From an uncultured Chitinophagaceae bacterium (lineage in GTDB: Bacteria; Bacteroidota; Bacteroidia; Chitinophagales; Chitinophagaceae), in assembly GCA_903881425.1 (NCBI GenBank), contig CAIRTF010000039.1, positions 1-58,628 on the forward strand: DNA of 58,628 bases, written 5' to 3'. This document shows positions 1 through 58,628 of this stretch, one piece after another (the stretch's first letter is position 1; the number at the start of each line of letters is the position of its first letter). The position numbers and the translations under genes were made by a program. The notes beneath the pieces were generated by a model, which had not been told where the DNA came from, did no database searches, and worked only from the letters and a program-made list of their open reading frames with translations.

Positions 1-141
1 GCTATGCTTGCGGCTTTGCCCATCTCAGCATTTGTATCGAATGCATTTTTATATCCCAAGCGCTCTTTGTTTCCCAATTTGCTCTTGATTATTGCATTAA
101 TAATTATTATCCACAATAATTGGTTACTCATCCAAATTTAA
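1..141 (+). CDS. C-terminal fragment of a probable membrane protein
   Basis: Frame 1 is open from the first base to a TAA at 139-141, so this is probably the last 46 residues of a gene that begins outside the window. The peptide has a hydrophobic stretch, a short basic loop (YPKRS), then a second strongly hydrophobic segment rich in Leu and Ile before a short tail, which resembles the end of a polytopic inner-membrane protein. I do not recognise the family. The purQ gene follows 47 bases later on the same strand. A random open frame of this length is possible, so confidence is moderate. Confidence 0.45.
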   Translation, partial: AMLAALPISAFVSNAFLYPKRSLFPNLLLIIALIIIIHNNWLLIQI

Positions 142-163
142 AGTTCAGAATATCTTACTGCGT

Positions 164-171
164 TAACTTTG
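164..171 (+). promoter_or_regulatory. Possible -7 box of purQ promoter
   Basis: TAACTTTG matches the Bacteroidota -7 consensus TAnnTTTG and lies 17 bases before the purQ ATG. No good TTTG -33 element is seen at the expected distance, so this is tentative. Confidence 0.35.
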
Positions 172-188
172 ACACTTAATATTTGATT

Positions 189-848
189 ATGAAATATGGC
201 GTTGTTGTTTTTCCGGGTTCTAATTGCGATAGAGACATGCAAGATGCTTTGCAAAATGATTTAGGAAAAGAAGTAGTGATGTTATGGCATAAGGATAAAG
301 ACATTAGAATGTTTACTACTAATGATTGTATTGTGTTGCCCGGTGGATTTTCTTACGGCGATTATTTACGATGTGGTGCCATTGCAAGATTTAGTCCGAT
401 GATGCAAAGCGTTATTGATTTTGCCAATAAAGGCGGAAAAGTATTAGGTGTATGTAACGGTTTTCAAATTTTATGTGAAAGCCATTTATTACCCGGCGCA
501 CTATTACAAAATGCCAATCAACAATTTATCTGTAAAAACGTTTTTATAAAGAATGATACATCAACGGCATTAAAAATACCCATTGCACATGGTGAAGGGA
601 GATATTATGCTGATGAAGTAACATTGAATGATTTAGAAAAAAATAACCAGATCATTTTTCATTATTGTGATGAAACCGGAAAGATTGATATGACAGCAAA
701 TCCAAATGGTGCTGTAAGGAATATTGCCGGCATTCGTAATAAAGAAGGAAATGTTTTTGGAATGATGCCTCATCCGGAAAGAGCAACTTCTAAAGCATTG
801 AATAATATAGACGGACTAAAAGTATTTCAGTTATTAGAATTGAATTAA
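189..848 (+). CDS. purQ: Phosphoribosylformylglycinamidine synthase, glutaminase subunit PurQ
   Basis: PurQ hydrolyses glutamine and hands ammonia to PurL in the fourth step of de novo purine synthesis, in the cytoplasm. The 219-residue protein has the class I amidotransferase layout: N-terminal VVFPGSNCDRD, the nucleophile in GVCNGFQ (Cys near residue 89) and the His/Glu pair in PHPERA (about 195-197). The length is that of the small PurQ which works with a separate PurL and PurS. The ATG at 189 is preferred over the in-frame TTG at 183 because MKYGVVVFPG is the usual family start. Neither purL nor purS is adjacent. Confidence 0.95.
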   Translation: MKYGVVVFPGSNCDRDMQDALQNDLGKEVVMLWHKDKDIRMFTTNDCIVLPGGFSYGDYLRCGAIARFSPMMQSVIDFANKGGKVLGVCNGFQILCESHLLPGALLQNANQQFICKNVFIKNDTSTALKIPIAHGEGRYYADEVTLNDLEKNNQIIFHYCDETGKIDMTANPNGAVRNIAGIRNKEGNVFGMMPHPERATSKALNNIDGLKVFQLLELN

Positions 849-906
849 CATTTCGTCAACAAGCATTCTGTTCAAATTAGAATCAATTTGTAAAATAAAA
901 TCTCGT

Positions 907-1359
907 ATGAAAAAATTATTCATCATCGCATGCATCGCTATTACTTGCATAAATTTATCTGCTCAAAAAATAGATCCTGTTAATTGGAAGTTTGAAGCAA
1001 AAAAGAAAACAGCTAACGAATACGAGATCGTTGCAACCGCAACTGTTGCAGAGCCTTGGCATATTTATTCTCAGAATACCGGAAAAGGTGGACCAATTGC
1101 CACTTCGTTTTCTTTCGCCAGAAATCCTCTGATTCAATTGAATAATAAATTGAAGGAGAATGGTAAATTAGAAAAAGTATATGACAAAAATTTCAAGACC
1201 GATGTTTTGTTTTATGCAAATTCAGTTGTGTTTACACAAACTGCAAAAGTGAAAGGAAATATTAAAACAAATGTTTCGGGTACAGTTGAATATATGGTTT
1301 GTAATGATGAACAATGCTTGCCTCCTGTAAAAAAATCATTTAATATTCAATTGCAGTAA
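907..1359 (+). CDS. Secreted DsbD N-domain-like thiol protein
   Basis: This 150-residue protein starts with a signal peptide (MKKLFIIACIAITC, cleavage probably near SAQ) and then consists of one domain resembling the periplasmic N-terminal domain of DsbD. Landmarks are EPWHIYSQ and, near the C-terminus, CNDEQCLPP, a CxxxxC pair that is probably the redox-active disulfide. It lies 10 bases before a full-length DsbD homologue whose own N-domain is clearly related but lacks both cysteines. The likely role is to pass electrons from the DsbD core to periplasmic partners. The family link is established knowledge; the division of labour is inference. Confidence 0.8.
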   Translation: MKKLFIIACIAITCINLSAQKIDPVNWKFEAKKKTANEYEIVATATVAEPWHIYSQNTGKGGPIATSFSFARNPLIQLNNKLKENGKLEKVYDKNFKTDVLFYANSVVFTQTAKVKGNIKTNVSGTVEYMVCNDEQCLPPVKKSFNIQLQ

Positions 1360-1369
1360 AGAGCATTCA

Positions 1370-3313
1370 ATGAAAAAATTTTCTCTTAGTGTAATTATAA
1401 TTTTTACTGCAGCTTTTTGTTTTGCTCAAACTAAGCCTGTAAATTTTTCTATCAAGACGAAACGTATTGATAATGGTGTTTACGAATTAACCGCTATCGC
1501 TCAAATGCAAGACGGGTGGCATTTATACGGTATCAATCCAACTGTTGAAGGATTGGAATCTGTAAAATTTTCCTTTGATGATGAAAATGTAAAAGCAATC
1601 AATGAGCTTTCTTTTAATCATCCTTCACAAGTAATTACCGATCCTATTTGGGATAATAAAAAAGTAAATGTTTTTATCCATTCGGTTGAGATCAAACAAT
1701 CCATAAAAATTAATGGTGTTATTCCTTCTTCTTTAAAAATAACTGTCAATGCAAATGTCGGGCAAGGCAAAGATCAATTTCAAATTGTTGAACAAATTAT
1801 CGATGTAAAATTAGAAGGCGGAGTAGAAGCGAATATTAATTCAATCAAATTAAGTTCTGTTGATATTAATCATCCGATAAATGATTGCGGAAAAAAAAAT
1901 AATATCAAGAGCAGTGGTTTTTTATCTATTTTCTTTTTAGGTTTTTTAGGCGGATTGATTGCATTACTTACACCATGCGTGTTTCCGATGATTCCGGTTA
2001 CCGTTTCTTTCTTTACAAAACGTGCCAAGAACAAAAAGCAAGGTATTAAGAATGGCGTATTGTATGGCTTGTTTATTTTTTTGATTTATTTATTGGCCAG
2101 TATTCCTTTTCACATTTTAGGAAATGTTCAACCTGAAATTTTCAATAATATTTCTACCAATGCATGGTTAAATATTATTTTCTTTATCATCTTTATTGTA
2201 TTTGCCATTTCTTTCTTTGGCTATTTTGAAATTACCTTACCAAGCAATGTGGCTAATAAAGCAGATTCAAAAAGTGGACTAGGAAGTATTGGCGGCATAT
2301 TTTTTATGGCATTAACATTGGCCATCGTTTCTTTTTCTTGCACTGGTCCAATATTGGGTTCTTTATTAGTAGGTTCATTAAGTGGTGGTGCATGGCAGTT
2401 AACCAGCGGCTTAGCTGGTTTTGGTTTAGCATTGGCATTACCTTTTGCATTGTTTGCCATCTTTCCAAATTGGTTACATTCATTGCCAAAAAGTGGTGGT
2501 TGGTTAGATACTGTTAAAAAAGTATTGGCATTCGCAGAATTGGCTTTGGCTTTTAAATTTTTATCGAATGCAGATTTGGTAATGCATTGGGGCATTTTAA
2601 AAAGAGAAATATTTTTTGGTGTTTGGATATTGATTGGAGTAGGATTGACATTATATCTTTTTGGCTTACTTCGTTTGCCACATGATTTTAAAGGAATGAA
2701 AATAAGTAGCGGAAGAAAATTATTGGGCACACTTGCATTGTTATTTACTTTGTATTTGATTCCCGGGGTTACACAAACAAAATATGCTAATCTTCAATTA
2801 CTCAGCGGATTCCCGCCACCACTGCATTACAGCGTATATGGAAAAGATAACGTGATTGGAAAAGGATTGGAAGCAAATGTGATGAATGATTATAATAAAG
2901 CTTTACAATTAGCCAAAGAGCAACATAAACCATTGTTGATAGATTTTACCGGATGGGCTTGTGTGAATTGCAGAAAGATGGAAGAAAACGTTTGGACGCA
3001 ACCGGAAGTGTATGATTATATTAAGCAACATTATATTTTAGTTTCATTATATGTAGATGATAAAGAAAAATTAGTTATTCAACAACGCATCAATAATTAC
3101 AAAACAAAAGACGGTAATTTAAAAGATATCATTTCGGTAGGCGATAAATGGGCAACATTTCAATCAGAAAATTTTAATCAGGTAACACAACCTTTGTATG
3201 TGATTTTAAATAATGAACAACAATTACTGAATAATCCTGTTGGTTATACACCGGATGCGAAAGAATACAAAGCATGGCTGCAATGCGGTAAAGAAACATT
3301 TGATAAGAAATAA
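1370..3313 (+). CDS. dsbD: Thiol:disulfide interchange protein, DsbD family
   Basis: This 647-residue inner-membrane protein moves reducing power from cytoplasmic thioredoxin to the periplasm. In order it has a signal peptide (to about residue 20, FCFAQ), a DsbD N-domain (20-150), a polytopic membrane domain (about 180-470) and a C-terminal thioredoxin-like domain. The membrane domain carries the two expected cysteines in TPCVFPM (near 202) and FSCTGP (near 322). The C-domain has a CVNC active site near 530. The N-domain keeps the fold signature DGWHLYG but has Gly and Gln where the upstream protein has its CxxxxC cysteines. It is co-directional with that gene and ends at a strong terminator. 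Confidence 0.9.
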   Translation: MKKFSLSVIIIFTAAFCFAQTKPVNFSIKTKRIDNGVYELTAIAQMQDGWHLYGINPTVEGLESVKFSFDDENVKAINELSFNHPSQVITDPIWDNKKVNVFIHSVEIKQSIKINGVIPSSLKITVNANVGQGKDQFQIVEQIIDVKLEGGVEANINSIKLSSVDINHPINDCGKKNNIKSSGFLSIFFLGFLGGLIALLTPCVFPMIPVTVSFFTKRAKNKKQGIKNGVLYGLFIFLIYLLASIPFHILGNVQPEIFNNISTNAWLNIIFFIIFIVFAISFFGYFEITLPSNVANKADSKSGLGSIGGIFFMALTLAIVSFSCTGPILGSLLVGSLSGGAWQLTSGLAGFGLALALPFALFAIFPNWLHSLPKSGGWLDTVKKVLAFAELALAFKFLSNADLVMHWGILKREIFFGVWILIGVGLTLYLFGLLRLPHDFKGMKISSGRKLLGTLALLFTLYLIPGVTQTKYANLQLLSGFPPPLHYSVYGKDNVIGKGLEANVMNDYNKALQLAKEQHKPLLIDFTGWACVNCRKMEENVWTQPEVYDYIKQHYILVSLYVDDKEKLVIQQRINNYKTKDGNLKDIISVGDKWATFQSENFNQVTQPLYVILNNEQQLLNNPVGYTPDAKEYKAWLQCGKETFDKK

Positions 3314-3345
3314 AAAAATCCCTTCGAAAGAAGGGATTTTTGTTT
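3314..3345 (+). terminator. Rho-independent terminator after dsbD
   Basis: A perfect hairpin AATCCCTTC-GAAA-GAAGGGATT is followed by a T run. It begins directly after the dsbD stop codon. The A run on the 5' side means it may also work for the convergent sigma-factor gene. Confidence 0.9.
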
Positions 3346-3347
3346 GG

Positions 3348-3398
3348 TTGTCATCCTGCAATGATGTTGGCAAACAATCGTAGTTTGCAGAATGACAA
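3348..3398. repeat. Imperfect inverted repeat between dsbD and sigma gene
   Basis: TTGTCATCCTGCAA (3348-3361) is repeated in inverted form as TTGCAGAATGACAA (3385-3398) with one mismatch, around a 23-base loop. It sits between convergent genes. It could be a transcript-end structure for the sigma-factor gene or a small dispersed repeat; no second copy was seen here. Confidence 0.6.
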
Positions 3399-3412
3399 TT
3401 TGGTCTTCACTA

Positions 3413-3991
3413 TTATAAAACTATTTGATTCTCTACCATCATCTTTCTCAAATTAATTAATCCATAACGCATTCTTCCCAAAGCCGTATTAATGCTGGTG
3501 TTGGTGATGGTGGCAATTTCTTTAAAACTCATATCAGCATAATGTCTTAATACAATTACTTCGCGTTGCTCTTCGGGTAACAATTCCAACATCTTTCTAA
3601 TTTTATCATGACTTTGTCCTTGTACCATTTTAGTATCAGCACTTTCACTGTTCACATTGATCATTTCAAAAATATCCTTGTCTTCGCTGTGAATAATTTT
3701 GGTACGTTTTGCTTTTCTAAAATAATCTACACATAAATTATGAGAGATGCGTAATGCCCATTGAATAAATTTACCTTCTTCATTATAGCGATTGTTACGA
3801 AGTGTATCGATTACTTTTATAAATACCTCCTGAAAAAGATCTTCGGCCAAATGCCTGTCTTTTACCAAAAAGAAAATGGAAGAGAATATTTTCTCTTTGT
3901 AACGATTGATTAAAATTTCAAGTGCTTGATGGTTGCCTTCTTGAAATGAACGGATCAAATCCGTATCCAACGCTTGTTGTAGCGGTTTCAT
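3413..3991 (-). CDS. RNA polymerase ECF-type sigma-70 factor
   Basis: The 192-residue protein has the two domains of group 4 sigma factors. Region 2 contains AEDLFQEVFIKVI (about 50-62) and a DNA-melting segment with WALRISHNLCVDYFRK; region 4 has LPEEQREVIVLRHYADMSFKEIA and a helix-turn-helix ending in ALGRMRYGLINLRKMM. It should direct core polymerase to a small alternative regulon. No anti-sigma factor or membrane sensor gene lies next to it, so its trigger is not visible. Both neighbours are on the other strand, so it is probably transcribed alone. Confidence 0.9.
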   Translation of the reverse strand: MKPLQQALDTDLIRSFQEGNHQALEILINRYKEKIFSSIFFLVKDRHLAEDLFQEVFIKVIDTLRNNRYNEEGKFIQWALRISHNLCVDYFRKAKRTKIIHSEDKDIFEMINVNSESADTKMVQGQSHDKIRKMLELLPEEQREVIVLRHYADMSFKEIATITNTSINTALGRMRYGLINLRKMMVENQIVL

Positions 3992-4243
3992 AGTAGTAAG
4001 GTTTTTTGAAAAACTTCAAAAATGATAGGATACTTGGATTACGGATAATTGAAATTATTGTATGGCGGATTAAACGATCTGCGTGACGATGAACTTCAAT
4101 TACGTTTTGAAATTAATCATGTTTTAATGTTACACAAACTTTAACAGGCATTGTTGAAAAATATAAAACTTGTTTGCGGATATCCACATTTTTTCTTCTT
4201 TCGCAGAACTTAAAGCAGAATATTCTGTTTATTTGTTACAGCT

Positions 4244-7084
4244 ATGGCAACAAAAGCAATTTCTAAAAAACAAACTTCTTCTGTTACTTCAAACAATATT
4301 ATTGTTAAAGGTGCCCGTACACATAATTTAAAAAATGTGGATGTTGAATTTCCGCGGAACAAATTAATTGTTGTAACAGGTGTAAGTGGAAGTGGTAAAT
4401 CTTCCTTAACTATTGATACATTATTTGCAGAAGGTCAACGTCGTTATGCCGAAAGTTTAAGTGCTTATGCTCGTCAGTTCATGGCAAGAATGGTTAAACC
4501 GGATGTTGATTATATCAAAGGATTGTGTCCGGCCATTGCCATCGAACAAAAAGTTATTACACGTACACCAAGAAGTACAGTTGGCAGCATGACGGAGATA
4601 TATGATTATTTAAGATTATTGTTTGCAAGAATAGGTAAAACCATTTCACCTATCAGTGGAAGAGAAGTAAAGAAAGATGATGTGAGCGATGTAGTGAACG
4701 CGATTAAAAATTTCAAAGCAGGAACGAAAGTAGTGATATTGGTTCCATTTAAACAACATGCAAATCGTGCAGTGAAAGAAGAGTTGAATATATTAATGCA
4801 GAAAGGATTTAGCAGGTTGTATGTTCATAGAATGTCAGATGACAGAAAACAGATGACAGAAATTTTAAGGATTGAAGACCTGTTAGAAATAAGTGAAAAA
4901 GAATTAAATAAAAATCTGTCATCAGTTATCTTAGGTCAGTCATCTTATATATTGATCGACAGAATTGTTACAAAAGATTTTGAAGAAGATGACCTGCATC
5001 GATTAAGTGATTCGATCGATACTGCTTTTTACGAAGGCGAAGGTGAAATGTTTATTGAAGTGGATGAAAATCAATTTATTCATTTCAGTAATAAGTTTGA
5101 AGCAGACGGACTTCAGTTTGAGGAACCGGTGCCCAATTTATTTTCATTCAATAATCCTTTTGGTGCTTGCCCAACTTGCGAAGGATTTAGTCAGGTCTTA
5201 GGTATAGACGAAGATCTTGTTATTCCAGATAGAAGATTGAGTATTTACGAAAATGCAGTGGCGCCTTGGAAAGGAGAGAAGTTAAGTTGGTGGAAAGACA
5301 ATTTTATTAAGCATGCAAAAGGCTTTCCGATACATAAACCGATTGCAGATTTAAGTAAAGAACAATATCAACAATTATGGAATGGTATTGATAAAGCTTA
5401 TGGTATTCACGATTTTTTTAAAGAAGTAGAACAGAATCTATATAAAGTTCAGTATCGCGTATTGTTAAGTCGTTATCGTGGCAGAACCACTTGTACTGAT
5501 TGCCATGGTTATCGTTTGCGCAAAGAGGCATTGTATGTAAAAGTGAATGATAAACATATTGGTGAATTATGCGAATGGCAAGTAAAAGATGTAAAAGTTT
5601 GGTTTGATGGTTTGCAATTAAGTGAACATGATGCACAAGTAGCGAAAAGAATTTTGATTGAAGTGCATCAACGTTTACAAACATTGATCGATGTTGGTTT
5701 GGGTTATCTTACGTTGAATCGTTTGGCTAATTCTTTAAGTGGTGGTGAAAGCCAACGCATACAACTCACACGAAGCTTGGGTTCTAACTTAACCAACTCA
5801 TTATATATTTTAGATGAACCATCTATTGGTTTGCATTCAAGAGATACAGAAAGATTGATTGCTGTTTTAAAAAACCTTCGCGATTTAGGTAACACTGTTG
5901 TGGTTGTAGAACATGATGAAATGATGATGCGTGAAGCAGATCATATTATTGATATGGGTCCATTGGCTTCTCATTTAGGCGGGGAAGTAATTGCAGAAGG
6001 TAATTATGATGAAATTATTGCTAATCCAAAAAGCTTGACCGGGAAATATTTAAATGGTGAATTAAGTATTGATGCACCAAAAAATATTCGTAAGTGGAAT
6101 AGAAGCATTACAGTCGAAGGTGCTCAGCAAAATAATTTGCAAAATATTACTGTTGAATTTCCATTGAATCTATTGTGCGTAGTAAGTGGCGTAAGCGGCA
6201 GTGGTAAAACAACTTTAGTAAAACAAATTTTATATCCCGCACTAAAAAAATTTAAAGGCGAGTTTGCTGATAAAGTTGGACATCATAAAAACATTACAGG
6301 AGATGTAGACTATATTTCACAAATTGAATTGATCGATCAAAATCCTATCGGTAAATCGTCACGCAGTAATCCGATTACTTATGTTAAAGCGTATGATGAG
6401 ATCAGAGATTTATTTTCTAAACAACCACTTTCAAAGATTCGCGGTTTTCAACCAAAACATTTTTCTTTCAATGTTGATGGTGGTAGATGCGATACTTGTA
6501 AGGGTGAAGGGGAACAAATTATTGAAATGCAATTTTTGGCTGATGTGCATTTGACTTGCGAAGTATGTGGTGGTAAGCGTTTTAAAGAAGAAGTGATCGA
6601 AGTGAAGTATAAAAATAAAAGCGTGCATGATGTTTTGGAAATGAGTGTGGATGAAGCCATTGATTTTTTTGCTGAGGAAAAAAATATAGTAAAAGCTATT
6701 CAGCCATTGCAGGATGTAGGTTTGGGATACATTAAACTCGGGCAATCCTCTGATACTTTATCAGGCGGTGAAGCGCAACGTGTTAAGCTGGCTTCATTTC
6801 TTGGCAAAGGAAAAGGTCATGGGCATGTTTTATTTATTTTTGATGAGCCTACAACAGGTTTACATTTTCATGATATTAAAAAGTTATTGTCCTCTTTTAA
6901 TGCATTAATAGAGCAAGGCCATTCGTTAATTGTGATCGAGCATAATACAGATGTAATTAAAAGTGCCGATTGGGTAATTGATTTAGGTCCAGAAGCCGGT
7001 GATGCAGGTGGTAATCTGGTTTTTGCAGGAATTCCTAAAGAGTTAAAAAAAATAAAACAAAGTCATACCGCTAAATTTTTATAG
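4244..7084 (+). CDS. uvrA: Excinuclease ABC subunit A
   Basis: UvrA is the damage-sensing ATPase of nucleotide excision repair; as a dimer it loads UvrB on lesions. The 946-residue length is standard. Two ABC ATPase halves are visible: Walker A GVSGSGKSS (46-54) and GVSGSGKTT (near 649), with signatures LSGGESQRIQL and LSGGEAQRVKL. A zinc module is seen as CDTC...CEVC with 19-20 residues between the pairs, and further CxxC pairs occur in the first half (CPTC, CTDC). The bactofilin gene follows after 35 bases. A weak promoter-like element (TTTG at 4173, imperfect -7 near 4196) lies upstream. Confidence 0.97.
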   Translation: MATKAISKKQTSSVTSNNIIVKGARTHNLKNVDVEFPRNKLIVVTGVSGSGKSSLTIDTLFAEGQRRYAESLSAYARQFMARMVKPDVDYIKGLCPAIAIEQKVITRTPRSTVGSMTEIYDYLRLLFARIGKTISPISGREVKKDDVSDVVNAIKNFKAGTKVVILVPFKQHANRAVKEELNILMQKGFSRLYVHRMSDDRKQMTEILRIEDLLEISEKELNKNLSSVILGQSSYILIDRIVTKDFEEDDLHRLSDSIDTAFYEGEGEMFIEVDENQFIHFSNKFEADGLQFEEPVPNLFSFNNPFGACPTCEGFSQVLGIDEDLVIPDRRLSIYENAVAPWKGEKLSWWKDNFIKHAKGFPIHKPIADLSKEQYQQLWNGIDKAYGIHDFFKEVEQNLYKVQYRVLLSRYRGRTTCTDCHGYRLRKEALYVKVNDKHIGELCEWQVKDVKVWFDGLQLSEHDAQVAKRILIEVHQRLQTLIDVGLGYLTLNRLANSLSGGESQRIQLTRSLGSNLTNSLYILDEPSIGLHSRDTERLIAVLKNLRDLGNTVVVVEHDEMMMREADHIIDMGPLASHLGGEVIAEGNYDEIIANPKSLTGKYLNGELSIDAPKNIRKWNRSITVEGAQQNNLQNITVEFPLNLLCVVSGVSGSGKTTLVKQILYPALKKFKGEFADKVGHHKNITGDVDYISQIELIDQNPIGKSSRSNPITYVKAYDEIRDLFSKQPLSKIRGFQPKHFSFNVDGGRCDTCKGEGEQIIEMQFLADVHLTCEVCGGKRFKEEVIEVKYKNKSVHDVLEMSVDEAIDFFAEEKNIVKAIQPLQDVGLGYIKLGQSSDTLSGGEAQRVKLASFLGKGKGHGHVLFIFDEPTTGLHFHDIKKLLSSFNALIEQGHSLIVIEHNTDVIKSADWVIDLGPEAGDAGGNLVFAGIPKELKKIKQSHTAKFL

Positions 7085-7119
7085 ATTAGTTCTTTGAAAA
7101 TTTTATTTGTACATTAGTT

Positions 7120-7515
7120 ATGAAAATATTTAACAAAAACGAAATATTAAAAGAGGATGATATGCAAGTGAATGTTCCCGATAATCAAGTGATGACTTAT
7201 GCCAGCTATATTAGTTATGGCTGTCGTTATATTGGTAATATTGAAGGCGATTCGAATATTAAGATTGATGGAGAATTAGTTGGTGATATTACTTTAAAGG
7301 GAAACGTAAAGATTGGTGATAAAGGGAAAGTGGTGGGTAAAGTTTCAGTGACTTCGGGTGAAATTTTTGGTAAAGTGGAAGGTGATATTACTTGCAGTGA
7401 AACATTGGTATTACGCAAAGGATCTAATGTAAAAGGAAATATTACTTCCGGAAATATTTTAGTAGAAAGCGGTGCTTCGTTGAGTGGTGTTGTAAAAGTT
7501 GATTTTGCTTCTTAA
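7120..7515 (+). CDS. Bactofilin-type polymer-forming cytoskeletal protein
   Basis: This 131-residue protein has an about 85-residue beta-helical core of short repeats such as IEGDSNIKIDGELVGDITLKG, typical of bactofilins, which self-assemble into membrane-associated filaments that organise the envelope or cell-wall enzymes. Short flanking tails and no membrane segment also fit. An alternative ATG lies at 7162 (MQVNVPDN). It follows uvrA closely and ends at a terminator shared with a convergent second bactofilin-like gene. The family is confident; the cellular role here is unknown. Confidence 0.87.
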   Translation: MKIFNKNEILKEDDMQVNVPDNQVMTYASYISYGCRYIGNIEGDSNIKIDGELVGDITLKGNVKIGDKGKVVGKVSVTSGEIFGKVEGDITCSETLVLRKGSNVKGNITSGNILVESGASLSGVVKVDFAS

Positions 7516-7547
7516 TAGATTGATCAATAAAAATATTTCAATAAAAA

Positions 7548-7580
7548 AAAGAATGACCGATTAAAGTCATTCTTTTTTTA
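7548..7580. terminator. Bidirectional terminator between bactofilin genes
   Basis: The hairpin AAAGAATGAC...GTCATTCTTT has a run of A before it and a run of T after it, so it can terminate the + strand gene ending at 7515 and the - strand gene ending at 7600. Confidence 0.88.
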
Positions 7581-7599
7581 TTCAATCAGTTCTAAAATC

Positions 7600-8178
7600 T
7601 TATTCAGCTTTGGTTCTGGGCGATGAATTCTTTGCATTTAAATTATCCGTGAACAAATTAATAATCTTCGGTAAATTAACATCGGCAGCCAGTTTGGTGT
7701 TGATATCAATATCATTTAAAACAGCGTTGATTTGTTCAATGGTTGCATTATCAGGAACTGAAATAATACAATTCAAATTAGTATTATCATCATTCTCAAA
7801 TCTTTTGGTAAAGATTTTTCCAGTTATTTCGCATCCGTTTTTTGCAGATACTTTTCCGGTGCAATAAATATTGCCTACTAATTTTCCGCTGATGATCAAT
7901 TCAGAGCAAATCAAATCACCTTTAATTTCTGAGTGATCTTCTACAATAATTTTATCTTGAGAAAGTAATGTTCCGTGAAACTTACTTTCCACTTTAATTG
8001 GATGCTTTGTTTTAAAATTTGCTTCAATCATTACTTCTGTAGGAAGTAAGATTGGATTGCCGTTGCCATTGGTTGCTCTAATGTCATTCATCTGTGTTTC
8101 AGTTTTAGTGTTAGTAGTTTCTATAGAAATTATATTTTCTTCTTTAGATCTTTTTTTCGAAAAAAAACCATCCGTCAT
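7600..8178 (-). CDS. Second bactofilin-like protein
   Basis: The 192-residue product has a central stretch (roughly 65-135) with repeating strands such as IIVEDHSEIKGDLICSELIISGKLVGNIYC, the bactofilin-type beta-helix pattern. It also has an about 60-residue polar N-terminal region and a C-terminal extension ending in basic and polar residues. It is longer and more divergent than the copy at 7120-7515. Its start overlaps the end of the upstream hypothetical gene by 35 bases, suggesting translational coupling. The two probably act together; that is inference from position. Confidence 0.75.
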   Translation of the reverse strand: MTDGFFSKKRSKEENIISIETTNTKTETQMNDIRATNGNGNPILLPTEVMIEANFKTKHPIKVESKFHGTLLSQDKIIVEDHSEIKGDLICSELIISGKLVGNIYCTGKVSAKNGCEITGKIFTKRFENDDNTNLNCIISVPDNATIEQINAVLNDIDINTKLAADVNLPKIINLFTDNLNAKNSSPRTKAE

Positions 8179-8533
8179 AAGGTAAAAAATTTGAGATCGA
8201 ATATTTTTTAAATTCTATCACTTTTTCATTCTGCAAAAGTTTCAGATATAGTTTCTCATTTTCAGATCTATTGGGATTTTGCACAAAGATTCTGAAAGAT
8301 ATGGAGTCAATTTCTTTGCTAATGTAGATGATTTTTGAGTATTTATCTCCTTCTACCTGTATTTTCTGTGTTGTGTCAAATTCATCCAAATACCAAACCT
8401 CAAAATTGGTCTTAAATGAAGTTTCTATTAATATTTCAAGAAAATGGTCTCTTTCAATTTTTACGGGCTGCTTGAAAACCTTTTTAAGCCTTACTATTTT
8501 ATTTTTTAAATGCTGTAAATCAAATCCGGACAT
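8144..8533 (-). CDS. Hypothetical protein coupled to a bactofilin gene
   Basis: I do not recognise this 129-residue protein. It has no signal peptide or membrane helix. It begins with a short basic, possibly helical segment (LKNKIVRLKKVFKQ), continues with alternating hydrophobic and charged residues suggesting a beta-rich fold, and ends FFFEKKI. Its last 35 bases overlap the bactofilin-like gene downstream in another frame, so the pair is likely co-translated. The overlap and the undisturbed length are the main evidence that it is real. Confidence 0.65.
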   Translation of the reverse strand: MSGFDLQHLKNKIVRLKKVFKQPVKIERDHFLEILIETSFKTNFEVWYLDEFDTTQKIQVEGDKYSKIIYISKEIDSISFRIFVQNPNRSENEKLYLKLLQNEKVIEFKKYSISNFLPYDGWFFFEKKI

Positions 8534-8600
8534 ATTCTCCTGTTAGGTTTGCACTGTTTGAAATTAGTGTATTTTGATCAATTGAACTTTGCAACAGTAC

Positions 8601-8629
8601 AAAAAAAACTTCTTGCAACGCAAGAAGTT
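8601..8629 (-). terminator. Terminator of the tRNA-Gln transcript
   Basis: On the - strand the hairpin AACTTCTTGC-GTT-GCAAGAAGTT is followed by eight T, 12 bases after the tRNA 3' end. Confidence 0.9.
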
Positions 8630-8640
8630 CTGTGATTGTG

Positions 8641-8711
8641 TTGGGTTACTAGGATTCGAACCTAGACAGACAGAATCAAAATCTGTAGTGCTACCGTTAC
8701 ACCATAACCCA
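8641..8711 (-). tRNA. tRNA-Gln(TTG)
   Basis: The - strand folds into a complete cloverleaf: acceptor TGGGTTA/TAACCCA with discriminator A, anticodon stem ACAGA/TCTGT around the loop holding TTG, and T-arm CTAGG/CCTAG with TTCGAAT. The 3' CCA is not encoded. It has its own promoter and terminator. Confidence 0.96.
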
Positions 8712-8743
8712 ATCCTTTGTATAATCATTGCTGATTTGGGCTG

Positions 8744-8775
8744 CAAAAATAGGGGTGGACATAAAATGTACCAAA
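8744..8775 (-). promoter_or_regulatory. Promoter of tRNA-Gln
   Basis: On the - strand TTTG (8772-8775) and TATTTTTG (8744-8751) are separated by 20 bases, a full match to the Bacteroidota TTTG-N19-21-TAnnTTTG promoter, 32 bases before the tRNA 5' end. Confidence 0.8.
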
Positions 8776-8798
8776 ACTTTTTACTATTCAACTGTAAT

Positions 8799-9263
8799 TC
8801 AGTTCGATTGTGTCTTTTTATTAGACTTGATAATGATGGTTTGTTCCACCACTTTAGCATCATATTCAATGATGACCCATACTTTTCTGTTCTGCTTACC
8901 ATCTTGTGAAACATCCTGTTCAAAGAGCTTGTTGGCGTTGCCCTTCCCTTTTACAGCAACAATCAATGAGTCGGGAATGTTTTTAGATAAGAGATATTTT
9001 TTTACTTCCAAAGCTCTTTTCTCCGATAATATGTTCGAAATATCTTTTTCAGTTTTGTCGCTGTATCCGTAAATAAATATTTTCTTCAATGTAATGGTTG
9101 TATCATCAGGCTGTACATCATTTAAAATGGTTTGTGCTTGTGTAGTAAATTTATAATCATCGACCCCGAAATACACGTTTACACTTGTGGTATCACCTGC
9201 AAATGCAGTTGAAAAGAATAGTAATGATATGATTGACAACAAAACTCCTTTCATTTTAAGCAT
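8799..9263 (-). CDS. Small secreted OmpA-like domain protein
   Basis: The 154-residue product has a signal peptide (GVLLSIISLLFFSTAFA) followed by a single OmpA C-terminal-like domain. Characteristic elements are the strand-turn IFIYGYSDKTEKD, SEKRALEVKKYLLSKNI (the LSxxRAxxVxxyL helix) and QNRKVWVIIEY. Such domains bind the peptidoglycan peptide and tether the outer membrane or periplasmic proteins to the wall. No beta-barrel or lipobox is present, so it is a free periplasmic form. The start at 9263 or the ATG at 9254 (MKGVLL) are both possible. Confidence 0.8.
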   Translation of the reverse strand: MLKMKGVLLSIISLLFFSTAFAGDTTSVNVYFGVDDYKFTTQAQTILNDVQPDDTTITLKKIFIYGYSDKTEKDISNILSEKRALEVKKYLLSKNIPDSLIVAVKGKGNANKLFEQDVSQDGKQNRKVWVIIEYDAKVVEQTIIIKSNKKTQSN

Positions 9264-9351
9264 TTTTATAAATATGTTAAGTTAAGCAGGTTTCCGTATA
9301 AGAAACAGATAATTTTTTGGCAAAGCTTTCTTACTTTTAAATGTTTAAAAA

Positions 9352-10041
9352 ATGAATGGCATGACATCTAAAATAATTCTTGTAGTTCTTTTTGTTGTAT
9401 CCATGTTGTTGTTTTCATTTAGATATGATAAAAAAAAGAAAGTCTTGTTTTTTGGTGATTCGATCACGCAATTAGGAATGAATCCCGGTGGTTATATCAA
9501 AAGAATTGATTCTTTGATAAAAATGGAAGGATTGGATAATCAATATGAAACAATTGGCTCCGGTATCAGCGGTAATAAAGTGTATGATCTGTATTTAAGA
9601 ATTGAAGAAGATGTATTGTCAAAATCACCGGATATTGTGGTAATCTATATTGGTGTGAATGATGTGTGGCATAAAACATCTGCAGGAACAGGAACTGATT
9701 ACGATAAGTTTGGAAAATTTTATCAGGCAGTAGTAAGGAAATTAACTGATGCACATATTAAAGTAATTATTTGTACGCCTGCGGTAATTGGTGAAAAATT
9801 TGATAATACCAACATGCAGGATGGAGATATGAACTTATATAGTAACTGGATTAGAAATTTTGCAAACAACAATAATTTACCATTGGTTGATTTGAGAAAA
9901 CTATTCATTGATTACAATAGTAAACACAATACTGCTAATGCAGATAGAGGTATCTTAACGGCTGATAGAGTTCATTTAAATGCAGCAGGCAATGAATTAG
10001 TAGCAGAAGAAATGTGGAAAGTGATTAAGGCGGTTAAATAG
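9352..10041 (+). CDS. SGNH/GDSL-family hydrolase, exported or membrane-anchored
   Basis: This 229-residue protein has an N-terminal hydrophobic segment (about 6-24) that may be a signal peptide or anchor, then an SGNH hydrolase domain. Block I is FFGDSITQLG (nucleophile Ser37), block III is IGVNDVW (near 100) and block V is DRVHLNAAG (Asp205, His208). These enzymes are esterases or lipases, often acting on acetylated sugars or phospholipids; the substrate cannot be read from sequence. It is convergent with tyrS and appears to be a single-gene unit. Confidence 0.88.
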   Translation: MNGMTSKIILVVLFVVSMLLFSFRYDKKKKVLFFGDSITQLGMNPGGYIKRIDSLIKMEGLDNQYETIGSGISGNKVYDLYLRIEEDVLSKSPDIVVIYIGVNDVWHKTSAGTGTDYDKFGKFYQAVVRKLTDAHIKVIICTPAVIGEKFDNTNMQDGDMNLYSNWIRNFANNNNLPLVDLRKLFIDYNSKHNTANADRGILTADRVHLNAAGNELVAEEMWKVIKAVK

Positions 10042-10120
10042 TTTCCAGTTGCAGGTTTAAGTTACTGGTATTTCGTGTATGAATAGTAACATCTAACAAA
10101 CAACTTGCACCGAGCAACTA

Positions 10121-11404
10121 CTATAACACTTTCGCCAAATAATAATTCTTCTTTCCTTTTTGAATTAAAATGTATTTATTCTGTAAAAGATCATGAGTAT
10201 CGACTACTAACTTCTCGCTACCAACTTTTAACTTGTTTATTCCAATGCCACCTCCTTGCCACATTTTTCTTGCTTCGCCTTTACTTGAAAAAATTTGTGT
10301 ATCGGCTAAAAGGCTTACCAGATCATAGCCTTCAGCCAATTGTTGCTTATTAATTTCAACAGTTGGCACACCTTCCATTACTTGTAATAATTGTTCTTCA
10401 CTTAAACTTTTTAATATTTCTGCAGTATCATTACTGAATAAAATCTCACTTGCTTTTATGGCAAATTCGTAATCTTCCTGGCTATGAACAAAAGTAGTTA
10501 CTTCCTGTGCCAATTTTTTTTGTAATGCTCTTTGATGAGGCGCTGTGTCATGTTCCGTCAATAAACTTTCAATTTCCTCTTTTGGTAGAAGTGTAAATAT
10601 TTTGATCCATTTCTTCGCATCTTCATCACTTGCATTTAACCAGAACTGATAAAATTGATAAGGCGATGTTTTCTTGGCATCTAACCATACATTACCCTTT
10701 TCTGTTTTACCAAATTTACCACCATCGGCTTTGGTTATTAACGGACAAGTGAATGCAAATGCCTCTCCGCCTGCTTTTCGGCGAATCAATTCTGTTCCTG
10801 TTACAATATTGCCCCATTGATCACTACCACCCATTTGCAGTTTACAATTTTTATGTTTATACAACCAATAAAAATCATAGCCCTGCACTAATTGATAAGT
10901 AAATTCGGTAAAACTCATGCCTGTTTCACCTTCTAATCTTTTCTTCACACTGTCTTTTGCCATCATATAATTTACAGTGATATGTTTTCCTACATCACGA
11001 ATAAAATGCAGGAAAGAAAGATCTTTAAACCAATCATAATTATTCACCATCTCAGCAGCATTGGGTTTGCTTGCATCAAAATTTAAAAACTTTTCTAATT
11101 GTTTTTTTACACAGTTTAAATTATGATTCAAAACTTCTTCACTCAATAAATTTCTTTCTTCACTCTTTCCGCTGGGGTCACCCACCATTCCGGTAGCGCC
11201 GCCAACCAATGCATAAGGTTTATGTCCGGCTTTTTGTAAATGCACCAATAATAAAATAGGCACCAAACTGCCAATATGTAAACTATCTGCCGTAGGGTCA
11301 AATCCAATATAGGCCGAAGTCATTTCTTTATTCAGTTGTTCTTCAGTTCCGGGCATGATGTCTTGTATCATCCCTCTCCAGCGTAATTCTTCAATAAAAT
11401 GCAT
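10121..11404 (-). CDS. tyrS: Tyrosyl-tRNA synthetase
   Basis: TyrRS charges tRNA-Tyr with tyrosine. The 427-residue protein is the bacterial type: class I signature HIGS (43-46), the tyrosine-pocket segment [21 protein letters not shown], the KFGKT motif (near 235) in place of KMSKS, and a C-terminal S4-like RNA-binding domain (about 360-427, ending KNYYLAKVL). It is monocistronic as far as can be seen. A -7 match lies just upstream at 11421-11428. Confidence 0.97.
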
Positions 11405-11420
11405 TAATACTAATTTCTTG

Positions 11421-11428
11421 CAAAAGTA
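11421..11428 (-). promoter_or_regulatory. Probable -7 box of tyrS promoter
   Basis: TACTTTTG on the - strand matches TAnnTTTG and lies 16 bases before the tyrS ATG. The -33 region is not clear. Confidence 0.45.
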
Positions 11429-11456
11429 ATTACTTATGATGTACTAATTTCGCCAC

Positions 11457-11834
11457 ATGAAAATAGTTGGTATCGGCACCCGAATTATTAATTTTTTGAT
11501 TGACACATTGATCGTTTTTGCTATTGCGTATGCAGTATTTAAAATTCGCAACTGGTATGTGTATTATTATCATGTAAAGTATTTCAACTTTGGCTATTTC
11601 TTTTTCTTCATCCTGTTTCTTTATTATACATTTTTTGAAGCGTTGTTTGCCCGAACACCCGGTAAGTGGATGAGTTATACTAAAGTAGTGAATGCAAAAA
11701 ATAGTAAACCCTCTTTTGTGCAAATTTTGATACGCAGTATAATTAGAGTGACCATCATTGATATGTTCTTCTTTCCTTTTTTTGATAAAACCTTACACGA
11801 TTATTTAAGTAAGACAGATGTGGTGGAAGTTTGA
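11457..11834 (+). CDS. RDD-family inner-membrane protein
   Basis: The 125-residue protein shows the RDD layout: a first helix starting IINFLIDTLIVFAIAYAVF (the R/D pair is partly replaced, RIINFLID), a second helix (FFFFILFLYYTFFEALF), the conserved TPGKW motif (about 69-73), and a terminal part with IRSIIRVTIIDMFFF and the closing DYLSKTDVV. RDD proteins are small multi-pass membrane proteins, some linked to ion exchange, with no assigned function for this form. It lies between the tyrS promoter region and a convergent acetyltransferase gene. Confidence 0.85.
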   Translation: MKIVGIGTRIINFLIDTLIVFAIAYAVFKIRNWYVYYYHVKYFNFGYFFFFILFLYYTFFEALFARTPGKWMSYTKVVNAKNSKPSFVQILIRSIIRVTIIDMFFFPFFDKTLHDYLSKTDVVEV

Positions 11835-11848
11835 TTATTTTTATATTG

Positions 11849-12337
11849 TCAAATAAAGTATCCATTTTTTTTTGCGGAAAAATTATCCAATGTTCCGGTT
11901 GTTTTTCTCAATAAAATTTCATCATATCCATTCACAATAAAGTCTTTCAAAATACCAACTTTTTCATAGCCTAATTTATAATACAAGTCTTGTGCTTTTT
12001 TATTGAATGATGAAACACAGATAAAAACATTCGGAGAAATAGTTGCAATTCTTTTTTCGGCAAATTCAATCAATGAAGTGCCAATGCCTTTGCCTCTTGC
12101 ATCTGCCGCAACTGCGATGGTTTGAATATATCCTTTAAATGTCCCGGCCATTTGCAGAATAATGAATCCAAGTAGTGCGTCATTTTCAGTGGCAACATAT
12201 ATCTCTTTATAATTGCCATCAAATGCCTGTAAACAATGTGCATGATTTCTTTTTAATGTAATCCATGGTTCAGAACCGCACATGATGGCTGCACCTTTTT
12301 CAAAATAATAAGTATCTTTTGTTAAAGAAATATTCAT
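11849..12337 (-). CDS. GNAT-family N-acetyltransferase
   Basis: The 162-residue cytoplasmic protein has the GNAT core: an acceptor-side N-terminus, the strand LGFIILQMAGTFKGYIQTIAV, the acetyl-CoA pyrophosphate loop ARGKGIGTSLIEFAEKR (Q/RxxGxG/A motif), and a C-terminal CVSSFNKKAQDLYYKLGYEKVG block typical of the family. It resembles RimI-like enzymes acting on protein N-termini or small amines, but the substrate is not predictable. Its neighbours are unrelated in function. Confidence 0.88.
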   Translation of the reverse strand: MNISLTKDTYYFEKGAAIMCGSEPWITLKRNHAHCLQAFDGNYKEIYVATENDALLGFIILQMAGTFKGYIQTIAVAADARGKGIGTSLIEFAEKRIATISPNVFICVSSFNKKAQDLYYKLGYEKVGILKDFIVNGYDEILLRKTTGTLDNFSAKKNGYFI

Positions 12338-12402
12338 TTAATTAAAATTAAGTAACTGTTTTTAATTTCCGTTTTCGCAATAGCAAAGTATTTTCATTCA
12401 GC

Positions 12403-12410
12403 TACATTTG
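12403..12410 (+). promoter_or_regulatory. -7 box of hscA promoter
   Basis: TACATTTG is an exact TAnnTTTG match 40 bases before the hscA start. The -33 part is poor (TTTTCG at 12372), so only the -7 box is called. Confidence 0.5.
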
Positions 12411-12419
12411 CAACTGATA

Positions 12420-12440
12420 ACATACAACATACAACATACA
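12420..12440 (+). repeat. Three tandem ACATACA units in the hscA 5' UTR
   Basis: The 7-base unit ACATACA occurs three times in a row between the predicted transcription start and the GTG start of hscA. It is A/C rich and unstructured. Confidence 0.7.
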
Positions 12441-12450
12441 ACTTTTTACA

Positions 12451-14307
12451 GTGGCAAAAATTGGTATTAATATAGCAACCGGAAGTTTACAACAGGCCGA
12501 GATGATTGTGGGTATTGATTTGGGTACCACCAACAGCTTGGTGGCCATTATTCATCCCGAAACAAAAAAACCGCTTGCATTAAAAGAACATAACAGCAGT
12601 TGTTTGGTGCCAAGTGTGGTTCATTTTGATTCTTTCGGCAACGCAACCGTAGGTGAGGAAGCTAAAAAATATTTAGAGACAGACCCTGCCAACACTATTT
12701 TTTCTGCTAAACGGTTGATGGGGAAAAGTTATAACGACATTAAACAAAATGCTTCTTTCTTCACTTATAAAGTGATTGATAATGATGATGAAAAGTTAGT
12801 AAAAGTGCAGGTGGGCAAACAGTTTTTTTCTCCTATCGACTTATCTTCTTTCATCTTAAAAGAATTGAAAGCAAGGGCTGAACATATTTTAAAAACGCCG
12901 GTAACAAAAGCGGTCATTACCGTTCCGGCATATTTTAATGATGCACAACGACAGGCAACAAGAGATGCGGGAAAATTAGCAGGATTAGATGTGATGAGAA
13001 TTGTAAATGAGCCAACTGCTGCTGCATTGGCTTATGGTTTGGGTTTAGATAAAGAGAGTGAAAAAACAATTGCAGTATATGATTTGGGTGGCGGCACTTT
13101 TGATATTTCTATTTTAAAAATTACCAACGGAATTTTTGAAGTGTTGAGTACCAACGGTGATACTTATTTAGGAGGAGATGATTTTGACAGAACCATTGTT
13201 GAGTATTGGATGAATGAATTTGGTATTACCAATGATGAGTTACATCAAAACAAAGAACTATCTCAAGGGTTACGTTTGCGTGCAGAAGAAGCAAAAAAGC
13301 ATTTAAGTTTTAATGATATTTTTTCTGTTGAGTTTAATGGAGATAATTTATCCATTTCAAAAAATAAATTCGAAGAATTAATTCAACCATTAATTGCAAA
13401 AACATTGGATTGTTGTAACAATGCTTTAAAAGATGCAAAACTGGATGTTAGTGAAATAGAAACAGTAGTGATGGTTGGCGGAAGTACAAGAGTGCCTTTA
13501 GTAAAAAAGTTTGTGAGTGAATTATTTAATCAACCCGTGCATGATGAAGTAAATCCTGATGAAGTGGTGGCTTTGGGCGCAGCAATACAAGCAGATATTT
13601 TAGCAGGAAACAATAAAGAATTTTTATTGTTGGATATAACACCATTGAGTTTAGGTATTGAAACAATGGGTGGTTTGATGGATGTATTGATTGCGCGTAA
13701 TTCAAAAATTCCAACAAAAGTCGGCAGACAATACACCACACAAAAAGACGGACAAGGAAGCATGCGTATTTCTGTTTATCAGGGTGAAAGAGATCTGGTA
13801 AAAGATAATAGAAAGCTGGCTGAATTTAATTTAACCGGTATTCCCGGAATGCCTGCAGGTTTACCAAAAGTAGAAGTAAGTTTTTTAATTAATGCAGATG
13901 GAATATTGGTGGTAAAAGCCAAAGAATTAAGAAGTGAAGTAGAGCAAAGTATTGAAGTAAGACCACAATATGGACTAACGGATGAGGAAGTAGAAAAAAT
14001 GTTATTGGAAAGCATTACCCATGCAAAAGATGATATTGCCATTCGTGCATTAGTAGAAGCAAAAACAGAAGGTGAACAGATATTGGAAATGACAGAAAAG
14101 TTTCTTACAAAAAATTCATCCATTATCAATAAAGATGAATTGATTGCTACAGCACAAGCTATGCAAAATTTGCAGTTGGCATTAACAATGAATGATAAGA
14201 ATTTGATTCAAACAAAAATTGAAGAATTAAATGAAATTACCCGTCCGTTTGCAGAACGTGCTATGGATGCGGCTGTAAGCGGTGCTCTGAAAGGAAAGAC
14301 GATTTAA
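12451..14307 (+). CDS. hscA: Fe-S cluster assembly Hsp70 chaperone HscA
   Basis: HscA is the specialised Hsp70 that releases [2Fe-2S] clusters from the IscU scaffold. The 618-residue protein has the Hsp70 ATPase domain (GIDLGTTNS near 21, [13 protein letters not shown] near 210, VGGSTRVP near 345) and a substrate-binding domain, and is shorter than DnaK (about 640), lacking its long charged tail. The N-terminal pre-sequence [17 protein letters not shown] is typical of HscA rather than DnaK. The start codon is GTG. No iscU, iscS or hscB gene is adjacent. Confidence 0.9.
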
Positions 14308-14328
14308 AAATTGATTATTATTATTTGA

Positions 14329-14359
14329 TTTGGAATTTTGCGCAGGATTTTTATCTTTG
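14329..14359 (+). promoter_or_regulatory. Promoter of rpsU
   Basis: TTTG (14329-14332) and TATCTTTG (14352-14359) are separated by 19 bases, a perfect Bacteroidota-type promoter, giving a leader of about 30 bases before the rpsU ATG. Confidence 0.85.
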
Positions 14360-14379
14360 CAGCCCAATTTATTCACTTA

Positions 14380-14387
14380 AAGGAGGT
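14380..14387 (+). promoter_or_regulatory. Strong Shine-Dalgarno sequence of rpsU
   Basis: AAGGAGGT lies 7 bases before the rpsU ATG and fixes that start. It is the only strong Shine-Dalgarno sequence I noticed upstream of a gene in this window. Confidence 0.92.
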
Positions 14388-14394
14388 ATTTACA

Positions 14395-14592
14395 ATGCTT
14401 ATTATTGATTCAAAAGATTGCGAAAACATCGACAAGGCGCTCAAAAAGTACAAAAAGAAATTTGAGAAAAGCAAAACTTTGTTGAAGTTAAGAGAACGCC
14501 AAACGTTTACTAAACCATCGGTTAAACGTCGTGGTGAAGTATTAAAAGCAATCTACAAGCAACAATTAGCCAGCGGAAAAATAGAAGGATAA
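14395..14592 (+). CDS. rpsU: 30S ribosomal protein bS21
   Basis: bS21 is a small basic protein of the 30S platform close to the 3' end of 16S rRNA. The 65-residue product (MLIIDSKDCENIDKALKKYK...) has the S21 core with KTLLKLRERQTFTKPSVKRR. A longer open frame exists upstream (from 14338), but the ATG at 14395 is chosen because of the AAGGAGGT at correct spacing and the family N-terminus. It is a single-gene unit with its own promoter and terminator. In Flavobacterium johnsoniae published work shows bS21 helps hide the anti-Shine-Dalgarno and controls its own synthesis; the same logic fits here. Confidence 0.96.
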   Translation: MLIIDSKDCENIDKALKKYKKKFEKSKTLLKLRERQTFTKPSVKRRGEVLKAIYKQQLASGKIEG

Positions 14593-14616
14593 TTTCTTTC
14601 TGTAACCAATATATTC

Positions 14617-14654
14617 AAGTAGTCTATCGTTAATAATTGTAGACTACTTTTTTT
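14617..14654 (+). terminator. rpsU terminator, abutting the xerC start codon
   Basis: The hairpin AAGTAGTCTA...TAGACTACTT is followed by a T run that ends directly at the ATG of the recombinase gene at 14655. Confidence 0.88.
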
Positions 14655-15554
14655 ATGCGAGTATTTGAAGAATATCCCTCGTTGAAACCTTTTCTGCAAT
14701 ATCTGCAATTCGAGAAGCGTTATTCTCAGCATACCATCATAGCATATCAAAATGATCTGGAACAATTTTTTTCTTTCTTGATTACTGAATTCGATGCGCC
14801 TGAAATTACTGCCGTCAATTCATCTTTCATTCGCACATGGTTAGCTTCTTTAAAGAATGATGAGATGACTACCAAAAGTATTAATCGAAAAATATCTTCA
14901 CTTAAATCCTTCTTTAAATATCAAATGAAAACAGGTGTTATTGCACAAACACCTATGTCAACAATTGTAATACCGAAAATGAGTAAACGGTTGCCTTCAT
15001 TTGTAGAAGAAAAAGATATTGCTACATTAATCAGTCATGTTGAATTCAGTGATGATTGGAAAGGAAGAACAGAAAAATTAGTGGTGCAATTATTTTATAG
15101 TACCGGAATGCGTTTAAGTGAATTGATCAATTTAAAAGAATCGCAACTCGATGCATCTTACTCGCAAATAAAAGTTTTAGGTAAAGGAAATAAAGAAAGG
15201 ATACTTCCGGTGAGTAAAGAATTTATGAATGAGTTGAAAAAATATATTGCCGAAAAACCTGTTTGTTTACCGGGAGTATATAATTTATTTGTAAATGAGA
15301 AAGGAAAACAGTTGCAGCCACGTGCGGTTTATGCGTTTGTAAAAAAATATCTTTCATTGGTTACTACTGTTGAAAAGAAAAGCCCGCATGTGCTGCGGCA
15401 CAGTTTTGCTACACATTTAATGAACAACGGTGCAGACCTGAATGCAGTTAAAGAATTATTGGGTCATAGCAGTTTGGCAGCCACTCAAATCTATACGCAC
15501 AATACCATTGAAAAGCTTAAAGAAGTGTTTAAAAAGGCACATCCTAAAGCATAA
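14655..15554 (+). CDS. xerC: XerC/XerD-type tyrosine recombinase
   Basis: The 299-residue protein has a SAM-like N-terminal core-binding domain (about 9-95) and a catalytic domain with the full set of residues: Arg153 in STGMRLSEL, Lys177 in VLGKGNK, His245 and Arg248 in HVLRH, His271 in LGHSS, and Tyr280 in TQIYTH. The length and absence of att sites or phage genes favour the chromosome-dimer resolution enzyme over a prophage integrase. XerC and XerD cannot be separated with certainty from one sequence. The ATG follows the rpsU terminator with no space, so expression needs readthrough, a later start, or leaderless initiation. Confidence 0.88.
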   Translation: MRVFEEYPSLKPFLQYLQFEKRYSQHTIIAYQNDLEQFFSFLITEFDAPEITAVNSSFIRTWLASLKNDEMTTKSINRKISSLKSFFKYQMKTGVIAQTPMSTIVIPKMSKRLPSFVEEKDIATLISHVEFSDDWKGRTEKLVVQLFYSTGMRLSELINLKESQLDASYSQIKVLGKGNKERILPVSKEFMNELKKYIAEKPVCLPGVYNLFVNEKGKQLQPRAVYAFVKKYLSLVTTVEKKSPHVLRHSFATHLMNNGADLNAVKELLGHSSLAATQIYTHNTIEKLKEVFKKAHPKA

Positions 15555-15740
15555 TTTTAAGCCAATTTTATTATCTGAGTTGAATAGAAAAATATTTTTA
15601 AAATTTATGACGATTACTTTCTTTTTTTCAAACCAATTAGTTTAAATTAGTAGTCCCAAAGAGAAATTCAATTCGTAAAGAATTGCTTTTAAAAAAGTTC
15701 TTTCAAATATTATTATTTCACTTTTAAAACGTGAGTTGTT

Positions 15741-16040
15741 ATGAACGTTAAAATTCAAACTGTGCACTTTGATGCAGATGTAAAATTGGTTGAGTATGTA
15801 TCACGTAAATTAGAGAAGCTGAACACTTTTCATGATCGTATTGTGAAAGTGGATGTCTTCTTAAAATTAGATAATGTGGTACATAACATTAAAGACAAGG
15901 TAGCTGAGATCAGAGTGCATGTTCCAAGGCATGAATTCTTTGTAAAAGCCTCATCCAAATCCTTCGAAGAATCATTTGACACCGCATTGGAATCTATCGC
16001 ATCACAAATAAAACGTAAAAAACAAAAGCTTGCCGCTTAA
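15741..16040 (+). CDS. hpf: Ribosome hibernation promoting factor (short HPF/YfiA)
   Basis: The 99-residue protein is a short-type hibernation factor that binds the 30S decoding region of idle ribosomes. It has the beta-alpha-beta-beta-beta-alpha pattern of the family: MNVKIQTVHFDAD, the first helix VEYVSRKLEKLNTF, strands with VDVFLKLDN and VAEIRVHVPRHEFFVKA, and the basic last helix SFDTALESIASQIKRKKQK. The long form's C-terminal dimerisation domain is absent. It lies downstream of the recombinase gene and ends at a strong terminator. No promoter consensus was found in the 186-base gap. Confidence 0.9.
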   Translation: MNVKIQTVHFDADVKLVEYVSRKLEKLNTFHDRIVKVDVFLKLDNVVHNIKDKVAEIRVHVPRHEFFVKASSKSFEESFDTALESIASQIKRKKQKLAA

Positions 16041-16046
16041 AAAATT

Positions 16047-16077
16047 AGTCCTGCTAAAAACGAGCAGGACTTTTTTA
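16047..16077 (+). terminator. Terminator after hpf
   Basis: AGTCCTGCT and AGCAGGACT form a 9-bp stem with a short A-rich loop, followed by six T. Confidence 0.92.
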
Positions 16078-16293
16078 TTTCTGTGAAAACTGATTGAATA
16101 ATATTTGAAAATGCATCGTCTATTTTTACTTTTAATGATAAGAAAGAAAGATTTACTTGCCCAATAATGCACCTTTTACACATTCATGATAAAAAAATTT
16201 CTTTTATCGATATTGTAGAACCCTTATCACAGAAGGGTTTTAGACATTTATGTAAACTATTTATAAACAGTTTAAATTTTTCTTTTCAAGAAT
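16078..16293 (+). other. Gene-free stretch before the tRNA-tuf promoter
   Basis: This A/T-rich stretch has no gene I can support. It holds a second terminator-like hairpin at 16219-16241 and an 18-codon ATG frame (16111-16167) that I do not consider a gene. An unannotated small RNA ending at 16241 is possible but no good promoter was found for it. Confidence 0.5.
16219..16241 (+). terminator. Terminator-like hairpin of unknown origin
   Basis: AACCCTT-ATCACAG-AAGGGTT is followed by a few T. It lies 140 bases after the hpf terminator and 53 bases before the tRNA operon promoter. Confidence 0.6.
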
Positions 16294-16323
16294 TTTGTTG
16301 AAATCAGTTTTCCATTACCTTTG
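16294..16323 (+). promoter_or_regulatory. Promoter of the tRNA-tuf operon
   Basis: TTTG (16294-16297) and TACCTTTG (16316-16323) are separated by 18 bases, 36 bases before the first tRNA. A C/G-rich start segment (CCCGAAAAACGGGGG) follows. Confidence 0.82.
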
Positions 16324-16359
16324 CCATCCCGAAAAACGGGGGTAGTTCTTTTATTGTAT

Positions 16360-16432
16360 GCCGAAGTAGCTCAGTTGGTAGAGCAGCTGATTTGTAATCA
16401 GCAGGTCGTGGGTTCGACTCCCTTCTTCGGCT
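16360..16432 (+). tRNA. tRNA-Thr(TGT)
   Basis: Acceptor GCCGAAG/CTTCGGC with discriminator T, anticodon stem CTGAT/ATCAG around TGT, T-arm with GGTTCGACTCC. First gene of a four-tRNA cluster before tuf. CCA is not encoded. Confidence 0.97.
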
Positions 16433-16467
16433 CAGTGCATGAATTGATTCGATCAATTGATGTTAGG

Positions 16468-16550
16468 GGGCAGTTTCCAGAGCGGCCAAATGGAACAGAC
16501 TGTAAATCTGTCGTCTTTCGACTTCGGTGGTTCGAATCCACCACTGCCCA
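16468..16550 (+). tRNA. tRNA-Tyr(GTA)
   Basis: Acceptor GGGCAGT/ACTGCCC with discriminator A, anticodon GTA, and a long variable arm (CGTCTTTCGACTTCG region), as expected for a class II tRNA-Tyr. 83 bases. Confidence 0.97.
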
Positions 16551-16587
16551 CAGCTCTTTGAATTTCAAATGAAAATTTGAAATTATT

Positions 16588-16660
16588 GCGGAAGTAGCTC
16601 ATTTGGTAGAGCGATAGCCTTCCAAGCTATAGGTGGCGAGTTCGAGCCTCGTCTTCCGCT
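16588..16660 (+). tRNA. tRNA-Gly(TCC)
   Basis: Acceptor GCGGAAG/CTTCCGC with discriminator T, anticodon loop CTTCCAA (TCC), standard D and T arms. Third tRNA of the cluster. Confidence 0.97.
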
Positions 16661-16691
16661 CAGTTTAAGTTGTCGATGAGAGATGACGGAT

Positions 16692-16709
16692 GACAGTTAG
16701 TTTACTGTC
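16692..16709 (+). repeat. Small hairpin in the tRNA spacer
   Basis: GACAGT-TAGTTT-ACTGTC forms a 6-bp stem, with further GTCAACT repeats to 16732 and a T run at 16735-16742, between tRNA-Gly and tRNA-Thr. It may be a processing or partial-termination site. Confidence 0.45.
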
Positions 16710-16747
16710 AACTAACAACGGTCAACTGTCAATCTTTTTTTTGACAA

Positions 16748-16819
<72 letters not shown>

Positions 16820-16919
16820 CAACTGTTTGAAAGAACAGTATATAAAAAAGTAAAAGCTATGGTCGATGGACTCAGTGGTCTATTGACAGCAATTATAAAC
16901 ACTATAAAAAACGATAAAG

Positions 16920-18110
16920 ATGTCTAAAGAGACTTTCAAGAGGGAGAAACCTCACGTAAACGTTGGTACCATTGGCCACGTTGACCATGGTAAAACAACA
17001 TTAACAGCAGCTATTACCATGATCCTATCTAAAAAAGGTATGGGTAATGTTGCTAAGAAGTATGATGAAATTGATGGTGCTCCTGAAGAAAGAGAGCGTG
17101 GTATTACTATTAATACTGCTCACGTGGAGTATCAAACAGCTAATCGTCACTATGCGCACGTTGACTGTCCTGGTCACGCCGATTATGTAAAGAACATGAT
17201 CACAGGTGCTGCACAAATGGATGGTGCTATCTTAGTAGTTGCGGCTACAGATGGTCCGATGCCTCAAACAAAAGAACATATTTTGTTAGCTCGTCAGGTA
17301 GGTGTACCTCGTATTGTGGTATTCATGAACAAAGTTGACTTAGTTGATGATCCTGAATTATTGGAATTAGTAGAAATGGAAATTCGTGAGTTATTAACTT
17401 CTTATGGATTTGATGGCGACAACACTCCAATCATCCAGGGTTCTGCAACAGGTGCAATGGCAGAAGATCCAAAATGGGTTGCGAAAATCGACGAATTAAT
17501 GGAAGCAGTTGATACTTACATTCCATTGCCTCCTCGCCCTGTTGATCAACCATTCTTGATGAGTGTGGAAGACGTATTCTCTATCACTGGTCGTGGTACA
17601 GTTGCTACCGGTCGTATCGAAAGAGGTCGTATCAAAGTGGGTGAAGCAATTGAAATTGTAGGTTTAATGGAAGCTCCTTTGAACTCAACTGTAACAGGTG
17701 TTGAAATGTTCAAAAAATTATTGGACGAAGGCGAAGCTGGTGATAACGCAGGTTTATTATTACGCGGTATTGAAAAATCTCAAATCCGTCGTGGTATGGT
17801 ACTTTGCAAACCAGGTTCAATTACTCCGCATACAGAATTTAAGGGCGAAGTGTATGTATTGAGTAAAGAAGAAGGTGGACGTCATACTCCATTCTTTAAC
17901 AAATACCGTCCTCAATTCTATTTCCGTACAACAGACGTTACAGGTGAAGTTTCTTTACCAGAAGGAACAGAAATGGTAATGCCTGGTGATAATATCAATT
18001 TACAAGTGAAATTGATTCAACCAATCGCAATGGAAAAAGGTTTGAAATTTGCGATTCGTGAAGGTGGTAGAACTGTAGGTGCAGGTCAGGTTACTGAAAT
18101 CTTAAAATAA
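16920..18110 (+). CDS. tuf: Elongation factor Tu
   Basis: EF-Tu delivers aminoacyl-tRNA to the ribosome. The 396-residue protein is standard, with P-loop GHVDHGKT (19-26), switch [25 protein letters not shown] and NKVD guanine-binding motif, followed by the two beta-barrel domains. It is the first protein gene after the tRNA cluster Thr-Tyr-Gly-Thr, the same order as thrU-tyrU-glyT-thrT-tufB in Escherichia coli, and is presumably cotranscribed with it. No second copy is seen in the window. Confidence 0.99.
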
Positions 18111-18133
18111 GCCTTCAGCTTTTGGCTAAAGGT

Positions 18134-18163
18134 TTTGCAAACAGAGATATTTTCTTATGTTTG
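18134..18163 (+). promoter_or_regulatory. Promoter for tRNA-Trp, secE and nusG
   Basis: TTTG (18134-18137) and TATGTTTG (18156-18163) are separated by 18 bases. It gives the downstream part of the operon its own transcription start near 18170. Confidence 0.75.
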
Positions 18164-18172
18164 TAACATATT

Positions 18173-18208
18173 CTAAAAGCTGTTTCGGTAAAACGGAATA
18201 GCTTTTAG
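18173..18208 (+). other. Long hairpin before tRNA-Trp
   Basis: CTAAAAGCT and AGCTTTTAG pair perfectly and continue inward with six more pairs (two G-T wobbles) to a GTAAAA loop. It follows the predicted promoter and precedes the tRNA by 6 bases. It could terminate the tuf transcript or protect and guide processing of the tRNA 5' end. Confidence 0.75.
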
Positions 18209-18214
18209 CTTTCT

Positions 18215-18285
18215 ACGGGCATGGTGCAACGGTAGCATACGGGTCTCCAAAACCTTTGATCTGGGTTCGAATCCTAGTGCCCGTG
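18215..18285 (+). tRNA. tRNA-Trp(CCA)
   Basis: Acceptor ACGGGCA/TGCCCGT with discriminator G, anticodon loop holding CCA (TCTCCAAAA), T-arm GGGTTCGAATCCT. It lies between tuf and secE, a common bacterial arrangement. Confidence 0.96.
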
Positions 18286-18324
18286 CAATTGGAATTTTTA
18301 TTTTGAATTGCTAATTTGAATTTG

Positions 18325-18522
18325 ATGAACAAAATCTCAACTTATTTTAAAGAAAGTTACCACGAGTTGGTAGAAAAAGTTAGTTGGCCAACATGGTTAC
18401 AATTGCAGCAAAGTACTGTAATTGTTCTGGTAGCAACTGTATTGATTACTGCAATGATCTGGATAATGGATCTGGGCAGCAATCAATTGTTGAAATTAAT
18501 TTACTCACTATTTAAGCATTAA
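18325..18522 (+). CDS. secE: Preprotein translocase subunit SecE
   Basis: SecE clamps SecY in the Sec translocon. The 65-residue protein has the one-helix form: an amphipathic N-terminal helix (YFKESYHELVEKVSWPTW, containing the conserved K-V-xWP motif) and one membrane helix (about 30-52, VIVLVATVLITAMIWIMDL). The ATG at 18325 is taken rather than an in-frame TTG nine bases earlier. nusG follows after 2 bases. Confidence 0.95.
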   Translation: MNKISTYFKESYHELVEKVSWPTWLQLQQSTVIVLVATVLITAMIWIMDLGSNQLLKLIYSLFKH

Positions 18523-18524
18523 TA

Positions 18525-19103
18525 ATGGAAGAGGTTTTACAACAGCAGGAAACGAAGTGGTATGTGCTTCGGGTAGTGAGTGGCAAAGAACGCAAAGTGA
18601 AAGAATATCTGGATAAAGATATTGCTCGCAGCGGTTGGACTGAAGTGATCAAGCAAGTATTTCTTCCAATGGAAAAAGTATATAAAGTGCAGAACGGAAA
18701 AAAAGTGATGCGTGAAAAAAATTATTTTCCCGGTTATGTGATGATGGAAGTGTTGGATGGAAAATTAAATGATGATATGGTACAACACATCAGCAACATC
18801 AGTAATGTAATGCATTTTTTAACCGATGGAAAAGGTTCGAAAGGAAATATTATTTCATTGCGTAAAGCAGAAGTAAATAAAATGTTGGGTAAGGTTGATG
18901 AAATGAATGATCAGGGTGTTACAATGAGTGAACCATTTATTGTTGGTGAAACCATCAAAATCATAGAAGGACCTTTCAACGACTTTAATGGTGTTATTGA
19001 AGAAGTAAATGATGAGAAGAAAAAATTAAAAGTTACTGTAAAGATATTTGGTCGTTCAACGCCTGTAGAATTGAATTACATGCAGGTAGAAAAATTAAAT
19101 TAA
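18525..19103 (+). CDS. nusG: Transcription termination/antitermination factor NusG
   Basis: NusG binds RNA polymerase, suppresses pausing and links to ribosomes or Rho. The 192-residue protein has the NGN domain (KWYVLRVVSGKERKVKEYL, FPGYVMMEV) and a C-terminal KOW domain (VGETIKIIEGPFNDFNGVIEEV). It is translationally close to secE. It ends at a strong terminator that separates it from rplK, which in most bacteria is in the same operon. Confidence 0.97.
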   Translation: MEEVLQQQETKWYVLRVVSGKERKVKEYLDKDIARSGWTEVIKQVFLPMEKVYKVQNGKKVMREKNYFPGYVMMEVLDGKLNDDMVQHISNISNVMHFLTDGKGSKGNIISLRKAEVNKMLGKVDEMNDQGVTMSEPFIVGETIKIIEGPFNDFNGVIEEVNDEKKKLKVTVKIFGRSTPVELNYMQVEKLN

Positions 19104-19129
19104 TTCATTTTTTAATAATGGTACTAAAA

Positions 19130-19156
19130 AATCCCGCCATTGGCGGGATTTTTTGT
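19130..19156 (+). terminator. Terminator after nusG
   Basis: AATCCCGCC and GGCGGGATT form a 9-bp stem with an ATT loop, followed by TTTTTG. An A run precedes it. Confidence 0.92.
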
Positions 19157-19186
19157 TGGCTAATTCAGATAAACTCTATACCTTTG
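19155..19186 (+). promoter_or_regulatory. Promoter of the rplK-rplA-rplJ-rplL operon
   Basis: TACCTTTG (19179-19186) is an exact -7 match. The -33 element is GTTG (19155-19158, 20-base spacing) or TTTG (19152-19155, 23-base spacing), inside the T run of the nusG terminator. Confidence 0.7.
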
Positions 19187-19273
19187 CCGTCCCAAAAAGT
19201 TCTTTAGATAAAGAATGATTGATCTTGGGAGTTACATTCAGTTGTAACGCTATCACCAATTAAATCGTAAAAA

Positions 19274-19717
19274 ATGGCAAAAGAAATCTCCGGCTTCGTG
19301 AAGCTGCAGGTGAAAGGCGGTCAAGCCAATCCTGCGCCTCCGGTTGGCCCAGCACTCGGTTCAAAGGGTGTGAACATCATGGAGTTCTGCAAACAATTCA
19401 ATGCAAGAACTCAAGATAAAATGGGAAAAGTTGTTCCCGTTATTATCACAGTTTATTCTGACAAATCTTTCGATTTTGTTCTCAAAACTGCTCCTGCTGC
19501 TGTTCAATTAATGGACGCCGCAAAAATTCAAAAAGGTAGTAAAGAAAGTAACCGTGCTAAAGTAGGCAAAGTAACTTGGGCTCAGGTTGAGGCTATTGCA
19601 AAAGATAAAATGCCTGACTTGAATTGCTTTAAGTTAGAAAGCGCTATGAGTATGGTTGCCGGTACTGCACGCAGTATGGGATTAACAGTTGAAGGAAAAG
19701 CTCCTTGGGAAAATTAA
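19274..19717 (+). CDS. rplK: 50S ribosomal protein uL11
   Basis: uL11 forms the GTPase-associated centre with 23S rRNA. The 147-residue length is normal. Visible hallmarks are the N-terminal [28 protein letters not shown] (Pro-rich linker and loop), and the RNA-binding C-domain ending [22 protein letters not shown]. First gene of a four-gene ribosomal operon that has its own promoter; rplA follows after 26 bases. Confidence 0.98.
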
Positions 19718-19743
19718 TTTATTCACCTTAAATTTTTTAAATC

Positions 19744-20436
19744 ATGTCATTGACTAAAAAAAGAAAAGCAGTAGAAGGCAAGGTGGATAAGAACAAACAT
19801 TATTCCCTCAAAGAAGCCGCTACATTGGTAAAAGAAGTGAACTGTACAAAATTTGACAGTTCAGTTGATTTGCATATTCGTTTAGGAGTTGATCCTAAAA
19901 AAGCTGACCAACAAGTTCGTGGTACTGTAAGTTTACCTCATGGTACAGGTAAAACAAAAAAAGTATTGGTGTTGTGTACACCCGATAAAGAAGCAGCTGC
20001 AAAAGATGCAGGTGCTGATTTTGTTGGCTTGGACGAATTCATAAAAAAGATTGAAGAAGGTTGGGTTGATGTAGATGTTATTATTGCTACACCATCAGTA
20101 ATGCCAAAAATCGGTAAATTAGGTAAAGTGTTAGGTCCGCGTAACTTAATGCCGAATCCTAAAACAGGAACAGTAACCAATGATGTTGCTGCTGCTGTTA
20201 ATGAAGTAAAAGGTGGTAAGATTGCATTCAAAGTTGACAAAGCAGGTATTGTTCATGCATCTATTGGTCGCGTATCTTTCGCAGCTGATAAAATTGCAGA
20301 GAACAGTGCTGAATTGATCAATGCCATCAATAAATTAAAACCCTCATCAGCAAAAGGTATTTACTTAAAATCAGTAAGTATCGCAAGCTCTATGAGTCCG
20401 GGTATCACATTAGACACTAAAGCATTATCTAACTAA
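19744..20436 (+). CDS. rplA: 50S ribosomal protein uL1
   Basis: uL1 forms the mobile L1 stalk at the E site and in many bacteria represses its own operon by binding the mRNA leader. The 230-residue protein has the family signature: [34 protein letters not shown], and [20 protein letters not shown]. It lies directly after rplK. No clear copy of the L1 mRNA binding site was identified. Confidence 0.98.
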
Positions 20437-20489
20437 TCCTGTGGATTCTGTAAAAAGAAAATGAAACAGGTTTATTAAAAACATTAGTT

Positions 20490-21002
20490 ATGACTAAAGA
20501 ACAAAAAAATGAAGTGATAGAAGTTCTCAAAGAGAAATTCTCACAATACAATAATTTCTATGTTACAGATACTGAATCTTTAACAGTGGCGCAAGTAACA
20601 AAACTTCGTCATGCTTGTTTTGATAAGCAAGTAGAAATGAAAGTGGCAAAGAATACTTTGATCAAAAAAGCATTGGAAGCCATCGACGCAGAAAAATATT
20701 CAGGCGTTTACAATTCATTGAATAACGTAACTGCTTTAATGTTCTCTGAAAATCCGAAAGAACCTGCTCTGATCATTTCTTCTTTCCGTAAACAAAGCAA
20801 TACTGAAAAACCGGTATTGAAAGCGGCTTTTATCAATGGCGATATTTATGCCGGCGATAATAACTTGAAAGCACTTACACAAATCAAAACTAAAAATGAA
20901 TTGATTGGTGAAGTGATTGGATTATTACAATCTCCTGCAAAACGTGTATTGGCTGCATTATTGCACCATCATGAAAAACAAGCGGGTGCTGTTGCTGAAT
21001 AA
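20490..21002 (+). CDS. rplJ: 50S ribosomal protein uL10
   Basis: uL10 anchors the L7/L12 dimers on the ribosome. The 170-residue protein has the rRNA-binding N-domain (TVAQVTKLRHACFDKQVEMKVAKNTLIKKAL) and the C-terminal helix that carries L7/L12. It follows rplA and is separated from rplL by 118 bases with three hairpins, which is a longer and more structured spacer than elsewhere in the operon. Confidence 0.97.
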   Translation: MTKEQKNEVIEVLKEKFSQYNNFYVTDTESLTVAQVTKLRHACFDKQVEMKVAKNTLIKKALEAIDAEKYSGVYNSLNNVTALMFSENPKEPALIISSFRKQSNTEKPVLKAAFINGDIYAGDNNLKALTQIKTKNELIGEVIGLLQSPAKRVLAALLHHHEKQAGAVAE

Positions 21003-21007
21003 TTTTG

Positions 21008-21105
21008 TATAGAAAATTTCTATAGATAATAAGCCCTGGCCAGACGGGCATTAAACTAAAGGCATATTCATTAACCATCCGCCGGAGATAAAACGATGAA
21101 GGCGG
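21008..21105 (+). other. Three successive hairpins between rplJ and rplL
   Basis: Hairpin 1 is TATAGAAA-A-TTTCTATA (21008-21024); hairpin 2 is GCCC...GGGC (21033-21049); hairpin 3 is CCGCC...GGCGG (21079-21105). None has a T run, so simple termination is unlikely. RNA processing or control of the L7/L12 to L10 ratio is possible. Confidence 0.6.
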
Positions 21106-21120
21106 TTAAAAAGTAAAAAT

Positions 21121-21498
21121 ATGGCAGACGTAAAAACATTAGCCGAACAATTAGTAGGCTTAACAGTAAAAGAAGTTCAAGAGTTAGCAGATGTATTGAA
21201 AACTCAATACGGTATTGAACCAGCTGCTGCTGCAGTAGTTGTTGCTGCAGGTGGTGATGGTGGCAGCGCTGCTGCTGCTGAAGAAAAAACATCTTTTGAT
21301 GTTATATTAAAAAGCGGTGGTGCAAGCAAATTGAACGTTGTTAAAATCGTAAAAGAATTAACAGGTCTTGGTTTGAAAGAAGCAAAAGACTTAGTGGATG
21401 GCGCACCAAAAGCAGTAAAAGAAGGTATCTCTAAAGCTGAAGCTGATGAATTAGCAGCTAAATTAAAAGATGCCGGTGCTGATGTTGAAATCAAATAA
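21121..21498 (+). CDS. rplL: 50S ribosomal protein bL12 (L7/L12)
   Basis: bL12 recruits and activates translational GTPases. The 125-residue protein has the dimerising N-domain ([24 protein letters not shown]), an Ala/Gly-rich flexible hinge (about 38-57), and the globular C-domain with [12 protein letters not shown] and [19 protein letters not shown]. Last gene of the rplK operon in this genome; a strong terminator follows instead of rpoB. Confidence 0.98.
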
Positions 21499-21518
21499 TT
21501 TCAATAACAATACTTTAA

Positions 21519-21555
21519 AAATAAATCCCGCATTTGCGGGATTTATTTTTTTATG
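21519..21555 (+). terminator. Terminator after rplL
   Basis: AAATAAATCCCGC and GCGGGATTTATTT form a long stem with a very short loop, followed by seven T. Near-symmetrical, so it can also serve the convergent barrel gene. Confidence 0.93.
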
Positions 21556-21570
21556 TCTATGACTAATGCG

Positions 21571-22242
21571 TTATAGTTTGAAAGCTAATCCTGCATTCAA
21601 AATATATTTACCATAACCTGCTTCAATAAACAAACCTGCTTTTTTAGCAACATAAAAATTTGCACCCAAACTTATTTGATAAGCAAAATCAGACGGATTA
21701 CTGGTAAAGTTTATTTTATTTCCACTTGGATCGGTATAATTTTCATTCCAAATATTGATGCCTATTGCTGTTCTGATAAAAGGTGCAACTACTTTTCCGG
21801 TAACAGGAATATATCTTACAAAATCTAACATTACGGCAGTGTTATTTAATGAACCGGTGAATGAAGGTGATGAACTTGAATAAGAATAGTAAGGTGCGTT
21901 TACCATGCCATTTGTAATTAATAAACCAATTGCCATTGCTCTGTTAAATTGATAATCGACAGAGCCAATCAATGGTCCTGTTTGTGTTGCTGTTCCCGGA
22001 TAATAATAATATGTACTTGCAAATTGATTTTTATCCAAGTTAGGAAAACCATAACCTAAAGAAATATTGACTGAGGGTTTGAATGAATAATCAGCATCTT
22101 TCTTTTGATTATTTCCTCTTGGATATCTTGGATAAGCTCGCATACCATATCCGAATCCAGGTCCAACCCTAATTCCAATTTGTGCATCAACAGCAGAGGA
22201 GTACAATAATATTATTAAAATACCGTATATTTTCTTATTCAT
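21571..22242 (-). CDS. Outer-membrane beta-barrel protein, uncharacterised
   Basis: The 223-residue protein has a signal peptide (KIYGILIILLYSSAVDAQ) and then alternating aromatic/polar strands such as KPSVNISLGYGFPN, RAMAIGLLITNG and FAYQISLGANFYVAKKAGLFIEAGYGKY, ending in a strand with a terminal hydrophobic residue (LNAGLAFKL), the usual signature of an outer-membrane barrel. No specific family is recognised. It is inserted on the opposite strand between rplL and rpoB, genes that are usually contiguous. Confidence 0.8.
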   Translation of the reverse strand: MNKKIYGILIILLYSSAVDAQIGIRVGPGFGYGMRAYPRYPRGNNQKKDADYSFKPSVNISLGYGFPNLDKNQFASTYYYYPGTATQTGPLIGSVDYQFNRAMAIGLLITNGMVNAPYYSYSSSSPSFTGSLNNTAVMLDFVRYIPVTGKVVAPFIRTAIGINIWNENYTDPSGNKINFTSNPSDFAYQISLGANFYVAKKAGLFIEAGYGKYILNAGLAFKL

Positions 22243-22372
22243 AGTTTTGCATTTTTACAATCTTTAGATGTAAGAAATTGCCGGATAGTTTAGCTGCAAA
22301 TCCTTAATCTTTTGTTATTATAAAAGCTTAAATCAGGGTTTATCCACAGATAAATTTGGCCTAAAATTTGTT

Positions 22373-22403
22373 TTTGGGTTTCGACATGTATTCCCTACTT
22401 TTG
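22373..22403 (+). promoter_or_regulatory. Promoter of rpoB
   Basis: TTTG (22373-22376) and TACTTTTG (22396-22403) are separated by 19 bases, a perfect Bacteroidota promoter, 136 bases before the rpoB ATG. Confidence 0.85.
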
Positions 22404-22539
22404 CAGTCCTTTATTTTAAGGCTAATTAGCAGCAGGTAGTTCGGTCGTGGCCACGTTCCCGTTCTGCCTCATTTTCAAGAGTGTTGGAATCTGTAGTTCC
22501 TGCTCTTATTTCATAGCATAAACCGGTTTTAACAACATT
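22404..22539 (+). promoter_or_regulatory. Long 5' leader of rpoB
   Basis: About 130 bases of leader RNA are predicted. It is more GC-rich than the surroundings in its middle and contains the perfect palindrome CGTGGCCACG (about 22447-22456) flanked by partly complementary segments. It may be an autoregulatory leader; no known family was recognised. Confidence 0.5.
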
Positions 22540-25500
22540 ATGTCAACAACAACATTGCACAACAGGGTCAGCTTTGGTAAGACAAAACACTTGGCTGAAA
22601 CTCCTGACCTACTAGACATCCAGTTACAATCTTTCAGAGAGTTCTTTCAATTAGAAACTACGCCTGATAAGCGTAACAACGAAGGATTGTTCCGAGTGTT
22701 TAAAGATAATTTTCCGATTACTGATACGCGTAACATTTTCGTGTTAGAGTTTTTGGATTATTTTATTGATCCGCCACGCTATACTATTGAAGAATGTATG
22801 GAACGCGGATTAACCTATGCTGTTCCGCTTAAAGCAAAATTGCGTTTAAGTTGTAATGATGAAGAGCATGTGGATTTCCAAACTATTGTACAGGATGTTT
22901 TCTTAGGAAACATTCCTTACATGACCCCACGCGGAACTTTTGTAATTAATGGTGCAGAGCGTGTGGTGGTTTCTCAATTACATCGTTCACCCGGTGTATT
23001 CTTCGGTCAATCAATTCATCCAAACGGGACAAAGATTTATTCTGCAAGAGTAATTCCTTTTAAAGGTGCGTGGATGGAATTTGCAACAGACATTAATAAT
23101 GTAATGTATGCTTATATTGATCGTAAGAAAAAATTCCCTGTAACTACATTATTGCGTTCAATAGGTTTTGAAACTGATAAAGACATTCTTGAATTATTCG
23201 GAATGGCTGATGAAGTAAAAGCCGATAAAAAAGAATTAAAAAAGCATATTGGTAAAAAATTAGCTGCTCGTGTTTTAAGAACTTGGGTGGAAGATTTTGT
23301 GGATGAAGATACCGGTGAAGTGGTAAGTATCGAGCGTAACGAAATTGTAATGGAACGCGATACAGTTTTAGATGAAGCAGGTATTGACACTATTATTGAA
23401 ATGGAAGTGAAGAGTGTATTCATCCAAAAAGAAGATGTGGGTGGTGATTATGCTATTATTTATAACACATTAAATAAAGATACTTCAAACAGTGAATTGG
23501 AAGCGGTGCAACATATCTATCGCCAATTACGTGGTGCTGATGCTCCGGATAATGAAACTGCACGTGGTATCATTGATAAATTATTCTTCTCCGATAAACG
23601 TTACGATTTAGGAGAAGTAGGTCGTTATAAAATCAACCGTAAATTAGATTTGGAATATCCTTTAACTAAAAAAGTATTAACCAAACAAGATATTATCGAG
23701 ATCATTAAATATTTAGTTCGCTTAACCAATGCGAAAGCTGAAATTGATGATATTGATCATTTGAGTAATCGTCGTGTAAGAACAGTAGGTGAACAATTAT
23801 ATGCTCAATTTGGTGTTGGTTTAGCGAGAATGGCAAGAACGATTCGTGAAAGAATGAACGTTCGTGATAATGAAGTATTTACCCCAGTTGATTTGATCAA
23901 TGCAAGAACTTTATCTTCTGTGATCAATTCATTCTTTGGAACATCGCAATTATCTCAATTCTTAGATCAAACAAATCCATTATCTGAAATTACACATAAG
24001 CGTCGTATTTCTGCGTTAGGACCCGGCGGTTTAAGCAGAGAGCGTGCAGGTTTTGAAGTACGTGACGTACATTATTCTCACTATGGTCGTTTGTGTACTA
24101 TTGAAACACCGGAAGGACCAAACATTGGTTTGATTTCAACTTTGTGTGTGCATGCAAAGATCAATGATATGGGCTTTATTGAAACACCATATCATAAAGT
24201 AGATGGTGGTCATGTTGATTTAAAAGAATTAACTTTCTTAAGTGCAGAAGAAGAAGATACTGCAAAAATTGCACAAGCAAATTCACCATTGGATGCGAAA
24301 GGAAATTTTGCTGAAGACAGAATTGTTTCTCGTCAAACAGGTGATTTCCCGATATTAGAAAAGAGCGAAGTAGAATACATGGATGTGGCACCTAACCAAA
24401 TTGTTGGATTGAGTGCTTCATTGATTCCTTTCTTAGAACATGATGATGCGAACCGTGCATTGATGGGATCAAACATGCAACGTCAGGCAGTTCCGTTAAT
24501 TCGTCCGCAAGTTCCTGTTGTAGGAACCGGTTTGGAAGGAAAAGCTGCACGTGATGCACGTATTCAAATTCACGCTGATGGTAATGGTGTAGTAGAGTTT
24601 GTTGATGCAAATGAAATTCATATTCGTTACGATAGAAATGATGCAGAACGTTTGATTAGTTTTAATGATGACTTACAAGTGTATAAACTAACTAAGTTCA
24701 TTAAAACAAACCAGGCAACTTGTATCAATTTAAATCCGGCTGTTAAGAAAGGACAAAAAGTGAAGAGAGGTGATTTCTTAACTGAAGGCTATGCAACAAA
24801 AGATGGCGAATTAGCATTGGGAAGAAACTTACAAGTGGCATTCATGCCATGGAAAGGTTACAACTTTGAAGATGCGATCGTTATCAACGAAAAAGTTGTT
24901 CGTGAAGATTTATTTACTTCAGTTCATATTGATGAATACGAATTAGAAGTACGTGATACTAAATTAGGTGAAGAAGAATTAACACCGGATATTCCGAATG
25001 TTTCTGAAGAAGCAACAAAAGATTTGGATGAAAATGGTATCATCAGAATTGGTGCAACTATTAAAGAAGGTGACATATTAATTGGTAAGATCACTCCAAA
25101 AGGTGAATCAGATCCTACACCGGAAGAAAAATTATTGCGTGCCATCTTTGGTGATAAAGCAGGTGATGCAAAAGATGCTTCATTAAAAGCACCAAACGGA
25201 ACAGAAGGTGTAGTGATTGATAAAAAACTATTCCAACGTGCCAAGAAAGATAAGAATGGTAAGATCCGTGAAAAAGCACAATTGGAAAAAGTTGAGAAAG
25301 TACATCAACAAAATGTAGAAGAGATTAAAGAACAATTATTAAGCAAATTGCAAATATTGTTGAAAGATCATGCTTCTGCTGGTGTTGGGAATAATTTTGG
25401 TGAAATGTTGATTGGCAAAGGTGCTAAGTTTAATCAAAAGAATTTAGCAGCTATCGATTATCAAAATGTAAATCCTTTGGGATGGACAGGAGATAAAAAA

Positions 25501-26343
25501 ACAGATGATTCCATTAATACTTTATTACACAACTACAGTATCAAGTACAACGAAGAGTTGGGAAGATACAAGAGAGAGAAATTCAACATCTCTATTGGTG
25601 ATGAATTACCTGCAGGCGTATTGAAATTAGCCAAAGTATATCTTGCTGTAAAACGTAAGTTGAAAGTAGGAGATAAGATGGCGGGTCGTCATGGTAATAA
25701 AGGTATCGTTGCTAAAATTGTTCGCGCAGAAGATATGCCATTCATGGAAGATGGAACACCGGTTGATATTGTATTGAATCCATTGGGTGTGCCTTCACGT
25801 ATGAACCTTGGGCAGATTTATGAAACGATCTTAGGTTGGGCCGGAACTAAAATGGGCGTTCGTTTTGCAACACCAATTTTTGATGGTGCAACAACAACCG
25901 AAATTGAAGAATATTGTAAGAAAGCAGAAATTCCTATGAACGGTCATACTTATTTGTATGATGGTGAAACCGGAGAACGTTTTGATCAGAAAGCAACAGT
26001 GGGTGTTATCTATATCATTAAATTACATCACATGGTGGATGATAAGATGCATGCACGTTCTATCGGACCATACAGCTTAATTACACAACAACCTTTAGGT
26101 GGTAAGGCTCAGTTTGGTGGACAACGTTTTGGTGAAATGGAAGTTTGGGCATTGGAAGCTTATGGTGCTGCTAACATTTTACAAGAATTGTTGACATTGA
26201 AATCGGATGATATTATTGGTCGTGCAAAAACTTATGAAGCAATTGTAAAAGGCGATAATATTCCTAAAGCCGGTATACCTGAATCATTCAATGTATTGGT
26301 ACATGAATTAAGAGGTTTAGGATTGGATCTGAAATTTGAATAA
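22540..26343 (+). CDS. rpoB: RNA polymerase beta subunit
   Basis: RpoB forms one half of the polymerase active-site cleft and the rifampicin pocket. The 1267-residue protein is full length for the phylum. Recognisable blocks include the rifampicin cluster ([23 protein letters not shown]), the GLIS segment after [11 protein letters not shown], the [13 protein letters not shown] region, [10 protein letters not shown] and the C-terminal [28 protein letters not shown]. The rifampicin cluster shows no obvious resistance change. It has its own promoter, and a terminator instead of rpoC follows, so the beta' subunit must be encoded elsewhere. Confidence 0.99.
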
Positions 26344-26364
26344 GATTCATTCTCTTACATAATC

Positions 26365-26397
26365 AAAGCCATTCGTTTAATTACGAATGGCTTTTTT
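26365..26397 (+). terminator. Terminator after rpoB
   Basis: AAAGCCATTCG and CGAATGGCTTT pair over 11 bases, followed by a T run. It lies 22 bases after the rpoB stop. Confidence 0.93.
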
Positions 26398-26427
26398 ATT
26401 TATATAATTCAGGATTGGATTAATTGT

Positions 26428-26838
26428 TTATTCCTTACTCTCTACAATTGTTCCATAATCCACCAATAATTCTTCACCGCATTTAATATCAACAATTGCT
26501 TCAAATTGTTCGCCATCATTAATAGAGATTACATTGGGTATATCGGAATGATTGAGATAAATCACTAAGTCAACTAATTTAAAACCATAATCCGGAATAA
26601 AATAATTGCCTTCATCAAATAAGCAATGATTCTCAATTAAATCTTTAGAATGTTGAGGCAATGCATTCACTTCTTCTTTAGAAACCCGGATCCATTCACC
26701 AATACCTTTAGAGAAAATATCTTTTGTTCCTTTTGGAATATCTCTAATGGCAAATACGCCAATACCATGAAGTGGCGAAGGTTTGATCATAACATAAGTA
26801 TGATTACTTAATTCTGATAATAATTCAGCTTTTGTCAT
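26428..26838 (-). CDS. SET-domain protein
   Basis: The 136-residue protein is a minimal SET domain, the fold of lysine methyltransferases using S-adenosylmethionine. Seen are GIGVFAIRDIPKGT (about 25-38), the central LNHSDIPNV (Asn96-His97, the cofactor loop), and CGEELLVDYG (Tyr128, catalytic tyrosine position). There is no pre-SET or post-SET zinc region, as is usual for bacterial forms. The substrate is unknown. It lies between rpoB and a divergent lactonase-like gene. Confidence 0.85.
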   Translation of the reverse strand: MTKAELLSELSNHTYVMIKPSPLHGIGVFAIRDIPKGTKDIFSKGIGEWIRVSKEEVNALPQHSKDLIENHCLFDEGNYFIPDYGFKLVDLVIYLNHSDIPNVISINDGEQFEAIVDIKCGEELLVDYGTIVESKE

Positions 26839-26917
26839 GCAACTAAGATAATCTTAGTTTTTGTTTTCATCATTCACCAAAGAAAATATTTATATTGGCA
26901 GTATCAATTACTTTTTT

Positions 26918-28030
26918 ATGCGAGCCATACTTATTATCATCAGCTTTCTTTTTTCTGTAACCACGAATGCACAGGTAAAAGAATATTATTTATTAGTGGG
27001 TACTTATACTACCGATATTCATGTGTATAAATTTAGTGTAGTGAACGGTAATGCAACATTCGTTAGTAAATTTTCGGGCATTGAAAGTCCTTCTTACTTA
27101 GCATTAACCAAAGATGGAAAAAGAGTGTATGCTGTTAGCGAAAATGCAAAAGAGAAATTAGGATCCGTAGCTTCGTTCAGTTTTGATAAAATTAAAGGTA
27201 ATCTTCAATTGATTAATCAAACACCCACTAACGGAGATGGACCATGTTATGTTGATGTTGATTCAAGCGGTAAAAATGTTGTGGTGGCTAATTACAATGG
27301 AGGTAATTTAAGTTCATTCAAAACCAATGCCGATGGTAGTTTGCAGCCGGCAGCACAAACCATCGACCACCAGGGATATAGTATTAATGTGGTTCGTCAA
27401 TCAAAACCGCATGTGCATTGTGCTGTTTTTTCTCCCGATCAGAAATATGTTTTCACCAATGATTTAGGAACAGATAAAATTTATCAATATCCATTTAGTG
27501 CAGATAAGCCACAACCATTAAATGAAGAAGATGTAGTTACAACGGATATGGAAGATGGGAGCGGACCAAGACATATTGCTTTTCATCCCAATAAAAAATT
27601 TGCGTATGTGATTAATGAGTTAAGCGGAAAAGTAAATGCCTATCAATACAATGAAGGAAAATTAATAGAGATACAAACCATTGAATCGGATAATACAGGT
27701 GGCAAAGAAGATAAAGGAAGTGCGGATATTCATATTACACCGAACGGACAATATTTATATACCACTAACAGAGCCAAAGCCAATGATATCGCTATTTACA
27801 GAGTGCAATCAAATGGTACATTGGTTTTGATTGGTCATCAGTCTGCTTTAGGAATTCATCCAAGAAATTTTGCAATTGATCCTACCGGAAAATATTTATT
27901 GGTTGCCAATCGTGATACGAATAATATAGTTGTCTTCACCATTATTAAAGCAACAGGTTTTTTAGAACCTAACGGGCAAGTGATTCAATTAGAGAAACCT
28001 GTTTGTTTGAAATTTACTTCGATGAATTAG
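26918..28030 (+). CDS. Exported lactonase-family beta-propeller protein
   Basis: The 370-residue protein belongs to the 6-phosphogluconolactonase/cycloisomerase 2-like family (seven-bladed propeller). Repeated blade motifs such as YVDVDSSGKNVVVANYNGGNLSSF, PDQKYVFTNDLGTDKI and GSGPRHIAFHPNKKFAYVINEL are seen. A signal peptide (MRAILIIISFLFSVTTNAQ) shows export, so the pentose-phosphate role is doubtful. The ATG at 26918 is chosen over an upstream in-frame ATG because it begins the signal peptide. Confidence 0.85.
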   Translation: MRAILIIISFLFSVTTNAQVKEYYLLVGTYTTDIHVYKFSVVNGNATFVSKFSGIESPSYLALTKDGKRVYAVSENAKEKLGSVASFSFDKIKGNLQLINQTPTNGDGPCYVDVDSSGKNVVVANYNGGNLSSFKTNADGSLQPAAQTIDHQGYSINVVRQSKPHVHCAVFSPDQKYVFTNDLGTDKIYQYPFSADKPQPLNEEDVVTTDMEDGSGPRHIAFHPNKKFAYVINELSGKVNAYQYNEGKLIEIQTIESDNTGGKEDKGSADIHITPNGQYLYTTNRAKANDIAIYRVQSNGTLVLIGHQSALGIHPRNFAIDPTGKYLLVANRDTNNIVVFTIIKATGFLEPNGQVIQLEKPVCLKFTSMN

Positions 28031-28034
28031 ATGT

Positions 28035-28082
28035 GATGAGTTATAAATGATGAGTTAGAACAACTCATCTTTATAACTCATC
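28035..28082. terminator. Long hairpin between convergent lactonase and thrC genes
   Basis: A 21-22 base arm (GATGAGTTATAAA...) is repeated in inverted form with a single bulged T. It starts 5 bases after the lactonase stop and its end overlaps the thrC stop codon. It has no clear T run; the arms also contain two direct GATGAGTT copies. Confidence 0.75.
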
Positions 28083-29373
28083 ATTTAGTCAAGAGCCATT
28101 CTTTAAAGTCGTTGAAAGAAGCATTCATGCGAATGCTTTTCTTTTCTGCTGATAATAAATGTTGCACTTGCTGAGGAAAATCGATTGATTGGCCAGTAGC
28201 ATCTTCCACTGTATCAGGAAATTTTACCGGATGGGCTGTTTCTAAAATAAAGCCTTTATCATTATTATTTTTTAAATACTCACTCAATGCATGATAAGCA
28301 ACTGCGCCATGGGGATCTAAAGTATAATGATATTGTTGATATACTTTCTGAATAGTTTCTGCGGTAGTTACGTCATCAACACTCATACTGCTCATTTTAT
28401 TTTTTAATGAACCGAATTGTTGATGGAATAATTCCATGATACGAATAAAATTACTCGGATTTCCAACATCCATAGCATTTGAAATGGTTGCTATTGCTGG
28501 CTTTGGTATGTATTGTTCTGTTTGCAAGTATTTTGGAATAATATCATTGGCATTACATGCTGCAATAAAATGTTTAACAGGTAAACCGGAAACATGTGCT
28601 AATATTCCCGCACAAATATTTCCAAAATTGCCACTTGGTACAGAGATGACTGGTGCTTCATTTTCTTGCCATTGTTGATAAGCAAAGAAATAATATAATT
28701 GTTGCGGTAACCACCTTGCAATGTTGATAGAATTGGCAGATGTTAAATTTATTTTTTGATGAAGATCATCGTCCATGAATGCTTGTTTGACAATTGCCTG
28801 ACAATCATCAAATGTTCCGTTCACTTCTAAAGCTGTGATGTTTTGTCCGAGTGCAGTTAATTGTAATTCCTGAATTTTACTCACTTTTCCTGATGGATAT
28901 AAAATAATTACATCAACACCCTCTACTCCTAAAAAGCCATTAGCTACTGCACCACCTGTATCGCCTGATGTTGCAACTAATACAGTTGTTTTATGATAAG
29001 CATTCCGATTAAAGTATCCCAAACATCTGCTCATGAATCTTGCACCAACATCTTTGAATGCCAATGTTGGTCCATGAAATAATTCAAGCGAAAAAATATT
29101 TTCAGTAATTTTTACTAAAGGAAAATCAAAGTTGATAGTTTCATTGATGATCTTCTGTAAATCAGCATCGGCAATGGTTTCACCAACATAAGGTTTCATG
29201 ACTGTAAAACCAATTTCTTCTTTAGAATACTGATTAATGTTTTCTATAAAACCATTTGGTAATTGCGGAATATTCTCAGGAAAATATAAACCCTTATCAG
29301 GAGCTTGTCCGCGTAATGCAGCTTCCGCAAAATTAACTTTCGGTGAGTTATGATTTAAACTATAATAATTCAT
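28081..29373 (-). CDS. thrC: Threonine synthase
   Basis: ThrC converts O-phosphohomoserine to threonine with PLP. The 430-residue protein has the family N-terminus MNYYSLNHNSPKVNFAEAALRG, the PLP lysine in LAFKDVGARF (near 107), the SGDTGGAV loop and VPSGNFGN. The ATG at 29373 is preferred, but the frame stays open upstream to 29439 through a repeat arm encoding YSPLGVGG, so a longer form is possible. Last gene of thrA-thrB-thrC; transcription is likely controlled by the threonine leader peptide upstream of thrA. Confidence 0.95.
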   Translation of the reverse strand: MNYYSLNHNSPKVNFAEAALRGQAPDKGLYFPENIPQLPNGFIENINQYSKEEIGFTVMKPYVGETIADADLQKIINETINFDFPLVKITENIFSLELFHGPTLAFKDVGARFMSRCLGYFNRNAYHKTTVLVATSGDTGGAVANGFLGVEGVDVIILYPSGKVSKIQELQLTALGQNITALEVNGTFDDCQAIVKQAFMDDDLHQKINLTSANSINIARWLPQQLYYFFAYQQWQENEAPVISVPSGNFGNICAGILAHVSGLPVKHFIAACNANDIIPKYLQTEQYIPKPAIATISNAMDVGNPSNFIRIMELFHQQFGSLKNKMSSMSVDDVTTAETIQKVYQQYHYTLDPHGAVAYHALSEYLKNNNDKGFILETAHPVKFPDTVEDATGQSIDFPQQVQHLLSAEKKSIRMNASFNDFKEWLLTK

Positions 29374-29396
29374 ACCCCCAACCCCTAAAGGGGAGT
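29374..29396 (-). repeat. C4-TAAA-G4 palindromic repeat, arm at thrC N-terminus
   Basis: On the - strand this is ACTCCCCTTTAGGGG followed by TTGGGGGT, directly before the thrC ATG. It is the inverted copy of 29438-29461 with about 21 of 22 positions complementary. Read in the thrC frame it encodes SPLGVGG. Confidence 0.9.
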
Positions 29397-29437
29397 ATTG
29401 AAAGTTGCTATTGAAAATATGTTTCATAAGTTTATGC

Positions 29438-29461
29438 ATCCCCTTTAGGGGTTAGGGGTAA
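29438..29461 (-). repeat. C4-TAAA-G4 palindromic repeat, arm at thrB stop
   Basis: On the - strand: TTACCCCTAACCCC followed by TAAAGGGGAT. The thrB stop codon TAA lies inside this arm (Tyr-Pro-stop). It pairs with 29374-29396 across 41 bases. Confidence 0.9.
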
Positions 29462-30372
29462 AGTTTTACACCTTGTTGATTAATGGTTGTTACATGTGTA
29501 TGATATGCCAAGCCAATATTATCATACACTTCTTTCATTGTAACTTCTACAGCCTTTGCTGTAACTGCATTTTGACTGAGCATAAAAATAGAAGGACCTG
29601 AGCCTGAAATGCCACCTCCCAATGCGCCGGCTTCTTTGCACTTCTTTTTTACTTCATCAAAACCGGGAATTAAAATACTGCGAACAGGTTCAATGATCAC
29701 ATCTTCCAAACTCCTGCCGATCAATTCATAATCGTGTTTGATAAATCCTGCAACCAATCCTGCAATATTTCCCCATTGTTTAATAGCATCTTTTAATAAT
29801 ACGCGTTGTTTTAAAATTTGTCTTGCATCAGCTGTTCTTACTTCAATTTGCGGATGCACCACCGTTACATGTAATTGAGGTGCATCAATACTAACAATAT
29901 CTAAGGGAAAAATAGAACGTATTAAAGTAACACCACCATAAATGGCCGGAGCAATATTATCTGCATGTTTAACACCGCTTGCTACTTTCTCGCCAAACAT
30001 AGCGAAGCGAACTAGATCTTCTTTTGTGAAGCGATTGCCCAATAAATAATTTGCTGCAACTACAGCTCCTGCAGCACTTGCAGCACTTGAGCCGATACCA
30101 CTTCCGGGCTTAATATTTTTTTTGCTGATGAGTTGAAAACCTTTGATATCAGGTGTTTCATCGAGTAATGCCAATAATGCAGCACCGGAAACATTTTTTT
30201 CTGCTTCGAGTGGTAAATTATATTCATCATCATTAATGATCGTTACACCTTTTTCATTACTCAATGAAATAGTGAATTCATCATTCGGATCATTCAATGC
30301 AAAACCCAAAATATCAAAACCGCAAACGATGTTTGCAACTGTTGCAGGACTGAGAACTTTTATTTGATTCAT
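29452..30372 (-). CDS. thrB: Homoserine kinase
   Basis: ThrB phosphorylates homoserine, the step before threonine synthase. The 306-residue protein is a GHMP kinase with the ATP loop PGSGIGSSAASAAG (about 89-102), an N-terminal strand block (IKVLSPATVANIVCGFDILGFA) and the C-terminal GAGALGGGISGSGPSIFML-type motif (GALGGGISGSGPS). Its ATG overlaps the thrA stop (30369-30372), indicating translational coupling. Its C-terminal codons and stop run into a palindromic repeat. Confidence 0.97.
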   Translation of the reverse strand: MNQIKVLSPATVANIVCGFDILGFALNDPNDEFTISLSNEKGVTIINDDEYNLPLEAEKNVSGAALLALLDETPDIKGFQLISKKNIKPGSGIGSSAASAAGAVVAANYLLGNRFTKEDLVRFAMFGEKVASGVKHADNIAPAIYGGVTLIRSIFPLDIVSIDAPQLHVTVVHPQIEVRTADARQILKQRVLLKDAIKQWGNIAGLVAGFIKHDYELIGRSLEDVIIEPVRSILIPGFDEVKKKCKEAGALGGGISGSGPSIFMLSQNAVTAKAVEVTMKEVYDNIGLAYHTHVTTINQQGVKLYP

Positions 30373-32813
30373 CTTGCTACTCTTATAATATCAGCAAATA
30401 CACCACTTGCAGTTACATCAGCACCGGCACCGGCACCTTTTACCACTAATGGTTGTTCTGGATAACGCTGTGTGTAAAATAAAACAATATTATCTTTTCC
30501 ATACAAATGATAGAAATCAGAGTTAGCAGGAATATGTTGTAAACCAACAGCCGCTTTGCCATTTTCAAAACTGGCAACAAATTTTAATTTACAATTTTCT
30601 CTGGCAGCAGCATCATACAACGATTTGAAATGTGCTTCATGTTTTTCCATCTCTTTATAAAAATCTGCTACGCTACCATCAAAGCATGAGGCCGGCAAAA
30701 AACTATTATTGGTGATATCTTCCATTTCAATTTTTTCTCCTGCTTCTCGTGCCAATATCATAATCTTTCGCATTACATCTGTTCCGCCTAAATCTAATCT
30801 TGGATCCGGTTCAGTATAACCTTCATCCTGTGCTTGTTTCACCACATGTGCAAATGGTTTTGTTCCATCATAATTATTAAAAACAAAATTCAATGTACCG
30901 GATAATACTGCTTGTATTTTATTTATTTTATCACCACTTTTAATTAAATCATTCAAAGTTCCGATTACTGGTAAACCTGCACCTACATTGGTTTCGAAGA
31001 GATAAGGTACATTGAATTCTTTTGATAATGATTTTAAGTATTGATAATTATTAAACATGGAAGAAGCAGCAATTTTATTGCAGGCAACAACAGAAATACT
31101 TTTTGCCAATAGTTTGTGATAGATATTGGCAACATCAGCATTTGCTGTAACATCTACAAATACACTGTTGCGTAAATTTTTTGCAATGATAGTGTCTGTG
31201 AAAATTTCTAAATTCATTGTTTCACTACTGAGCAGGGTTTCTTTCCAATTATTTAAATCAATTTCATTTCCATTGTCAACAAACAACATTTTTTTACTGG
31301 TGGCAATGCCTGTAACACGAACTTGCAAATTCAAATGTTGTAATAAATAATCTTGTTGTTGTTTTATTTGAGCAATTAATTTACTGCCCACATTGCCCGC
31401 ACCTACAATAAATACATTGAGTTGTTTATAAGAAGATTCAAAGAATGCTTCATGTAAAACATTCACTGCTTTTTTAATATCACTATACGATACAACAGCA
31501 GAAATATTTCTTTCAGATGAACCCTGAGAGATGGCTCTGATGTTTACACCATTTCTTCCCAATGCATTAAACATACGGCCTGCAATACCGGTATGACTTT
31601 TCATTTTATCACCCACTAATGCGATGATAGATAAATCATCTTCTACTTTTAATGGTTCAACTTTTCCTGTTTTGATTTCATATTCAAAAGCTTCATCTAC
31701 TGCTTTCTTTGCTTTTGTTGCATGTACGGTATTCACACCAACACAAATGGAATGCTCTGATGAGCTTTGTGTAATAAGTATCACATTCACTTGTTCATTT
31801 GCCAATGCCTCAAATAACCTTTTTGAAAATCCGGGAATACCAATCATACCACTTCCTTCTAAACTCAATAATGAAATATGATTGATGCTTGAAATACCGG
31901 TAATAATATCCTGACCATGTTGCACATTTTCTTCAATCAATGTTCCAAATGCAGTTGGCTCAAAAGTATTTTTTACCCAAATGCGAATCCCTTTCTGCAT
32001 GGCAGGTTGAATGGTTGGCGGATAAATTACTTTTGCGCCGAAATGAGATAATTCCATTGCTTCGCGATAAGAAATATATTGAATGGTTCTTGCATTGCTT
32101 ACCCAGCGTGGATCTGCGGTCATCATGCCTGTTACGTCGGTCCATATTTCTAAATCTTCCGCATCTAAAGCAGCTGCGTAAATCGATGCAGTATAATCCG
32201 ATCCGCCTCTTCCCAATGTGGTAGTATGGTTTTCAGAATCGCTTGCAATAAAACCCGGTGCAATGAATAAAGTATTGGCAGAAGATTTTATTTTTTGTTG
32301 AATGAGTTGATTGGTTTTTTCGAAATCAACTGTTGCAAAACCAAAGTTGGAATTTGTTTTGATTACTTCTCTTGAATCGATCCAATCATGTTTTACATTC
32401 AATGATTGTAGATAATAAGAAATGATTTTTGAGGAGAGTAATTCACCAAAACTTACAATGCCGTCTTTTGTTCGGGCTGATAATTCTTTCAATCTATATA
32501 CACCTTCACATATATCTTCCAGTTCATTAAAATGTTGTTTGATGGCACTTAAGCAACTGCTTTGCGAAGTAACAGGTAATAAAGATTTTACTGTATCCAT
32601 ATGTTTCTTCTCTAAAGCAATCAATTCATCTTTATATAATTCTTTTCCTGCTGCAGCTAAAGTCCCTGCATGAATTAATTGATCCGTTACACCACTTAAT
32701 GCAGAAACCACCACTACTATATTTTTATATGTTAAACTTTGAAAGATGTCTGTCACCTTTTTAATATTTTGTGCATTGGCTACAGAGGATCCTCCGAATT
32801 TTAAAACCTTCAT
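30369..32813 (-). CDS. thrA: Bifunctional aspartokinase / homoserine dehydrogenase I
   Basis: This 814-residue fusion catalyses the first and third steps of the aspartate pathway. The N-terminal aspartokinase (about 1-300) starts KFGGSSVANA and has LGRGGSDYTA; a regulatory ACT pair follows (about 310-455, including IALVGDKMKSHTGIAGRMFNALG); the homoserine dehydrogenase begins at VFIVGAGNVGSKLI (near 468) and contains GTLNFVF and the catalytic-domain block EPDPRLDLGGTDVMRK. Threonine feedback is expected from the ACT domains. A threonine-rich leader peptide lies 90 bases upstream and ppc is transcribed divergently. Confidence 0.97.
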   Translation of the reverse strand: MKVLKFGGSSVANAQNIKKVTDIFQSLTYKNIVVVVSALSGVTDQLIHAGTLAAAGKELYKDELIALEKKHMDTVKSLLPVTSQSSCLSAIKQHFNELEDICEGVYRLKELSARTKDGIVSFGELLSSKIISYYLQSLNVKHDWIDSREVIKTNSNFGFATVDFEKTNQLIQQKIKSSANTLFIAPGFIASDSENHTTTLGRGGSDYTASIYAAALDAEDLEIWTDVTGMMTADPRWVSNARTIQYISYREAMELSHFGAKVIYPPTIQPAMQKGIRIWVKNTFEPTAFGTLIEENVQHGQDIITGISSINHISLLSLEGSGMIGIPGFSKRLFEALANEQVNVILITQSSSEHSICVGVNTVHATKAKKAVDEAFEYEIKTGKVEPLKVEDDLSIIALVGDKMKSHTGIAGRMFNALGRNGVNIRAISQGSSERNISAVVSYSDIKKAVNVLHEAFFESSYKQLNVFIVGAGNVGSKLIAQIKQQQDYLLQHLNLQVRVTGIATSKKMLFVDNGNEIDLNNWKETLLSSETMNLEIFTDTIIAKNLRNSVFVDVTANADVANIYHKLLAKSISVVACNKIAASSMFNNYQYLKSLSKEFNVPYLFETNVGAGLPVIGTLNDLIKSGDKINKIQAVLSGTLNFVFNNYDGTKPFAHVVKQAQDEGYTEPDPRLDLGGTDVMRKIMILAREAGEKIEMEDITNNSFLPASCFDGSVADFYKEMEKHEAHFKSLYDAAARENCKLKFVASFENGKAAVGLQHIPANSDFYHLYGKDNIVLFYTQRYPEQPLVVKGAGAGADVTASGVFADIIRVAR

Positions 32814-32897
32814 AATTTTATTTTGTGCTTGATATAAATAATAAATTGATTTTCTTTGATAACAGCAATAAGCCCGAATAGTGATATGAAATTGTTT

Positions 32898-32913
32898 AAC
32901 CCTTTACAGGGTT
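32898..32913 (-). promoter_or_regulatory. Hairpin over the thr leader-peptide stop
   Basis: AACCCT-GTAA-AGGGTT is a perfect 6-bp hairpin. The leader peptide's last codons and TAA lie in its 5' arm and loop. Only a weak T-rich tract follows, so it may be a pause or attenuator element rather than a full terminator. Confidence 0.65.
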
Positions 32914-32996
32914 GTAATAGTTGTGGTAATAGTAATGGCAGTAAACAAAGCAGTAATTGCTGAGTTGAAAGATGATATGTTAGTATTTTTTGCCAT
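32904..32996 (-). CDS. thrL: Threonine operon leader peptide
   Basis: A 30-codon frame runs from the ATG at 32996 to TAA at 32904-32906, upstream of thrA. The peptide begins MAKNTNISSF and ends TAITITTTITTL; it contains 9 Thr and 5 Ile, with 7 Thr and 3 Ile among the last 12 residues. That is the composition of the Escherichia coli thr leader, whose threonine and isoleucine codons stall ribosomes when these amino acids are scarce. A hairpin spans its end. The 300-base thrA-ppc gap holds nothing else I can name; a good promoter was not found. The protein itself is presumed to have no function beyond translation. Confidence 0.85.
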   Translation of the reverse strand: MAKNTNISSFNSAITALFTAITITTTITTL

Positions 32997-33113
32997 TGAT
33001 TAAAGTAGTGCTAAGGTAAGGTAATATTAGGTAGACTGTCTAATATTTTTTGTAATTTTCGTGCTTATTTAATAATTGCCTTCCTTTTTTAATTTTCTTT
33101 TAAAAGAATTAGT

Positions 33114-35687
33114 ATGTCCGGTTCAGTGAATTTACAAACATTTAAAAATCTTGTTGGGGTTAAATTTCAATTATATAACAGTTTGTTTACATCATTGCCT
33201 TTTCATCGAATTGAAAAAACGGGCATTTTAGTTTCTATGCTATTATTGAATTGTGAAGATGGCTATAAAAAAAGATCCAGCCCTGTTGAGATCATTAATG
33301 ATTTTTTTACAAAGCAAACTGTTTTAGAAAAAGAGGAAGAAAAATTAGATATACTGTTTCGTTTTGTTCAATACATAGAAAGACAAGTAGTATTGTTTGA
33401 CGCATTGGAAGATGCTGCATTCAAAAAAGTGAATGACATGAATGGTAAAGGAACATTGAAACACCTGGCTTTAGAAGTAGAACAATCTCATAAAGAAAAT
33501 GAGCTTCAGAAAAAATTAAATGACTTTGCCATTCAATTAGTATTAACAGCACATCCTACACAATTTTATCGTGGCGCAGTTTTAGGAATTATTCATGATC
33601 TTTCCTCTGCGATTAATAATAATAATGAGCATCATATTTATTCTTATTTACAGCAGCTAGGAAGAACGCCATTCTTTCAACAACAAAAACCAACACCATA
33701 CGATGAAGCAGTGAGTTTGATATGGTATTTAGAAAATATTTTTTATGCAGCTTCAGGTAAAATTATAGCATTCATAAAAAACAATTTCTCATCATCGATG
33801 AATGCAGAAAACCAAATCATTCGAATGGGTTTTTGGCCCGGTGGTGATAGAGATGGCAATCCTTTTGTTACTGCTGCCACTACATTGCAGGTAGCTGATG
33901 CATTGCGTGGCGCTATCATTAAGTCTTATTACTTAGATGTACGCAGACTCAAGCGCAGATTAACTTTCAAAGGAGTGGATGTTGCTTTGATCGAACTAGA
34001 AAAGAAATTATATAATAATTTATTTATTCCCGGACATGAGTTTGATTTAAAGAAAGATGAAATACTGAGTGCTTTAAAAAATATTCAATATCAGTTAATA
34101 TATGAACACAATAATCTCTTTGTGGATTTAATTGAAGGACTTATCAATAAGGTAGAATTATTCGGATTGCATTTTGCTTCAATTGATATACGTCAGGATA
34201 GTGCGGTTCATACAAAATTATTGGATGAACTTGCTTCTAAGACAGAAGTATTAGGTGAAGATTATTCTTCACTGTCTGCAGAGGAGAAAATAAAAATTCT
34301 TACTAATATATCTTCAAACATCTCTTCAGATATTTTTGAGAATAATGTTTACAAAGACACGATTGAAGTAATGAGTGCAGTAAAAACTATTCAACAATAT
34401 AATGGTGAAATAGGTTGTAATAGATATATCATTAGTCAATGTAACAGCGCATTGAATGCAATGGAAGTATTTGGTTTGTTTTTACTAAGCGGATGGAAAA
34501 AAGATGAATTGAATATGGATATCATCCCATTGTTTGAAACAGTAGATGATTTGCAACATGCAGCATCAATCATGAAAGAGTTGTATGAAAATAAAATATA
34601 TCAGCAACATGTAAAGAGAAGAAAGAATAAACAAACCATCATGTTAGGATTTTCTGATGGAACAAAAGATGGTGGTTATTTAATGGCGAACTGGAGTATC
34701 TATAAAGCAAAACAGGAATTATCTGCCATATCAAAACAATATAATATTGATGTGGTTTTCTTTGATGGGCGTGGAGGACCGCCTGCTCGTGGAGGTGGAA
34801 AGACACACCAGTTCTATGCTTCTATGGGAAAAGATATTTCTAACAAAGAAATTCAATTAACGATACAAGGACAAACAGTAAGTTCCAATTTCGGGACAAT
34901 CGATTCGGCTCAATTTAATATCGAACAATTGATTCATGCCGGAATCTCTAATGAATTATTTGCACAAACAGAACTTACTTTAAATAAAGAAGAAGAAAAA
35001 TTAGTATTGACGTTAGCAGAGGAAAGTTATCAAGCTTATAAACAACTGAAAGATCATCCATATTTTTTAGAATATTTAGGACATGCAAGTCCCTTACGTT
35101 TTTATGCAGAAACAAATATTGGCTCAAGGCCATCAAAACGAGGGGCTTCATCTAAGTTAGCTTTAAAAGATTTGCGTGCTATTCCATTTGTTGGCGCATG
35201 GAGTCAGTTAAAACAAAATGTTACAGGTTATTATGGTGTTGGAATGGCATTACAAAAATTAGCTCAGGAGGGAAAATGGAATGAAGTGCAATCATTGTAT
35301 AAAAATTCATTATTCTTCAAAACATTAATGGACAATTGTGAGATGGCGATGCAGAAATGTTTTTTTCCTTTAACTGCTTTTTTAGCAGATCATCCAAAGT
35401 ATGGAGAGATATGGCAAATGATTTACCATGAATATGAGTTGACGAAATCTTATATCAATAAATTATCAGGTCATTCAGAATTAATGGCCGATTATCCTGT
35501 GGATCAATTATCTATTCAAATGCGTGAAAGGATTGTATTACCATTAATCACTATTCAACAATATGCTATTACTAAAGTGAGGGAATTAGAAGAGCAGTTG
35601 GTAGAGCCGCCTGTAAAAAAATCCTATGAAAAATTAGTCATGCGATGCTCTTTCGGAATCATTAATGCAGGAAGGAATTCTGCTTAG
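33114..35687 (+). CDS. ppc: Phosphoenolpyruvate carboxylase
   Basis: PEP carboxylase makes oxaloacetate from PEP and bicarbonate, feeding the TCA cycle and aspartate. The 857-residue protein has the catalytic LTAHPTQ (144-150, His147), GFWPGGDRDGNPFV, and FFDGRGGPPARGGGKTHQF (about 546-564). The C-terminus ends NAGRNSA, a variant of the usual RNTG end that helps bind the inhibitor aspartate. It is divergent from thrABC, whose pathway starts from aspartate. The following 148 bases before amt contain nothing recognised. Confidence 0.95.
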   Translation: MSGSVNLQTFKNLVGVKFQLYNSLFTSLPFHRIEKTGILVSMLLLNCEDGYKKRSSPVEIINDFFTKQTVLEKEEEKLDILFRFVQYIERQVVLFDALEDAAFKKVNDMNGKGTLKHLALEVEQSHKENELQKKLNDFAIQLVLTAHPTQFYRGAVLGIIHDLSSAINNNNEHHIYSYLQQLGRTPFFQQQKPTPYDEAVSLIWYLENIFYAASGKIIAFIKNNFSSSMNAENQIIRMGFWPGGDRDGNPFVTAATTLQVADALRGAIIKSYYLDVRRLKRRLTFKGVDVALIELEKKLYNNLFIPGHEFDLKKDEILSALKNIQYQLIYEHNNLFVDLIEGLINKVELFGLHFASIDIRQDSAVHTKLLDELASKTEVLGEDYSSLSAEEKIKILTNISSNISSDIFENNVYKDTIEVMSAVKTIQQYNGEIGCNRYIISQCNSALNAMEVFGLFLLSGWKKDELNMDIIPLFETVDDLQHAASIMKELYENKIYQQHVKRRKNKQTIMLGFSDGTKDGGYLMANWSIYKAKQELSAISKQYNIDVVFFDGRGGPPARGGGKTHQFYASMGKDISNKEIQLTIQGQTVSSNFGTIDSAQFNIEQLIHAGISNELFAQTELTLNKEEEKLVLTLAEESYQAYKQLKDHPYFLEYLGHASPLRFYAETNIGSRPSKRGASSKLALKDLRAIPFVGAWSQLKQNVTGYYGVGMALQKLAQEGKWNEVQSLYKNSLFFKTLMDNCEMAMQKCFFPLTAFLADHPKYGEIWQMIYHEYELTKSYINKLSGHSELMADYPVDQLSIQMRERIVLPLITIQQYAITKVRELEEQLVEPPVKKSYEKLVMRCSFGIINAGRNSA

Positions 35688-35835
35688 GAGTTGATTTTCA
35701 ATAAAATACTTAAATAAATCACTCAATTTTTCACATTGTATTTATAAAAATGTATTCTAATTTTATAATTTAGTCTACTTTTTATCTAAGTTGCACTTAG
35801 AAAATATTTATTAATATTTAATTAAATGTGATAGT

Positions 35836-37185
35836 ATGAGTAAAAGTACTTTTCGTGGAATTGCTCCTTTTTTGGTTTTGGCTATTGTTGCTATCGGAGC
35901 AATTTTTGTTCCTTCTTTACCCCAATTTGATGATAAAGAAAAAATTTATAATGCAGCAGATACTGCATGGATTATTGTTGCTACTGCTTTAGTTTTTTTG
36001 ATGACTCCTGCATTGGCATTTTTTTATGGAGGAATGGTACACAGAAAAAATATCTTATCTACAATGATGAAAAGTGTGGTGGCTGCCGGTATTGTAAGTG
36101 TATTATGGGTTATTGTTGGATATAGTTTGTGTTTTGGAGAATCTATTCACGGATTTATAGGCAATCCATTATCACACTTATTTTTTAGAAATGTTGCTTC
36201 GGGTGCACCATGGAGTTTAGCACCAACAATTCCATTATCATTGTTTGCATTGTTTCAATTAATGTTTGCCATCATCACACCTGGATTAGTAGTAGGTGCT
36301 GTTGCAGAGAGAATAAAATTTACTGCATATACTCTATTCATTGTTTTATTTAGCTTGTTGGTCTATGCGCCAATTGCGCATTGGACTTGGCATCCTGATG
36401 GATTTTTGGCTAAAATGGGCGTGTTGGATTTTGCAGGTGGAACGGTGGTTCATATTTCCGCAGGTTGTGCAGCTTTAGCCGGAGCAATTGTTTTAAAAAG
36501 AAGACAAGCACATATTGAACAAAAAGAAATACCACCTGCTAATATTCCTTATGTACTGATTGGTACGGGATTACTTTGGTTTGGATGGTTTGGATTTAAT
36601 GCAGGCTCTGCAGGTGCAGCCAATGCATTGGCTGTTTCTGCATTTGCAACTACTAATACTGCTGCAGCAGCAGCTGGTTTATCTTGGATGTTCTTTGATG
36701 TAATGAGAGGAAAAAAACCATCTGTTTTAGGTTTTTGTATCGGTGCTGTTGTAGGTTTGGTTGCTATTACTCCTGCATCAGGATTTGTAGCTATTCCGCA
36801 AAGTATTTTTATTGGTGCATTTGCTGCTGTTGTTTCTAATGTTGCAGTTCATTTCAAATCTAAATCTACATTAGATGATACATTAGATGTATTTCCTTGT
36901 CATGGCTTAGGCGGTATGGTTGGAATGATTCTCACAGGAATATTTGCTACCAAAACAGTGAACAGTGCTGGTAATGATGGATTGTTTTATGGAAATCTTT
37001 CTTTTTTTCTTACTCAATTAAAAGCATTGGTACTTGTTGTTGGATATAGTTTCACGGTTTCTTTTTTGATATTTAAATTTATCAATTTCATTCTTCCAAT
37101 AAGAGTAAGTTCTGAAGAAGAGGAGTTAGGCTTAGATGCAACACAGCACAATGAAAAGTATGGAAGAACGCCACATTTGGCTTAA
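35836..37185 (+). CDS. amt: Ammonium transporter, Amt/MEP family
   Basis: The 449-residue inner-membrane protein has about 11-12 hydrophobic helices and the Amt landmarks: AWIIVATALVFLMTPALAFFYGGMV, DFAGGTVVHISAG (first pore histidine) and the FPCHGLGGMVGM block with the second conserved histidine. It should carry ammonium into the cell for gltBD. A PII (glnK) gene, which usually accompanies amt, is absent; an outer-membrane barrel gene follows after 84 bases and a hairpin. Confidence 0.95.
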   Translation: MSKSTFRGIAPFLVLAIVAIGAIFVPSLPQFDDKEKIYNAADTAWIIVATALVFLMTPALAFFYGGMVHRKNILSTMMKSVVAAGIVSVLWVIVGYSLCFGESIHGFIGNPLSHLFFRNVASGAPWSLAPTIPLSLFALFQLMFAIITPGLVVGAVAERIKFTAYTLFIVLFSLLVYAPIAHWTWHPDGFLAKMGVLDFAGGTVVHISAGCAALAGAIVLKRRQAHIEQKEIPPANIPYVLIGTGLLWFGWFGFNAGSAGAANALAVSAFATTNTAAAAAGLSWMFFDVMRGKKPSVLGFCIGAVVGLVAITPASGFVAIPQSIFIGAFAAVVSNVAVHFKSKSTLDDTLDVFPCHGLGGMVGMILTGIFATKTVNSAGNDGLFYGNLSFFLTQLKALVLVVGYSFTVSFLIFKFINFILPIRVSSEEEELGLDATQHNEKYGRTPHLA

Positions 37186-37210
37186 TTAAAATCACTATTT
37201 ATATAATTGA

Positions 37211-37245
37211 TAAAGAAGATTGTTTTACTAAAACAATCTTCTTTA
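37211..37245 (+). terminator. Hairpin terminator after amt
   Basis: TAAAGAAGATTGTTTT and AAAACAATCTTCTTTA form a perfect 16-bp stem with a 3-base loop. The T run is short, so partial readthrough into the barrel gene is possible. Confidence 0.8.
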
Positions 37246-37269
37246 ATTAATATCTTTATATAAATATCT

Positions 37270-38352
37270 GTGATGAAATTTCTTTTGCAAACCTGTTTAT
37301 TATTATTGATTGGTGGTTTCTGCTTTTCTCAAGATTCATCTAAATCTTCTATCGCTGTTTCCGGATATACTGAATTGTATTATTCATTCGATTTTAATAA
37401 TCCATTAAGCAATTCAAAATCTAACTTCATTTACAATTATAATAGAAATAATGAAGTAAATGCCAATTTAACTTTTATCAAAGCAGCTTATTCGTCTTCA
37501 ATTATCCGTGCTAATATTTCTTTAGCTATAGGAACATATATTCAGGCTAATTATACATTAGAACCTAATGCATTAAAAAATTTGTATGAGGCTAATGTTG
37601 GCATCAGGATCTCTTCGAAAAATAATGTATGGGTGGATGCAGGGATTTTTGCTTCACATGTTGGCTTTGAAAGTGCAATAGGAAAAGATTGTTGGAATTT
37701 AACAAGAAGCATTCCTGGTGATAATTCTCCTTATTATGAAAGTGGAATTAAATTAAGTTATACTTCTAAAAATGAAAAATGGTTTTTAAGTGCCTTGTTA
37801 TTGAACGGATGGCAACATATTCAGCGAGTTACTGCAAGTACAACTCCAGCTTTTGGAACACAAATTACTTATACGCCCTCATCGAAATTTACACTTAATT
37901 CAAGCACATTTATCGGGAATGATTTTCCGGATAGTTTACGTAAATGGCGCTACTTCCATGATTTTTATGGTATCATCGAATTGACAAAAAAAATTGCCGT
38001 AACAATAGGATTTGATTTTGGAATGCAGCAAAAAGCAAAATCAAGTTCGCAAATAAATATTTGGTATTCACCCTTAATTATTGGGAGACTTAAAATGAAT
38101 GATCAAAATATTATTGCAATACGAACAGAATATTATAGTGATAAAAATGGAGTAATTATTCCAACCAATACACTAAATGGTTTTAAAACATTTTCTGTTA
38201 GTGTTAATTACGATAGAAAAATTACTAACAATGTTTTATGGCGTATAGATTACAGATATTTTAACAGTAGAGATAATATTTTCCTGAATAAAGACAATCA
38301 TTACACAAATGCAAATACAAATATTACAACGGCTCTGTGTATTGCTTTTTAA
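37270..38352 (+). CDS. Outer-membrane beta-barrel protein, Bbp2/OmpL-like
   Basis: The 360-residue protein has a signal peptide (MMKFLLQTCLLLLIGGFCFSQ) and then typical barrel strands rich in Tyr, Asn and Ser, including SGYTELYYSFDFNNP, VWVDAGIFASHVGFESAIGKDCWNLTRS and a last strand ending in aromatic (NITTALCIAF). This matches the putative beta-barrel porin-2 type seen near ammonium transporters in this phylum. It probably lets small nitrogen compounds through the outer membrane; that is inference from position. Its stop codon abuts the stop of the convergent gltD with no gap. Confidence 0.8.
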   Translation: MMKFLLQTCLLLLIGGFCFSQDSSKSSIAVSGYTELYYSFDFNNPLSNSKSNFIYNYNRNNEVNANLTFIKAAYSSSIIRANISLAIGTYIQANYTLEPNALKNLYEANVGIRISSKNNVWVDAGIFASHVGFESAIGKDCWNLTRSIPGDNSPYYESGIKLSYTSKNEKWFLSALLLNGWQHIQRVTASTTPAFGTQITYTPSSKFTLNSSTFIGNDFPDSLRKWRYFHDFYGIIELTKKIAVTIGFDFGMQQKAKSSSQINIWYSPLIIGRLKMNDQNIIAIRTEYYSDKNGVIIPTNTLNGFKTFSVSVNYDRKITNNVLWRIDYRYFNSRDNIFLNKDNHYTNANTNITTALCIAF

Positions 38353-39861
38353 CTATGATAAAGTTGAGAATAGTATTGAGTTCTCTTTACTTTCTAATAA
38401 AGAACTTCCCATTAAAAACTCATCCACTTTTCTGGCACATTCTCTTCCTTCGCTGATGGCCCAAACAACTAATGATTGCCCTCTGCGCATATCGCCGGCA
38501 GTAAATATTTTAGAAATATTAGTCTGATAATTTTTTTCATTTGCTTTTACATTCCCTCTTTCATCTAATTCAATTCCTAATTCATTTAATAAACCATCTT
38601 GTTGCGGATGCATAAAACCCATTGCCAATAATGCTAACTCGCAAGGTATCTCTCTTTCGCTTCCAACAATTTCTACAAAATTAGCAGGCTTTCCATCTTC
38701 CGTAATTTTCCATTCAAGATCAACAATCTTCAATGCTTTTAAATTTCCGTTTGCATCGCCAATAAATTCTTTGGTGGCGATTGCCCAAAACCTTTCTGCA
38801 CCCTCATCATGTGATGAAGTCGTTTTTAAAATCATTGGATAAGTTGGCCAAGGCATGAATGGTGTTCTTTCTGCAGAAGGCTTTGGCATTAATTCAAATT
38901 GTGTAATTGATTTGGCTCCATGCCGATTGGATGTTCCCACACAATCACTTCCCGTATCACCGCCACCAATTACCACAACATGTTTATTTTTTGCATGAAT
39001 CTCTTTCGAAAAAATATTGCTTTCAATGTGTGCATTGGCAAATAAGTCTTTTTCTGCAACTCGTTTATTATTTTGTTTTAAAAATTGCATGGCAAAATAA
39101 ACACCATTCAATTCTCTTCCCGGAATTTTTAAATCACGCGGAACAGTTGATCCGCCCGCTAACACAATAGCATTGAATTCTCGCAACAGATCATTGATAC
39201 TAATATTCACGCCAACATTCGCATTGCATTTAAATATTATGCCCTCTTCTTCCATCACTTTTATTCTTCTGTCAATTACCCATTTCTCTAATTTGAAATC
39301 AGGAATACCATAACGCAATAAACCACCCGGTGCATCATCTCTTTCAAAAACAGTTACAGTATGTCCTGCATAATTCAATTGTGCAGCAGCTGCTAATCCT
39401 GCAGGACCGCTACCTATAACAGCTACTTTTTTTCCGGAACGTAAATTAGGTGTTCGTGGTTGAACAAAATTTTTATCGAATGCAATTTCAATGATGTGTT
39501 TTTCAATTTCTTCAATAGCAACTGCGGGTTGATTAATTCCCAATACACATGCACTTTCACAAGGAGCCGGACAAATTCTTCCGGTAAACTCAGGAAAATT
39601 ATTGGTGGATGATAATATATCGTAAGCTTCTAGCCAATTGCCGTCATACACAGCATCATTAAATTCGGGAATTACATTTCCTAAAGGACAACCATTATGA
39701 CAAAACGGAACACCACAATTCATGCAACGTGCCGATTGTTCATTTAATTTTTGTTCAGTATAAGGCAATACAAATTCTTTATAATCTTTTAAACGTTCTT
39801 CCACACTTCTTTTTGCAGGAAGTTCTCTTGTAAATTCTGTGAAACCTGTTGGTTTACCCAT
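38353..39861 (-). CDS. gltD: Glutamate synthase small (beta) subunit
   Basis: GltD takes electrons from NADPH and passes them to GltB. The 502-residue protein starts MGKPTGFTEFTRE (an in-frame ATG 12 bases earlier is possible). It has the N-terminal double Fe-S motif CMNCGVPFCHNGCPLGN with later CPAPCESAC, then two nucleotide-binding Rossmann folds: GSGPAGLAAAAQL (FAD) and IGGGDTGSDCVG (NADPH). It follows gltB by 34-46 bases in the same operon. Confidence 0.97.
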   Translation of the reverse strand: MGKPTGFTEFTRELPAKRSVEERLKDYKEFVLPYTEQKLNEQSARCMNCGVPFCHNGCPLGNVIPEFNDAVYDGNWLEAYDILSSTNNFPEFTGRICPAPCESACVLGINQPAVAIEEIEKHIIEIAFDKNFVQPRTPNLRSGKKVAVIGSGPAGLAAAAQLNYAGHTVTVFERDDAPGGLLRYGIPDFKLEKWVIDRRIKVMEEEGIIFKCNANVGVNISINDLLREFNAIVLAGGSTVPRDLKIPGRELNGVYFAMQFLKQNNKRVAEKDLFANAHIESNIFSKEIHAKNKHVVVIGGGDTGSDCVGTSNRHGAKSITQFELMPKPSAERTPFMPWPTYPMILKTTSSHDEGAERFWAIATKEFIGDANGNLKALKIVDLEWKITEDGKPANFVEIVGSEREIPCELALLAMGFMHPQQDGLLNELGIELDERGNVKANEKNYQTNISKIFTAGDMRRGQSLVVWAISEGRECARKVDEFLMGSSLLESKENSILFSTLS

Positions 39862-39907
39862 TTTAATTTTCAATTTAAAATATACGATTTACGATTTGGT
39901 CTAAATT

Positions 39908-42900
39908 TTAGTTTTTTACTTTTTGCTTTTGACTTTTGCTAAGCAATACTTTCTTATAATCTGTTGGGAAAACTTTTACAAAATTCTTCAATTGATTTTC
40001 AAAATCATTTAAAACAAATTTTGCAACAGTGCTTCCTGTGATCCGGCCATGTTTTTCTATCATCTTGTATAACTCATTTACATCATCATCGGCTACTTTA
40101 TCCAAGTCAACCATTTCTTTATTGCAATTATTGGTAAAATTTCCTTTTACATCATATACATACGCAATACCACCGCTCATACCTGCTGCAAAATTTCTTC
40201 CGGTATCTCCTAAAATAACAATTCTGCCACCGGTCATGTATTCGCAACCATGATCGCTAACGCCTTCTACCACTGCATTTACGCCGCTATTACGAACTGC
40301 AAACCGTTCGCCTGCTTTGCCACGTATAAATGCTTCACCGCTTGTTGCACCGTAAAAAGCAACATTACCGATGATGATATTTTCTTCAGGAATAAAAGTT
40401 GATTTGGCTGATGGATATACTATCAATCTTGCACCACTTAATCCTTTTCCAAAATAATCATTTGCATCACCTTCTAATTCTAAAGTGATTCCTTTATTAT
40501 TGAATGCGCCAAAACTTTGTCCGGCCGTTCCGTTGAATTTAAAATGAATGGTGTCATCAGGTAAACCTGCACTTCTATAAATCTTTGTCAATTCATTTGA
40601 TAAAATAGTCCCAACAGTTCTGTCTGTATTTTTTATATTGAATGATGCTGTAACTTTTTCTTTGTTGTCTAATGCGGATTTTGCTGCTTTCAATAATTGC
40701 CAATCTAATACATCGCTCAAACCATGATCTTGTTCTTCCTGTTTATATAATCCAACATATTCAGATGATTCTTCTTTATATAACATAGCGGATAGATCAA
40801 GTTTTGAATATTTCCAATGATGAATATCTTCTTTCACTTGCAAACAATCTACCTGACCAATCATTTCATTCACTGTTTTGAATCCTAACTCTGCCATCAA
40901 TTCTCTTAACTCTTGTACAATGAATTTGAAAAAATTAATGACATGTTCTGCATCACCCGTAAATCTTTTTCTTAATTCAGGATCTTGTGTTGCCACACCA
41001 ACCGGACAAGTATTTAAATGACATTTACGCATCATAATACAACCTTCAACAACCAATGCTGCAGTTGCAACACCCCATTCTTCTGCACCTAATAATGCAG
41101 CAATTGCAATATCTCTTCCGGTACGCATTTGTCCATCTGCCTGAACAGTTACACGACTTCTTAATTTATTTTTTACAAGTATTTGATGTGTTTCTGCCAG
41201 CCCTAATTCCCAAGGTAAACCAGTGTGTTTTATTGATGAAACAGGAGAGGCACCTGTTCCACCATCATGCCCTGCAATCAGCACCACATCTGCTTTTGCT
41301 TTGGTAACACCTGCTGCAATGGTTCCTACACCTGCTTTAGAAACCAACTTTACATTGATACGTGCATTACGATTTGCATTCTTTAAATCAAATATTAATT
41401 GAGCTAAATCTTCAATAGAATAAATATCATGATGCGGTGGCGGAGAAATTAAGCCAACACCTGGAGTGGAGTGACGAACTTTACCAATCCACTCATCTAC
41501 TTTATGTCCGGGTAATTGTCCGCCTTCACCCGGCTTTGCACCTTGCGCCATTTTAATTTGTAATTCATCTGCTTCAGTTAAATACAAACTCGTTACACCA
41601 AAACGAGCAGACGCAACTTGTTTAATAGCACTGCGCATACTATCACCATTGGGTAACTTTTTATAACGTAATTCATCTTCGCCACCTTCGCCTGTATTAC
41701 TTTTCCCACCCAATCTGTTCATTGCAATAGCTAATGTACTGTGTGCTTCATGCGAAATAGAACCAAAACTCATGGCACCGGTTGCAAATCGTTTGTAAAT
41801 ATTTTCTGCAGGCTCCACTTCATCGATAGAAATAGCATTGCGATTGCGTTTAAATTCTAATAAACTCCTTAAAGTGCAAGCTTTTTCACTTTGATCATTA
41901 ATTAATTTAGAATACTTTTTAAAAGTATGGTAATCATTCATTCTTGTTGAATATTGTAACAAGTGAATGGTTTGAGGATTGAATAAATGAAACTCGCCTT
42001 TTCGTTTCCATTGGTATAATCCGCCAACAGGTAATCTTTCAACAGGAATATCTTTTCTGCTGAAGGAGAATGAATGTTTTGCCAATGCTTCTTTGGCAAT
42101 TTCATCTAAGCCCATTCCTTCAATACGTGAAGTAGCGCCGGTGAAATATTTATCAACAACTGTTTTATTCAATCCCAATATTTCAAATATCTGTGCACCC
42201 TGATAAGATTGTAAAGTTGAGATGCCCATTTTAGAAAATACTTTCAATAGTCCATCACACAATGCTTTGATATAATTTTTCTTCAAATGTTCAGCATCTA
42301 ATTCTGTTTGTAATCTTCCATTCAATTTCATATCACGAATGGTAGATAATGCGAGATATGGATTGATGGCTGTTGCACCAAAACCAATCAAACAAGCAAA
42401 ATGATGCACTTCCCAAACATCACCTGCTTCAACAATAATACCCACTTGTCCTCGATAACCTTTTCTGATTAAATGATGATGCACTGCTGCACATGCTAAT
42501 AAAGATGGGATAGGAGCATGATCGCTATCAATTGCTCTATCGGTTAATATCAATACTTCAAAACCATCTTCCACAGCATCTACTGCATATCTGCATAATC
42601 TGTCTAAGCCTTTTTGTAATGAGCCGGGTTTCCCATCGGCTCTAAAATAGGTTTGTAAAGTTTTTGCTTGAAATATGCCGGTATCAATACTTCTGATCTT
42701 TTCTAATTCATGATTATTAAGTATCGGATGTTTCAATGCTACACTATGACAATCTAACGGATCTTCAACCAATAAATTTCCATTGTTACCGGCAAAGGTT
42801 GCTAAACTCATTACTAATCTTTCTCTGATTGGATCGATAGGCGGATTAGTGACTTGTGCAAATAATTGTTTAAAATAAGAAGATAAATGTTGTGGTTGAT

Positions 42901-44425
42901 CGCTCAATATGGCTAACGGTGTATCTGTTCCCATTGAACCGATGGGTTCCTTGCCATCTAATGCCATTGGTGCAATAATAGTTTCTAAATCTTCTGTTGA
43001 ATAACCAAATGCTTTTTGATATTTATACACCTGATCGTGTTCTAAATGTGTGAACATGACTCTTGGTTCAGGTAATTCTTCTAAACGAATTTTATATTTA
43101 TTCAACCATTCGCTGTAAGGTTTATTAGAACATATTTTTTGTTTCAATTCTTCATCACTAATAATTCTTCCTTGTTCCATATCCACCACAAACATTCTTC
43201 CGGGTTGCAATCTTCCATTTTCTTTTATAATAGACGGATCAATAGGAAGTACACCTGTTTCAGATGCCATGATTACTCTGTCATCTGTTGTGATGCAATA
43301 ACGAGATGGTCGTAATCCGTTCCTGTCAAGCGTTGCGCCAATTATTTTTCCATCAGTGAATGAGATGGATGCAGGTCCATCCCAAGGTTCCATGAATGCA
43401 GCATGAAACTCATAGAAAGCTTTCTTAACAGGGTCCATTTCTTCATGTCCATCCCAAGCTTCCGGTATTAACATCATCATCACATGCGGTAAACTTCTGC
43501 CGCACATCGTTAACAATTCAATCATATTATCTAAACAAGCTGAATCAGATTGTCCTTCAAAAATGATGGGCAATAACATATCCATTTCTTCTTTAGAAAA
43601 ATACGGAGAAGTAAAACCTTTCTCACTTGTTTTCAACCAATTTAAATTTCCTTGTAATGTATTGATCTCACCATTGTGTGCGATGTAACGAAATGGTTGT
43701 GCTAATTTCCATGAAGGAAAAGTATTGGTTGCAAAGCGAGAATGAATTAATCCGAATGCACTTACAATTCTTTTATTACTAAGATCCGGAAAATAACTTC
43801 TAACCTGATGAGAAGTTAATTGCCCTTTATAAACAACTGTTTTATGCGATAAAGATGCTACGTAAAAACCAATCTCATCTTTTTTTACAGAATTATTAAT
43901 TGTATGGCTTGCATAATTGCGCAAGACAAATAACTTTCTTTCAAATGCTTCGGGAGAGGAGAGATGATCCGGACAAGCAATGAATACTTGTTCAATTTCT
44001 GGTTCAACGGATAATGCTGTTGCACCAATATCAAAAGTATTAACAGGAACTTTTCTGTAGGTTAAAATTTCTAATCCTAATTTTTCTGCAGAGCGTGTAA
44101 ATATTTCTCTGCATTCTTCTTTTAATCTAATATCTTTTGGAAAGAATAAAACACCTACGCCATATTTTCCATAAGCAGGTAGATGCACACCTAACTTCAC
44201 ACATTCATCAAAGAAAAATTCATGTGGGGTTTGAATCATAATACCTGCACCATCCCCGGTGTTATTTTCACAACCGCATGCGCCGCGATGTTCCATGTTC
44301 TCTAAAATGGTAAGTGCATCAGAGACAATTTGATGTGATTTGTTGCCTTTAATATTTGCAACGAAACCAATGCCACATGCGTCATGCTCAAAAGATGGAT
44401 CGTATAAACCAAAGTTGCTTGCCAT
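39908..44425 (-). CDS. gltB: Glutamate synthase large (alpha) subunit
   Basis: GltB makes two glutamates from glutamine and 2-oxoglutarate. The 1505-residue protein has the class II amidotransferase with nucleophile Cys17 in HDACGIGF (so a 16-residue pro-peptide is probably removed), the central and FMN domains (GHDGGTGASPVSSIKHTGLPWELG), the 3Fe-4S motif CHLNTCPVG and the C-terminal beta-helix with repeated G-x-x-G segments (GEAFIRGKAGERFAVRNSG). It lies downstream of ilvA on the same strand, separated by a stem-loop. Confidence 0.98.
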   Translation of the reverse strand: MASNFGLYDPSFEHDACGIGFVANIKGNKSHQIVSDALTILENMEHRGACGCENNTGDGAGIMIQTPHEFFFDECVKLGVHLPAYGKYGVGVLFFPKDIRLKEECREIFTRSAEKLGLEILTYRKVPVNTFDIGATALSVEPEIEQVFIACPDHLSSPEAFERKLFVLRNYASHTINNSVKKDEIGFYVASLSHKTVVYKGQLTSHQVRSYFPDLSNKRIVSAFGLIHSRFATNTFPSWKLAQPFRYIAHNGEINTLQGNLNWLKTSEKGFTSPYFSKEEMDMLLPIIFEGQSDSACLDNMIELLTMCGRSLPHVMMMLIPEAWDGHEEMDPVKKAFYEFHAAFMEPWDGPASISFTDGKIIGATLDRNGLRPSRYCITTDDRVIMASETGVLPIDPSIIKENGRLQPGRMFVVDMEQGRIISDEELKQKICSNKPYSEWLNKYKIRLEELPEPRVMFTHLEHDQVYKYQKAFGYSTEDLETIIAPMALDGKEPIGSMGTDTPLAILSDQPQHLSSYFKQLFAQVTNPPIDPIRERLVMSLATFAGNNGNLLVEDPLDCHSVALKHPILNNHELEKIRSIDTGIFQAKTLQTYFRADGKPGSLQKGLDRLCRYAVDAVEDGFEVLILTDRAIDSDHAPIPSLLACAAVHHHLIRKGYRGQVGIIVEAGDVWEVHHFACLIGFGATAINPYLALSTIRDMKLNGRLQTELDAEHLKKNYIKALCDGLLKVFSKMGISTLQSYQGAQIFEILGLNKTVVDKYFTGATSRIEGMGLDEIAKEALAKHSFSFSRKDIPVERLPVGGLYQWKRKGEFHLFNPQTIHLLQYSTRMNDYHTFKKYSKLINDQSEKACTLRSLLEFKRNRNAISIDEVEPAENIYKRFATGAMSFGSISHEAHSTLAIAMNRLGGKSNTGEGGEDELRYKKLPNGDSMRSAIKQVASARFGVTSLYLTEADELQIKMAQGAKPGEGGQLPGHKVDEWIGKVRHSTPGVGLISPPPHHDIYSIEDLAQLIFDLKNANRNARINVKLVSKAGVGTIAAGVTKAKADVVLIAGHDGGTGASPVSSIKHTGLPWELGLAETHQILVKNKLRSRVTVQADGQMRTGRDIAIAALLGAEEWGVATAALVVEGCIMMRKCHLNTCPVGVATQDPELRKRFTGDAEHVINFFKFIVQELRELMAELGFKTVNEMIGQVDCLQVKEDIHHWKYSKLDLSAMLYKEESSEYVGLYKQEEQDHGLSDVLDWQLLKAAKSALDNKEKVTASFNIKNTDRTVGTILSNELTKIYRSAGLPDDTIHFKFNGTAGQSFGAFNNKGITLELEGDANDYFGKGLSGARLIVYPSAKSTFIPEENIIIGNVAFYGATSGEAFIRGKAGERFAVRNSGVNAVVEGVSDHGCEYMTGGRIVILGDTGRNFAAGMSGGIAYVYDVKGNFTNNCNKEMVDLDKVADDDVNELYKMIEKHGRITGSTVAKFVLNDFENQLKNFVKVFPTDYKKVLLSKSQKQKVKN

Positions 44426-44461
44426 AATTATTAATATAAATATTCAACCAAATATTCTTCG

Positions 44462-44504
44462 GCAAGCAATCGAATAAAGATAATTATTCTTTTTAATTGC
44501 TTGC
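44462..44504 (-). other. Stem-loop between ilvA and gltB
   Basis: GCAAGCAAT and ATTGCTTGC form a 9-bp outer stem, with an inner GAATAA/TTATTC stem. It has no strong T run on its 3' side, so it may weaken rather than stop ilv transcription into gltBD. Confidence 0.65.
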
Positions 44505-44513
44505 TTTTATAAA

Positions 44514-45821
44514 TCAAATCAAATAACCAAACAGATTATCATCTTTATTTATCTCCGAATAATCGATACTATATGTATTCATTCTGCTGATCAAATGCTC
44601 ATAATCTTTTTTACTCTGTAATTCAATGCCCACCAATGCAGGTCCTGTTTCTTTATTTGTTTTTTGCATGTATTCAAAACGAGTGATGTCATCAGTTGGT
44701 CCGAGTACATGATTTAAAAACTCTCTAAGTACGCCGGGTCTTTGTGCAAAGCGAACCAAAAAATAATGTTTCAATCCTTCATATTGTAAACTCCGCTCTT
44801 TTATTTCAGGCATTCTGTCTATATCATTATTACTTCCACTAACAACACAAACAATGGTTTTATGTTTAATTACTTCAGCGTAATCATCTAAACAGGCAAT
44901 GCTTAATGCACCGGCAGGTTCAACAACAATGGCATCTTCATTGTATAATTTTAAAATAGTAGAACAAATTTTTCCTTCAGCAACTAAATGCAGATCATTC
45001 AATACTTCTTTACAGATTGTATAAGTTAATTCTCCCGTTCGTTTCACTGCAGCACCATCAACGAAACGATCTATCTTATTTAATGTAACTGGATGACCTT
45101 GTTTAAAAGCTTCAAACATAGAAGGAGCACCTTCAGGTTCTAAGCCAATGACTTTTGTATTTGGTGAGAAAGTTTTAAAATAAGTTCCAACACCTGATGC
45201 CAATCCGCCACCACCTACCGGAACAAATACATAATCTATGTCTGATAATTCATTCGCAATTTCAACAGCAACCGTTCCTTGCCCTTCAATAATTCTGTAA
45301 TCATCAAATGGCGGAATGAATACCATATTATTTTGCAATGTGTATTCTTTTGCAGCTATAGCACAATCATCAAACGTGTCGCCAATCAAAATAATTTCTA
45401 TATTATCTTCTCCGAACATTTTTGTCTGACTAACTTTTTGTTTAGGCGTAATGCTTGGCATGAATACCACACCTTTTACTTTTAGTTTATTACAGCTGTA
45501 AGCAAAACCTTGTGCATGATTACCTGCACTAGCACAAACAACACCGCGTTGTAATTGATCGGCTGGCAAACTACTCATCATGTTATAAGCACCGCGTAAT
45601 TTGTATGATCTAACCACTTGCAGATCTTCTCTCTTCAAATAAATTTTACAATTATATTTTTTTGAAAGATGATGATTGAGTTGCAAAGGAGTTTTATGAA
45701 CAATTTTTTTTAATCGTTCTGCTGCAGCTGCAAAATCTAAATGATACCCCCCCGCCTCTAAAGGGGTGCTGATCACATTTTCTGCTGATGTTTTAATATT
45801 TACTTTATCAGTAATAGACAT
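44514..45821 (-). CDS. ilvA: Threonine ammonia-lyase (biosynthetic)
   Basis: IlvA deaminates threonine to 2-oxobutyrate, the entry to isoleucine. The 435-residue protein has the PLP lysine in YKLRGAYNM, the SAGNHAQGFAY loop, VPVGGGGLASG, and a single C-terminal ACT-like domain (LVRFAQRPGVLREFLNHVLGP) for feedback control. The first 26 residues are unusual: they include STPLEAGG, encoded by a palindromic repeat arm, ahead of the normal family start YHLDFAAAAERLKK. It is the fifth gene of ilvD-B-N-C-A. Confidence 0.95.
   Translation of the reverse strand: MSITDKVNIKTSAENVISTPLEAGGYHLDFAAAAERLKKIVHKTPLQLNHHLSKKYNCKIYLKREDLQVVRSYKLRGAYNMMSSLPADQLQRGVVCASAGNHAQGFAYSCNKLKVKGVVFMPSITPKQKVSQTKMFGEDNIEIILIGDTFDDCAIAAKEYTLQNNMVFIPPFDDYRIIEGQGTVAVEIANELSDIDYVFVPVGGGGLASGVGTYFKTFSPNTKVIGLEPEGAPSMFEAFKQGHPVTLNKIDRFVDGAAVKRTGELTYTICKEVLNDLHLVAEGKICSTILKLYNEDAIVVEPAGALSIACLDDYAEVIKHKTIVCVVSGSNNDIDRMPEIKERSLQYEGLKHYFLVRFAQRPGVLREFLNHVLGPTDDITRFEYMQKTNKETGPALVGIELQSKKDYEHLISRMNTYSIDYSEINKDDNLFGYLI
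45744..45771 (-). repeat. C4-TAAA-G4 repeat, arm in ilvA N-terminus
   Basis: On the - strand: AGCACCCCTTTAGAGGC followed by seven G and TAT. It is inside the ilvA reading frame, giving STPLEAGG. Its partner is 45843-45868. Confidence 0.88.
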
Positions 45822-45842
45822 TGTAAAGTCTTTAATTATTAG

Positions 45843-45868
45843 TTTCCCCTTTAGGGGTTAGGGTTTAT
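45843..45868 (-). repeat. C4-TAAA-G4 repeat, arm at ilvC stop
   Basis: On the - strand: TAAACCCTAACCCC followed by TAAAGGGGAAA. The first TAA is the ilvC stop codon. Inverted relative to 45744-45771; the ilvA ATG lies between. Confidence 0.88.
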
Positions 45869-46941
45869 TCAACTCCTGTTGTTTCTGATGCCGGTACTTG
45901 ATTCTCAGGTCTTAAACTTCTAACAGTTTTTCCTGCCTGCCACATTTCGCTATCGCGTAATTCTTTTAATTCTACTTCTAATTTTTCGCGATAATCCGGT
46001 TGAGAATTTAAATCGATAGAACGTTGCGATTCTTTACCGGTAGCAACACTGGTATATAAATCATTGAATACGGGTAAAGTTGCATCACGAAATTTTTTCC
46101 ACCAATCCAATGCACCACGTTGTGCTGTTGTTGAGCAATTAGCATACATCCAATCCATTCCATTTTCAGCCACCAATGGCATTAATGATTGTGTTAATTC
46201 TTCCACAGTTTCATTGAATGCTTCACTTGGTGTATGACCTCTTTCACGCAATACTTGATATTGTGCAGCGAAAATTCCCTGAATACATCCCATCAATGTT
46301 CCGCGTTCACCTGTTAAATCACTATATACTTCTTTCTTGAAATTGGTTTCAAATAAATAACCACTCCCTACTGCAATGCCCAATGCAATCACTCTTTCTT
46401 TTGCTTTGCCTGTTGCATCCTGAAAGATTGCGTAACTGCTATTCAATCCTCTGCCTTGTAAAAACATTCTTCTTAAAGAAGTACCGGAGCCTTTTGGTGC
46501 CACTAAGAAAACATCTACATCTTTTGGTGGTACAATACCAGTTTGTTCATTGAACGTGATACCGAAACCATGAGAAAAATATAATGCTTTGCCTGTAGTT
46601 AAATGTTTTTGTACAGTTGGCCATAATGCAATTTGTGCAGCATCGCTTAATAAATAACAAATGATGGTGCCACGTTGCAATGCTTCTTCAATTTCAAATA
46701 AAGTTTCGCCCGGAACAAAACCATCTCGAATGGCTTTATCCCATGTTTTTGAATTCTTTCTCTGACCAACAATTACATTAATACCATTATCTCTTTGATT
46801 CAGTGCTTGTCCGGGTCCTTGTACACCATATCCAATTACTGCCACTGTTTCATTTTTTAAAACTTCCTGAGCTTTTGCTAAAGGGAATTCTTCACGTGTA
46901 ACAACGTTTTCTTCAACGCCGCCGAAATTTAATTTTGCCAT
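45865..46941 (-). CDS. ilvC: Ketol-acid reductoisomerase
   Basis: IlvC rearranges and reduces acetolactate or acetohydroxybutyrate with NADPH. The 358-residue protein is the short (class I) form with the Rossmann motif VIGYGVQGPGQALN and the cofactor-loop RKNSKTW, and the helical domain with EVYSDLTGERGTLMG carrying metal ligands. The usual GSQGHAHAL is GVQGPGQAL here, a sequence variant near the cofactor phosphates. Its stop codon is contained in a repeat arm. Confidence 0.95.
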   Translation of the reverse strand: MAKLNFGGVEENVVTREEFPLAKAQEVLKNETVAVIGYGVQGPGQALNQRDNGINVIVGQRKNSKTWDKAIRDGFVPGETLFEIEEALQRGTIICYLLSDAAQIALWPTVQKHLTTGKALYFSHGFGITFNEQTGIVPPKDVDVFLVAPKGSGTSLRRMFLQGRGLNSSYAIFQDATGKAKERVIALGIAVGSGYLFETNFKKEVYSDLTGERGTLMGCIQGIFAAQYQVLRERGHTPSEAFNETVEELTQSLMPLVAENGMDWMYANCSTTAQRGALDWWKKFRDATLPVFNDLYTSVATGKESQRSIDLNSQPDYREKLEVELKELRDSEMWQAGKTVRSLRPENQVPASETTGVE

Positions 46942-46982
46942 TTTTGTTTTGTTTAAAAAGGTTAATGTTTAAAGGTTTTATT

Positions 46983-47573
46983 TTACATGGTAAATACTTC
47001 TTCCTGTTTATCTAAAAATTCATTTTCTATTAATTCTTCGCCCGGTTCTTTTTGTTCAAACTCTTTTAATTTTTCGTGAAAACCATTGCTGGCTTTAATG
47101 ATGGCCACTCTGGCACTGCGTACAAATTCTATTAATCCATAAGGTTCTAATGCTTTGATCAAACCTTCTGTTTCTTCTCTGTGTCCGGTTGTTTCGAATA
47201 TGGTATAATCTTTTCTGATCACTACAGCTCTGGCACCATGTTGATGTAACAATCTTTCTACCTTCACTTTTTCTGCAATGATATCAGTAGGTACTTTATA
47301 CAATGCCATCTCTTGCCAAATAATTTCTTCATTGGTATTGTAATAAGCTTTTAATACTTCTACTTGCTTTTCTATTTGGCGACATAATTTTCTGACTACA
47401 TCTTCTGTTTCATTGATGACAATGGTAAAACGATGAATGCTTTCTGATTCTGAAGGAGAAACATTTAAGCTTTCGATATTAATTTTTCTTCTGGAAAAAA
47501 TAATAGCAATACGATTTAATAAACCCACTTGGTTTTCAGTATAAACAGTTATGGTATATTCTTGCTTGTTCAT
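46983..47573 (-). CDS. ilvN: Acetolactate synthase small (regulatory) subunit
   Basis: The small subunit activates IlvB and confers valine feedback. The 196-residue protein has an N-terminal ACT domain (YTITVYTENQVGLLNRIAIIFSRRKINIESLNVSPSE) and a second half with the typical ALYKVPTD and EVTGHREETEGLIKALEPYGLIEFVRSARVAI-type region. It lies 12 bases after ilvB. It ends with an acidic tail (EELIENEFLDKQEEVF) not usual in the short forms. Confidence 0.95.
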   Translation of the reverse strand: MNKQEYTITVYTENQVGLLNRIAIIFSRRKINIESLNVSPSESESIHRFTIVINETEDVVRKLCRQIEKQVEVLKAYYNTNEEIIWQEMALYKVPTDIIAEKVKVERLLHQHGARAVVIRKDYTIFETTGHREETEGLIKALEPYGLIEFVRSARVAIIKASNGFHEKLKEFEQKEPGEELIENEFLDKQEEVFTM

Positions 47574-47585
47574 AAATTATTTGTT

Positions 47586-49346
47586 TTAGCTTAAACGAAT
47601 TTCACTTACGCTGCATCCTTGCGGCACCATCGGAAATACATTATTTTCTTTTCCTACCATTACTTCTAATAAATAAGAACCTTTATGCTGTAACATTTTA
47701 TTGACTGCATCTTTTAATTCTTCACGCTTTGAAATCCTTTGCCCGTCTATATAATAGCCTTTGGCGACTTGTACAAAATCCGGACTGGTTATATCAACAA
47801 AAGAATATCTTCTGTCGTTAAATAATTCCTGCCACTGACGAACCATTCCTAAGAATTCATTATTCAGAATCAAAATCTTAATATCAATTTTACTTTGCAT
47901 CACCGTTCCTAATTCTTGTAATGTCATTTGAAAACCACCATCACCAATGACTGCTACCACTGTTCTTTCTTGCGCACCGAATTTTGCACCAATGGCAGCA
48001 GGCAATGCAAATCCCATTGTTCCCAATCCGCCGGAAGTAATATTGCTTCTTGATTGATTATATTTCGCATAACGGCAAGTCACCATTTGATGCTGACCAA
48101 CATCGGTAACAATAATGGCATCACCATTGGTTAATTCATTCACAGTTTTAATCACTTCACCCATTGTGAGAATATCAGTCGATGGATTTAATTCTTCATG
48201 AATTACCGCATCAATTTCTTTTTGTGTGAACTCATTGAATTTATTCAACCATTCTTTATGTTCTTTTTGTTCAATTAATTCAGTTAATAAGGGCAATGTT
48301 TCTTTGCAATCACCCCAAACAGGAACAGTTGTCTTTACATTTTTATCAATCTCTGAAGGATCAATATCTAAGTGAACAATCTTTGCTTGCTTCGCATATT
48401 TATCTAATCTACCTGTAACACGATCATCGAAACGCATACCGATTGCAATCAATACATCGCATTCATTGGTTAACACATTGGGTCCGTAATTTCCATGCAT
48501 ACCCAACATGCCAACTGCTAATGGATGATCTGTTGCAATGGCACTCATGCCTAAAATGGTCCATGCAGCAGGTAATCCACCTTTTTCTATAAATTTTTTG
48601 AATTCTTTTTCTGCTTTACCAAGTATTACACCCTGACCAAAAATGACAAAAGGTTTTTTTGCTTCGTTAATCAATTTTGCTGCTTCAACTATATATTCTT
48701 TTCGAACAATTGGTTTAGGACGATAACTTCTGATATGTTCGCACTTGGTATATCCTGCGTAATCAAATTTTTGAATTTGTGCATTTTTGGTAATATCAAT
48801 TAATACTGGTCCGGGTCTTCCGGTCTTGGCAATATAAAATGCTTTTGCCAATACATGCGGAATTTCATTTGCATCTGTTATTTGATAGTTCCATTTAGTT
48901 ACAGGTGTGGTAATATTGATCACATCTGTTTCCTGAAATGCATCTGTTCCCAATAAATGCGCAAACACTTGTCCGGTTATACAAACTAAAGGAGTGGAGT
49001 CGATCATCGCATCTGCTAAACCGGTAACCAAGTTAGTTGCACCGGGTCCACTGGTGGCGAATACAACACCTACTTTACCACTGCTTCTTGCAAAGCCTTG
49101 TGCAGCATGGATGGCGCCTTGTTCGTGACGAACGAGAATATGATTTAATTCATTTTGATAATCATACAATGCATCATAAATGGGCATGATGGCACCACCC
49201 GGATAACCGAAAATGGTTTGTACATTTTCAGCGATCATTGCTTTTAATACGGCTTCGCTGCCTGAAATATTACTCCCTACTCCTAAAGGGGAGTTTGCCA
49301 CTTCTGTTGTTTTGAGGATTTCCATTGTTGATATTTCTGTACCCAT
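47586..49346 (-). CDS. ilvB: Acetolactate synthase large (catalytic) subunit
   Basis: This TPP enzyme makes acetolactate and 2-aceto-2-hydroxybutyrate. The 586-residue protein has the catalytic glutamate in LVRHEQGAIHAAQGFAR (Glu75), the PGPGATNLVTGLADA-type motif and the TPP-binding GDGGFQMTLQELGT. The normal family start is around SGSEAVLKAMIAEN; the preceding 26 residues include NSPLGVG from a repeat arm. Second gene of the operon after ilvD. Confidence 0.96.
   Translation of the reverse strand: MGTEISTMEILKTTEVANSPLGVGSNISGSEAVLKAMIAENVQTIFGYPGGAIMPIYDALYDYQNELNHILVRHEQGAIHAAQGFARSSGKVGVVFATSGPGATNLVTGLADAMIDSTPLVCITGQVFAHLLGTDAFQETDVINITTPVTKWNYQITDANEIPHVLAKAFYIAKTGRPGPVLIDITKNAQIQKFDYAGYTKCEHIRSYRPKPIVRKEYIVEAAKLINEAKKPFVIFGQGVILGKAEKEFKKFIEKGGLPAAWTILGMSAIATDHPLAVGMLGMHGNYGPNVLTNECDVLIAIGMRFDDRVTGRLDKYAKQAKIVHLDIDPSEIDKNVKTTVPVWGDCKETLPLLTELIEQKEHKEWLNKFNEFTQKEIDAVIHEELNPSTDILTMGEVIKTVNELTNGDAIIVTDVGQHQMVTCRYAKYNQSRSNITSGGLGTMGFALPAAIGAKFGAQERTVVAVIGDGGFQMTLQELGTVMQSKIDIKILILNNEFLGMVRQWQELFNDRRYSFVDITSPDFVQVAKGYYIDGQRISKREELKDAVNKMLQHKGSYLLEVMVGKENNVFPMVPQGCSVSEIRLS
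49271..49296 (-). repeat. C4-TAAA-G4 repeat, arm in ilvB N-terminus
   Basis: On the - strand: AACTCCCCTTTAGGAG followed by TAGGGAGTAA, read in the ilvB frame as NSPLGVGS. Partner at 49379-49406. Confidence 0.88.
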
Positions 49347-49378
49347 AAAATATTTTTAGTTGTTCAGTTTTAGTTTTA

Positions 49379-49406
49379 AACTTCCCCCTTTAGGGGCAAG
49401 GGTTAT
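49379..49406 (-). repeat. C4-TAAA-G4 repeat, arm at ilvD stop
   Basis: On the - strand it starts with the ilvD stop TAA, then CCCTTGCCCC and TAAAGGGGGAAG. Inverted relative to 49271-49296; the ilvB ATG (49346) lies between. Confidence 0.88.
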
Positions 49407-51085
49407 TCATCAGTCACGCAACCCTCTGCTGCAGTCTTTACCAGCTTTGCATATTTATACAATACGCCATTGGTTGCTTTTAAGGCAGGTTGTTTCCATT
49501 TCTTTTTTCTTTCAGCAATGATTGCTTCACTAACTTTTAAAGTGAGCGAATTTTTAGTCGCATCAATTTCAATGATATCATCATCTTCTACCAATGCAAT
49601 TAATCCGCCATCCTGTGCTTCCGGTGTAATATGTCCAACCACAAAACCATGTGTGCCGCCACTGAATCTTCCATCGGTAATTAATGCAACTGATTTGCCC
49701 AAACCCGCACCAATAATGGCTCCTGTGGGTTTCAACATTTCAGGCATGCCCGGTGCACCTTTAGGACCGATGTTTCTAATTACTACCACATCACCTGCAT
49801 GTACTTTGCCTGATTGAATGCCGCTGATTAATTCTTTTTCTCCATCAAATACTCTCGCTGTTCCTTCAAAACGTTCACCTTCTTTGCCGGATATTTTTGC
49901 AACACTTCCGCCGGTTGCGAGATTGCCATATAATATTTGTAAATGACCTGTTGCTTTTAAGGGTTTATCTAAAGGTGCAATGATGTTTTGTTTTTCAAAA
50001 TCCAAATCAGGTGCTGATGCTAAATTTTCTGCTACTGTTTTTCCTGTTACCGTTAAACAATCACCATGCAATAAACCATGCTTTAATAAATATTTCATTA
50101 CAGCAGGCACACCACCATATTTATGCAGATCTTCCATCAAATATTTTCCGCTGGGTTTGAAATCTGCCAACACCGGAATTTTATTACTGATGGTTTGAAA
50201 ATCATCTTGCGTTAATGGAACATTCACACTTTTTGCTATCGCAATCAAATGCAATACAGCATTGGTACTTCCACCCAACACCATAATAACAGTAATTGCA
50301 TTTTCAAATGCTTTACGAGTCATGATGTCCCGGGGCTTGATATCTTTTTCCAATAATAATTTTATCGCTGCGCCTACTGCTGCACATTCTTTTTGTTTGT
50401 CTTCACTCAATGCAGGATTAGAGGAAGAATAAGGTAAACTCATTCCTAATGCTTCAATCGCACTGGCCATGGTATTAGCGGTGTACATGCCGCCGCAGGC
50501 ACCTGCACCCGGGCAACTATTTTTTACAATGCCTTTAAAATCGGCTTCTGATAAATTACCTGCCAACTTTTGTCCTAATGCTTCAAATGCTGAAACAATA
50601 TTTAAATCTTCTCCATGATAATGCCCCGGTGCAATGGTTCCGCCATATAACATAATCGACGGACGATTCAATCTACCCATTGCCATAACAGAACCCGGCA
50701 TATTTTTATCGCAACCGGGAATCGTAATTAATGCATCATAATATTGTGCACCTGCATTGGTTTCAATACTGTCAGCAATTAAATCTCTGCTCACTAAACT
50801 ATAACGCATACCATCAGTACCCATACTAATACCATCGCTTACACCAATTGTGTAAAAACGTAATCCCAGTAAGCCTTCTATGCTATTCACAGATTCTTTC
50901 ACCGTTGTTGCCAGATCATTCAAATGCATATTACATGGGTTACCATCCCAACCCATACTAACAATACCTACTTGTGCTTTATTAAAATCTTCTTCTTTAA
51001 AACCTATTGCATAAAACATGGCTTGTGCACCGGGCTGTGTAACATCCTGTGTTAATGTTTTCGAATATTTGTTTAATTCACTCAT
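49403..51085 (-). CDS. ilvD: Dihydroxy-acid dehydratase
   Basis: IlvD dehydrates the dihydroxy acids of the valine and isoleucine branches using an Fe-S cluster. The 560-residue protein has the cluster cysteines in GNPCNMHL (Cys51), PGCDKNMPG (Cys125) and [17 protein letters not shown] (Cys191/Cys197 region), and the C-terminal domain with [15 protein letters not shown]. It is the first structural gene after the ilv leader peptide and attenuator. Confidence 0.97.
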
Positions 51086-51137
51086 GGTATCTTCTTATTA
51101 TCTTTTTAATTCTTTTTATTTTGATAGGGGCATACAA

Positions 51138-51170
51138 CAAAAAACCCGCTTCTTTGAGGAAGCGGGTCTT
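51138..51170 (-). terminator. ilv attenuator terminator
   Basis: On the - strand ACCCGCTTC-CTCAAA-GAAGCGGGT is followed by six T. It lies 20 bases after the leader-peptide stop and about 55 before the ilvD ATG. Its 5' arm CGCTTCCT can instead pair with AGGAAGTG inside the leader peptide frame (51202-51209). Confidence 0.93.
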
Positions 51171-51187
51171 TTATGCTAAGTTATTTG

Positions 51188-51292
51188 TTACATAAAACAT
51201 TCACTTCCTTGTAAAGCAGGAATAATAATGACAATCACAATAATCATTATTGCGTTGATGATATTTGCCTTATTAAACTTGTTCATTAACAT
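51188..51292 (-). CDS. ilvL: Branched-chain amino acid leader peptide
   Basis: A 34-codon frame runs from the ATG at 51292 (or 51286) to TAA at 51188-51190. After MLMNKFNKANIINAIM comes the run IIVIVIII, then PALQGSECFM. It has 9 Ile, 2 Val and 2 Leu. A perfect promoter lies about 16-29 bases upstream and a terminator 20 bases downstream. Ribosome stalling at the Ile/Val codons would leave AGGAAGTG free to block the terminator; reading to the stop would cover it and let the terminator form. This is the textbook arrangement for transcription attenuation. Confidence 0.92.
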   Translation of the reverse strand: MLMNKFNKANIINAIMIIVIVIIIPALQGSECFM

Positions 51293-51307
51293 TGAAGTGT
51301 TGTTGAA

Positions 51308-51338
51308 CAAATATACCTGCCTTATTTTAAAATGCAAA
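51308..51338 (-). promoter_or_regulatory. Promoter of the ilv operon
   Basis: On the - strand TTTG (51335-51338) and TATATTTG (51308-51315) are separated by 19 bases, a perfect match. The start should be near 51301, giving a 10-16 base leader before the leader-peptide ATG. Confidence 0.9.
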
Positions 51339-51344
51339 GAACTT

Positions 51345-51364
51345 TTACCCCGCCCTAAAAGGAA
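51345..51364 (-). repeat. C4-TAAA-G4 repeat, downstream arm after leuB
   Basis: On the - strand: TTCCTTTTAGGGCGGGGTA. It is the inverted partner of 51404-51430. Unlike the other four pairs it is not inside a gene. Confidence 0.8.
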
Positions 51365-51403
51365 ATTTGAAATTTGATAATAATTTCAATCTTCAAATTT
51401 CTT

Positions 51404-51430
51404 ACACCCCTTTAGGCATGGGGGTTATAT
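51404..51430 (-). repeat. C4-TAAA-G4 repeat, arm at leuB stop
   Basis: On the - strand the arm begins at the leuB stop region (ATATAA), then CCCCCATGCC and TAAAGGGGTGT. Between the arms GAAATTTGA and TCAAATTTC form another stem, so the whole can fold into a long hairpin that may end leu transcription before the ilv promoter. Confidence 0.85.
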
Positions 51431-52546
51431 AATGGTTGATTTTCTCAACTCAATATTTTCTTTATTAATGGTTCCGCTTATTTTTCCGCTTACATAATCA
51501 CTGATGAGTTCACCAATGGTGGAAGTGAAATAAAAATTGATCGGATCAATATCTTTTGTTACAAATCCATTTTGTAAGGTCCAACTTACTGCAGCCCTCA
51601 CCAGCGCTGCTTCTTGCGGTAATCCAATATAATCCAACAGCATGGCTGTTGATAAAATAGAACCAATCGGATTGGCAATATCTTTTCCGGCAGCTTGCGG
51701 ATAAGAACCATGAATAGGTTCAAACAAAGCAGTACAAACACCTACTGATGAAGAAGGCAATAACCCCAATGAACCACTTAATACACTGGCTTCATCACTG
51801 ATAATATCACCAAACATATTTTCTGTTAATACCACATCGAACTGCTTTGGATTCAACATAATTTGCATCGCTGCATTATCAACAAACATATAATCAACAG
51901 CAACATCCGGATATTGCAATGCAATTTCTTTCACTACTTTTCTCCAAAGCCTTGATGTTTCTAACACATTGGCTTTATCAACCAATGTTAATTTTTTTCT
52001 GCGCTCCGGTTTTTGTGCAAACTGAAATGCCAAATGTGTTACCCTTTCAATCTCTTCTCTTGTATAAGAGCATTCATCTAATGCTTTTGTTCCATCATCA
52101 CTTAATTCTTTTTTACCGAAATAAATACCTCCCGTTAATTCGCGGAAAATGATAAAATCAACATCCTCTAATTGTTTTGCTTTAAGCGGAGATAAATGTG
52201 TTAAAGAAGAATAAGTAACAATAGGTCTGATATTGCCATATAACTGTAATGATTTTCTTAATTTAAGCAAACCTTGTTCCGGCCTTACTTTCGCTGTTGG
52301 ATCATTATCATATTTAGGATCGCCGATGGCACCAAATAGAATGGCATCACTTTCCAAACAAACTTCAATGGTTTCATCGGGTAAAGGATTTCCGGTTTGA
52401 TCAATCGCACATGCACCCATCAAACAATAAGTATAATTAAATTCATGACCATATTTTTCTGCCAATGCATTTAATACACGAATTGACTGTGCGGTTACTT
52501 CCGGACCAATGCCATCTCCATTAATGATTGCAATATTTTTTTTCAT
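51425..52546 (-). CDS. leuB: 3-isopropylmalate dehydrogenase
   Basis: LeuB oxidises and decarboxylates 3-isopropylmalate with NAD. The 373-residue protein has the family motifs: GDGIGPEV (10-17), DAILFGAIGDPKYD, the substrate arginines in RPEQGLLKLRKSL and FRELTGGIYFG, the metal/NAD block VLTENMFGDIISDEASVLSGSLGLLPS, and EPIHGSYPQAAGK. It is the last gene of leuA-leuC-leuD-ABC-leuB, 9 bases after the ATPase gene. Confidence 0.97.
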   Translation of the reverse strand: MKKNIAIINGDGIGPEVTAQSIRVLNALAEKYGHEFNYTYCLMGACAIDQTGNPLPDETIEVCLESDAILFGAIGDPKYDNDPTAKVRPEQGLLKLRKSLQLYGNIRPIVTYSSLTHLSPLKAKQLEDVDFIIFRELTGGIYFGKKELSDDGTKALDECSYTREEIERVTHLAFQFAQKPERRKKLTLVDKANVLETSRLWRKVVKEIALQYPDVAVDYMFVDNAAMQIMLNPKQFDVVLTENMFGDIISDEASVLSGSLGLLPSSSVGVCTALFEPIHGSYPQAAGKDIANPIGSILSTAMLLDYIGLPQEAALVRAAVSWTLQNGFVTKDIDPINFYFTSTIGELISDYVSGKISGTINKENIELRKSTII

Positions 52547-52555
52547 AGAAATATA

Positions 52556-54013
52556 TTAAGCTGCTTTTGTTTTTGAATTTTGATGTATTGTTTGAATGCC
52601 ATTTTCTAATCTTAATATTTTATCAATGCAGGTTGGAATTTCATTTGTATAATGACTTACATAAATAATTGTGGTGTTGGTTTGATGTGCAATGGCATCA
52701 ATCAGTTGAATGAATGATGCAGTGTGCTGTTCATCCAAACCCTGACAAGGTTCATCCAAAACCAGCAATGGCGGCTGTTTCACTAATGCTCTTGCTAATA
52801 AAACCCAGCGTTGTTGACCTGCTGATAAAAATGATAATGGTGTATTTTTTAAAGCAGTCAACTCAAAACAATTGATCCAATCATTCACTGCTTTTTGTTG
52901 TTGTGCGTTTAGTTTTTTATATAACCCCATTGTATCAAAAAAACCGGATGCAATCGCTTGTTCGGTAGTGATACCCGTGTCAAAATATTTATGGAGTTCA
53001 GGAGAAACGAACCCTATTTTTTGTTTGATATCCCAAATGCTTTCGCCTTTTCCTCTGCGTTGATCAAACAAATAAATTTCATTGGAATAGGCTTGCGGAT
53101 TATCTGCAGTAATCAAACTCAATAAAGTTGATTTGCCTGCACCATTATGTCCCTTCACCAACCAGCACTCGCCACAGTTTACTTTCCAATCAATATTTTG
53201 TAAAATAATTTTATCGCCATATTGCACTTGCACTTTTTTCATTTCAATGATAGTATTAAATGAAAAAGAGATTTTTGTAGAAGGGATGTTTTTAGAAAAT
53301 GAAGATGGATGCTGATAAGATGCAATAAAATTTTCTTTCCATTCAAACGAGATCAATTGTCCTTCTTTCAGCTCCGCAATATGGGTGATACATTCAGGTA
53401 ATTCTTTATCATCAGTGATTAAAATAATGGTTGTTCCCTGTACAGCTTTTGTATTAATGATATGATGTAATGCTTTCCTGGCTTCAATATCTAATCCGGT
53501 AAATGCATTATCAAGAATTAAAACCTGTGCTTCCTGTAACAATGTTTTGATAAGCTGTAATTTTTTTTGTTCACCATTTGATAATTGAATGAGTGGTGTG
53601 TTGATCCGATGCTTTATATTAAATGTGTCTAATAGTTTTTCTATTTTGGTTTTATCTGCATGCACTTTGTTCAACGATTCCTGAACAGTGATTGCATCTT
53701 CAGCATCACAACTGTTAAAACGTTGCTGGTAATAAAAATCAGAAATATTAGATAAACTTTTCCATGCTTCCGAATGTGAGGCCATTGCAACTTTTGGTTG
53801 CAAGTGTGTTTGATCGGTGAAATGAATTTCAATGTTGCCTTTATAAAAAATTTGTTGTGCAATTGCTTTTGCTAAAATGGTTTTTCCGCTTCCCGAATGT
53901 CCTGTTATGGCAATATGTTGATTTGATTCAATATTCAATGAAATGCCTTGCAGCAAGGATTTCCCGTACTGTTGCACTGATATATTTTGCAATATGATGG
54001 AAGGCGTACTCAT
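52556..54013 (-). CDS. Tandem ABC ATPase (ModF-like) inside the leu operon
   Basis: The 485-residue protein has two ABC ATPase domains and no membrane segment. Domain 1 has Walker A GHSGSGKT (38-45), a weak signature LSNGEQKKL (144-152) and [12 protein letters not shown], where the catalytic Glu of Walker B is Asn169. Domain 2 is intact: [24 protein letters not shown] and [12 protein letters not shown]. The layout resembles ModF/PhrA-type proteins, whose role is poorly known. Its ATG overlaps the leuD stop by 4 bases and leuB follows after 9, so it is fully embedded in the operon. Confidence 0.85.
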
Positions 54014-54615
54014 GAATTCATTGAAATTTCAAATGCTTCAATTTTATCTTTAATACTTAATAAATAATCAATATCATCATAACCATTCAGTAAGCAGGTT
54101 TTTTTATAATGATTAATCTCAAATATTTCTTGTTCGCCGCCGGCAAGTAATTTTATGGATTGTTCTTTCAAATTAATTTCTAATTGAGCGGCTGAATCTT
54201 TTTCAACTGCTGCAAATATTTTTTGTAAGAATTCATCACTCACTACAACAGGCAATAAAAAATTATTGAGTGCATTGTTTTTAAAAATGTCAGCAAAAAA
54301 ACTACTCACCACTACATCGAACCCTGCATCTTTAATAGCCCATGCTGCGTGTTCGCGTGAAGAACCACATCCAAAATTTTTTCCGGCTACTAAAATTTTA
54401 CCCGAATAAATCGGATTGTTTAAAACAAAATCTTTTTTTGGTTTTGTTTCATCATCATTTTCATAACGCCAATCGCGAAATAGATTTTTTCCAAATCCAT
54501 CTCTGCTGGTGGCTTTTAAAAAACGTGCCGGGATAATTTGATCTGTATCTACATTCTCATTGTGAAGCGGAACGATGGTACTTGTTATTATATTGATTGC
54601 TTTACTCATTTTCAA
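54010..54615 (-). CDS. leuD: 3-isopropylmalate dehydratase small subunit
   Basis: LeuD is the small (swivel) subunit of isopropylmalate isomerase with LeuC. The 201-residue protein has [23 protein letters not shown], the catalytic segment [22 protein letters not shown] and [12 protein letters not shown]. It is 17 bases after leuC. Its stop overlaps the next gene's ATG. Confidence 0.97.
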
Positions 54616-54632
54616 TTGTCAATTATTCATTA

Positions 54633-56084
54633 CTAATTTAAAAATTCTCTTACATCACTCACTTTGCCTGTGATCGCTGCAACGGCTGCTGACAAAGGGC
54701 TTGCGAGGAATGTTCTTGCATTAGGTCCCTGTCTTCCTTCAAAATTTCTGTTACTTGTAGAGATGCAATATTTGCCCGCCGGAATTTTATCTTCATTCAT
54801 TCCTAAACATGCACTGCATCCGGGTTGACGCAACATAAAACCTGCTGCTTCTAAGATTTTATCTAAACCTTCTTGTTTTGCTTGTGCTTCTACTTGTTTA
54901 CTTCCGGGAACAATCCAAACTTCCACGTCATTTGCTTTTTTCTTTCCTTTTACAAATGAGGCCACCATTCTCAGATCTTCAATTCTGCTATTGGTACAAC
55001 TGCCAATGAAAACATAATCTATCTTTTTTCCTTTGATATGTTCACCGGCTTGCAATCCCATGTAATGCAAAGATTTTTCGAAAGAGTTTTTTTCTTTTGC
55101 ATCAATTTCATTCAATGAAGGGATATGTTTGCTTACACCAATGCCCATTCCCGGATTGGTTCCGTAAGTAATCATTGGTTCTATAGCTGCTGCATCAATA
55201 AAAATTTCTTTATCGAATATGGCATCTGCATCACTGAATAAAGTTTTCCATTCAGTTAATTTTTTATTCCATTCATCAGCTTGAGGTGCAAACTTTCTTC
55301 CCTTAATATAATTGAATGTTGTTTCATCAGGTGCAATTAATCCGCAACGTGCACCCATTTCAATACTCATATTGCAAATGGTCATTCTTGCTTCCATCGA
55401 TAAATTTCTAATCGTACTACCGGCAAACTCAACAGCATAACCGGTTGCGCCGCTTGCAGAAATTAAGGAGATGATGTAAAGAATAATATCTTTTGATACC
55501 ACACCCTTATTCAATTCTCCATCTACATTAATGCGCATTAGTTTGGGTTTGCTTTGCAATAAACATTGTGTAGTCATTACCATTTCTACTTCACTTGTTC
55601 CAATTCCAAATGCAATGGCACCAAATGCGCCATGTGTGGATGTATGACTATCACCGCAAACTACTGTCAGACCCGGTTGAGTGATACCGAGTTCCGGACC
55701 AATCACATGAACGATACCTTGATAAGGATGTCCTAATCCATACAATTCTATTCCATGCTCTGCGCAATTTTTTATTAATGCTTCTACTTGTAATCTCGAT
55801 AATGCTTCTTTGATAGGAAGATGTTGATTTAATGTGGGAACATTATGATCTGCAGTTGCCACAATTTGTTTCGGACGAAAAACTTTGATGCCTCTTTTGT
55901 TCAATCCTGTAAATGCTTGCGGCGATGTTACTTCATGAATTAAATGTTTGTCGATATATAAAACAGAAGGGCCATCTTCAATTGTTTGAACAATATGCTT
56001 ATCCCAGATCTTTTCAAATAAGCTGTGCCCCCCCGCCCCTGAAGGGGTGCTATTATAGTTACTATGTTTTGTTGTATCCATCAT
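54633..56084 (-). CDS. leuC: 3-isopropylmalate dehydratase large subunit
   Basis: LeuC carries the 4Fe-4S cluster of isopropylmalate isomerase. The 483-residue protein has [24 protein letters not shown], the cluster cysteines in [12 protein letters not shown] and GCSACLGMN, and the C-terminal [22 protein letters not shown]. The normal family start is near [12 protein letters not shown]; the preceding 20 residues include [10 protein letters not shown] from a repeat arm. The start is MM (56084 or 56081). Confidence 0.96.
56026..56052 (-). repeat. C4-TAAA-G4-type repeat, arm in leuC N-terminus
   Basis: On the - strand: AGCACCCCTTCAGGGGC followed by seven G and CAC, read in the leuC frame as STPSGAGGH. 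The centre is TTCA instead of TTTA. Partner at 56109-56135. Confidence 0.87.
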
Positions 56085-56108
56085 TAGTTTAATGTTTATG
56101 ATATTTAA

Positions 56109-56135
56109 AACTCCCCTTTGGGAATGAGGGTTTAT
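56109..56135 (-). repeat. C4-TAAA-G4-type repeat, arm at leuA stop
   Basis: On the - strand: GCATAAACCCTCATTCCC followed by AAAGGGGAGT. The TAA is the leuA stop codon. The leuC ATG lies between this arm and 56026-56052. This is the most diverged arm (CCCAAAGGGG). Confidence 0.82.
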
Positions 56136-57295
56136 GCTTCCACTATCTCCTGTTGTTTAGCTAAATGATGCAGGTCTTCATCACCTACTTCTTTTTTAGC
56201 ATCTGCCACCTGTAAAAATTTTTCATACAAAGCATCTACATCATTTCTGTTAAAATCATATCCTAAATTTTTTAAACGAAATGCCAATGCACTTCTGCCG
56301 CTCCTTGCAGTTAAAACAATTTTTGATGTATCGGCTCCCACTTCAACAGGGTCGATAATTTCATAAGTGATGGCACTCTTTAAAAAACCATCCTGGTGAA
56401 TACCGGATGAATGGGAAAATGCATTCGCACCAACAATCGCTTTATTTGGCTGAACAGGCATACGCATGATATCACTCACCAATCGGCTCATCGGGTATAA
56501 TTTTTTTGCATTGATATTAGTATAGTAACTCAAATCTTTGTGTTGTTTCAATACCATCACTACTTCTTCCAATGAAGTGTTACCGGCACGTTCACCTAAT
56601 CCATTGATGGTACATTCTATTTGTCTTGCTCCGTTAATAACACCTTCAATGGAATTAGCTGTTGCCAATCCCAGATCATTATGACAATGACAAGAAAGAA
56701 TGGCTTTATCAATATTGGGAACATTATTAATTAAGTAATTCATTTTAGCACCATACTGACTTGGTAAACAATATCCCGTTGTATCAGGAATATTTACCAC
56801 TGTTGCACCTGCTTTAATCACAGCTTCCACCACTTTAGCTAAATAATCATTATCCGTTCTGCCTGCATCTTCTGCATAAAATTCTACATCATCCACAAAA
56901 TTCTTAGCCCATTTAACACATTGAATGGCTCTTTCTAAAATTTCTTCTCGTGTAGAATTGAATTTGCCTTTGATATGAATATCTGATGTGCCAATGCCCG
57001 TATGAATTCTCGGCCGCTTGGCATGTTTTAATGCAGCAGCAGCTACTTCAATATCTTTTTGAACGGCTCTGCTTAATCCGCAAACGGAAGATTTAGTAAT
57101 AACCTTTGATATTTTTTCAACCGATTCAAAATCACCCGGAGAGGAAATAGGAAATCCTGCTTCAATAATATCAACACCCATATCTTCCAATGCCAAAGCC
57201 AGTTCGATTTTTTCTTTGGTGTTTAATTTACAGCCAGGCACTTGTTCGCCATCGCGAAGGGTAGTGTCAAAAATGTCTACTTTATTTGAGCTCAT
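56132..57295 (-). CDS. leuA: 2-isopropylmalate synthase
   Basis: LeuA condenses 2-oxoisovalerate with acetyl-CoA, the first committed step to leucine. The 387-residue protein has the DRE-TIM barrel: [12 protein letters not shown] (10-21), metal ligands in [15 protein letters not shown], and [17 protein letters not shown]. It is shorter than the about 510-residue form: the C-terminal LeuA-dimer feedback domain is missing, so allosteric leucine inhibition may be absent and control may rest on the leader upstream. A homocitrate-synthase-like relative is possible, but the leu operon context supports LeuA. Confidence 0.93.
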
Positions 57296-57296
57296 A

Positions 57297-57389
57297 CTAA
57301 AATTTTATCGATGATAAATCTGCAGGTTGGCTAATTTTAACCTGTGGTAAAAAACAGGCAGCACCATAGCAGCGTATGAAATTATTCAT
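57297..57389 (-). promoter_or_regulatory. Leader region of the leu operon with short ORF and competing hairpins
   Basis: A 30-codon frame (begins MNNFIRCYGAACFLPQ) ends with TAG one base before the leuA ATG. It is not Leu-rich. Two hairpins share the CAGG at 57341-57344 (- strand) and so exclude each other: CCTG...CAGG (57341-57358) and CAGGTT...AACCTG (57323-57344). A third small stem TTTATC-ATC-GATAAA followed by ATTTT (about 57302-57320) sits next to leuA. The leader looks regulatory; translation of the ORF is uncertain. Confidence 0.5.
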
Positions 57390-57496
57390 ACCCTTTTTGG
57401 TAAATGATACAAATATGTATGATTTTTACGCTGTATAAACGACTATAGAATAGCCTAGATCCTTTGCTGGTAAGGATTTATAAAATTTAAATTACG

Positions 57497-58628
57497 ATGC
57501 CCAATCGCAGTACCGATACCGTTTTTCAGCTCATTAAATCGCTTGAAAAGAGCGAAAAGCGCAATTTTAAATTGTATGCACAGCGTAATTCGGGGAATGA
57601 AGAACTGAAGATCATTCAATTATTTGATGCATTAGACAAAATGGAATTGTATGATGAAGAGGTTTTATTAAAGAAAAATCCTTCTATTAAAAAACAACAA
57701 TTATCCAATATCAAAGCACATTTATACAAACAAATACTAGCAAGTTTACGGTTGATTGAAGACAAAGACAATATTGATATTCAATTGCACGAACAATTAG
57801 ATCATGCCAGAATTTTATACAATAAAGGTTTGTATTTGCAGAGTTTAAAGATGTTAGATAAGCTGAAAGAAATTGCCGGGCAATATCAACAAATATCTTT
57901 TCAACTACAAGCCAATCAGTTCGAAAAAAAGATTGAAGCATTGCATATCACCAGAAGTATTGAGAACAGGGCAGAAGCATTAAGCAAAGAATCCAATCAA
58001 ATTAATATTCATTTATCACTCATCGGAAAGCTTTCCAATCTTTCTCTGGAATTGTATGGTTGGTACATTAAACATGGTCATGCTCGGGATACTAAAGACG
58101 AACATGCAGTAAGAATTTTCTTTGAAACAAATTTGCCGGAATACAATATCAATGAAATGAATTTTTATGAGAAATTATATCTCTATCAATCTTTTTGCTG
58201 GTATGGTTTTATTCTGCAGGACCTCTTAACATATTATCGCTACACACAAAAATGGGTTGACCTGTTTGATGAATGCGAAAACATGAAAACAGTGGAAACA
58301 GGTCAGTATATCAAAGGCATGCATAATTTAATCAGTGCACATTTTGATTTGAACAATTATGAAAAATTTAATGAAGTTGTTCAGCAGTTTGAAGTCTTTT
58401 CTCATTCACATGCAGGTACCATGAATGCCAATGTGCGTATTCAAACATTTGTGTATTTGCACATTGCTAAAATAAATAAACATTTTCTGGAAGGCACGTT
58501 CAGCGAGGGTTTGAAGCTGATACCATATATTGAAGAAAAGTTAGAAGCCTATAAATTGCATTTAGACCGGCACAGAGTATTGGTATTTTATTATAAGATT
58601 GCCTGTTTGTATTTCGGCAGCGGTGATA
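57497..58628 (+). CDS. Uncharacterised protein, 3' end outside the window
   Basis: The frame is open from the ATG at 57497 to the last base, 377 codons without a stop. The product (MPNRSTDTVFQLIKSLEKSE...) has no signal peptide or membrane helix, is rich in Leu, Tyr, Asn and Lys, and has repeated amphipathic helices (for example LDHARILYNKGLYLQSLKMLDKLKEIAGQYQ) that suggest a helical-repeat or TPR-like fold. I recognise no specific family. It is divergent from leuA with 201 bases between. Confidence 0.85.
   Translation, partial: MPNRSTDTVFQLIKSLEKSEKRNFKLYAQRNSGNEELKIIQLFDALDKMELYDEEVLLKKNPSIKKQQLSNIKAHLYKQILASLRLIEDKDNIDIQLHEQLDHARILYNKGLYLQSLKMLDKLKEIAGQYQQISFQLQANQFEKKIEALHITRSIENRAEALSKESNQINIHLSLIGKLSNLSLELYGWYIKHGHARDTKDEHAVRIFFETNLPEYNINEMNFYEKLYLYQSFCWYGFILQDLLTYYRYTQKWVDLFDECENMKTVETGQYIKGMHNLISAHFDLNNYEKFNEVVQQFEVFSHSHAGTMNANVRIQTFVYLHIAKINKHFLEGTFSEGLKLIPYIEEKLEAYKLHLDRHRVLVFYYKIACLYFGSGD

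Follow-up and report, generated by a model that had tools for sequence, protein, structure and literature searches.

In the enterobacterial trp, his, thr, phe, ilvGMEDA and ilvBN leaders, a leader peptide rich in the amino acids that the operon produces carries near its end a segment 2, which pairs either with segment 3 of an antiterminator that excludes the 3:4 terminator hairpin or with a complementary segment 1. In Escherichia coli trpL, segment 1 lies inside the leader ORF, and the ilv leaders of E. coli contain Leu codons as well. Key comparative papers are those of Vitreschak from 2004, which reportedly predicted some cases in Bacteroidetes/Chlorobi, and of Lopatovskaya from 2010. In Flavobacterium psychrophilum, leader-peptide attenuators before amino-acid operons have been proposed from transcriptome data, and the conserved 5' elements described there, among them those of pheA and hisG, have no Rfam hits (PMC9723704); the main text of that report makes no mention of ilv among these leaders. 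The Bacteroid-trp motif (RF01692), whose name points to trp genes, was listed in 2010 as a putative cis-regulatory RNA in Bacteroidota (Weinberg 2010, PMC2864571). Outside the Proteobacteria, the branched-chain amino-acid operon ilvBNC of Corynebacterium glutamicum is described as having an attenuator with three mRNA hairpins (PMC11857589); this bacterium belongs to a different phylum.

Here we describe an element upstream of ilvD in an uncultured Chitinophagaceae bacterium, found in a stretch of 58,628 nucleotides that was analysed as a whole and is called the window in the following. Very probably it acts as a ribosome-mediated transcription attenuator of ilvDBNC-ilvA, with charged tRNA-Ile and tRNA-Val as the signals sensed. 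It has the proposed mechanism and the phylum in common with the leaders of F. psychrophilum (PMC9723704), and like Bacteroid-trp (PMC2864571) it is a putative cis-regulatory RNA of Bacteroidota. With the enterobacterial leaders it shares the whole arrangement outlined above, but there is no significant sequence relation to them, its promoter is of the Bacteroidota type, its regulatory codons are for Ile and Val only, and its segment 1 is not part of the ORF but belongs to a short 5'UTR, at the start codon, which is possibly a variant of the classical layout. The first-pass annotation, made from the letters of the window alone, had presented such a switch as a proteobacterial device, but this overstates the surprise, since leader attenuation had been inferred in flavobacteria (PMC9723704), Bacteroid-trp had been listed in 2010 (PMC2864571), and His, Trp, Thr and Ile/Val leaders were seen by us in several Bacteroidota families. 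As ribosome-mediated attenuation has earlier been proposed in Bacteroidota, the ilv element would be a further, well-supported case that has no Rfam family.

On the minus strand the order is leuB, promoter, leader, terminator, ilvD, ilvB, ilvN, ilvC and ilvA (Table 1). Re-reading of this strand showed that all coordinates and pairings given in the first-pass annotation are correct, including the promoter, the 34-codon leader with its IIVIVIII run, the strong terminator with a 9-bp stem and six T that starts 20 nt downstream of the leader stop, and an antiterminator segment within the leader that pairs with the terminator 5' arm. Its statement that every part of the classical switch is visible holds for the parts that it named, all of which are present, whereas segment 1 and a second antiterminator helix had been missed. 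The attenuator RNA is considerably more stable than expected, with −46 kcal/mol compared to −28.6 kcal/mol in shuffled sequences (z = −4.9; 0/200 shuffles equally stable).

Table 1. Features of the proposed ilv attenuator region, the adjacent genes and the thrA leader (positions in the window)
Feature	Position	Strand	Remarks
leuB	51425..52546	-	upstream of the attenuator, same strand; TIGR00169, 433 bits
Bacteroidota-type promoter TTTG-N19-TATATTTG	51308..51338	-	TTTG 51338-51335, 19 nt, TATATTTG 51315-51308
Segment 1, CACTTC in the ~10-nt 5'UTR	51294..51299	-	pairs with GAAGTG 51207-51202
Leader ORF, 34 codons, MLMNKFNKANIINAIMIIVIVIIIPALQGSECFM	51188..51292	-	ATG 51292 to TAA 51188; conserved leader
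Putative regulatory codons, IIVIVIII	51221..51244	-	ATT ATT GTG ATT GTC ATT ATT ATT
Segment 2, AGGAAGTG, in the last third of the leader ORF	51202..51209	-	pairs with segment 1 or 3
Second antiterminator helix, 5' side	51190..51197	-	leader tail and first base of the stop
Second antiterminator helix, 3' side	51169..51176	-	spacer
Segment 3, CGCTTCCT, 3' side of the antiterminator	51157..51164	-	overlaps the terminator 5' arm
Intrinsic terminator hairpin (segments 3:4), 9 bp	51144..51167	-	A51167-C51159 with G51152-T51144, loop of 6
Terminator U tract	51139..51144	-	six T from 51144
ilvD, first gene under the proposed control	49403..51085	-	TIGR00110, 735 bits, above cut-off
ilvB	47586..49346	-	TIGR00118, 709 bits, above cut-off
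ilvN	46983..47573	-	NF008864, 113 bits, slightly below the cut-off of 119
ilvC	45865..46941	-	TIGR00465, 317 bits, above cut-off
ilvA	44514..45821	-	TIGR02079, 656 bits, above cut-off
Thr/Ile-rich leader ORF MAKNTNISSFNSAITALFTAITITTTITTL	32996-32904	-	upstream of thrA-thrB-thrC (32813-28081)

A search with IlvD led to 30 loci. In nine of them, including that of the window, the region upstream of ilvD is built alike: an Ile/Val run is followed by Gly codons and a stop, and the 5' arm of the terminator behind it contains CCGCCTCC or CTTCC. A covariance model built from eight of them (L008 was left out; L007 and L008 are misaligned in MAFFT) matched 187 of 299 genomes of the family at E ≤ 0.01, of which a few of the weakest matches may be due to chance. 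The window itself is matched with E = 2.8e-18, a score that is partly given by construction as the model includes the window. The closest relatives, as far as their records carry organism names, belong to the Chitinophagaceae, namely Segetibacter, Niastella, Longitalea, Sediminibacterium, Flavihumibacter and Chitinophaga. Among 99 distinct homologues the genes downstream are ilvE-ilvD in 63 and ilvD in 35 cases and leuB is located upstream in 95, so that the attenuator is found in front of the ilv genes irrespective of whether they begin with ilvE. One well-matching copy (L065, G006:C1:2564500-2568400) is remote from the ilv genes; it is followed on its strand by a gene for an uncharacterised protein and has a recombinase-like gene in its vicinity. 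The element is dispensable, since in a close relative (G026, locus L002), whose ilvD is 90% identical, ilvD comes immediately after leuB with neither promoter nor attenuator in between; the attenuator is present in G217 of the same genus. The promoter is conserved as well: the strict pattern TTTG-N18-21-TAnnTTYG occurs upstream of the leader in 54 of the 99 homologues, compared to 0.5% of shuffled sequences. Transcription can be assumed to start near 51302.

According to the proposed mechanism, the transcript would begin about 10 nt before the leader ATG and the leader would be translated. When Ile and Val are plentiful, the ribosome would reach the stop codon with segment 2 (AGGAAGTG) covered, and the 3:4 hairpin would, as it emerges, stop transcription in vivo about 50 nt before ilvD. 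When Ile or Val is scarce, the ribosome would stall within the Ile/Val run and leave segment 2, which starts about 11 nt past the last Ile codon, free to pair with segment 3, and the leader tail would add a second helix to this pairing. The terminator would then be blocked and RNA polymerase would enter ilvD; read-through upon shortage is thus the presumed direction of the response. Without a loaded ribosome, segment 2 could form a duplex with the 5'-terminal segment 1, which would favour termination. Constrained folding of 96 sequences, in which the RNA was cut before segment 4 and a ribosome footprint of assumed size was blocked, gave a mean antiterminator probability of 0.75 with the ribosome in the run and of 0.003 with the ribosome at the stop. 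This bears out the expectation of the first-pass annotation that a ribosome at the stop would mask the antiterminator segment.

The pairings themselves are conserved among the homologues. In the terminator of 99 sequences, seven of nine pairs are changed on both sides, 93.7% of all cells are paired, and the covariation score is 0.153 compared to 0.059 in shuffled alignments; pairing is far poorer when slid versions are compared. The antiterminator of the window, AGGAAGTG (51209-51202) with CGCTTCCT (51164-51157), consists of 8 bp including one G-U, and its inner helix is paired in 97% of cells. Changes on both sides are few here because the segment is nearly invariant. They comprise G-C to A-U in the window and one other genus and G-C to U-A in L126, and pairing is kept in all of them (GGAAG/CTTCC in the window, GGAAGTGG/CCACTTCC in the other genus, TGAGGTGG/CCGCCTCA in L126). 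Since the terminator 3' arm is likewise changed in the window and in L129, three segments have shifted together. The second helix, between leader tail and spacer, is supported by a coupling of z = −5.4 across 92 homologues. A pairing of the GTGGTGGTC codons with the terminator 5' arm was also considered and dropped, as the matching GAC is lost in relatives. The first-pass annotation had proposed to look in relatives for compensatory changes, which are strong in the terminator and a few in number in the antiterminator, and for conserved Ile/Val codons, which are kept in nearly all of the 99 leaders. Codons, terminator covariation, antiterminator compensation, promoter and operon linkage all lend comparative support, as constraints acting on RNA or codons, to its reading as an Ile/Val attenuator. 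A leader run that matches the operon, a terminator, an antiterminator excluding it, a geometry suited for masking and a segment 1:2 pairing are found together in the predicted element.

Segment 1 became apparent when the leader was folded alone, as segment 2 then pairs near −90, directly before the leader ATG. With the 5'UTR of about 10 nt that follows from the promoter position, segment 1 would practically coincide with the 5' terminus of the RNA. Relatives have the corresponding pairs CCTTC-ATG/CATGGAGG, CTCCTTC/GGAGGAG, CAACCT/AGGTTG and AATTACATTTC/GAGGTGTAATT. When the pairing energy within one sequence was compared to that of swapped partners, the true partners were clearly better in 96 sequences (z = −10.1) and also in 18 sequences that are less than 60% identical (z = −6.2, 0/5000 permutations). 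No comparable coupling to segment 2 was detected in control windows, including the remaining 5'UTR and the stretch immediately preceding segment 2. A local segment 1, ATT-CCT just before segment 2, was rejected, since it is no better than swapped pairs (z = +3.6 for all sequences, +1.4 for representatives). In most relatives the switch is made of GGAGG/CCUCC, the Shine-Dalgarno core and its complement, which would be tolerable as the ribosomes of Bacteroidia are described as ignoring Shine-Dalgarno sequences (PMC9976891).

What segment 1 might do is a matter of two readings. Tentatively, and from the pairing pattern, the 5' end at the leader start codon could serve as segment 1 in a layout variant that closes the whole ORF in a loop and thereby protects the terminator and gates ribosome loading. 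At equilibrium, the ribosome-free RNA favours the antiterminator with a probability of 0.72, so that such a role needs kinetic trapping, i.e., segment 1 would have to pair first. As a refinement of the attenuator model, it is conceivable, though less likely than not, that segment 1 instead mainly closes the leader start codon after segment 2 has been made and limits later ribosomes without protecting the terminator. In favour of this, the duplex takes in the ATG in many relatives (CCTTC-AT with AT-GGAGG), but in the window the six paired bases sit just before the ATG and leave it out.

The attenuator reading as a whole also had to be weighed against other ways of control. Bacteroidota possess other 5' regulators, and a protein-dependent control would be compatible with the sequence, so that the leader could be read out by Rho- or translation-coupled control or by binding of a regulatory protein or small molecule. 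However, the strong intrinsic terminator with its U tract, the simple three-way pairing scheme and the Ile/Val codons that match the products of the operon make this very unlikely, and at gathering score Rfam finds only tRNAs in the window and no T-box or riboswitch family. At a low threshold there is weak resemblance to Thr, Phe and Trp leaders, all below cut-off, the best match being Thr_leader (RF00506) with 27.9 bits compared to a gathering score of 55; Bacteroid-trp (RF01692) matches neither the ilv element nor the trpE leader locus of the same genome.

The leader itself is kept with about 30-37 codons in the 99 homologues, in nearly all of which an Ile/Val run, consisting almost exclusively of these two residues, is followed by P-A-x-x-G-G and then the terminator. 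Codon use was counted in leaders aligned on the Gly-Gly motif and compared to that of the downstream genes. Of the two Gly codons, which contribute to the antiterminator, the first reads GGA in 95 of 98 leaders (24% in genes) and the second GGT in 79 of 98 (37%). Pro is encoded by CCT in 67 of 74 (29%), Ile at −6 by ATT in 91 of 92, and Val at −8 by GTC in 48 of 87 (7.5%). Such fixation at degenerate positions indicates selection at the RNA level, although the Val bias may instead reflect which tRNA is sensed. Within the run, the differences at codon positions 1, 2 and 3 (58/25/114) show an excess at the third position. Outside the run, there is no synonymous excess (371 nonsynonymous and 113 synonymous codons), and the evidence for coding is therefore weak there. 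Although the ORF is conserved and IIVIVIII-PAL is hydrophobic enough for a short transmembrane segment, it is highly improbable that the leader is a functional membrane micropeptide and that the terminator only closes its small mRNA or the mRNA of the leu operon. The run is almost purely I and V instead of also containing L, F and A; where RNA pairing depends on particular codons, these are fixed down to the nucleotide; couplings exist between segment 2 and the 5'UTR and between leader tail and spacer; and the element precedes the ilv genes regardless of which of ilvE and ilvD comes first.

Besides the ilv attenuator, the same genome contains a His leader, MKQMQHIHHHFLPNG, with a terminator upstream of hisG (L159, G000:C143), where GTAAGC at the leader end can pair with GCTTAC of the terminator 5' arm, and a Trp leader, MKNLLNNNWWWHTNLSRGL, with a terminator upstream of trpE (L164, G000:C143), where TCGGGG can likewise pair with CCCCGA. 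Behind the leader of thrA in the window (Table 1), neither visual inspection nor a scan revealed a clear intrinsic terminator, so that the mode of action of this leader may differ from that of the ilv element. leuA in the window has no leader with a terminator. When 396 genomes of a phylum sample were searched with the same covariance model, the matches were weak; they include plausible Ile/Val leaders before ilvE-ilvD (L149, L153, L154) and before an ilvN-like gene (L148), as well as HHHRHHH upstream of hisG (L150), a leader with Thr and Ile upstream of an aspartate kinase gene (L152) and WWW upstream of trpE (L157), the latter three genes being identified from their N-terminal sequences alone. 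Several other weak matches were ordinary terminators on inspection. In Chryseobacterium (L240 and L242), two Ile/Val leader-terminator units are arranged in series before ilvE, at a distance of about 1.1-1.3 kb from ilvD. Since both of them have a possible antiterminator segment, they form a putative tandem attenuator. Leaders for His, Trp, Thr and Ile/Val are hence found across several Bacteroidota families.

The ilv element represents a base-by-base, comparatively supported candidate attenuator for a major biosynthetic operon of Bacteroidota, where such switches have mostly been inferred in passing. As the switch needs a ribosome close behind RNA polymerase, it implies coupling of transcription and translation at these leaders. 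Moreover, one and the same genome carries apparently complete Ile/Val, His and Trp attenuators as well as a leader for Thr, which points to attenuation as a principal means of controlling amino-acid synthesis in this lineage.
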